A DNA stretch of 33,225 nucleotides from an uncultured Oscillospiraceae bacterium (GTDB lineage: Bacteria > Bacillota > Clostridia > Oscillospirales > Oscillospiraceae). Where the stretch lies: the NCBI GenBank assembly GCA_947630645.1, contig CANRIF010000016.1, positions 1-33,225 of the forward strand, written 5' to 3'. A model generated the notes under the pieces. It did no database searches. It had not been told where the DNA came from and saw only the letters and a list, made by a program, of their open reading frames with translations. Positions 1-33,225 of this stretch are shown one piece after another. The translations under genes were made by a program, and so were the position numbers. Each line of letters starts with the position of its first letter. Positions within the stretch are counted from its first letter, which is position 1.

Positions 1-821
1 CCGGTGGCGTGGCTGGGGTCCACCACCACGGGCAGGTGGCTCAACTCGTGCAGCACCGGCACGGCGGACAGGTCCAGGGTGTTGCGGGTATAAGTCTCAT
101 AGGTGCGGATGCCGCGCTCGCAGAGGATCACGTTCTCGTTGCCGCCGGCCATGATGTACTCGGCGCTCATGAGCAGCTCCTTCAGGGTGTTGGCCAGGCC
201 CCGCTTCAAGAGGATGGTCTTGTCGGTGCGGCCCAGGCCCTTTAAAAGTTCAAAGTTCTGCATATTCCGGGCGCCCACCTGGATCACGTCCACGTCCGCG
301 AACAGGTCCAGGTCCCGCATATCCATGATCTCCGACACGATGGGCAGGCCGGTGGCCTTTTTCGCCTCGCTCAAAAGCTCCAGGCCGGTGGCGTGCAGGC
401 CCTGGAAGTCGTAGGGGCTGGTCCGGGGCTTGAACGCGCCGCCCCGCAGCAGCTTCGCCCCGCTGGCCTTCACGGCCTCGGCGATGCCGATGATCTGGTC
501 GTGGGTCTCCACGGAGCAGGGGCCGGCGATGACGGCGAAGTGGCCGCCGCCGATGGCCACGCCGCCGGCGTTCACCACCGTGTCCTCCGGGTGGAATTTC
601 CGGTTGCACTTCTTGAACGGCTCACTCACCCGCTTGACGGACTGGACGATCTCCAGGCTCTCCAGAAGCTCCATGTCGATGTGGGCGGTGTCGCCCACCA
701 GGCCCAGGATGGTGTACTCGGCGCCCTCGGAGACGTGGACCTGGACGTGCTGTCCCTCCAGCCAGTGGATCAGGTGGTCCCGCTGCTCGTCGGTGGTATT
801 GGGTTTCAGAACGGTGATCAT
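1..821 (-). CDS. aroF: 3-deoxy-7-phosphoheptulonate synthase (DAHP synthase), 3' end outside window
   Basis: Condenses phosphoenolpyruvate and erythrose-4-phosphate, the first step of the shikimate pathway in the cytoplasm. Reading the minus strand from the ATG at 821-819 gives 273 complete codons with no stop before the window edge; about 65 C-terminal residues of the usual 335-340 are missing. The N-terminal 65 or so residues look like the small ferredoxin-like regulatory domain of the AroF/KDPS-like class. The barrel then shows [34 protein letters not shown] and DPSHATG, all hallmark active-site segments of this class. A good ribosome site (AAGGAGAG) lies just upstream. The gene is monocistronic at its 5' side, with its own consensus promoter and a Phe/Tyr leader-peptide attenuator (844-972). 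Family assignment is secure; the symbol follows common usage for this class. Confidence 0.95.
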
Positions 822-843
822 AGGGTGGCTCTCCTTTACATAC

Positions 844-876
844 AAAAAAGCTGTGCAGCTTTTTGTGCCGCACAGC
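844..876 (-). terminator. Attenuator terminator in the aroF leader
   Basis: On the minus strand GCTGTGCGGC (876-867) pairs with GCTGCACAGC (859-850) over 10 bp, with one G-U pair and a loop of ACAAAAA, followed directly by six T residues (849-844). This is a standard intrinsic terminator. It sits 23 bases before the aroF start codon, so it must be bypassed for aroF to be transcribed. Its 5' arm overlaps a segment (GCGGCAC, 873-867) that can instead pair with GTGCTGC upstream (909-903). Confidence 0.85.
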
Positions 877-896
877 GCGATCTATTTCGTCAGGTC

Positions 897-909
897 TTTT
901 CGGCAGCAC
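897..909 (-). promoter_or_regulatory. Antiterminator / anti-antiterminator switch segment of the aroF leader
   Basis: The minus-strand segment GTGCTGCCGAAAA has two competing partners. Its GCCGAAAA part pairs perfectly with TTTTCGGC inside the leader-peptide codons (959-952). Its GTGCTGC part pairs with GCGGCAC (873-867, one wobble), which is the 5' side of the terminator. This is the 1:2, 2:3, 3:4 layout of classical amino-acid attenuators. A ribosome stalled on the Phe/Tyr codons would mask segment 1, let 2:3 form and so prevent the terminator. Confidence 0.75.
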
Positions 910-918
910 ACAACGCTA

Positions 919-972
919 TTACTTCACGAAAAAGTAATAGGAATAATAGCGGCCGAAAAAGAAGCGATCCAT
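919..972 (-). CDS. Phe/Tyr-rich leader peptide of the aroF attenuator
   Basis: A 17-codon reading frame, MDRFFFGRYYSYYFFVK, starts at the ATG at 972-970 and stops at TAA (921-919), with a second stop TAG directly after. A purine-rich ribosome site (AGAGGGAGA) precedes it at suitable spacing, and it lies about 20 bases after the predicted transcription start. Nine of 17 residues are Phe or Tyr, the end products of the pathway whose first enzyme is encoded next. The Phe-Phe-Gly codons form RNA segment 1 (TTTTCGGC, 959-952), which is exactly complementary to segment 2 (GCCGAAAA, 904-897). The peptide is inferred to act by where the ribosome stalls, not as a product. Confidence 0.88.
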   Translation of the reverse strand: MDRFFFGRYYSYYFFVK

Positions 973-998
973 GACGTATCTCCCTCTGATTTTTCCAC

Positions 999-1027
999 AT
1001 TATATAGCGTCCTGGCCCGGTTGTCAA
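999..1027 (-). promoter_or_regulatory. Sigma-A promoter of the aroF leader
   Basis: On the minus strand TTGACA (1027-1022) is separated by 17 bases from TATAAT (1004-999), a perfect consensus. The predicted start near 992 gives a leader of about 170 nt that contains the leader peptide and the attenuator. Confidence 0.9.
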
Positions 1028-1065
1028 TCGTTTTAACGGACAAAAGCGCAAAAAAGGGCCGTGTC

Positions 1066-2199
1066 TCACGCGGACATGGGCCGGTGGCCGGACCCGTCCT
1101 CGGTGTGGGCGGGCAGGGCCAGGGGCGCCGGCCGGGGCGCCTGCCCCTGCCGCCGGCGGGCGGAGCGGTCCCGCAGGCGGATGTAGAGCCGCTCCGCCCG
1201 GCGGTAGAGCCGCCACGCCACCGGCCGGTACACCATGTCCGCCTCGCCCATGAGGTCCGTCAGCGCCGCGCCGAACTGCCGCTTGAAGCGGTACAGACCG
1301 CCGCGGGGGTCGTTGGCGTCGGTGATCTCCAGCACGCCCCGCAGATCGTACACCTCGCAGCCTCGGGCGATGGCCCGGCGGATCATCTCCCACTGGAGCA
1401 GATGGCAGGGCATGAGGTTGCGGTGTTCCCCGGCGCTGGCGCCGAAGGCGTACCAGGCCTTGCGCCCGTAAAAGATGGGGATGGCCCCGGCGATGGGCTT
1501 TCCGGCGTACCAGGCCAGCAGAAGCGTCGTATGCTCCTGGCCCATGGCGTCCCATATGCGCTGGAAGTAGGCCAGCGGCCGGACGAGAAAGCCGTCCCGC
1601 AGGCTCGTCTCCGTCATCAGCGCATGGAAGATCGCCAGGTCCTCCCGGGTCCCCTCCCGGATGACGACGCCCCGGCGCTGGGCCAGGCGGATGTTGTAGC
1701 GCAGCTTCTGGCGAAAACCCGCCATCACCTGCTCCTCGGTCTTTCCCCGCAGGTCCAGCCGGTATACCTGCCGGGGCTGGATCACGTCCCGGGCGGTGAC
1801 CGGGCCGGTGTGCAAACGGTAGCCCAGCCGCTCCATCGCCTCCCGGAAGGCCCGGTCCCCGGCCGGTACGTCCGGCTCCATCCGCAGGGCCACGGCGTTG
1901 TACCGCCAGGCCAACAGTTCCGCGCCCTCGGTCAGCTGCCGGAGGCTCTCCCCGTCGCCCGTGTCGCACACCGGCCCCCGGGGACAGTACATCAGGCTGC
2001 CGAATAGGGGCAGCTTCCGGATCAGCACGCTCATGCCGCCGGTGATGTTGCCCTGGGCGTCCTCCGCCAGGATGATCTCGTTTTTCCAGTTGGACTTGAC
2101 GGCGGCCCACTCCGCCGACTGCATAAAGCTGCACCGCCCATGGCGGGCAAGAAATTCCGTGTATTGGCGCTTCGACGCCTCGTCCGTCGCGTATCGCAT
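1066..2199 (-). CDS. FemAB-family aminoacyltransferase (lipid II:Gly/Ala ligase-like)
   Basis: A 377-residue protein of the FemA/FemB/FemX/MurM family, which transfers amino acids from charged tRNA to the lysine of lipid II or nascent peptidoglycan on the cytoplasmic face. Family-like features are the N-terminal SFMQSAEWAAVKS segment, the central RRGVVIREGTREDLAIF region, and GASAGEHRNLMPCHLLQWEMIRRA followed by YDLRGV in the second acyltransferase-like domain. The reading frame is open further upstream, but the ATG at 2199 is chosen because AAGGAGG precedes it by 8 bases and homologues start with such a short N-terminus. No long coiled-coil insert, typical of staphylococcal FemA/B, is apparent. 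Bridge chemistry cannot be told from sequence alone. Confidence 0.88.
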   Translation of the reverse strand: MRYATDEASKRQYTEFLARHGRCSFMQSAEWAAVKSNWKNEIILAEDAQGNITGGMSVLIRKLPLFGSLMYCPRGPVCDTGDGESLRQLTEGAELLAWRYNAVALRMEPDVPAGDRAFREAMERLGYRLHTGPVTARDVIQPRQVYRLDLRGKTEEQVMAGFRQKLRYNIRLAQRRGVVIREGTREDLAIFHALMTETSLRDGFLVRPLAYFQRIWDAMGQEHTTLLLAWYAGKPIAGAIPIFYGRKAWYAFGASAGEHRNLMPCHLLQWEMIRRAIARGCEVYDLRGVLEITDANDPRGGLYRFKRQFGAALTDLMGEADMVYRPVAWRLYRRAERLYIRLRDRSARRRQGQAPRPAPLALPAHTEDGSGHRPMSA

Positions 2200-2324
2200 G
2201 ACGCCGACCTCCTTGTGCGTTCTCTCGCGGCGGTCCTCTCCCGCCGCTGACGCCATGGTAGACCCGCCCGGCCGCAAAACGGCATCAAAAGCCTTAAGAT
2301 TTGTTTAATTTGTAACCGTTTTGC

Positions 2325-2360
2325 AAAAAAGCGCCCGCTCCCGGGAGGGGAGCGGGGCGG
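2325..2360 (-). terminator. Terminator of the TSUP permease gene
   Basis: On the minus strand a GC-rich stem (CGCCCCGCTCCC against GGGAGCGGGCG, one bulged C) is followed by TTTTTT. It lies just after the permease stop codon and before the FemAB gene. Confidence 0.8.
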
Positions 2361-2373
2361 TTGGAGGCGTGTG

Positions 2374-3132
2374 TCAGAGGAAGGTGTCGTATATCACCTT
2401 GACGAAAAAGATGGCCAGGACCAGGGCGATCAGGGGCTTGACGATCTTGGCGCCCCGGTCGGTGAAGCAGCGGGCGCCCAGATAGTTGCCCGCGATGCCG
2501 AAAAGGCCCGCCGCGAGGCCCAGGGACAGCCGGACCTGGCCGTTGACCAGATAGGTGACCAGGGCGGCGACGCTGGTGGACAGGTTGATGGCCTTGGTGG
2601 TGCCGGCGGCGTCGTGCAGGGAGAGGTGGGCCAGGCCCGTGAGCAGCAGGAGCAAAAAGGTGCCGGTGCCGGGGCCGTAAAAGCCGTCGTACACCCCGAA
2701 GACCAGGGCCAGGGCGCAGCAGACCGCCAGGGTCCGCCGGGGGGAGAGGGGCGGCTTGGCGGCGTCCAGGCTCTTGCTGCGGAACACATACACCGCCGTC
2801 AGCGGCAGGACGACGAGCAGGAGGATGCGGAACGCGCCGTCGTCCACCAGCAGGGCCAGGTTGGCGCCGGCGGCGGACCCGGCCAGGGCGAACGCCACGC
2901 AGGGCAGGCACAGCCGGGGCCGGATATAGCCCTCCTGCCAGAATTTGAAGGTGGCGACGCTGGTGCCCATGAAGGCGCTGATCTTGTTGGTGCCGATGCT
3001 CATGTGTACGGGCAGGCCGGCGATCAGGTAGGCGGGCAGGGTGATCAGCCCGCCGCCGCCGGCGATGGCGTCCACGAAACCGCCCAGAAAAATGAGCGGG
3101 CAGACGATAAGGTATTGTGTCCAGCTGGCCAT
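2374..3132 (-). CDS. TSUP-family (TauE/SafE) membrane permease
   Basis: A 252-residue, strongly hydrophobic protein with about eight predicted membrane segments. It carries the features of the sulfite exporter TauE/SafE family: an N-terminal FLGGFVDAIAGGGGLITLPAYL loop, SIGTNKISAFMGT, and the second-half repeat GVYDGFYGPGTGTFLLL with GTTKAINLSTSVAAL. Members move small organic or inorganic anions, often sulfur compounds; the substrate is not deducible here. The ATG at 3132 is preferred over more upstream in-frame starts because GAGGAG precedes it and the family begins at this hydrophobic segment. It is divergent from the carbonic anhydrase-like gene and shares a promoter region containing a perfect palindrome. 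Confidence 0.9.
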   Translation of the reverse strand: MASWTQYLIVCPLIFLGGFVDAIAGGGGLITLPAYLIAGLPVHMSIGTNKISAFMGTSVATFKFWQEGYIRPRLCLPCVAFALAGSAAGANLALLVDDGAFRILLLVVLPLTAVYVFRSKSLDAAKPPLSPRRTLAVCCALALVFGVYDGFYGPGTGTFLLLLLTGLAHLSLHDAAGTTKAINLSTSVAALVTYLVNGQVRLSLGLAAGLFGIAGNYLGARCFTDRGAKIVKPLIALVLAIFFVKVIYDTFL

Positions 3133-3151
3133 GGGAACTCCTCGAACGCGG

Positions 3152-3180
3152 TTGACAGAGACTGTCGATTTCAGTATAAT
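3152..3180 (+). promoter_or_regulatory. Sigma-A promoter for the gamma-CA/rmlA pair
   Basis: TTGACA (3152-3157) and TATAAT (3175-3180) are separated by 17 bases, a perfect consensus. The start is expected near 3187, so the palindrome at 3197-3217 would lie in the first 30 transcribed bases. Confidence 0.9.
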
Positions 3181-3196
3181 TTTACATGATACGACG

Positions 3197-3217
3197 TGCG
3201 CGTATACTATACGCGCA
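3197..3217. promoter_or_regulatory. Perfect palindrome in the divergent promoter region, possible operator
   Basis: Ten-base arms TGCGCGTATA and TATACGCGCA flank a single central C, so all 21 positions fit perfect dyad symmetry. It covers the proposed minus-strand -10 element (TATAGT, 3211-3206) and sits just downstream of the plus-strand -10. A repressor here could block both directions. No regulator gene lies nearby; the palindrome could also fold as an RNA hairpin. Confidence 0.6.
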
Positions 3218-3234
3218 TCGAACGGGAAAAGCAA
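3206..3234 (-). promoter_or_regulatory. Candidate promoter of the TSUP permease gene
   Basis: On the minus strand TTGCTT (3234-3229) and TATAGT (3211-3206) are separated by 17 bases. The match is moderate. The -10 falls inside the palindrome, and the two divergent transcripts would overlap at their 5' ends. Confidence 0.5.
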
Positions 3235-3248
3235 GGAGAATAAGACCT

Positions 3249-3758
3249 ATGATCGTGAGATTCAAGGGCAAGCTGCCCCAGGTGGACGAGAGCGCCTTCG
3301 TGGCGGACAACGCCACCCTGGTCGGAGATGTGACCCTGGAGCAGGACGCCTCCGTCTGGTTCGGGGCGGTGCTGCGGGGGGACAACGAGCCCATCGTGGT
3401 GGGCCGCGGCTCCAACGTGCAGGACAACGTCACCCTCCACGCCGACCCCGGCAACCCCCTCACCATCGGCGCGAACGTGACCGTGGGCCACAACGCCGTG
3501 GTGCATGGCTGCACGGTGAAAGACGGGGCGCTCGTCGGCATGGGCGCAGTGGTGCTGGACAACGCGGTGGTGGGCGAGTACGCCATCGTGGGCGCCGGCG
3601 CCGTTGTCCCGGCGGGGATGGTCATCCCGGCCTATTCCCTGGCGGTGGGCGCGCCGGCCAAGGTGGTGCGGACGGACCGCTTCGGCCAGAAGGAGACGAA
3701 CCTGGCCAACGCCGCCGGGTATGTGGCGCGCAAGAACGTCTACAAGGCCGGTGAGTGA
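3249..3758 (+). CDS. Gamma-class carbonic anhydrase-like hexapeptide-repeat protein
   Basis: A 169-residue left-handed beta-helix protein of the gamma-carbonic anhydrase/YrdA/PaaY family. Hexapeptide repeats run from about residue 20 to 145. The three metal-ligand histidines of the family are present at 64 (VTLHAD), 81 and 86 (VGHNAVVHG) with the family spacing, and [17 protein letters not shown] precedes them. Members are homotrimers with a metal site between subunits; many are proven or suspected carbonic anhydrases, but others have unclear roles, so hydration of CO2 is only likely. The start is the ATG behind AAGGAG. The stop codon lies two bases before the proposed rmlA start, so the two genes are probably co-transcribed and translationally coupled. 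Confidence 0.92.
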
Positions 3759-3760
3759 GG

Positions 3761-4630
3761 ATGAAAGGCATCATTCTGGCCGGCGGCATGGGTACGCGGC
3801 TGTATCCCATGACGCGGGTGACCAGCAAGCAGCTGCTCCCGGTGTACGATAAGCCCATGGTGTACTACCCCATGAGCGTGCTGATGCTGGCCGGCATCCG
3901 GGAAGTCCTGGTGATCTCCACCGGGGAGGACCTGCCCCGGTACGAGCAGCTGCTGGGCGACGGCAGCCGCCTGGGCATGGAGATCCAGTACCGGGTCCAG
4001 ACCCGGCCCCGGGGCCTAGCGGAGGCGTTCATCCTGGGGGAGGACTTCATCGGCGGGGACACGGTGTGCCTCATTTTGGGGGACAACGTGTTCTACGGCC
4101 AGGCCCTGTCCGACTACCTGGCCCGGGGCGCGGCCATCCGGCAGGGGGCCATGGTGTTCGGCTACCCGGTGAAGGACCCGCGGCAGTTTGGCGTGGTGGA
4201 GTTCGGCCCGGGAGGCCGGGCCGTGTCCCTGGAGGAGAAGCCCGCCAAGCCCAAGAGCCGCTATGCCGTGCCGGGGCTGTACTTCTACGACAACGAGGTG
4301 GTGTCCATCGCCAAGTCCGTCCGCCCCTCGGAGCGGGGGGAGATGGAGATCACCTCCGTCAACAGCGAGTATCTGCGCCGGGACCGGTTGAGCGTGATCC
4401 GGGTGGGCCGGGGCATGGCCTGGCTGGACACCGGCTCGCCGGAGGGACTGTTGAGCGCCGCCCAGTTCGTCCAGACGGTGCAGGAGCGCCAGGGCTTTTA
4501 CATAGCCTGCCTGGAGGAGATCGCCTGGCGGCAGGGCTGGATAGACACCCGGCAGCTGGCGGCCATCGGCCAGGAGCTGGCCATGACCGATTACGGGCAG
4601 TACCTGCTCTCCCTGCCGGAGGAGCTGTGA
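3761..4630 (+). CDS. rmlA: Glucose-1-phosphate thymidylyltransferase
   Basis: Makes dTDP-glucose from dTTP and glucose-1-phosphate, the first step to dTDP-rhamnose and related sugars for surface glycans. The 289-residue length is normal for RmlA. It begins with the nucleotide-binding motif [14 protein letters not shown] and continues with [44 protein letters not shown] and [10 protein letters not shown], all RmlA signatures. The ATG at 3761 is preferred on family alignment; an in-frame GTG two codons earlier (3755), overlapping the preceding stop codon, is an alternative. rmlB, rmlC and rmlD are not in the window, so the rest of the pathway is encoded elsewhere or the product feeds another sugar. 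Confidence 0.95.
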
Positions 4631-4642
4631 GCGCCGTCCGGC

Positions 4643-4688
4643 GATGAAATAAAACAGCGGCTCCCGCCATTTTTGGCGGGAGCCGCTG
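4643..4688 (-). terminator. Strong terminator of the pot operon, between converging genes
   Basis: A perfect 14-bp stem (CAGCGGCTCCCGCC with its complement, 4655-4688, six-base loop) is followed on the minus strand by TTTTATTTC. The plus strand lacks a T tract after the hairpin, so termination of rmlA here would be weaker. Confidence 0.85.
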
Positions 4689-4699
4689 GGCGTATATCG

Positions 4700-5896
4700 T
4701 CAGTTGATCTTCAAGGTCTCCCAGAGGGTGTTGATGTAGTCCAACAGGTCCGGGTCCAGGTTGCGGTAGGCGTAGGCGTTGTACTTCTCGGCAAAGTCGC
4801 CCCAGTCGGGGTAGAGGATGGCCATGGCGTCCTCGCCCATCTCGTCGATGTAGTCCTGGTCCTCGTACACCACCCGGTTGGGGGAGGCGTACCAGATGTA
4901 CTCCGCGTTGGCGATGGCCGGCTCGGGGGAGAGCATATAGTTGATGAATATCTCCGCCAGCTCCTTGTGCTGGCAGGATGAGGGGATGCACATGGCGTCC
5001 ACGAAGTAGTTGGTGCTTTCGGGGTAGTAGAAGCGCAGGTCCACGTCCTCGGCCTGGTTATCCAGCATGGTGAAGTAATCGCCGGCGTAATAGGTGCCGA
5101 TGGCGGCCTCGCCCACCTCCATCATGTTGTAGATCTCGTCCATGACGTAACTCTGCACCAGCGGCCGCTGGACCAGCAGGTCCGCCAGCGCCGCGTCCCA
5201 TTGGGTTCGATCGGTGGTGTTCACGTCGATGCCCGCCCGGTACATGGCGGTGCCGAAGGCGTCCCGGGGGTTGTTGAACTGCAATATCTGCCCGGCGTAG
5301 GCCTCATTCCACAGCAGGTCCCAGGAGCCGGTGTCCGCCTCGTCCACCACGTTGGCGTCGTAGATCACGCCCACCACGCCGTAGGTGTAGGGGACGGAGT
5401 AGGTGTCCTCCGGGTCGTAGTAGAGGCCGTGGAAGCTCTCGTCGATGTTGGCGTAGTTGGGGATGTTTTCAAAGTCCAGGGGCAGGAGCATATCCTCGCT
5501 GATCATGCGCTCGATCATGTAATCGGAGGGGATGACCACGTCGTAGCTGACCGCGCCGATGGAAAGCTTGTTGTACATATCCTCGTTGCTGGGATAGGTG
5601 TCATAGTTGACGTGGATGGGCTGGCCGTAATTTTCCTCGTACCAGCTCTCGAATTCCCGGATGGTGTCGAAGCTGTCATCGGAGCCGTCGGAGATGTACT
5701 CGCCCCAGTTGTAGACGTTCAGCGTCAGCGACCCGGAGGAGCCGCCCTCCGCCGCGGGGGCCTCGGTAGGGGTCTCTTCTTCCTCCGCCACAGGAGCCTC
5801 GGTGGGCTTGGCGTCAGTCGTGCCGGAAGAGCCGCACCCGGCCAGCAGCGCGCACATAAGAGCGGCCGCGAGAAGCATGAGAAGTCCTTTTTTCAT
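4700..5896 (-). CDS. potD: Spermidine/putrescine ABC transporter substrate-binding lipoprotein
   Basis: A 398-residue extracellular binding protein anchored by lipid. The N-terminus is a lipoprotein signal (MKKGLLMLLAAALMCALLAGC, lipobox LAGC), followed by an acidic, Thr/Glu/Ala-rich tether to about residue 55. The mature domain contains LNVYNWGEYI, FESWYEENYGQPIHVNYDTYPSNEDMYNKL, YDVVIPSDYMIERM, VPYTYGVVGVIYD and FINYMLSPEPAIANAEYIWYASPN, the classic PotD/PotF pattern. It is the last gene of potABCD, 22 bases after potC. Binding to spermidine versus putrescine cannot be decided by eye. Confidence 0.95.
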   Translation of the reverse strand: MKKGLLMLLAAALMCALLAGCGSSGTTDAKPTEAPVAEEEETPTEAPAAEGGSSGSLTLNVYNWGEYISDGSDDSFDTIREFESWYEENYGQPIHVNYDTYPSNEDMYNKLSIGAVSYDVVIPSDYMIERMISEDMLLPLDFENIPNYANIDESFHGLYYDPEDTYSVPYTYGVVGVIYDANVVDEADTGSWDLLWNEAYAGQILQFNNPRDAFGTAMYRAGIDVNTTDRTQWDAALADLLVQRPLVQSYVMDEIYNMMEVGEAAIGTYYAGDYFTMLDNQAEDVDLRFYYPESTNYFVDAMCIPSSCQHKELAEIFINYMLSPEPAIANAEYIWYASPNRVVYEDQDYIDEMGEDAMAILYPDWGDFAEKYNAYAYRNLDPDLLDYINTLWETLKIN

Positions 5897-5918
5897 GATG
5901 GGTACCTCCGAATATAGA

Positions 5919-6746
5919 TCAATTTTTCGCTTTCTTTTCCCGTTTGGCGCTGTGGAGCGCCTGGCTGTCGCTGCGGCCGGTCAGGTTGGAGACGAGCAGC
6001 AGCGCCAGGATGACGAAGAAGATGATGGTCGCCAGGGCGTACATCTTGGGCGTGACGGCCTTTTTCGTCATGTTGTAGATGCGGATGGGCAGGGTCTGGA
6101 ACCCCGTGCCGGTGGTGAAGTAGCTGATGACGAAGTCGTCCAGGGAGAGGGTGAAGGCCATGATCATGCCCGTGACCACGCCGGGCAGCAGCTCCGGCAG
6201 TTCCACCTTCCAGAAGGCCCGCCAGGGGGTGCAGCCCAGGTCCATGGCGGCCTCCGGCAGGGAGGCGTCCATCTGCCGCAGCTTCGGCAGCACCTGCAAT
6301 ATCACATAGGGCAGGCAGAAGGTGATGTGGGCGATCAGCAGGGTGGAGAAACTCAAACTGTTGGCCAGGCCGAACAGCCGCCCGGTGAACACGAACATCA
6401 GCATCATGGAGATGCCGGTGATGATGTCCGGGTTGATCATGGGGATGTTGGTGACCGTGTCCAGGGCCGAGCGCAGATACCTTGAACGCATCCGGTCGAT
6501 GCCCACGGCGGCGGCGGTGCCCATGACGGTGGACACCCCCGCGGCGCTGACCGCCAGGACAAGGGTGTTACGCACGGTCTTGAGGGTGTCCGTGTCCCGG
6601 AAAAGTTCCCGGTACCACCGCAGAGAGAAGCCGGAGAACACGGACGTGCTTTTGGCCTCGTTGAAGGAGAACACCAGCAGGATGACGATGGGGGCGAACA
6701 GGAACAGGAACATCAGCCCCGTGAAGACCTTTGACGCTGTTTTCAT
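5919..6746 (-). CDS. potC: Polyamine ABC transporter permease
   Basis: A 275-residue membrane subunit with six predicted helices, one of the two permeases of the polyamine importer. It has the expected opening (FLFAPIVILLVFSFNEAKSTSVFSGFSLRWY) and the cytoplasmic EAA loop contacting PotA (EAAMDLGCTPWRAFWKVELPELLPGVVTG). A basic C-terminal tail ends in KREKKAKN. Its start overlaps the potB stop by 4 bases, indicating translational coupling. Confidence 0.95.
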   Translation of the reverse strand: MKTASKVFTGLMFLFLFAPIVILLVFSFNEAKSTSVFSGFSLRWYRELFRDTDTLKTVRNTLVLAVSAAGVSTVMGTAAAVGIDRMRSRYLRSALDTVTNIPMINPDIITGISMMLMFVFTGRLFGLANSLSFSTLLIAHITFCLPYVILQVLPKLRQMDASLPEAAMDLGCTPWRAFWKVELPELLPGVVTGMIMAFTLSLDDFVISYFTTGTGFQTLPIRIYNMTKKAVTPKMYALATIIFFVILALLLVSNLTGRSDSQALHSAKREKKAKN

Positions 6747-7633
6747 GCCGCACTCTCCCCGTATGTGTATTTGTTGGTGAGCCGGCGCATGACCGCCATG
6801 GCCGCCAGCAGCGCCACCATGAGGATGAAGGCGATGGCCGCGGCGAAGTGGAGGTTGCCGGCGGTGTACTGGCCCTCGATGGCGTCGCCCAGCAGGAAGA
6901 ACAGGCCCTTGCCCAGCTTTTGGGAGATGTAGAAGGTGCTGATGGAGGGGATCAGGACCATGGTAACGCCGTTGACGATGCCGGGCAGGCTCAAGGGCAG
7001 GATCACCCGCCGCAGCACCCCCGCCGGCGCGCAGCCCAGGTCACGGGCCGCCTCCAGCAGCTTTACGTCCATCTTCGCCATGACGGAGTACAACGGCAGG
7101 ATCATATAGGGCAGGTAGTCGTACACCATGCCGATGATGACCGCCGCCTCCGTGCCGATGATATGCACCGGCCCCAGGCCCAGCTGGCCCAGCAGGTTGT
7201 TGAGGATGCCCTTGTCCCACAGTATCGTCATCCAGGCGTAGGTGCGGATCAGAAAGTTCATCCACATGGGGATCATGATAAGGGTCATCATGGTCTTCTG
7301 CGCCTTGGGGGAGGACCGGGAGATGAAGTAGGCCAGGGGGTAGCCCAGCAGCAGACACACCACCGTGGAGATCACCGCCAGCTTCAGGCTCCGCCAGGTG
7401 ATAAGAAGGTAGGTGTGGGTCTGGCCCAGGGTGCCGTCGGCGTTCACCACCGGGGAGGTGGCGGTGAAAAAGCGGGTGATGTTGGCCGTGGTGAAGCGAA
7501 AGGCGTCGTCCGTGAAGGCGTAGTAGGCCACGAAAGCCAGGGGCACCAGGATGAACACCAGCGCCCACAACTCGTAGGGCGCGGCGGTCAGTCCCGTCAC
7601 CAGGGAGCGGCGGCGGACTTTCTTCTCGCTCAT
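6743..7633 (-). CDS. potB: Polyamine ABC transporter permease
   Basis: A 296-residue integral membrane protein with six predicted helices, the partner permease of PotC. Landmarks are [22 protein letters not shown] near the N-terminus, [31 protein letters not shown] and the EAA loop [26 protein letters not shown]. The extracellular loop between the first two helices holds a short insertion (about residues 55-72, [14 protein letters not shown]). It overlaps both potA and potC by 4 bases, the tight packing of a single transcript. Confidence 0.95.
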
Positions 7634-8748
7634 TCCGTCCCCTCGCTTTCCGCGTCGGCCAGCTCGTCGAACTCGTTGGAGAAGGAGGCGTAGTCCCCGT
7701 AAAGGCCGGAGTACTCGCTCTTTTTCATGATGTGGATGGCGTCAGGCTCGATGACCAGGCCGATGCGCTCGTCCACGTCCACGAAGTCGGTGGTCTGGAT
7801 CATCCACTTGAAGCCGCCGATGTCCACGATGACCTCATAGTGGACGCCCATGAAGGTGACGGAGGTGACCACGCCCCGGAGCATCCCCTTGTCCTCCGGC
7901 ACGATGTCCACGTCCTCCGGCCGCACCACCACGTCCACCGCCTCGTTGGGCGCGAAGCCCCCGTCCACGCAGGGGAAGGTGTGGCCGGAGAAGCTGACGG
8001 ATTGGTCCGCCAGCATCACCCCGTCCACGATGTTGCTCTCGCCGATGAAGTCCGCCACGAAGGCGTTTTTCGGCTCGTTGTACACGTCCTGGCTGGAGCC
8101 GATCTGCTGGATGCGGCCCTCCGACATGACCACGATGGTGTCGGACATGGACAGGGCCTCCTCCTGGTCGTGGGTGACGAACACGAAGGTGACCCCGGTG
8201 GCCTTTTGGATCTTCTTCAGCTCCTGCTGCATATCCTTACGCAGCTTCAAGTCCAGGGCCGCCAGCGGCTCGTCCAGCAGCAGCACCCGGGGCCGGCCCA
8301 CCAGCGCCCTGGCGATGGCCACCCGCTGCTGCTGCCCGCCGGAGAGGCTGGTGACGGCCCGGCGCTCAAAGCCCTTGAGGGCCACCATAGCGAGCATCTC
8401 GTTCACCCGGACCTCGATCTCGTCCCGGGGCACCTTCCGCTCCCGCAGGGGGAAGGCCACGTTCTCGAACACGTTCAGATGGGGGAACAGGGCGTAACGC
8501 TGGAACACGGTGTTCACGTTGCGCTTGTGGGGCGGCACGTCGTTGATGCGCTCGCCCATGAACAGGATGTCGCCGCTGTCCGGGGTCTCGAAGCCGCCGA
8601 TCAGCCGCAGGGTGGTTGTCTTGCCGCAGCCGGAGGGACCCAGGAGGGTGATGAACTCGTTGTCGTAGATGGTCAGGCTGATGTCGTCCAGCACCACCTC
8701 GCCGTCGAAGGATTTGGTGATGTTACGCAGCTCGATGATCTTGTCCAT
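7630..8748 (-). CDS. potA: Polyamine ABC transporter ATP-binding protein
   Basis: A 372-residue ATPase powering polyamine import. Walker [10 protein letters not shown] is at residues 37-45, then the Q-loop ([11 protein letters not shown]), the signature [15 protein letters not shown], Walker [13 protein letters not shown] and the switch His ([11 protein letters not shown]). A C-terminal TOBE-type domain follows from about residue 235. The reading frame is open upstream, but the ATG at 8748 is chosen because it is preceded by AGGAG at 8 bases and PotA proteins start at this point. It is the first gene of potABCD, and its leader is long and highly structured (see 8768-9125). Confidence 0.96.
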
Positions 8749-8767
8749 GGCGGCCACTCCTGTCGGA

Positions 8768-8802
8768 TAAAATAAAGGTGGAACGTGCCAGGCACGTTCC
8801 AC
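8768..8802 (-). terminator. Terminator-like hairpin just upstream of the potA ribosome site
   Basis: A perfect palindrome with 12-base arms (GTGGAACGTGCC and its complement, 8778-8802) folds on the minus strand to an 11-bp stem with a three-base loop, followed by CTTTATTTTATC. It ends about a dozen bases before the AGGAG of potA. It could be an attenuator terminating the leader RNA or the 3' end of a separate small RNA. Confidence 0.65.
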
Positions 8803-8873
8803 TTGTATCACGGTCTGCTGCTCGGCCGGGGGTCCGAAGCCCTCACGGCTGGCCGTCCCAATGGATTTGAGAG

Positions 8874-9101
8874 TTTTCCGAAAGCAAAATGCCTTGCCCT
8901 ACTCTTACTGACCATTTTACAAGTTTGTGTGCCGCCCGGCACTGGTTATAAAGTAACCAACTTATAAAACTTGAGCTTTTAACTCAATCAATAAGGCAGC
9001 TCTCGCTGCCAGCCGCTCATCGCGGCGATCGGCATTCGACCCGGCTGTCCGTGTGGCCTTGGCCGTCCCGGAGGGCGGCGGTCGCATCTTGCTTTGGAAA
9101 A
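8874..9101 (-). ncRNA. Large structured leader RNA domain upstream of potABCD, family not recognised
   Basis: In minus-strand RNA, segment 9101-9084 pairs with 8892-8874 over 18 bp (one G-U pair, one bulged C), closing a domain of about 230 nt. Inside it are a hairpin GGCAGC-GAGA-GCTGCC (9010-8995) with a GNRA-type loop, and an 11-bp helix (8969-8959 with 8925-8915, one G-U) that encloses two hairpins, GGTTA/TAACC (8958-8944) and GTGCC/GGCAC (8942-8929), making a three-way junction. The 5' arm of the long helix can also join an alternative hairpin with TTGGAAACGA at 9118-9109. I checked for T-box, lysine, cobalamin, SAM and guanidine signatures and saw none. The 10-mer GGGACGGCCA occurs twice, near each end (9069-9060 and 8859-8850). 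A riboswitch-like attenuator or a stand-alone RNA are both possible. Confidence 0.6.
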
Positions 9102-9131
9102 CGATCGGTCGTTTCCAATTGAGACGGTGAT

Positions 9132-9160
9132 ATTGTAACAACGCCGCCCGCCGTTGTCAA
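9132..9160 (-). promoter_or_regulatory. Sigma-A promoter of the pot leader
   Basis: On the minus strand TTGACA (9160-9155) and TACAAT (9137-9132) are separated by 17 bases. The start is expected near 9125, giving a leader of about 375 nt before potA. The stretch between promoter and potA is covered by the structured RNA and hairpin entries. Confidence 0.85.
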
Positions 9161-9180
9161 GGGATAAATCGAATTATGGG

Positions 9181-9216
9181 AAAAATATGGAGGGCGGCGC
9201 CTGGGCGCCGCCCTCC
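9181..9216 (-). terminator. Terminator of the CAP-domain protein gene
   Basis: A perfect 13-bp GC stem (GGAGGGCGGCGCC with its complement, 9189-9216, two-base centre) is followed on the minus strand by ATATTTTTCCC. It separates the CAP gene from the pot promoter immediately downstream. Confidence 0.85.
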
Positions 9217-9238
9217 GTTGGGTGATTTTTCCAATGCG

Positions 9239-11584
9239 TTACTTTCCGGTCCGCTTCCGGCCGGCCAGCACCGCGGCGGCCAGGCCGCCGGCGCACAGCG
9301 CCAGCATCGCGGCCCACAGCGCCAGCGGCGTCCCGTCGCCGGTGGGGGCGGAGGTGGGCGCCGACGTGGGCGCGGCCGTGGGTACGGCCGTGGGCGCGGG
9401 GGTGGCCGTGGCGGGCGAGATGATGCGGAAGGTGACCTGCTTGTAGACGCCGACGTACTGATTGACGCCGGTGACGTAGAGGGTGGCCGTGCCCGGCTCC
9501 ACGTTGGCTGTGGCGGACAGGGTGTAGTCCGTCCCCTCCGTCAGCACCGTGTCGCCGGACCGGACCGTGACGGCCGGGAGCAGAGGCTGGCCGGTGTACA
9601 GCTGGTCCGGGATGGCGTCCACGTCCACCGTGGGCACGGTGTGGGGCGAGACTAGGGCGAACAGGGAGAACTGGTCGGAGGAGAAGAACACGCTGCCGTC
9701 CCGCACGGTGGTGGGCAGGGTGGTCAGCACGCCGTCATGCCACCGGGCGGCGTAGACCATGCTGCCGTCCACCCCCGCGGGCAGGGGCACCGCCAGCTCC
9801 ACAGGCTCCCCGGTCTGGGTGATGGAGCCGACCTGCGCGCCGTCCACGTTGACGGCGATGCCGATGTCGTAGTAGGCCAGCACGTCGTAGCCGCTGCCCA
9901 GCGCGCTCACCACAGACGGGGCGGAGGCAGGCTGGGATACGGCGTCCGCCCGCAGCGAGGCGGTGATGGTGACCACCTGGCCGGCGTTGGCCCGGTCGAT
10001 GGCGGCTTGAAGCGCCTCCACGGTGCCGGGGGACACGCCGGTGACCGTCTCGCCGGCGGAGACCTTCTGCACGATGTCGGACATGGTGTCCACCAGCTTG
10101 CCCACCTCGTCCCAGCCGGACACGTTGGAACTGGTGGCCCGGACCACAGGCGTTGGCTCCGGCGTGGGCGCCACGGTTGGTTCGGGGGTGGGTTCCGGCG
10201 AAACGGAGGGAGAGGGTTCCGGAGTGACCGTAGGTTCGGGCGTGGGTTCGGGTGTGGGTTCGGGCGTAGGCGCCGGAGTGGGTTCCGGAGTAGGCTCGGG
10301 CGTGGGTTCGGGCGTAGGTGCCGGAGTGGGTGCCGGCGTAGGCTCCGGCGTAGGCTCCGGTGTAGGCTCGGGCGTAGGCTCGGGCGTAGGCTCGGGCGTA
10401 GGCTCCGGAGTAGGCTCCGGTGTCGGTTCCGGAGTCGGCTCCGGAGTGGGTTCCGGAGTAGGTTCCGGTGTCGGCTCGGGTGTGGGTTCCGGCGTCGGCT
10501 CGGGTGTGGGTTCCGGCGTCGGCTCGGGTGTAGGCTCCGGTGTAGGCTCGGGCGTGGGTTCCGGTGTGGGTTCCGGCGTCGGCTCCGGTGTAGGCTCGGG
10601 CGTGGGCTCGGGTGTGGGTTCCGGAGTCGGCTCCGGGGTCGGTTCCGGCGTAGGTTCGGGTGTCGGCTCGGGCGTGGGCTCGGGCGTGGGTTCCGGAGTG
10701 GGCTCCGGTGTGGGTTCTGGCGTAGGCTCCGGGGTCGGCTCCGGTGTCGGCTCGGGCGTGGGTTCCGGTGTGGGCTCGGGAGTAGGCTCGGGCGTGGGTT
10801 CGGGTGTGGGTTCCGGTGTAGGTTCCGGTGTAGGTTCCGGTGTAGGTTCGGGTGTAGGTTCGGGTGTCGGCTCGGGCGTGGGTTCCGGTGTGGGCTCGGG
10901 AGTAGGCTCGGGCGTGGGTTCGGGCGTGGGTTCGGGTGTCGGCTCGGGCGTGGGTTCCGGGGTCGGTTCCGGAGTAGGCTCCGGCGTCGGTTCCGGGGTG
11001 GGGATGGGCTCCACATACTCGGAGACCTCCATGCCGAATTCCTGGACCCAGAAATAATAGCCCTGGTACTCGATGCAGGCGATGCCCACGGCGGTGTACT
11101 CCGGGTCCAGCATATTGCGGCGGTGGCCCTGCTGCTCATAGGGCAGGTCGTCCTCCCGCCAGGAGTTGAAGATGCTCTCGGCAGTGCCCAGGTCGCCGCC
11201 GCCCAGGGCGATGTTCTCCGCGTTGCTGGAGACGCCCTCGTATGTAACGTCGCTCCAGGGCGTACCGTCCGGCCGCTCGTGGTCGAACTTGGCCACGATC
11301 TCCGCGGCCCGCTCCATGGCGATCTGCTCCAGGGCGTAGTCGTAGGTCAGCGGCTGGCCCACCACGACAGACGGGACGCCCTCCAGCGTATTGATCTCGG
11401 CGCCGCTGGAACGGAAGCTGTTGAGCATATCCAGCATCCCCCGGGCGGCGTCCTGGTCGTATTCGCCGTTGAGCTTGGCGTCCTCCGCGGAGGGCGCGGT
11501 GGGGATGCCGTCGGCCAGGGACGGCACGCCCAGGCCGAACAGCACGGCCAGGGCCAAAAGCAGACTGAATACGCGCGTTTTCAT
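9239..11584 (-). CDS. Secreted CAP-domain (SCP-like) protein with a very long PTPE repeat
   Basis: A 781-residue surface or secreted protein of unknown role. Residues 1-24 are a signal peptide ([24 protein letters not shown]). A CAP/SCP domain occupies about 45-185, with HERPDG, SNAENIA and [17 protein letters not shown], the bacterial CAP pattern. Residues 193-480 are about 70 PTPE units, a stiff proline-rich spacer. A region of unknown type (485-640) follows, then a Big/MBG-like Ig fold (about 650-715: [40 protein letters not shown]), a second Thr/Ala/Pro linker, and a C-terminal GDGTPLALW, hydrophobic helix and RKRTGK tail. That tail resembles a sortase-type anchor, but no LPXTG is present. 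It is transcribed alone. Confidence 0.9.
10130..11003 (-). repeat. 12-base coding microrepeat encoding PTPE units
   Basis: Roughly 70 tandem 12-base units coding Pro-Glu-Pro-Thr with heavy third-position variation (CCG/CCC/CCT, GAG/GAA, ACG/ACC/ACA). The protein period is almost perfect while codons drift, apart from a few PTPA units near the C-terminal end. Repeat number is likely to vary between strains and to be error-prone in short-read assembly. Confidence 0.9.
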
Positions 11585-11642
11585 CGTGTGCCCATCCTTT
11601 CTTTTTCGGTCGCAGGGTGCTTTCTCTACCTCTTTAGACTAT

Positions 11643-11671
11643 ATTATAGCGCGTTTGTTCCCGGACCGCAA
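11643..11671 (-). promoter_or_regulatory. Candidate promoter of the CAP-domain protein gene
   Basis: On the minus strand TTGCGG (11671-11666) and TATAAT (11648-11643) are 17 bases apart, about 60 bases before the start codon. The ribosome site is AGAAAGGATGG. The -35 abuts the terminator of the upstream gene. Confidence 0.65.
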
Positions 11672-11709
11672 GAAAAGGTCCGCCGCAGACGAAAATTTAG
11701 CGGCGGACC
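11672..11709 (-). terminator. Terminator of the RluA-family gene
   Basis: A perfect 10-bp stem (GGTCCGCCGC with GCGGCGGACC, 11709-11700 and 11686-11677) is followed on the minus strand by TTTTCTT, right after the stop codon. Confidence 0.85.
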
Positions 11710-11711
11710 GT

Positions 11712-12674
11712 TTATAGCCCAGGGAAGTATTTTTCCGCGAATGGCACCCGCTCCACGGTAAAGCGCCGGCCGGCCAGGTAATCCAGCGGCCCGGCGCCGG
11801 AGGTGAAGTCGAAGCCGACCCGCCAGCTCCACAGCAGCTGCCGGTCCTCGCCGTACTGCCGGTTGACCCGCTCCCGGCCGTACTTGCCGTCCCCCAGCAG
11901 GGGCCAGCCGGCGTGGGCCATCTGGACCCGGATCTGGTGGGTGCGGCCGGTGTGCAGCCGGCAGGTCACCAGGCTCAACCCGTCCCGGTGGGCCAGCAGC
12001 CGGTAATCGGTGGCGGCGAAGCTGGTCCCCGGCTCCTGCCGGGGCTTGACGTAGACCTGGTTTTTCACCGCGTCCTTGAAAAGCCACCCCTCCAGCCGCC
12101 CCTGGGCGGGGGAGGGCTTGCCCAGGCAGACGCACAGGTACTCCTTGGTGACCTCCCTGGCGCGGATCTTCTCGTCCAGTACCCGCAGGGCCTCGGCGGT
12201 CTTGGCGGCGATGACGATGCCGCCGGTGCCCCGGTCGATGCGGTTGCACAGGGCCGGGGCGAAGCTGTTCTCCGCGGCGGGGTCCCACTGGCCGGACTGG
12301 TAGGCGTGGGCCTGGATGCGGGCCAGCAGCGTGTCCGCGCTCCAGCCGGACGCGCTGTGGCACAGCACCCCGGGGCGCTTGGACACCAGCAGCACGTTCT
12401 CGTCCTCGTATACGATGTCCAGCTCCGGCCGGACCGTGGCCAGCCAGCCATCCTCCCGAGGCGCCTGGCCGAAGAACTCCTCCGGCAGGAACAGGCGCAC
12501 CTCGTCCCCCACCGCCAGCCGGACATCGGGCCTGGCCCAGCGGCCGTTGAGCTTGATCTCCTTGCGGCGGAAGTACTTTTGCAGCAGGGAGGAGGGCATG
12601 GACGGGACCAGCTTGGCCGCGAAGCGGTCCAGACGCTGGCCGGCGTCGTTTTTCGTGACGGTGAACTGTCTCAT
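11712..12674 (-). CDS. RluA-family 23S rRNA pseudouridine synthase
   Basis: A 320-residue enzyme that isomerises uridine to pseudouridine in structured RNA, probably 23S rRNA. An S4 RNA-binding domain covers about residues 1-75 (GQRLDRFAAKLVPSMPSSLLQKYFRRKEIKLNGR). The catalytic domain has the motif II region NRIDRGTGGIVIAAKT, in which the Asp of RID is the expected catalytic residue, then KEYLCVCLG and LHTGRTHQIRVQMAHAGWPLLGDGKYG. Length and domains fit RluC/RluD-type enzymes; the target position cannot be assigned. No clear ribosome site precedes the ATG; a TATGAT element ends six bases before it, so the transcript may be leaderless. Confidence 0.92.
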   Translation of the reverse strand: MRQFTVTKNDAGQRLDRFAAKLVPSMPSSLLQKYFRRKEIKLNGRWARPDVRLAVGDEVRLFLPEEFFGQAPREDGWLATVRPELDIVYEDENVLLVSKRPGVLCHSASGWSADTLLARIQAHAYQSGQWDPAAENSFAPALCNRIDRGTGGIVIAAKTAEALRVLDEKIRAREVTKEYLCVCLGKPSPAQGRLEGWLFKDAVKNQVYVKPRQEPGTSFAATDYRLLAHRDGLSLVTCRLHTGRTHQIRVQMAHAGWPLLGDGKYGRERVNRQYGEDRQLLWSWRVGFDFTSGAGPLDYLAGRRFTVERVPFAEKYFPGL

Positions 12675-12680
12675 GGGGCC

Positions 12681-12686
12681 ATCATA
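12681..12686 (-). promoter_or_regulatory. Possible -10 element giving a leaderless rluA-family transcript
   Basis: TATGAT on the minus strand ends six bases before the ATG at 12674, which puts the expected start at or next to the A of the start codon. The corresponding -35 is only a T run (12709-12704), so the promoter is uncertain. Confidence 0.4.
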
Positions 12687-12713
12687 GCACGAAAATATCC
12701 TGAAAAAAAGAGA

Positions 12714-12742
12714 TTGACAACGACCCTGTCTTCATTTATAAT
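12714..12742 (+). promoter_or_regulatory. Sigma-A promoter of yceD-like/rpmF
   Basis: TTGACA (12714-12719) and TATAAT (12737-12742) are separated by exactly 17 bases, a perfect consensus as expected for a ribosomal protein gene. Confidence 0.92.
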
Positions 12743-12770
12743 ACTTTGGCGACTATGTGAGGTTATTCCA

Positions 12771-13277
12771 ATGGTTATCGACCTGCATGAGATCATCGGG
12801 ACGCCGGGAAAGAGCGTCGCGTTCCAGTGCCAGCTGGACCGGGACAGGCTCAGCTTCCCCGCGCTGGAGGCGTTCGACGGCCCTGTGACGGCCCGGGGGA
12901 CGGTGCGGAATACCGCCGGCATCCTGGAGCTGACGGCGGACGTTCAGGCGGACATGACGGTGCGCTGCGCCCGGTGCGGAAAGCGGCTGGCGCGGCATCT
13001 GGAGCCCCGGTACACGGCCATGCTCCAGGCGGACCCGGAGGACGCCGACAGCGAGGAGATATTCCCCCTGGACGGCGACGGCGTGGACGTGTCGGACGTG
13101 CTGGAGACTTGCTTCATCCTGGACACGGACCAGAAGTATCTGTGCCGGGAGGATTGCAAGGGGCTGTGTCCCACGTGCGGGAAGGACCTCAACGACGGTC
13201 CCTGTCAATGTAAAAAACAAATCGATCCGAGAATGGCGGTCCTGCGGCGGCTGTTGGAGGATGATCAGGAGGTGTGA
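12771..13277 (+). CDS. YceD/DUF177-family protein
   Basis: A 168-residue protein of the DUF177 family, which is widely found directly before rpmF and is linked to 23S rRNA or ribosome assembly in bacteria and plastids. The fold is suggested by RGTVRNTAGILELTADV and a CARCGKRL pair of cysteines in the middle. The C-terminal half carries LCREDCKGLCPTCGKDLNDGPCQC, the typical cysteine-rich end of Gram-positive members that may bind zinc. The start is the ATG at 12771 behind TGAGGT. It is followed three bases after its stop by rpmF, the conserved family arrangement. Confidence 0.9.
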   Translation: MVIDLHEIIGTPGKSVAFQCQLDRDRLSFPALEAFDGPVTARGTVRNTAGILELTADVQADMTVRCARCGKRLARHLEPRYTAMLQADPEDADSEEIFPLDGDGVDVSDVLETCFILDTDQKYLCREDCKGLCPTCGKDLNDGPCQCKKQIDPRMAVLRRLLEDDQEV

Positions 13278-13280
13278 ATC

Positions 13281-13469
13281 ATGGCGGTCCCTAAAAGAAA
13301 AGTCTCCCATGCCAGAAAGAGCAAACGGCGCTCCAGCGTCTGGAAGCTGCGTCTCCCCAAGCTGGTTGCCTGCCCCAACTGCGGCGAGTACCATATGCCT
13401 CACCGCGTCTGCCCGGCCTGCGGCCAGTATGACGGACGCACCGTTGTCACTGTGGGCGAGGAGAAGTAA
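13281..13469 (+). CDS. rpmF: 50S ribosomal protein L32
   Basis: A 62-residue ribosomal protein near the peptide exit tunnel side of the large subunit. It starts with the diagnostic MAVPKRKVSHARKSKRRS and has two CXXC pairs (CPNC and CPAC), so it is the zinc-binding form of L32. The ribosome site (AGGAGG) lies in the last codons of the upstream gene, implying coupled expression. A strong terminator follows. Confidence 0.98.
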   Translation: MAVPKRKVSHARKSKRRSSVWKLRLPKLVACPNCGEYHMPHRVCPACGQYDGRTVVTVGEEK

Positions 13470-13477
13470 TTGCAGAT

Positions 13478-13503
13478 AAGGGGGGCTGCGGCCCCCCTTT
13501 TTT
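13478..13503 (+). terminator. Terminator after rpmF
   Basis: GGGGGGC and GCCCCCC flank a TGCG loop and are followed by TTTTTT (13498-13503). Confidence 0.9.
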
Positions 13504-13572
13504 GCTGCGCTGCCGGGACGGTGCAAAGCCGTCTCCGCGGCCGCACACGGAAAGGGAAGGAGGCGGTACGGT

Positions 13573-14898
13573 ATGGCAAGACCGCTGGTGGCCATCGTTG
13601 GCCGGCCCAACGTGGGCAAAAGTATGCTCTTCAACCGCCTGGCGGGGCGGCGGCTCGCCATCGTGGAGGACACCCCCGGCGTCACCCGCGACCGGCTGTA
13701 CGCCCCCTGCGAGTGGGCGGGACGGCGGTTCGACATCGTGGATACCGGCGGCATCGAGCCAAATACCGCCAACGAGATATTGCTGTTCATGCGGGAACAG
13801 GCCATGCTGGCCATCGACAGCGCGGACGTGATCGTGATGGTGACGGAGATCGGCACCGGGATCACCGCCGCGGACCAGGACGTGGCCGGGATGCTCCAGC
13901 GCAGCGGCAAGCCCGTGGTGCTGGCGGTGAACAAGATGGACGCCATCGGCCCGGACGATCCGGGCATCTATGAGTTTTATAACCTGGGCCTGGGCGACCC
14001 CATCGCCGTGTCCGCGGTCCACGGCCACGGCACGGGGGACCTGCTGGACGCCTGCGTGGCCCACTTTCCGCCGGCGGCGGAGGACGAGGCCGACGACGGC
14101 CGCGTCCATGTGGCGGTCATCGGCAAGCCCAACGTGGGCAAGAGTTCCCTCGTCAACACCATCCTGGGCGAGAAGCGGGTGATCGTGGCGGATATGCCCG
14201 GCACCACCCGGGACGCGGTGGACACCCCGGTGGACAACGCCGACGGCCATTACCTCTTCATCGACACCGCCGGCATCCGGCGCAAGTCCAAGGTCAACGA
14301 CCGGGTGGAGCGGTTCTCCGTCATGCGGGCGCAGCTGGCGGTGGAGCGCAGCGACGTGTGCCTTATCATGATCGACGCCCGGGAGGGGGTCACCGAACAG
14401 GACACCAAGATCGCTGGCCTGGCCCACGAGGCCGGCAAGGCCAGCATCATCGTGGTGAACAAGTGGGACCTGGTCGAGAAAGAGACGAACACCATGGCCG
14501 AGATGCGCCGGCAGGTGAAACAGGCCCTCAGCTTCATGGATTATGCCCCCGTCATTTTCATCTCCTGCTTGACGGGACAGCGAACTGGGCGTATATTTAA
14601 TATGATAAACGCCGCCTATGAGCAGGCGTGCCTACGTATCTCCACCGGCCGGCTCAACGACCTGCTGGCCGACGCCCAGGCCCGGCAGCAGCCGCCCACC
14701 GACAAGGGCCGCCGTCTGAAGGTCTACTACATGACCCAGACCGGCGTGAAGCCGCCTCATTTCGTGGTGTTCTGCAACAGCCGGGAACTGTTCCACTTCT
14801 CTTACCAGCGGTATATCGAGAACCGCATCCGGGCGTCCTTCGGACTGGAGGGTACCCCCATCAGACTGACGATACGTCAGAAAGGAGAAAACGAATGA
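13573..14898 (+). CDS. der: Ribosome biogenesis GTPase Der (EngA)
   Basis: An essential GTPase with two tandem G domains that acts in maturation of the 50S subunit. Domain one has GRPNVGKS at 10-17, DTGGIEP and NKMD. Domain two has GKPNVGKSSLVN near 184, DTAGIRRK and NKWDLVEK. The C-terminal KH-like domain includes KVYYMTQTGVKPPHFVVFCN and the ending NRIRASFGLEGTPIRLTIRQK. The 441-residue length is normal. GGAAGGAGG lies 10 bases before the start. Its stop overlaps the plsY start (ATGA), so the two are co-translated. Confidence 0.98.
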   Translation: MARPLVAIVGRPNVGKSMLFNRLAGRRLAIVEDTPGVTRDRLYAPCEWAGRRFDIVDTGGIEPNTANEILLFMREQAMLAIDSADVIVMVTEIGTGITAADQDVAGMLQRSGKPVVLAVNKMDAIGPDDPGIYEFYNLGLGDPIAVSAVHGHGTGDLLDACVAHFPPAAEDEADDGRVHVAVIGKPNVGKSSLVNTILGEKRVIVADMPGTTRDAVDTPVDNADGHYLFIDTAGIRRKSKVNDRVERFSVMRAQLAVERSDVCLIMIDAREGVTEQDTKIAGLAHEAGKASIIVVNKWDLVEKETNTMAEMRRQVKQALSFMDYAPVIFISCLTGQRTGRIFNMINAAYEQACLRISTGRLNDLLADAQARQQPPTDKGRRLKVYYMTQTGVKPPHFVVFCNSRELFHFSYQRYIENRIRASFGLEGTPIRLTIRQKGENE

Positions 14899-15566
14899 TA
14901 CCTCTGATCCTTATTCTCGTCGCGGTCCTGTCCTATGGCCTGGGCGCCTTGAACGGGTCGATGCTCCTGAGCCGTTTCGTCTTTCACAAGGACCTGCGTA
15001 AGTACGGCTCCGGCAACGCCGGGTACACCAACTTCGTCCGTGTGTTCGGCAGCAAGTGGGGCCCCGCGGTCATCGCGGTGGACATCCTCAAGAGCGCCAT
15101 TGCCGTCATGGCCGGCGGCCTGCTGATGCTGACCGTGAACCGGGAGGGCGCGTATGTGTCCGTGGGCAAGCTGTTCGCCGGGTTCTGCCTGGTGCTGGGT
15201 CAGATCTATCCCGTCCAGTACCGGTTCCGGGGCGGCAAGGGCGTGGTGTGCTGCATGACCGCCTTGTGGCTCACCGACTGGCGCATGGGCATCCTGGCCA
15301 CGGGCGTGTTCGTCATCGTGGTGGCCTTCTCCCAGTACGTCTCCCTGGCCGGTATGTGCGCCTGCCTCACGGGCGCGGTGGCGGCGTGGATCGTGATCCC
15401 CGGCGAGGAGCTGAAGAGCGTGTGCGGCACGCTGGCGCTGCTGACGGCGTTGGTCATCATCTGGCGGCACCGGGGCAACATCTTCCGCATCATCGAGCGC
15501 CGGGAGCCCAAGGTCAAGTGGGGCCGGCCCCAGAGCGACCGCCGTATGCGGGAAGACCGCTTCTGA
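14895..15566 (+). CDS. plsY: Acyl-phosphate:glycerol-3-phosphate acyltransferase
   Basis: A 223-residue membrane enzyme that acylates glycerol-3-phosphate at position 1 from acyl-phosphate, the first step of phospholipid synthesis. Family motifs are present: LNGSMLLSRFVFHKDLRKYGSGNAGYTNFVRVFG near the N-terminus and GQIYPVQYRFRGGKGVVCC in the middle, where other PlsY proteins read GHxFPxxxxFKGGKGVA. The GGKG loop is intact, though the usual His before the Pro is replaced in this segment. About seven membrane helices are predicted. The C-terminal tail is basic. The start codon overlaps the der stop. Confidence 0.93.
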   Translation: MIPLILILVAVLSYGLGALNGSMLLSRFVFHKDLRKYGSGNAGYTNFVRVFGSKWGPAVIAVDILKSAIAVMAGGLLMLTVNREGAYVSVGKLFAGFCLVLGQIYPVQYRFRGGKGVVCCMTALWLTDWRMGILATGVFVIVVAFSQYVSLAGMCACLTGAVAAWIVIPGEELKSVCGTLALLTALVIIWRHRGNIFRIIERREPKVKWGRPQSDRRMREDRF

Positions 15567-15571
15567 AAAGC

Positions 15572-15611
15572 AAAAAAACATCCCCTGTCCGCCGGACAGG
15601 GGATGTTTTTT
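15572..15611. terminator. Bidirectional terminator between plsY and the UPF0340 gene
   Basis: CATCCCCTGTCC (15579-15590) and its complement (15594-15605) flank a GCC loop, with an A run before and a T run after, so both converging genes can stop here. Confidence 0.92.
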
Positions 15612-15621
15612 GCCCTGGCGT

Positions 15622-16182
15622 TCAACGCAGGGCGTCGTCGTAAACGGCCCGGTCGCCGCCGATGAACTTGGGCCGGGTGCGGGCGGCCAGGACCATGGCC
15701 TTGCCGATGGTGTTCTGCTCCAGGGCCACGGGCACGGCCACCTGGCGCAGGTGCATCCCGATCAGCACGCCGCCGATGTCCAGCCCGGCGTCGGCCAGGA
15801 TATGCTCCACCGCCACCGGGTTCGGCAGGGACTTATATACCGCCGTGGCGAAGCTGCCGCCGGCCTTGGGCTGGGGGACCACGTTGACGATCTCCGCCTC
15901 CGGCACGGCCTTGGCCTCGGTGATGATGGCGCGGTTCAGGTGTTCGCAGCACTGGGCGGCCAGGTAGATGCCCTTGGCGTACAGCACATAGCGGATGCCC
16001 TCAAAGATGACCTGGCCCACCTCCGGGGCGGGGGCGCTGCCGATCCGGCTGCCGCTGACGGCGCTGGTGCTGCATCCCACCACCACGATCTGGCCCCGGC
16101 GCAGGTTGGCCTTGGCCACCAGTTCCTCTGTGGCGGCGGCCGCCTGGGCGCGGATCTGTTCCAAATATTCCAGTTCTGTCAT
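15622..16182 (-). CDS. UPF0340/TIGR01440 (YwlG-like) family protein
   Basis: A 186-residue cytoplasmic protein of a conserved Firmicute family without an assigned reaction. The family pattern is visible in VVGCSTSAVSGSRIGS, CCEHLNRAIITE, VVPQPKAGGSFATAVY, DIGGVLIGMHLRQVAVPV and a C-terminal RPKFIGGDRAVY. Length is typical. AAAGGAGA lies upstream of the ATG. It is transcribed alone, convergent to plsY and divergent from rpmH. No function should be inferred from context. Confidence 0.9.
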   Translation of the reverse strand: MTELEYLEQIRAQAAAATEELVAKANLRRGQIVVVGCSTSAVSGSRIGSAPAPEVGQVIFEGIRYVLYAKGIYLAAQCCEHLNRAIITEAKAVPEAEIVNVVPQPKAGGSFATAVYKSLPNPVAVEHILADAGLDIGGVLIGMHLRQVAVPVALEQNTIGKAMVLAARTRPKFIGGDRAVYDDALR

Positions 16183-16227
16183 GATGCGTCTCCTTTCCGT
16201 AACTGTGGGCCTTTGTGTGTACTTATT

Positions 16228-16256
16228 ATTTTACACGAAAGGGACGGGAAAAGCAA
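16228..16256 (-). promoter_or_regulatory. Candidate promoter of the UPF0340 gene
   Basis: On the minus strand TTGCTT (16256-16251) and TAAAAT (16233-16228) are 17 bases apart. The -35 and the first spacer bases (TTGCTTTTCCCGT) repeat those of the TSUP permease promoter (3234-3222). Confidence 0.6.
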
Positions 16257-16282
16257 GCCAGGGCGGCGGTGAGAATTTTTGG

Positions 16283-16311
16283 TTGACAGGGATTCATATT
16301 TTTTATATAAT
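16283..16311 (+). promoter_or_regulatory. Sigma-A promoter of the rpmH operon
   Basis: TTGACA (16283-16288) and TATAAT (16306-16311) are exactly 17 bases apart. It drives rpmH and probably rnpA-yidD-yidC-jag. Confidence 0.92.
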
Positions 16312-16379
16312 GGTGCAGTTGCCAACTGACGGCGGCATTGCCGCCGATGAGTAATACGAACAGAAAGGACGATACGAAA

Positions 16380-16514
16380 ATGCTGAGGACTTATCAGCCC
16401 AAGAAGCTCCACGCACAGAAGGAGCATGGCTTCCGCAAGCGCATGTCCACCCGCAACGGCCGGAAGGTGCTTTCCGCCCGCCGCGCCAAGGGACGCAAGA
16501 GACTGAGTTACTGA
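16380..16514 (+). CDS. rpmH: 50S ribosomal protein L34
   Basis: A 44-residue, highly basic ribosomal protein. The translation runs from MLRTYQPKK through [17 protein letters not shown] and [10 protein letters not shown], the standard bacterial L34 sequence and length. The ribosome site GAAAGGAC lies about ten bases before the ATG. It is the first gene of the rpmH-rnpA-yidD-yidC-jag cluster. Confidence 0.98.
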
Positions 16515-16539
16515 GAGCGGGACGGTTCCGCGGGCAGCC

Positions 16540-16875
16540 GTGAGATTCACTTCCTCTCTGAAACAGAACCGGGACTTCCACCGCGTCTACCGCAAGGGGA
16601 CGAGCGCCGTGCGTCCGTGCCTCGTGGTGTATGCCCGCCGGACGAACGGGAGGACCAACCGCCTGGGCCTGACGGTGACGGCCAAGGTGGGCAAGGCCCA
16701 TACCCGGAACCTGGTGCGCCGCCGGCTGCGGGAGATCTACCGCCTGCATGAGGACGGCCTCCGGCCGGGCTTCGATATGGTGGTGGTGGCCCGCACCAGG
16801 GCCGCGGCGGCCGATTACTGGCGGCTGGAACGGGAGTTTTTGTCCGCAAGCCAAGAGCTGGGGGCGGCGCGATGA
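16540..16875 (+). CDS. rnpA: Ribonuclease P protein component
   Basis: The 111-residue protein subunit that helps RNase P RNA bind and process the 5' end of precursor tRNA. The pattern [20 protein letters not shown] at the N-terminus and the RNR-type motif in [20 protein letters not shown] match the family, although RNR reads TRN and RRR here. The start is taken as the GTG at 16540, 25 bases after rpmH; the ribosome site is weak. Its end overlaps the yidD start by 4 bases. Confidence 0.94.
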
Positions 16876-17090
16876 AGCGTCTGCTGCTGGCTTTGGTGCG
16901 TTTTTACCGGAAGTATATCTCCCCCTGCACGAAGCCCAGCTGCCGGTTCATCCCCACCTGCAGCGAGTACGCCCTGATCGCCATCGAGCGTTACGGGGCC
17001 TGGAAGGGCGGGTGGCTGGCGCTCAAGCGCATCTGCCGCTGCCACCCCTTCCACAAAGGGGAACACGATTTTTACGACCCTGTACCGTAG
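16872..17090 (+). CDS. yidD: Membrane protein insertion efficiency factor
   Basis: A 72-residue small protein that aids membrane insertion with YidC. The diagnostic segment [36 protein letters not shown] is present, as are the C-terminal RICRCHPF and the DPVP ending. An N-terminal amphipathic helix is likely to hold it at the membrane. It overlaps rnpA (ATGA) and lies 17 bases before yidC. Confidence 0.97.
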
Positions 17091-17107
17091 ATTTTAGGAG
17101 ATAGCCT

Positions 17108-18475
17108 ATGTTAAATGCGATTGCGAAGCCGTTCGGCAAGCTGATGCTCTTCCTTTACAACCTGGTGGGCAACTACGGCGTGGCCGTGATCCTGTTCGCC
17201 CTGGCTGTGAAGTTGATCATGCTGCCGTTCCAGCTCAAGAGCAAGAAGAGCATGATGCGGGTCAGCCGCCTCACGCCCAAGCTGAAGGAGCTGGAGAAGA
17301 AGTTTGGCCACGATCAGCAGAAGTACCAGCAGGAGATGGCCAAGCTCTACAAGGAGGAAGGCGCCAACCCCATGTCCGGGTGCCTGTGGAGCCTGCTCCC
17401 GTTCCCCATCCTGATCGCGCTGTATAACGCCATCCGCTACCCGCTGACCATCATGATGGGCGTGGGAGAGGATCTGCTGGTCCAGGGCGGCGCCCTGCTC
17501 CAGCGGCTGACGGCCACGGGCTGGGTCAGTTCCGGCAACCAGTTTTACGATCAGGTGTCCCAGTCCACGTGGATCACCGAGCATTTCGACCAGTTCGCCA
17601 GCCTGAACATCCCCCAGCTGCAAAGGCTCAATTACAGCTTCCTGGGTCTGGACTTGAGCAAGACCCCGTCGCTCACCTTCTGGAACGACCCCAACTGGCT
17701 GCCCGCTTTCGGGCTGTTCCTGATCCCGGTGTTGAGCGCGCTGCTCAGCTGGCTGTCCATGAAGGCCGCCAACGCCGCCAACCCCCAGACCGAACAGCAG
17801 CAGGGCTCCATGAAGTTCATGAATATGCTCATGCCGCTGATGAGCCTGTGGATCTGCTTCAGTATGCCCGCGGTGATGGGCGTGTACTGGATCGCCCAGA
17901 GCGTGTTCGCCATGGCCCAGGACATGATCTTGAACAAGGTCTACACCAAGCAGCTGGACGCGGAGGACGCGGTGCGTATCGAGCGGGAGAAGGCCAAGGA
18001 GGCCGAGCTGGAGGCCAAACGCCAGGAGACGGAGCGTCTCAAGGCGGAGGGCGCCACCGTGGAGAACAAGAACACATCCAAGAAGAACAAGCGCGCCGTC
18101 GCCGCCCAGAAGGAAGTGGAGCGCAAGGCCGCCGAGGCCCGGGCCGCGAAGCTGGCCAAGAAGGGCGTGGCGGAGGAAGAAGCGCCCGCGTCCCAGGTGG
18201 GCGAGAGGCGCTATGCCCGGGGCCGTGCCTATGTGCCGGACCGGTACACCAACCCCGCCGAGGCCGAGGCCAAGACCATGGCCGCTGCGGAGGAGAGCGC
18301 CGCGCACGAGGAGACTGACGCGCCGGAAGCCCAGCCGGAGAGCGTGGAGACGCCCGCCCTGGCGGAGGACACCGCTGTGGCGGCGGCCGAGGAGCCTGCC
18401 GCTGCCGAGCCAGCAGAGCAGCCGGAGCAGGCCGCCGAGGAGCCGGAGGAGAAGTCCACCGGCGGCGAAGAGTAA
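17108..18475 (+). CDS. yidC: YidC/Oxa1-family membrane protein insertase
   Basis: Inserts and folds membrane proteins alone or with SecYEG. The 455-residue product lacks the large periplasmic domain of Gram-negative YidC, and no lipoprotein cysteine is seen at its start. Core segments are YGVAVILFALAVKLIMLPFQLKSKKSMMRVSRLTPKLKEL, ANPMSGCLWSLLPFPILIALYNAIR and, near residue 240-280, MKFMNMLMPLMSLWICFSMPAVMGVYWIAQS. From about residue 285 a long charged tail follows, first Lys/Glu-rich and helical, then Ala/Glu/Pro-rich, ending in TGGEE. Such tails may contact ribosomes in other species, but that role is inference here. Confidence 0.95.
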   Translation: MLNAIAKPFGKLMLFLYNLVGNYGVAVILFALAVKLIMLPFQLKSKKSMMRVSRLTPKLKELEKKFGHDQQKYQQEMAKLYKEEGANPMSGCLWSLLPFPILIALYNAIRYPLTIMMGVGEDLLVQGGALLQRLTATGWVSSGNQFYDQVSQSTWITEHFDQFASLNIPQLQRLNYSFLGLDLSKTPSLTFWNDPNWLPAFGLFLIPVLSALLSWLSMKAANAANPQTEQQQGSMKFMNMLMPLMSLWICFSMPAVMGVYWIAQSVFAMAQDMILNKVYTKQLDAEDAVRIEREKAKEAELEAKRQETERLKAEGATVENKNTSKKNKRAVAAQKEVERKAAEARAAKLAKKGVAEEEAPASQVGERRYARGRAYVPDRYTNPAEAEAKTMAAAEESAAHEETDAPEAQPESVETPALAEDTAVAAAEEPAAAEPAEQPEQAAEEPEEKSTGGEE

Positions 18476-18493
18476 CGGAGGAAATTTCATACC

Positions 18494-19345
18494 ATGCAAA
18501 AGTCGATAGAAGTCCGGGGCAAGACCGCGGACGAGGCCGTGGAGAAGGGCCTGGCGGAGCTGGGCCTGGAGCGGGACGATGTATCTGTTGAGATCGTAGA
18601 GCGGGGGAAGAAGGGCGTATTCGGCATCGGCGCCGTGGAGGCGGTGGTGCGGTTGAGTTTCGAGGCCCCCGAGGGACCGGAGCCTGTCCGGCATCCCGGA
18701 CCGGAGCCGAAGCCGGAAGCACCCAAGCCGGAGCCGCGCCGGCCCGAGCCACCGAAGCCGGAAGCGCCCAAGCCGGCGCCCCGTAAGCCCGAGCCGCCCA
18801 AACCGGAGGCTCCCAAGCCCGCCGCCCCCGCGCCCCGGAAGGCGGAGGGGACCCAGGCGGAGCAGACCGAGGCGTTCTTGCGCGGCCTGCTGGAGCATAT
18901 GGGCGTGGAGGCCGACATGGAGATCGCCCCCCGGCAGGGCGGCGGTCTGGACGTGCAGCTGACCGGCGAGCATATCGGCGCGGTCATCGGCCGCCGGGGC
19001 GAGACTTTGGACGCCATCCAGCACCTGACCAACTACGCGGTGAACCGGGGCAGCGACCGCCACGCCCACATCAACGTGGACGCGGAGAACTACCGGGCCA
19101 AGCGGGAGGATTCCCTGGTGCGCCTGGCGGAGAAGATGGCCGCCAAGGCCATCAAGTACAAGCGTTCCATGGCGTTGGAGCCCATGAACTCCTATGAGCG
19201 CCATGTGATCCACACCGCCCTCCAGGACTACGAGGGCGTGACCACCAGCTCCATCGGCACCGAGCCCAACCGCCGTGTCGTCGTCTCCTATGTGAAGGCG
19301 GAGGCGAAGAAAGAGGAGGACAAGGGCTACAAGGAGTGGTGCTGA
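18494..19345 (+). CDS. jag: Jag/KhpB RNA-binding protein
   Basis: A 283-residue RNA-binding protein of the SpoIIIJ-associated family, which pairs with KhpA and affects cell elongation in other Firmicutes. Residues 1-52 form the Jag_N domain (IEVRGKTADEAVEKGLAELG, VEIVERGKKGVFGIGAVEAVV). Residues 55-117 are a Pro/Lys/Glu-rich linker built of PKPEAPKPEP-like repeats, longer than in many homologues. A KH domain follows (IGAVIGRRGETLDAIQHLTNYAVNR), then an R3H domain (MNSYERHVIHTALQDYEGVTTSSIG). The conserved position behind yidC supports the call. Confidence 0.95.
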   Translation: MQKSIEVRGKTADEAVEKGLAELGLERDDVSVEIVERGKKGVFGIGAVEAVVRLSFEAPEGPEPVRHPGPEPKPEAPKPEPRRPEPPKPEAPKPAPRKPEPPKPEAPKPAAPAPRKAEGTQAEQTEAFLRGLLEHMGVEADMEIAPRQGGGLDVQLTGEHIGAVIGRRGETLDAIQHLTNYAVNRGSDRHAHINVDAENYRAKREDSLVRLAEKMAAKAIKYKRSMALEPMNSYERHVIHTALQDYEGVTTSSIGTEPNRRVVVSYVKAEAKKEEDKGYKEWC

Positions 19346-19478
19346 ATCCCGTCGAGAAGGGCTGACGCCTTTTCCGGCGTGGGGAGGCGTCCCGCCGTGC
19401 GCGCGGGCTCCGCAAGCTTTTGATGACGTGGGGCGGCCCCGGCTGCCCCGCGTCCGCTTTATGTAAGGAGGGAACGGC

Positions 19479-20936
19479 ATGGTTTTTTCCAGCGCGATGT
19501 TCCTGTTCGCGTTTTTTCCGGCGGTGTTCGCCGTGTACCATATCGTGCCTGGGATCAAGGGCAGGAATATCGTCCTGCTGGCGGCCAGCCTGGTGTTTTA
19601 CTGCTTCGGCGGGCTGCGGTATGTGCCGCTGCTGGCGGCGTCCGTGCTTGTCAACGCCCTGGCGGGCCGTGCGCTGGGCCGGCTGGAGGGGAAGAAAAAG
19701 CGCCGGGCGGCGGTGACGGCGGCGGTGGCGTTCGACGTGGCGCTGGTGGCGGCGTTCAAGTACCTGGATTTCATCCTGGCCAACCTCAACGCCCTGCTGG
19801 GCCTGTCCATCCCCCTGCCGGGGCTGCCCCTGCCGCTGGGCATCTCCTTTTTCACCTTCACCGCCATGAGTTATGTGATCGAGGCCTACCGCAAGCCCGC
19901 CAACGCGGCGCAGAGCCTGCTGGACGCGGCGGTGTATATCTCCCTGTTCCCCACCATCCTGTCCGGCCCCATCCTGGGCTGGAAGGCGGCCGCGCCCCAG
20001 CTGCGGGAGCGGACCTGTACCGCCCAGGGGACCGCCCGGGGCATCCGGCGCTTCATCGTGGGCATGGCGAAAAAGCTGCTGGTGGCGGACATCATCGGCA
20101 AGGCGGTGGACGGCGTGTTCGCCGGGAGCGTGATGGACGCGCGGCTGGCGTGGCTGGGCGCGGTGGGCTACGCCGTGCAGATCTACTTCGATTTCTCCGG
20201 CTACACCGATATGGCCCTGGGCATCGGCCAGACCTTCGGCTTCACCCTGCCGGAGAACTTCGACCGGCCCTACACGGCCCTGGGTTTGAGCGACTTCTGG
20301 CGGCGCTGGCACATCAGCCTCACCACCTGGTTCCGCAACTACCTCTATATGCCCATCGTCATGAGCCGGCCCCAGCAGAGGCTCTACAAAAAATGGGCCG
20401 CCAAATACGGCCGGCCGAAGGCCAATAAGCTGTCCATCCTGATCCCCATGGCGGTGGTGTGGCTGCTGACGGGGCTGTGGCACGGGGCGGCCTGGACGTT
20501 CGTGCTGTGGGGGCTGTGGCACGGGATGTTCTGCGCGCTGGAGGGCGTGGGCATCATCCGCACCGACGGGCTGAAAAAGACCCGGGCGGGGCGGCTGGCG
20601 CTGCGGGTCTATACGGCCCTGGTGATCACTGTGGGCAACGTGCTGTTCCGGGCCGGGAGCCTGTCCGCGGCGGGGTCCATGCTGGCGGCCATGTTCACCG
20701 GCTGGCGCTTCACCGCCCCGGGGACGCTGGCATTGCAGCGGCTTTTCACGCCCCTGGCGCTGGCGATGCTGGCGCTGGGGCTGGCGCTGACCCTGTTCCC
20801 CGGGGCGTGGGACGGCCTGCGGCGGAAAAAGTGGGCAGAGCCACTGTCCTATCTCGCGGCGCTGGGGCTGCTGGCCCTTTGCGTCATGAACATGGCCCAG
20901 AGCGGCTTTGCGCCGTTCATCTACCTGCAATTCTAA
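19479..20936 (+). CDS. MBOAT-family membrane O-acyltransferase (AlgI/DltB-like)
   Basis: A 485-residue polytopic enzyme that passes acyl groups across the membrane, usually acetate, to an extracellular polymer. The family pattern is clear: MVFSSAMFLFAFFPAVFAVYH at the start, LGISFFTFTAMSYVIEAYR, YFDFSGYTDMALGIGQTFGF, LSDFWRRWHISLTTWFRNYLYMPI and LTGLWHGAAWTFVLWGLWHG. The first WHG His (about residue 335) is the expected catalytic residue. AAGGAGG precedes the ATG. The acceptor polymer is not shown by the sequence. The AlgX/AlgJ-like gene that follows 12 bases later is its probable partner. Confidence 0.93.
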   Translation: MVFSSAMFLFAFFPAVFAVYHIVPGIKGRNIVLLAASLVFYCFGGLRYVPLLAASVLVNALAGRALGRLEGKKKRRAAVTAAVAFDVALVAAFKYLDFILANLNALLGLSIPLPGLPLPLGISFFTFTAMSYVIEAYRKPANAAQSLLDAAVYISLFPTILSGPILGWKAAAPQLRERTCTAQGTARGIRRFIVGMAKKLLVADIIGKAVDGVFAGSVMDARLAWLGAVGYAVQIYFDFSGYTDMALGIGQTFGFTLPENFDRPYTALGLSDFWRRWHISLTTWFRNYLYMPIVMSRPQQRLYKKWAAKYGRPKANKLSILIPMAVVWLLTGLWHGAAWTFVLWGLWHGMFCALEGVGIIRTDGLKKTRAGRLALRVYTALVITVGNVLFRAGSLSAAGSMLAAMFTGWRFTAPGTLALQRLFTPLALAMLALGLALTLFPGAWDGLRRKKWAEPLSYLAALGLLALCVMNMAQSGFAPFIYLQF

Positions 20937-20948
20937 GGAGGGGAGAGC

Positions 20949-22268
20949 ATGAAAAAAGCCTGGTACATCCTGTTCACGGCCGTGTTCTTCCTGGCCTGTC
21001 TGGTGCCGTCCGTGGGGATGCTGGTGAAAGGCCCGGCCCCTGCGGCCGCCAACGAGATCCCCGCGGTCAAGCCAAAGCTGACCCAGCGGGACGGCAGTTT
21101 CAATCCGGAGGTGCTGTCCCAGACGCAGAAGTATATGGCCAACAGCTTCTTCCTGCGCCTGGAGTGCATCACCGCCTGGGACAGGCTGTGCGCTGACGGG
21201 TTCGCCACCTCCGCCAACGACAGCGTCCTCATCGGCCCGGACGGGTGGCTCTTCTTCGGCGGGGCGGTGAACGACATCACAGGCGCCGAGCAGATGACAG
21301 ACCGCCAGATATGGTGCGCCGCCCGGAGCCTGGCGCTGATGCAGGAGTACGCCGAGAGCCAGGGCGCGGAATTCCTCTTCACCGTCCCCTGCGGCAAGTA
21401 CACCCTCTACCCCCAGCACGCCCCGGCCTATGTGACCGTGGCCGAGGGGAGCAACCGGGAGCGGCTGGCGGACGCGCTGGCGGAGCAGGGCGTAAATTAT
21501 GTTAACCTATACGACGCCTTCACGGCGGTGGACGAGGAACTTTACTACCAGTGGGACAGCCACTGGACCGGCCGGGGCGCGGCTCTGGCGGCGGACACCA
21601 TCCTGACCGCTGCGGGGCAGGATACGGACTACTTTGCCGGGCCGTTCACGCCGGTGTGGGACCACACCGGGGACCTATACGAGATGCTCTATCCCACGGG
21701 GACCGCGGTGGAGGCCGATTACAGCTGGGACCCGGGGTTCACCTTTGACTATCTTAGCAATTTCCGCTCGGCGGACGACAACACCATCGAGACGGAGACC
21801 CCCGGCCAGAGCGGGAGCCTGCTCATGTTCCGGGACTCCTCCGGCCGGAGCCTGTACCCCTATATGGCCCAGAGCTTCGGGCGGGCGTATTTCTCCCGGC
21901 TGAACAATTATAGGATAGATTATGTAAACCAACAGGACGCCTCTCTGGTGGTGGTGGAGCTGGCCGAGCGGACGCTGCCCTACCTCTTGGAGTACCCGGC
22001 GGTGTATCCCGCCCCGGAGCGGGACGCCTCGGTGCTGGACGGTGCCGCGGCGGCGGAGAGCCAGCTGACGGCGGAGGAGCCGGGCGTCACCATGGAGGGG
22101 TACCGGAAACTCACCGGGACCCTGCCGGAGGCGCCGTCGGCCGACGCGCCGGTGTATGTGGCGGCGGGGGAGAAGGTCTACGAGGCCATCCCCAACGAGG
22201 GCGGCTTCACCGCGTGGCTGCCGGAGGGAGCGGACTGTGACAACGCCCGGGTCTACCTGGGCGCGTGA
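20949..22268 (+). CDS. AlgX/AlgJ-like (DHHW-type) SGNH-fold protein, extracellular
   Basis: A 439-residue protein with one N-terminal membrane anchor or signal (KKAWYILFTAVFFLACLVPSVGML). The middle has the AlgX/AlgJ-type segments VLIGPDGWLFFGG, FLFTVPCGKYTLYP and YYQWDSHWTGRGA, where Asp203 and His205 are the likely catalytic pair, and MFRDSSGRSLYPYM with Ser297 as candidate nucleophile. Such proteins accept acetyl from an MBOAT partner and place it on extracellular glycans. AAGGAGG lies just upstream. The C-terminal 120 residues have no recognised domain. Confidence 0.85.
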   Translation: MKKAWYILFTAVFFLACLVPSVGMLVKGPAPAAANEIPAVKPKLTQRDGSFNPEVLSQTQKYMANSFFLRLECITAWDRLCADGFATSANDSVLIGPDGWLFFGGAVNDITGAEQMTDRQIWCAARSLALMQEYAESQGAEFLFTVPCGKYTLYPQHAPAYVTVAEGSNRERLADALAEQGVNYVNLYDAFTAVDEELYYQWDSHWTGRGAALAADTILTAAGQDTDYFAGPFTPVWDHTGDLYEMLYPTGTAVEADYSWDPGFTFDYLSNFRSADDNTIETETPGQSGSLLMFRDSSGRSLYPYMAQSFGRAYFSRLNNYRIDYVNQQDASLVVVELAERTLPYLLEYPAVYPAPERDASVLDGAAAAESQLTAEEPGVTMEGYRKLTGTLPEAPSADAPVYVAAGEKVYEAIPNEGGFTAWLPEGADCDNARVYLGA

Positions 22269-22281
22269 AAGGAGAACGATC

Positions 22282-23778
22282 ATGGAACTGAAACAAGCAC
22301 TGGAGAGCCTGGACGCCATCCAGAAGAAACTCTACGCCTTCGGCACGGCCAGCTCGTCCCTCTACCTGGACGGGGTGACCGTGGCGCCCAAGGACACGGC
22401 GGCGGGCCGGGGCGTGGCCCTGGGCATCCTGGCCGGGGAGCGGCACCGGGTCATGACCGGGCCGGAGCTGGCCGAGACGCTGGACACGCTGGAGGCCCAC
22501 AGGGAGGAACTGGACCGGAGCCAGTCCCGCCAGGTGGAGGAGCTGCGCCGGGAACTGCGGCAGCTGACCCGCATCCCGGCGGAGGAATTCATGGCCTACG
22601 CCCAGCTCACCAACGAGGCGGACGACGTGTGGCACCGGGCCAAGGAGCAGAGCGATTTTGAGCTGTTCCGGCCCTGTCTGGAGAAGCTGGTGGCGTTCAA
22701 CCGCCGTTTCGCCGGGTACTACGACCCCGCCAAGGCGCCCTACGACGCGCTTTTGAACGAGTATGAGCGGGGCGTGGATATGGCATATCTGGACAACTTC
22801 TTCGGCGTCCTGCGCCAGCGGCTGGTGCCGCTGATCCAGGCCGTGGGCGAGAGGCCCATGCCGGACGTGTCCTTCCTGCACCGGCACTATCCCGTGGCGC
22901 AGCAGAAGGAATTCTCCGACTACCTGATGCAGGTGATGGACCTGGACCGGGCCCACTGTGCCATCGGGGAGACGGAGCATCCCTTCACCTTGAATTTCAA
23001 CAGCCAGGACGTGCGTATCACTACCCACTACCACGAGGACGATGTGTCCTCCTCCATGTACTCGGTCATCCATGAGGGCGGCCATGCCCGGTACGAGCTG
23101 GACGTGGACCCGGCGCTGGAGTACACCGTGCTGGCCGGCGGGGTGTCCATGGGGGTGCATGAGAGCCAGAGCCGTTTTTATGAGAACATCATCGGCCGGT
23201 CCCGGCCCTTCGTGGAGGCCATCTGGCCCCGGATGCGGCAGATATTCCCGGAGCAGCTGGCCGACGTGACGGCAGAGGCGTTCTGGCGGGCGGTGAACAA
23301 GGCCGAGCCGTCCCTGATCCGCACGGAGGCGGACGAGCTGACCTACTGCCTGCATGTGATGGTGCGCTACGAGATCGAGAAGGCCCTGATCGCCGGGGAC
23401 CTGGCGGTGAAGGACGTGCCGGGGGAGTGGAACCGGCTTTACAAGGAATATCTGGGCGTGGACGTGCCGGACGACCGGCGGGGCTGCCTGCAGGATTCCC
23501 ACTGGTCCGGCGGCAGTTTCGGCTACTTCCCGTCCTACGCCCTGGGCAGCGCCTATGGCGCCCAGATGCTGGCCAACATGGAGAAGGACATGGACGTGTG
23601 GGGACCGGTGGCGAAGGGGGACCTCTCCCATGTCACCGGATGGCTGCGGGAGAAGGTACACCGCTTCGGCGGCCTGCTCACCCCGGCCCAGGTGGTGGCC
23701 AACGCCTGCGGCGTGTTCGACCCCACCTATTACACCGATTACCTGACGAAAAAGTACACCCAGCTCTACGGGCTGTAA
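22282..23778 (+). CDS. M32-family metallocarboxypeptidase
   Basis: A 498-residue cytoplasmic zinc carboxypeptidase of the Taq/Pfu type, trimming C-terminal residues of peptides. The HEXXH motif reads HEGGH at 264-268, and the third ligand Glu lies in HESQSRFYEN at about 294, the spacing known for Pfu carboxypeptidase. Also present are the N-terminal YLDGVTVAPKDTAAGRG, ITTHYHEDDVSSSMYSVIHE, SGGSFGYFPSYALGSAYGAQ and the ending LLTPAQVVANACGVFDPTYYTDYL. The ATG at 22282 is chosen because of AAAGGAGAA upstream. It is 13 bases after the previous gene, so it may be co-transcribed, but a functional link is not evident. Confidence 0.95.
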   Translation: MELKQALESLDAIQKKLYAFGTASSSLYLDGVTVAPKDTAAGRGVALGILAGERHRVMTGPELAETLDTLEAHREELDRSQSRQVEELRRELRQLTRIPAEEFMAYAQLTNEADDVWHRAKEQSDFELFRPCLEKLVAFNRRFAGYYDPAKAPYDALLNEYERGVDMAYLDNFFGVLRQRLVPLIQAVGERPMPDVSFLHRHYPVAQQKEFSDYLMQVMDLDRAHCAIGETEHPFTLNFNSQDVRITTHYHEDDVSSSMYSVIHEGGHARYELDVDPALEYTVLAGGVSMGVHESQSRFYENIIGRSRPFVEAIWPRMRQIFPEQLADVTAEAFWRAVNKAEPSLIRTEADELTYCLHVMVRYEIEKALIAGDLAVKDVPGEWNRLYKEYLGVDVPDDRRGCLQDSHWSGGSFGYFPSYALGSAYGAQMLANMEKDMDVWGPVAKGDLSHVTGWLREKVHRFGGLLTPAQVVANACGVFDPTYYTDYLTKKYTQLYGL

Positions 23779-23792
23779 GAGCATTGGACCGA

Positions 23793-23826
23793 CGCCCCGC
23801 CGGACAGACCGGCGGGGCGCTTTTTT
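23793..23826 (+). terminator. Terminator after the carboxypeptidase gene
   Basis: CGCCCCGCCGG and its complement flank an ACAGA loop and are followed by TTTTTT (23821-23826). Confidence 0.9.
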
Positions 23827-23832
23827 GCGGAT

Positions 23833-23862
23833 TTGACGGCGGAGGGCCATCCGTGGTAAAGT
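23833..23862 (+). promoter_or_regulatory. Candidate promoter of the two-component genes
   Basis: TTGACG (23833-23838) and TAAAGT (23857-23862) are separated by 18 bases, directly after the upstream terminator and 25 bases before the response regulator start. The match is moderate. Confidence 0.5.
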
Positions 23863-23886
23863 AAGCAGCGGAAAGGCGGTGGGGTC

Positions 23887-24558
23887 ATGTACAGGATATT
23901 CATCGTGGAGGACGACGCGGCGCTGGCGGAGGCCATGGCCCGGCAGATCGAGAGCTGGGGCCACAGCGTCCGCTGCGCCCGGGACTTTCAGAACGTGATG
24001 GGGGAGTTCGCCGACTTCGACCCCCATCTGGTGCTGCTGGATATCGCGCTGCCCTTTTTCAACGGCTACCACTGGTGCGAGCGCATCCGGGCGGTGTCCG
24101 CCGTGCCGGTGGTGTTCATCTCCTCGGCGTCGGACAACATGAACATCGTCATGGCCATGACCATGGGCGGGGACGACTTTCTGCCCAAGCCGGTGGACCT
24201 GGACGTGATGACCGCCAAGCTGCAGGCGGTGCTGCGCCGGGCTTACGACCTGGGCGGCAAGACCCCGGTGCTGGAGCATCGGGGCGCGGTGCTGAATCTG
24301 AATGACGCCAGCCTTAGCTACGAGGGGAAGCGGGTGGAGCTTACAAAAAACGAGTTTCGCATCCTCCAGACCCTGATGGAGAACAAGGGCCGGGTGGTCA
24401 GCCGGGACGCGCTGATGACCCGGCTGTGGCAGATGGACTCCTACGTGGAGGAGAACACCCTGACCGTGAACGTGACCCGCCTGCGCCGGAAGCTGGAGGA
24501 GGCGGGCCTGCGGGACTTCATCGCCACCCGCGTGGGCGCGGGGTATATCGTGGGGTGA
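23887..24558 (+). CDS. OmpR-family response regulator (BceR-like)
   Basis: A 223-residue DNA-binding regulator. The receiver domain (1-115) has the acidic pair EDD near the start, the phospho-acceptor Asp52 in LLDIALPFFNG, a Ser/Thr switch region (VFISSASD) and the Lys in LPKPVD. The output domain (about 130-223) is a winged helix, seen in VELTKNEFRILQTLMENKGRVVSRDALMTRLW and TLTVNVTRLRRKLEEAG. The histidine kinase follows 4 bases after the stop. With the Bce-like transporter downstream, it most likely activates that transporter when cell-wall-active peptides are sensed; the stimulus is inferred. Confidence 0.93.
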   Translation: MYRIFIVEDDAALAEAMARQIESWGHSVRCARDFQNVMGEFADFDPHLVLLDIALPFFNGYHWCERIRAVSAVPVVFISSASDNMNIVMAMTMGGDDFLPKPVDLDVMTAKLQAVLRRAYDLGGKTPVLEHRGAVLNLNDASLSYEGKRVELTKNEFRILQTLMENKGRVVSRDALMTRLWQMDSYVEENTLTVNVTRLRRKLEEAGLRDFIATRVGAGYIVG

Positions 24559-24562
24559 GGGT

Positions 24563-25570
24563 ATGAACGAGAAGTGGTACGCCCTGGTGGGGGCCTATCT
24601 GCGGACCTACTGGCGATTCGCGCTGGTGCAGGCCCTGTTCGCGGCGATCTTCTGGGCGGTGCTTTCCCTCTATGGTGCGCCCGCGGAGGCGGCGCTGTAC
24701 GCCGCGGGGCTGTGCGCCCTGGCGGGGCTGGGGCTGCTCATCGTCCACTTCGTCCGGTATCTCCGCAAGCGCCGGGCGCGGCAGGCGGCGAAAGAGAACC
24801 TGACGGTGTCCGACGGGGCGCTGCCGCCGGCGGACACGCCGGGCGAGGCGGAGTTCCGGGACATGGCCCAGCGGGTGCGGCGGCAGTACGCGGATCTGGC
24901 GGCGGCGCGGGAGGCCGAGCGGCGGGAGACGTTGGACTGGTTCACCGCCTGGGTCCACCAGATCAAGACCCCCATCGCCGTCATGCAGATGACCCTCCAG
25001 GCCGAGGACACCCCGGAACACCGGGCGCTGGAGGCGGAGCTGTTCCGGGTCCGGCAGTACGCGGACCTGGCCTTGAGCTACCTGCGGCTGGACGAGGGCG
25101 GGTCGGACCTGGTGATCCGCTCCGTGGCGCTGGACGGCGTCATCCGCCAGACGGTGCGAAAATACGCGCCGCTTTTCGTGCGAAAGCGGCTGGCGCTGCG
25201 CTACGACGGCACGGACGTGTCGGCCCTCACCGACGAGAAATGGCTCGCGTTCATCCTGGAGCAGCTGCTGTCCAACGCCGTGAAATACACCGCCTCCGGG
25301 GGCGTGACCATCGCGGTGTCGGCGGAGGACAAGGTCCTCGCCATCGCGGACACGGGCATCGGCATCGCGGCGGAGGACCTGCCCCGGGTGTTTGAAAAGG
25401 GCTACACGGGCTATAACGGCCGGACCGACAAGGCGGCCACCGGGCTGGGGCTGTATCTGTGCCGCCGGGCGGCGGAGATGCTGCACCACCGGCTGTGGGT
25501 CCAGTCGGAGCCGGGCCGGGGCAGCACCTTCTTCCTGGACCTGCACAGCGACAAGCTGGAAGTGGAGTGA
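24563..25570 (+). CDS. Intramembrane-sensing histidine kinase (BceS-like)
   Basis: A 335-residue sensor kinase. Two membrane helices (about residues 12-32 and 37-58) are joined by only a few residues, so there is no extracellular sensor domain, the hallmark of intramembrane-sensing kinases that read their ABC transporter partner. The H box is WFTAWVHQIKTPIAVMQM with His132. The ATPase part has EQLLSNAVKYT (N box), IADTGIGI (G1) and ATGLGLYLCRRAAEML (G2). It follows its response regulator closely and precedes the Bce-like ABC genes after a 299-base gap that holds a repeat element. Confidence 0.94.
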   Translation: MNEKWYALVGAYLRTYWRFALVQALFAAIFWAVLSLYGAPAEAALYAAGLCALAGLGLLIVHFVRYLRKRRARQAAKENLTVSDGALPPADTPGEAEFRDMAQRVRRQYADLAAAREAERRETLDWFTAWVHQIKTPIAVMQMTLQAEDTPEHRALEAELFRVRQYADLALSYLRLDEGGSDLVIRSVALDGVIRQTVRKYAPLFVRKRLALRYDGTDVSALTDEKWLAFILEQLLSNAVKYTASGGVTIAVSAEDKVLAIADTGIGIAAEDLPRVFEKGYTGYNGRTDKAATGLGLYLCRRAAEMLHHRLWVQSEPGRGSTFFLDLHSDKLEVE

Positions 25571-25600
25571 GAAATAGAAACGATCTCTCCCCGCAAAATG

Positions 25601-25760
25601 GCCCCCTTGTGCAAAGGGGGCTGTCAGCGCCTCTGGCGCTGACTGAGGGATTGTAACGGAGGATAACGGACAACCCCTCCGAGCCGCCTTCGGCGGCCCA
25701 CCTCCCCTTACACAGGGGAGGCTTTGGGCTGGCAATGGACCGCACAGGGGAGGCTTTGGG
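25601..25760 (+). repeat. Interspersed multi-hairpin repeat, copy A
   Basis: Copy A contains four hairpins in order: GCCCCC/GGGGGC (25601-25621), GTCAGCGCC/GGCGCTGAC (25623-25643), GCCGCC/GGCGGC (25683-25697) and CCTCCCCT/AGGGGAGG (25700-25721). Between them are single-stranded blocks shared with copy B at 32299-32463 (ACTGAGGGATTGTAA and ATAACGGACAACCCCTCCG). A partial second 3' unit CACAGGGGAGGCTTTGGG lies at 25743-25760. It contains no protein gene. It occupies most of the gap between the kinase and the ABC genes. Confidence 0.85.
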
Positions 25761-25777
25761 CGACAATCTTACAAAAC

Positions 25778-25804
25778 TGTCACCTCCGGGGGCCGAAATG
25801 TCAC
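25778..25804 (+). promoter_or_regulatory. Tandem TGTCAC sites, candidate response-regulator target
   Basis: AACTGTCAC and AAATGTCAC place TGTCAC at 25778-25783 and 25799-25804, exactly 21 bases apart, about two turns of the helix, on the same face. The second ends 9 bases before the poor -35 of the ABC promoter. OmpR-family regulators bind tandem direct repeats next to weak -35 elements, so this is a good candidate for the BceR-like protein. This assignment is inference. Confidence 0.5.
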
Positions 25805-25813
25805 TTGATTCGA

Positions 25814-25842
25814 TTTCGGGCTCCGGAGGCTTCTGCTAGAAT
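25814..25842 (+). promoter_or_regulatory. Candidate activator-dependent promoter of the Bce-like ABC genes
   Basis: A good -10 TAGAAT (25837-25842) is preceded at 17 bases by TTTCGG (25814-25819), a poor -35. The start codon lies 28 bases further on, behind AAAGGAGGT. Confidence 0.55.
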
Positions 25843-25869
25843 GAGGACACATAAAGGAGGTATCATGCT

Positions 25870-26637
25870 ATGACGATACTGCAAGTGGAGGGCCTGGGAA
25901 AGACCTACACAGGCCGCTTCGGGGCCAACCAGGTGAAGGCCCTCACCAACGTGTCCTTTTCCGTGGAGCAGGGGGAGTATGTGGCCATCATGGGCGAGTC
26001 CGGCTCCGGCAAGACGACGCTCTTGAACATCCTGGCGGCCTTCGACCGGCCCACGACGGGCCGGGTGCTGCTGGAGGGCAAGGACCTGGCCTCCATCCAG
26101 GAGAGCGAGCTGGCGGCGTTCCGGCGGGACAGCCTGGGCTTCGTGTTCCAGGACTTCAACCTGCTGGACACCTTCAATCTGCGGGACAACATCTTCCTGC
26201 CCCTGGTGCTGGCGGGCAAGGGGTATGTGGAGATGGCGGAGCGGCTGCAACCCATCGCCCAGCGCATGGGCATCACGGACATCCTCAATAAGTTCCCCTA
26301 CGAAGTCTCCGGCGGCCAGAAACAGCGGGCGGCGGTGGCCCGGGCGGTGATCACCGGCCCGAAGCTGCTGCTGGCGGACGAGCCGACCGGGGCGCTGGAC
26401 TCCAAGTCCGCCGACGGGCTGATGGACCTGTTCACCGCCCTGAACGCCTCCGGCCAGACCATCCTCATGGTCAGCCACTCCACCAAGGCCGCCAGCCACG
26501 CCGGGCGGGTCATCTTCATCAAGGACGGGGAACTGTTCCACCAGATCTACCGGGGCGGCAACACCAACGAGCAGATGTACCAGAAGATCGCGGACACCCT
26601 CACGCTCCTGGCCACGGGAGGGGACGGGCATGAATAA
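25870..26637 (+). CDS. ABC transporter ATP-binding protein (BceA-like)
   Basis: A 255-residue ATPase of the MacB/LolD/BceA group. Walker A GESGSGKTT is at 42-50, the Q-loop is VFQDFNLLDTFNLRDNIFLPL, the signature is VSGGQKQRAAVARAVI, Walker B is LLLADEPTGALDS and the switch His lies in MVSHSTKAASHAGR. The LLDTFNLRDNIFLPL segment is typical of the peptide-antibiotic resistance subgroup. AAAGGAGGT precedes the start, and the stop overlaps the permease start by 8 bases. It works with the large FtsX-like permease that follows. Confidence 0.94.
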   Translation: MTILQVEGLGKTYTGRFGANQVKALTNVSFSVEQGEYVAIMGESGSGKTTLLNILAAFDRPTTGRVLLEGKDLASIQESELAAFRRDSLGFVFQDFNLLDTFNLRDNIFLPLVLAGKGYVEMAERLQPIAQRMGITDILNKFPYEVSGGQKQRAAVARAVITGPKLLLADEPTGALDSKSADGLMDLFTALNASGQTILMVSHSTKAASHAGRVIFIKDGELFHQIYRGGNTNEQMYQKIADTLTLLATGGDGHE

Positions 26638-28651
26638 GCACCTTTACGGCCGCCTGGCCCGGCAGAACCTGCGAAAGAACTTCCGCAGCTATGGCCCGTT
26701 CCTGCTGGCCAGCATACTCACGGTGGCGATGTTCTACATCCTCTGCTCCCTGTCGGTGAACCCCGGGCTGGAGGGGACCTTCGGCGGCGGGACGCTGGGC
26801 GTGGTGCTGGCCCTGGGGACCTGTGTGGTGGGCCTGTTCGCGGTGGTGTTCCTCTTTTATACCAACAGCTTCCTGGTCAAGCAGCGCAAGCGGGAGTTCG
26901 GCCTTTTCAACGTGCTGGGCATGGAGAAGCGCCATCTGGCGAAAGTCATCGGCCTGGAGACGCTGTACGCCGCCCTTATCAGCATCCTGCTGGGCCTGGG
27001 GACGGGGATGGCGCTGGACAAGGCCATGTATCTGCTGGTGTCCCGGCTGATCGGGGTGCCTGTCAGCCTGGGCTTCTTCCTGTCCTGGAAGGTGATGCTG
27101 GCGACGGCGGGGCTGTTCGCGGCCATCTTCGCGCTCATTTACCTCAACAGCCTGCGCCAGGTGTATGTGGCCCGGCCGGTGGAGCTGCTGCAAGCCGAAC
27201 ACGCCGGGGAGCGGGAGCCGAAGGCCAAGTGGCTGCTGGCGCTGATCGGCCTGGCCTGCCTGGGGGCGGGATACTATATCTCCATCACCACCACGGACGT
27301 GCTGCAGGCCATGTTCCTGTTTTTCGTGGCAGTGGTGCTAGTGATCGTGGGGACCTATCTGCTGTTCACCGCCGGCAGCGTGGCGATGCTGAAGCTGCTG
27401 AAGAAGAACAGGCGCTATTACTACAAGACCCGCCATTTCACCGCGGTCAGCGGCATGATCTACCGCATGAAGCAAAACGCGGTGGGTCTGGCCAATATCT
27501 GCATTTTGTCCACCATGGTGCTGGTGATGGTGTCCGGCACGGCCTGCCTGATGCTGGGGATGGAGGGGACGCTGCGGTCGGCCTATCCCTACGACGTGGC
27601 CAACGATTACGGCAACGCCGAGACCGGGGACATGATGCGCCGGGCGCTGACGGACGCCGGCTTCACCATCGAGAACGAGGCGCGCTATACCTACATGGAT
27701 GCCGCCGCCTACCGCACCGGCGACGACTTTTCGATGTATATGCCGGAGAACATCACCAGCTGGGAGGAGTTCTGCGAACTGTTCATCGTGGACCTGGAGG
27801 ACTATAACGCGGTGCTGGGCCAGAGCGAGAGCCTGGCGCCGGGGGAGATACTGCTGCACATAGAGCGGGGCGGCGCCATCCAGACCGACGCCATCACCCT
27901 CTTCGGCCGGACCTATACCATCCAAAAGCAGACGGACCTCACCATCCCCTACTCGGGGATGCTGACCAACATCAACAATGCCTACTGCTTGGTGGTGGCG
28001 GACATGGACGAACTGCGGGCGCTGGACAGGGCGCGCTATGAGCAGCTGTACGGCATGAATACGGATATGGAGCCCTACCAGCCAGCGTACAGCGAGATCG
28101 AGATGTATTCGGGTTTTGATATCGCCGGGGGCCTGGACGAGGAGCTGCGGGCCCATGAGGTGATCGAGCGGGCCTGGTCGGACGCGGCCCAGGAGGGCAG
28201 CGGCGTGCGCCTGGCGGGGAGCTATAACATCCGGGGCTGGGAGCGGCAGTTTTTCGTGCAGCTCTACGGCGGGCTGTTCTTCCTGGGGATGTTCCTGGGA
28301 CTGCTGTTCACCATGGCGGCTATCCTGATCATCTACTACAAGCAGATGTCGGAGGGCCGGGACGACCGGGAGCGGTTCCAGATCATGCAGAAGGTGGGCA
28401 TGAGCCGCCTGGAGGTCAGGCGCACCATCCGCTCCCAGGTGCTGACGGTGTTCTTCCTGCCTCTGGCGGCGGCGGGGGTACACATGGCGTTCGCCTTCCC
28501 CATCCTCTACCGGGTGCTGCGGATGATGTCCATGTATCAGACGGGGACGTTCCTCTGGTGCGTGCTGGGCGCCTTCGGGACCTTCGCGGCGCTGTACGCG
28601 GTGGTGTATTCCCTCACCGCCCGGACCTATTACAAGCTGGTGAGTATGTGA
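26630..28651 (+). CDS. FtsX-like ABC permease (BceB-like)
   Basis: A 673-residue membrane protein with the ten-helix BceB layout: helices near residues 20-43, 60-85, 103-123, 141-163, 203-222, 224-248 and 282-304, then a large extracellular domain (about 310-540), then three C-terminal helices (about 545-568, 610-632 and 640-665). The FtsX pattern appears in the N-terminal ARQNLRKNFRSYGPFLLASIL and the KQRKREFGLFNVLGMEKRHL loop. BceB-type permeases protect the cell from lipid-II-binding peptides and signal to the paired kinase. The peptide specificity sits in the extracellular domain and cannot be read from sequence. Confidence 0.93.
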   Translation: MNKHLYGRLARQNLRKNFRSYGPFLLASILTVAMFYILCSLSVNPGLEGTFGGGTLGVVLALGTCVVGLFAVVFLFYTNSFLVKQRKREFGLFNVLGMEKRHLAKVIGLETLYAALISILLGLGTGMALDKAMYLLVSRLIGVPVSLGFFLSWKVMLATAGLFAAIFALIYLNSLRQVYVARPVELLQAEHAGEREPKAKWLLALIGLACLGAGYYISITTTDVLQAMFLFFVAVVLVIVGTYLLFTAGSVAMLKLLKKNRRYYYKTRHFTAVSGMIYRMKQNAVGLANICILSTMVLVMVSGTACLMLGMEGTLRSAYPYDVANDYGNAETGDMMRRALTDAGFTIENEARYTYMDAAAYRTGDDFSMYMPENITSWEEFCELFIVDLEDYNAVLGQSESLAPGEILLHIERGGAIQTDAITLFGRTYTIQKQTDLTIPYSGMLTNINNAYCLVVADMDELRALDRARYEQLYGMNTDMEPYQPAYSEIEMYSGFDIAGGLDEELRAHEVIERAWSDAAQEGSGVRLAGSYNIRGWERQFFVQLYGGLFFLGMFLGLLFTMAAILIIYYKQMSEGRDDRERFQIMQKVGMSRLEVRRTIRSQVLTVFFLPLAAAGVHMAFAFPILYRVLRMMSMYQTGTFLWCVLGAFGTFAALYAVVYSLTARTYYKLVSM

Positions 28652-28664
28652 AAGGAGCGGGAAA

Positions 28665-29126
28665 ATGGCGAAGATAACGGCTTTTCTGTTCGTGATCCTG
28701 CTGCTGGCCGGGGCGCTGCTGCCCGGGTGCAGCAAGGAGGAGATGCTGGACGTGTACGGCTCGGCGGTGTCCTTCGCGGGGAACATCGGCCTGGACGCGG
28801 AACTGTTTTTGGAGGGGGACCGGGAATTCGGCGAGGACAAATACACCGGGACCTATACCGCGTCCTACGAGGACTTCACCGGCACGGAACACCTGTTCGG
28901 CGGCACCATGCTGGAGAAGCGGACAAGGGAGTATGTGAAGGTGACCGTCACCATTGAGGGCAAAGGCGGCGTCAGATTCATCTGGATGTGCGGCGCGGAC
29001 GACCCGGTGACCCTGGCTGACGGGGCGGGGGAGTTCACCCAGACCGCCTACCTCGCCCCCGGCAGCAACTACTTCAACCTGGAGCTGGAGAGCTTCACCG
29101 GGACTGTGGAGATCACGATAAAATGA
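28665..29126 (+). CDS. Small lipoprotein of the Bce-like operon, family not recognised
   Basis: A 153-residue protein with a lipoprotein signal: MAKITAFLFVILLLAGALLPGC, lipobox LPGC with Cys22. The mature part is acidic and predicted to be rich in beta strands (KYTGTYTASYEDFTGTEHLFG, VKVTVTIEGKGGVRFIWMCG, YFNLELESFTGTVEITIK). I know no domain for it. It begins 13 bases after the permease stop behind AAAGGAGCGG and ends before a terminator, so it belongs to the transcript and probably works at the outer face with the transporter. That link is inferred from position only. Confidence 0.85.
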   Translation: MAKITAFLFVILLLAGALLPGCSKEEMLDVYGSAVSFAGNIGLDAELFLEGDREFGEDKYTGTYTASYEDFTGTEHLFGGTMLEKRTREYVKVTVTIEGKGGVRFIWMCGADDPVTLADGAGEFTQTAYLAPGSNYFNLELESFTGTVEITIK

Positions 29127-29137
29127 ATATACCGGCG

Positions 29138-29163
29138 GCGGCCCCCTCACCCGAGGGGGCCGC
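29138..29163 (+). terminator. Terminator-like hairpin after the Bce-like operon
   Basis: GCGGCCCCCTC and its complement flank an ACCC loop (29138-29163). The following TTGCCTGTTT is a weak T tract, so termination may be partial. Confidence 0.65.
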
Positions 29164-29170
29164 TTGCCTG

Positions 29171-29199
29171 TTTACTTCCCGGGGAAAATCTGGTATCAT
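29171..29199 (+). promoter_or_regulatory. Candidate promoter of the dehydrogenase gene
   Basis: TTTACT (29171-29176) and TATCAT (29194-29199) are separated by 17 bases, 29 bases before the start codon. Moderate match. Confidence 0.45.
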
Positions 29200-29228
29200 C
29201 ATGAAAAAAGAGCGGGAGGAGAGCGTAC

Positions 29229-30443
29229 ATGAAGACCATCTATTTCGACAAGGACATCCCCCGGGTGCTGGCCACCAAGGGCGCGGCCCGCTTCAAGGCC
29301 ACCCGGGGCCTGCTCTTCACCGGCATCAACGCGGTTAAGTACAAAAAGGATATCCCCGACCCGCCTCTTCCGGCGGACAACTGGGTGCGGGTGAAGAATA
29401 TCGCCTGCGGCGTGTGCGGCACAGACGTGAGCTTTTTCAAGGCCACCACCGGCACCGACTCCGCCCTGGAGCCCATCCCCGCCAGCCGCAAGACCTTCCT
29501 GGGCCACGAGAACGTGGGCGTGGTGGTGGAGGCCGGCCCCGCCGTCACGGACGTGCGGGTGGGGGACCGGGTGGGCATCCGGGCCTACATGGCCGGGTGT
29601 GACAACAAGGACCTGCCCCGGTGTCCCAACTGCGCCGCGGGCAATTACAGCATCTGTGAGAATTACGGCGCCAAGCCCCGGTTCGACCTGGCCTGGACCG
29701 GCGCGGGGTGGTCGGACAGCTTCATCGCCCCCCAGCAGCAGCTATATAAGGTCCTGCCGGAACTGACCGTGGACCAGGCGGTGATGGTGGAGCCGGCCAG
29801 CGTGGCCATCCACGCGGTGCTTCGCAGCGTCCCCCAGGCGGGGGAGAAGGTGCTGGTCATGGGCTGCGGGGTCATCGGCCTGGCCGTCGTCCAGGCGCTG
29901 AAGGTCATCCAGCCGGCGTGCGAGGTCTGGGCCATGAGCCGCACAAAGGAGAAGCTGGACTTCGCCCTGCGCCTGGGCGCGGACCACATCCTGTCCGGCG
30001 ACGCGCTGGAGGCGGCCAGCAAGGCCTGCGGCGGCAGCCCGGTCTATCAGGGCATGAGCCGGAAAAACCGCTTTTTCTTCGGCGGCTTCGACCGGGCCTA
30101 CGACTGCATCGGCGGGGACTGGGCCAACACCTTGGGGGTGCGGCTGCTGAAGGCCCGGGGCACCTTCGTGAAGCTGGGCCACCACATGAACGCCATCCGG
30201 TACGACGAGACGCCGGTGTGGTGGCAGGAGCTGACCGTGCTGGGCATCGACTCTCACGGCATGGAGACCTGGGACGGCCGGACCCTCTATACCTTCGACC
30301 TGGCCCAGGAGTGGATACGGGACGGCAAGTACACCGTGGACGGCTTCGTGAGCCACCACTTCCCCCTGGACGAGTACAAAAAGGCCATCCGCCTGGCCCT
30401 GGACGATCCCCCCGGGGTGTTCAAGATCGTCCTGGACTGCTGA
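29229..30443 (+). CDS. Zinc-dependent medium-chain alcohol/sugar dehydrogenase
   Basis: A 404-residue NAD(P)-dependent oxidoreductase of the zinc-containing medium-chain family. Catalytic zinc ligands are expected at Cys63 (GVCGTD) and the GHE motif (93-94, TFLGHENVGVV). The structural zinc loop is present as CPNCAAGNYSIC preceded by a Cys in the AGCDNKD segment. The nucleotide-binding fold starts at VLVMGCGVIGLAVVQAL. The N-terminal 45 residues are longer than usual and the loop around residues 295-315 (SPVYQGMSRKNRFFFGGFDR) is unusual. The substrate is unknown. GGGAGGAG precedes the ATG. Confidence 0.88.
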   Translation: MKTIYFDKDIPRVLATKGAARFKATRGLLFTGINAVKYKKDIPDPPLPADNWVRVKNIACGVCGTDVSFFKATTGTDSALEPIPASRKTFLGHENVGVVVEAGPAVTDVRVGDRVGIRAYMAGCDNKDLPRCPNCAAGNYSICENYGAKPRFDLAWTGAGWSDSFIAPQQQLYKVLPELTVDQAVMVEPASVAIHAVLRSVPQAGEKVLVMGCGVIGLAVVQALKVIQPACEVWAMSRTKEKLDFALRLGADHILSGDALEAASKACGGSPVYQGMSRKNRFFFGGFDRAYDCIGGDWANTLGVRLLKARGTFVKLGHHMNAIRYDETPVWWQELTVLGIDSHGMETWDGRTLYTFDLAQEWIRDGKYTVDGFVSHHFPLDEYKKAIRLALDDPPGVFKIVLDC

Positions 30444-30471
30444 CGGGGACAGACGGAAGGAGAGCAAGCGC

Positions 30472-30519
30472 AAAAAAACAGGGACATGGCACACCGATGG
30501 GCTGCCATGTCCCTGTTTT
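30472..30519. terminator. Bidirectional terminator between converging genes
   Basis: AAAACAGGGACATGGCA (30475-30491) and its perfect complement (30503-30519) flank an 11-base loop, with A run on one side and T run on the other. It serves the dehydrogenase gene and the opposing ABC exporter gene. Confidence 0.9.
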
Positions 30520-30548
30520 GTCAGATCATTCTATGAGGTCCGGTAAAC

Positions 30549-32186
30549 TCATTCCGCGGCTTTTTCAAGGACCTTGCCGTCTTTTACGATGAACACCCGG
30601 TCAAAGGTCTCCAAAAACGCCGGGGAGTACTCATGGATGGCCGCGATCAAAATGCCGCACTGCATATCCGCGATCTTCTTCTCGACAAAGCGTCTTGTCT
30701 CCATGTCCAAGCCTGTGGTAGGCTCGTCCAGGATCAAGACCCCGGCATTTCTCACCAGGGCGCGGCCCAGGTTCAGGCGCCGCTCCTCACCGCCGGACAT
30801 TCCCGCCTCCTCGGTTCCGATGCGCGTATCCAGCTTGTCCTTCTGCCCGCTGTACCACGGACCGAGCCCCACATCAGACAGGACCTGCGTGAGTTTTTCC
30901 TGATCCGCGTATCGGTCGTCGAACATCGTCAAGTTGTCCCTGATCGTCGCGTCAAAGACAAAGGACCGCTGCTCCAACAGCGAGATGTTCTCTCTGAAGT
31001 CCTGGTAAGTATATGAATGGACGGGCAGTCCATTTATCAAATACGCGCCGCTGCCGCTGGTCAGGGCGGCGAGATAACGTATCAATGTGGATTTTCCCGA
31101 ACCGCTCTCTCCCAGGACCGCGACCCGGTCGCCTTTCCGGAGCGTCAGGTCCACGCCGCTCAATACTGTCTTTTCATTGTTTCGGACGGAGACATCCCGC
31201 AGCGTGATCTGATGCACATCCTCCATCCTGTTTTCGCCCCAGGCGCTTTCCTCTTGCGCGGTATCATCCAAAAACGCCGTGAGTTTATCGCACACGGCGG
31301 ACGCCGCGACGACGGAGGCATACCGCTCGCTGATGATCTGTATCGGGCCTGCCACAAACGTCATGAGCTGCGAAAATATCACCAGTTCCGGCAAGGTGAT
31401 AAAGTGTTTTGCGATAAAGAAAATGCCGACGACCCATGTGCATAAAAACACCAGATTCCCGGCGCCGAACGCCCCCGCGTAAAGAAGCGCGTTCATCTTG
31501 CTGAACTGTTTTTTCTTCTGGAGAAGCCGATCGTTCTCCTGATCGTATTTTCGATCGATCCCGGAAAAACTGTTGAATACCCGCAAAAATGAATACCCGT
31601 TTAGTATCTGCGTGACGATATGCAGGTGGGTCTTCTTGGCCTCCTGTTCTTCCGTTTTCGCCTTTTGCAGCGGTTTTTCCGATAATTTGGGAAATAGGAC
31701 GGGGATGACGCTGATGGCGAGCATGATGACCGTCATGATCGGCTGGATCCGTATGGCGGAAAATACCGCGATACCAAAACAGCAGATCTGAAAATAGATA
31801 GCGCCCAGCGCACCGAAATAATCCTGCTCTACGGTGGGGATGTCATGGTTGATCAGCGACAGATAGTAGCTGTCCTCCTTCTGCCGCTTCTCCTCGTTGG
31901 AGAGGCTCTCGATCCGCCGGATCACGTCAGAGCGCAGCGATCTGCCGATCTGATGGACCGCCCGATCCCTCGTATAGTCCATAAGGAAATTCAAAAACGT
32001 ATCCAGGAGGATATAGAGCAGGGTGATGACCGACAGTGTCAGAAGACCGGTTTGCAGACCGCCCATGGCTGCGTCCGTAAACGCCCCCAGTAAGTAGGCC
32101 AAAAGGACGGACGAAATGGCGGCAAGCAAATTGGACAGCCCAAAGCAAAACACATACTTTCCATTTCTCTTTGTATATCGCCGCAT
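30549..32186 (-). CDS. ABC exporter, fused membrane and ATPase domains
   Basis: A 545-residue half-transporter. Residues 1-300 form a six-helix ABC exporter membrane domain (NLLAAISSVLLAYLLGAFTDAA, ITLLYILLDTFLNFLMDYTRD and later helices). The ATPase domain begins near 325, with Walker A GESGSGKST, Q-loop LLEQRSF, signature MSGGEERRLNLGRAL and Walker B VLILDEPTTGLD. The signature reads MSGGE rather than LSGGQ. The start is set at 32186, since AAGGA lies 11 bases before it, while the ATG at 32198 touches that site and would add only four residues. Coding GC is clearly lower than in neighbouring genes. The cargo is unknown. Confidence 0.9.
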   Translation of the reverse strand: MRRYTKRNGKYVFCFGLSNLLAAISSVLLAYLLGAFTDAAMGGLQTGLLTLSVITLLYILLDTFLNFLMDYTRDRAVHQIGRSLRSDVIRRIESLSNEEKRQKEDSYYLSLINHDIPTVEQDYFGALGAIYFQICCFGIAVFSAIRIQPIMTVIMLAISVIPVLFPKLSEKPLQKAKTEEQEAKKTHLHIVTQILNGYSFLRVFNSFSGIDRKYDQENDRLLQKKKQFSKMNALLYAGAFGAGNLVFLCTWVVGIFFIAKHFITLPELVIFSQLMTFVAGPIQIISERYASVVAASAVCDKLTAFLDDTAQEESAWGENRMEDVHQITLRDVSVRNNEKTVLSGVDLTLRKGDRVAVLGESGSGKSTLIRYLAALTSGSGAYLINGLPVHSYTYQDFRENISLLEQRSFVFDATIRDNLTMFDDRYADQEKLTQVLSDVGLGPWYSGQKDKLDTRIGTEEAGMSGGEERRLNLGRALVRNAGVLILDEPTTGLDMETRRFVEKKIADMQCGILIAAIHEYSPAFLETFDRVFIVKDGKVLEKAAE

Positions 32187-32230
32187 AAGCTTTTCCATCC
32201 TTTTGATAAATACCGTTGAGCCGCGCTGGA

Positions 32231-32259
32231 ATTATAACACATCAAGGGGATCGCATCAA
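32231..32259 (-). promoter_or_regulatory. Promoter of the ABC exporter gene
   Basis: On the minus strand TTGATG (32259-32254) and TATAAT (32236-32231) are separated by 17 bases, about 40 bases before the start codon. Confidence 0.7.
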
Positions 32260-32298
32260 TATGTGACCACCATGGCTGATAGCGACACGATATCGAAG

Positions 32299-32463
32299 GC
32301 TCCCTTGTGTAAAGGGAGCTGGCTCCGGCGTCAGCCGGAGACTGAGGGATTGTAAGGGTGAATAACGGACAACCCCTCCGTCGCGGCTTTGCCGCGCCAC
32401 CTCCCCTTGCACAGGGGAGGCTTGGGGTTGGTAGTCACTTCCTTGCACAGGGGAGGCTTAGGG
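32299..32463 (+). repeat. Interspersed multi-hairpin repeat, copy B
   Basis: Copy B has the same order of four hairpins as copy A: GCTCCC/GGGAGC (32299-32319), CTCCGGC/GCCGGAG (32323-32340), CGCGGC/GCCGCG (32382-32396) and CCTCCCCT/AGGGGAGG. The first three stems differ in sequence from copy A but remain paired. Linkers ACTGAGGGATTGTAA and ATAACGGACAACCCCTCCG are identical. A second 3' unit CACAGGGGAGGCTTAGGG lies at 32446-32463. It fills most of the gap between the ABC exporter and the serpin gene. Confidence 0.85.
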
Positions 32464-32544
32464 ACATACGCTCATTCAATGGGGAACTTTTTTGCGGTTT
32501 TGCCGTCCAATGGGGCAGAATAGGAAAAAGGGGGCGTATCTCTT

Positions 32545-33225
32545 ATGAAACGCATTTTTGCCATCTTGCTGATATTGGCGCTGCTGTCCGGCTGCGGGGC
32601 CGGGAACCGGAACGAGGAACCTGCGGGGGAGGAAGAGGCCGCCGCGGCGCAGACGGGGGACCTTATGGAGGGCGTCGCCGCCCACGCGCCGGCGGCGGAC
32701 GGGGCGCTCACCGACGAGGCGGCGGCCAAGCTCACCGACCTGGGGGTGCGGCTCCTGCAATCAAGCCTGGGGGAGGACAGCACCCTCGTCTCGCCGCTGT
32801 CGGTGCTGGAGGCCCTGGGCATGACCGCCAACGGCGCGGCGGGCGATACCCTGGCCCAGATGGAGAAGGCCCTGGGCTTCACCGCAGAGGAACTGAACGA
32901 CGCGCTGTATCTCTACGTCCAGGGCCTGCCCGATAGCGAGGGCGGGCGCGTACACCTGGCAAACGGCGTGTGGCTGAACGCGGCGGGCGGCTTCCGGCCG
33001 GAGCAGACGTTTTTGCAGACCAACGCCGACTACTACGGCGCGGCCCTGCGCCAGCAGGCGTTCGAGCCGTCCCTGGCGGAGGAGATCAACGCCTGGGTGT
33101 CCGACAACACCGCCGGGCGCATCGACAAGATCATCGACCAGGTGCCGAAGAGCGCCATGGCCTATCTCGTCAACGCCCTGGCCTTCGACGCTGTGTGGGA
33201 GGACATTTACCGGGAGGACCAGGTC
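32545..33225 (+). CDS. Serpin-family lipoprotein, 3' end outside window
   Basis: A bacterial serine-protease inhibitor fold, 227 codons without a stop before the window edge. The N-terminus is a lipoprotein signal (MKRIFAILLILALLSGC, lipobox LSGC), so the inhibitor would be held at the cell surface. The serpin core is visible in LGVRLLQSSLGEDSTLVSPLSVLEALGMTANGAAGDTLAQMEKALG, LANGVWLNAAGGFRPEQTFL, EINAWVSDNTAGRIDKIID and AYLVNALAFDAVWEDIY. The reactive-centre loop lies beyond the window, so inhibitory activity and protease target cannot be judged. The region directly upstream is repeat copy B; only a weak purine-rich site precedes the ATG. Confidence 0.92.
   Translation, partial: MKRIFAILLILALLSGCGAGNRNEEPAGEEEAAAAQTGDLMEGVAAHAPAADGALTDEAAAKLTDLGVRLLQSSLGEDSTLVSPLSVLEALGMTANGAAGDTLAQMEKALGFTAEELNDALYLYVQGLPDSEGGRVHLANGVWLNAAGGFRPEQTFLQTNADYYGAALRQQAFEPSLAEEINAWVSDNTAGRIDKIIDQVPKSAMAYLVNALAFDAVWEDIYREDQV

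Follow-up and report, generated by a model that had tools for sequence, protein, structure and literature searches.

Which signal governs the DAHP synthase gene (aroF) that lies at the start of a contig from an uncultured gut bacterium of the Oscillospiraceae? The stretch of DNA analysed here, called the window, spans 33,225 nucleotides, and an earlier interpretation of its letters (the sequence-only reading) had placed a Phe/Tyr leader-peptide attenuator on the minus strand upstream of this gene. That core statement is supported by the leader frames of relatives, by the co-adaptation of pairing segments, by codon choice and by folds in which a ribosome footprint is masked. The locus very probably carries a ribosome-mediated transcription attenuator that, as predicted from these folds, senses charged tRNA-Phe and tRNA-Tyr and controls an operon led by aroF, with tyrA and further shikimate genes behind it.

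The attenuation mechanism is classical and already known. The most interesting feature of the find is the paired specificity of two attenuators, one before aroF (Phe and Tyr) and one before pheA (Phe only). Occurring in one genome, they make a natural pair for direct tests of the amino-acid specificity of attenuation and of how that specificity evolves by duplication. The find would also show that aromatic synthesis in the Clostridia, where T-boxes are usually expected, can be under a leader-peptide attenuator that is widely conserved.

The leader locus

The promoter, the ribosome site, the 17-residue frame with five Phe and four Tyr, the terminator with six T residues and the DAHP synthase gene were all located at 1027-819 on the minus strand, where the sequence-only reading had put them (Table 1). 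The promoter, of the sigma-70 type, is the sole promoter-like match within positions 1-3000 of the window, for which shuffled sequences give a mean of 0.4. The product of aroF is recognised by the models NF006421 (392 bits, cut-off 335) and TIGR01361 (313 bits).

Table 1. Features of the aroF leader locus in the window
Feature	Position	Strand	Basis
Promoter, TTGACA (1027-1022), 17-nt spacer, TATAAT (1004-999)	999..1027	minus	12/12 consensus
Shine-Dalgarno-like GAGGGAG, leader ATG 7 nt further on	980..986	minus	sequence
Leader peptide frame MDRFFFGRYYSYYFFVK with TAA, in-frame TAG next	919..972	minus	sequence
Segment 1, TTTTCGGC (959-952), codons Phe5-Phe6-Gly7	952..959	minus	sequence, fold, codon-choice test
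Apical hairpin, CTATTACTT (940-932) / AAGTAATAG (924-916), leader stop codon inside	916..940	minus	minimum-energy fold, genus alignment
Segment 2, GTGCTGC (909-903; partner segment 3), overlapping GCCGAAAA (904-897; partner segment 1)	897..909	minus	
Segment 3, GCGGCAC (871-865), within terminator 5' arm	865..871	minus	
Intrinsic terminator (3:4), stem 876-850, 10 pairs, then T849-844	844..876	minus	-17.7 kcal/mol
Ribosome site AAAGGAG of the DAHP synthase gene	831..837	minus	sequence
DAHP synthase gene aroF, PRK08673/TIGR01361 type, start 821, truncated by contig end	3..821	minus	

The three proposed pairings can likewise all be drawn in the window as described. Pairing 1:2 has eight pairs; pairing 2:3 has seven, one of which is G.U. 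In the minimum-energy fold, 1:2 is capped by an apical hairpin that was absent from the earlier description, is the most conserved part of the leader and contains both the TAA and the second in-frame stop, TAG. Two of the four Tyr codons sit in a strand of this hairpin. The fold of the leader RNA beats those of 200 out of 200 shuffled sequences (z -3.35), and the 1:2 region by itself reaches z -6.34.

Leader frames in relatives

Protein searches returned a DAHP synthase match in 117 of 149 genomes. Upstream DNA was taken from 90 loci of this search, those omitted being mostly lower-ranked or partial, and from a second set, the best 80 of 591 confirmed DAHP synthase loci in named genomes. Removal of three regions that were too short and of five duplicates from these 170 loci left 162 upstream regions. 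Because the closest or best-ranked relatives were kept in both sets, the sample is biased to near homologues.

A frame preceded by a ribosome site and holding at least five Phe/Tyr per ten residues occurs in 132 of the 162 regions (the best 80 of 591 included), compared with 9 of 810 dinucleotide-preserving shuffles and 1 of 162 reverse complements; 30 regions lack such a frame. The same-genus set comprises 35 genomes, our own included, three of which (G023, G032 and G033) yielded no upstream DNA. All 32 loci with upstream DNA have a Phe/Tyr-rich leader, that of L024 without a ribosome site as defined here. Retention of enriched frames by relatives, which the sequence-only reading had named as a check, is therefore found both within the genus and across the wider sample. 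The frames are not enriched in Trp (mean 0.18, against 0.23 in shuffled sequences).

When the ribosome-site condition is dropped, 141 aroF regions have a frame, with a terminator detected by the finder behind 129 and none behind 12. At least two Phe and at least two Tyr are present in 125 of these 129 leaders, the mean number of Phe being 4.9; three of the four exceptions are Phe-rich and one is Tyr-rich. Cultured strains with such a frame before aroF include Sporobacter termitidis DSM 10068, Angelakisella massiliensis, Aminicella lysinilytica and an Emergencia sp. isolate. In the 433 kb of our own genome that were scanned, 9 of 1681 small frames preceded by a ribosome site hold at least five Phe/Tyr per ten residues, and a terminator was found behind two of the nine, the aroF leader and the pheA leader described below.

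Records whose titles name other phyla also hold similar Phe/Tyr-rich frames before genes for closely related DAHP synthases: L101 and L118 (Treponema/Treponemataceae), L116 (Victivallales) and L163 (Lentisphaerae). These may represent either transfer or mis-binned contigs.

A sister attenuator before pheA

The second attenuator of our own genome lies on contig C14 (L184, minus strand from 7153, 7153-7028) and precedes pheA, the gene for chorismate mutase-prephenate dehydratase. Its leader, MVFSFTAHFSFFTFFARG, contains seven Phe and no Tyr and is followed by a terminator. The layout is that of the aroF attenuator and the terminator arms are nearly identical; the letters allow an antiterminator UUCUCGCUGC:GCGGUGAGAA, compared with GUGCUGC:GCGGCAC for aroF, so that both strands differ. 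Among 30 same-genus pheA loci, a leader frame is present in 19, cut within the frame by a contig end in one and absent in nine, and one locus has too little upstream DNA. The finder places a terminator behind 18 of these leaders, of which 14 have no Tyr and four have one, by eye in the hairpin strand. Leader composition thus tracks the output of the pathway, with Phe and Tyr on aroF and Phe, accompanied by at most one Tyr, on pheA.

Of the 32 same-genus aroF leaders, 26 went into model R1, and no pheA leader was used to build it. Searched against our own genome, it finds the aroF leader first (2.4e-25) and the pheA leader second (E=6e-8), and when search results are combined by reading, a match stands directly before pheA in 16 same-genus genomes, our own included. 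That a model of aroF leaders finds the pheA leader fits a common descent of the two, with convergence as the alternative.

Conservation and co-adaptation of the pairings

Co-adaptation was assessed with 88 dissimilar sequences out of the 147 that have terminators (129 aroF and 18 pheA) by comparing duplex energies between the stretch before the terminator and the terminator 5' arm plus loop, either of the same leader or of the others. The sum for own arms is -1210 kcal/mol, compared with -952 (sd 24.6) for permuted arms (z -10.5), and none of 2000 permutations reached it. The own arm is better than the mean of the other arms in 71 of 88 sequences and the best of all in 8, with a mean rank fraction of 0.26. 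The two arms of the terminator, used as a positive control, give z -33.9. The weak signal of a control stretch farther upstream (z -2.3) may mean that relatedness adds a little to the effect, or may alternatively come from segment 1.

Within the genus alignment (32 sequences), 2:3 is paired in 223 of 224 cells, with changes on one side and none on both sides, and 3:4, with seven pairs counted, in 221 of 224 cells, with some changes on both sides. The apical hairpin is paired in all 288 cells and is almost invariant. The covariation that the sequence-only reading had called for is accordingly found, and neither of its refuting conditions that sequence can decide applies: the terminator arm and segment 2 fit each other across the dissimilar set, and 3:4 varies on both sides. 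A limit is that 2:3 varies on one side only within the genus.

A further limit concerns 1:2. The exact eight-pair register proposed earlier is paired in 160 of 254 cells of the genus alignment and is not conserved; in relatives, by eye, segment 1 joins segment 2 in a shifted register. Since the register count is weak, synonymous recoding served as the test of this pairing. Random synonymous recoding of codons 2-9 moves the ribosome-free RNA towards 2:3 in 31 of 32 aroF and 13 of 18 pheA leaders. As recoding weakens 1:2, the codon choice in the leader serves this pairing, which is thus upheld although its precise register is not.

These results also bear on the thought that T-rich sequence ahead of a terminator produced the layout by accident or through its composition. 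A+T-rich stretches do favour TTT and TAT codons, but shuffles that keep the dinucleotides yield qualifying frames at 9 in 810 where natural regions yield 132 in 162, the segments are co-adapted and pheA shares the layout; chance is therefore scarcely credible as the origin of the locus.

Predicted effect of a stalled ribosome

Ribosomes were modelled by masking a footprint from 18 nt before to 12 nt after the first A-site base, dimensions chosen from general knowledge. The folded RNA reached through the terminator 5' arm and loop, and the expected number of 2:3 pairs was read out. For the window RNA it is 0.4 when the ribosome is absent or stands at the stop codon, 9.6-10.0 for every A-site position from Phe4 to Phe14, all four Tyr codons included, and 2.2 at Phe15. 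The means for the 32 same-genus aroF leaders are 3.4 without a ribosome, 3.7 at the stop, 9.8 at Phe and 11.3 at Tyr codons, and those for the 18 pheA leaders are 5.3, 4.7 and, at Phe codons, 12.7. Within the same portion of the leader frame, non-aromatic codons open the antiterminator too (9.6 in aroF). This is expected, because the effect of stalling depends on position and specificity lies in which codons stand there.

In the window RNA and on average, the model thus favours 1:2 over 2:3 when no ribosome is present or when it stands at the stop. The exceptions are L035 (one of 32 aroF leaders) and L199, L209, L211 and L219 (four of 18 pheA leaders), whose ribosome-free folds already contain 2:3 with at least ten pairs; as modelled, these five run against attenuation. 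The complete terminator (-17.7 kcal/mol) is stronger than 2:3 (-14.3 kcal/mol) and prevails when segments 2, 3 and 4 are folded together, so antitermination would have to depend on 2:3 forming first.

The following course of events is suggested, in which we infer the stalling, the footprint, the folding order and how the aroF leader responds to starvation. With ample Phe and Tyr, the leading ribosome would get to the tandem stop TAA-TAG, where segment 1 would be freed to join segment 2, and the terminator 3:4 would form. If Phe or Tyr is scarce, the ribosome would stall at some Phe or Tyr codon between Phe4 and about Phe14. Segment 1 would then be hidden under the ribosome, together with the 5' strand of the apical hairpin if the stall is at one of the later codons. 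With segment 1 hidden, segment 2 could join the nascent segment 3 at once, and RNA polymerase would continue into aroF.

Operon context and specificity

The gene tyrA directly follows aroF in 26 same-genus genomes, all with a full-length aroF match and both genes on the same contig. Contig C80 of our own genome starts with tyrA, followed by aroA, aroC and an aroE/aroK fusion; by analogy with genome G002, it probably joins the end of the window at which aroF is cut. The order in G101 is aroF, tyrA, aroB, aroA, aroC, pheA, aroE/K, aroQ, and in 13 genomes of the same family beyond the genus, pheA starts 4.4-4.7 kb behind aroF. Given these arrangements, the aroF leader, serving the common pathway, would read both Phe and Tyr, and the leader of a separate pheA gene only Phe.

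The sequence-only reading had further suggested that both amino acids are sensed. An attenuator that works but senses Phe alone, with Tyr codons that serve the hairpin or are passive, is an unlikely alternative. The AroR leader of Corynebacterium glutamicum, as reviewed in PMC11802643, provides a precedent, and the two Tyr codons within the near-invariant hairpin strand could be retained for pairing alone. In each of the 32 same-genus aroF leaders, however, one to four Tyr codons lie beyond the hairpin, whereas 14 of 18 pheA leaders lack Tyr and the other four have a single one. In the masked folds, moreover, a stall at a Tyr codon lets the antiterminator form, and the second gene of the operon is tyrA. 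Sensing of two amino acids agrees with this distribution of Tyr codons and with predicted folds that open at every one of them.

The converse, with Tyr as the main signal and Phe codons chiefly there to form segment 1 (TTTTCGGC:GCCGAAAA), is decidedly improbable. Three of the five window Phe codons lie beyond segment 1, which holds the other two, and the mean Phe content of the 129 aroF leaders with a terminator speaks against this alternative; the position of tyrA within the operon of the genus, with pheA elsewhere, would agree with it.

For the origin of the paired attenuators, the following scenario, in which the Clostridia possess an aromatic attenuator system of their own, has about an even chance of being correct. 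An ancestral attenuator reading Phe and Tyr stood before an aroF-tyrA-aroB-aroA-aroC-pheA operon and was copied when pheA left this operon in the genus of the window. The copy lost its Tyr codons and became a Phe-only sensor, and rare further copies, before the symporter gene of G051 and the phenylacetate-CoA ligase gene of G052 (see below), would have given rise to a small regulon replacing the T-boxes of relatives.

T-boxes and other structured RNAs

T-box leaders (RF00230) bind tRNA directly, with no need for translation. Such tRNA-dependent antitermination is found on the same gene family, since in two genomes of the same order, G102 and G092, a T-box stands immediately before a DAHP synthase gene, and our own genome has three T-box matches, one of them above the cut-off. 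A T-box at the leader site itself was rejected: RF00230 has no match there either at gathering or at E<=10. No other Rfam family reaches gathering at the site, and with the threshold relaxed to E<=10 only chance-level matches to three unrelated families are seen (E about 5-7). It is consequently very improbable that the site is a T-box, or an RNA of another kind that binds tRNA or a metabolite, in which the small frame is incidental. The enrichment of the frame, its codon choice and the co-adaptation also indicate translation.

Rfam scans of 39 further aroF loci, including all 30 that fail the frame definition, gave no match at gathering. The sole match among the 40 sources scanned is a 5S rRNA in the fortieth, L184, which is not an aroF locus. 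Within the DNA scanned, the 30 frame-less regions are therefore not explained by T-boxes.

Relation to known systems

The attenuators of Escherichia coli pheL-pheA and trpL-trpE work by a four-segment logic, in which leader codons for the end product decide between the pairings 1:2, 2:3 and 3:4. The window attenuator has this logic in common with them and differs in that two amino acids are predicted to be read and in the tandem stop at the tip of 1:2.

Comparable leaders have been described before DAHP synthase genes. In C. glutamicum, the aroR leader peptide, with a Phe-Tyr-Phe motif, precedes the aroF operon and acts by ribosome-mediated attenuation (Neshat 2014, as cited in the review PMC11802643). 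According to the same review, it reportedly responds to Phe limitation, with no effect of Tyr. Compared by the function described there, it shares with the window a Phe/Tyr leader peptide before a DAHP synthase operon, but it belongs to an actinobacterium and reportedly responds to Phe only, whereas the window leader, from the Clostridia, has five Phe and four Tyr codons and a Phe-only sister on pheA. The uORFC-13-1 motif (PMC8632094) is an upstream frame with a promoter, a ribosome site and a U-run coding for at least one Phe, situated before a terminator upstream of aroF; its 24 representatives come from Acholeplasma and environmental sequences only. The section of that paper on the motif gives neither a reading of Tyr nor an antiterminator, unlike the window.

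Other amino acids are represented as well. Leaders of the classical type with His codons are described in Bacillus and the Eubacteriales (PMC9413887, PMC2965389). Like the gene family of the window, the genes concerned carry T-boxes elsewhere, but they are the his operon or hisS/hisZ, compared with aroF under Phe/Tyr codons here. A Leu-rich leader is described in Staphylococcus aureus (PMC5794164).

The sequence-only reading had called such an attenuator notable in a Firmicute. This is only partly right, because His leaders in Firmicutes and aroF leaders in Corynebacterium and Acholeplasma have already been described in the sources cited. Among the matches listed in a search of full-text literature, judged by titles and the beginnings of abstracts, there is no aroF or pheA leader attenuator in Clostridia; most subscription journals lie outside the scope of that search, and a 2010 survey (Lopatovskaya and others) may hold one.

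Further leaders and side observations

Ten places with R1 matches beyond aroF and pheA were judged by eye, and three of them are plausible leaders; the other seven look chance-like. In G051 (L299, 507-647, plus strand), a Tyr-rich leader, MNVLNAKNLGCYYYSYRHTADVGAFGAAAEKA, and a terminator precede a sodium/solute symporter gene, and 29 other symporter loci showed no convincing copy of this leader. In G052 (L301, 632-777, minus strand), a Phe/Tyr leader, MAYRAFFFNSAFDYCFFNMGNGDLCCEKV, and a terminator stand before a phenylacetate-CoA ligase gene. Short frames with equal scores in 30 ligase loci (L311, L315) and 30 symporter loci (L342, L345, L351, L364) were judged unconvincing. The gene leuA (2-isopropylmalate synthase) of G041 is preceded by a leader rich in Leu, Ile, Val and Ala and a terminator (L297, 2062-2227, minus strand), possibly a branched-chain attenuator to judge by its composition.

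T-box matches were found directly before homologues of the G051 symporter gene on G105:C3 (below the Rfam cut-off), G104:C17, G101:C19 and G094:C116, and directly before phenylacetate-CoA ligase genes on G101:C51, G105:C1, G092:C38 and G100:C3. By these eight places, both kinds of gene are T-box-linked in several relatives.

Elsewhere in the window, positions 9029-9084 of the minus strand match Rfam RF02440 (SpF59/ldcC RNA) with 62.6 bits, within the long 5' region of a gene for an ABC transporter ATPase, which we take to be of the polyamine type from its appearance. A frame of 781 residues at 9239-11584, also on the minus strand, has a very long PTPE repeat after an N-terminal part that is presumably CAP-like.
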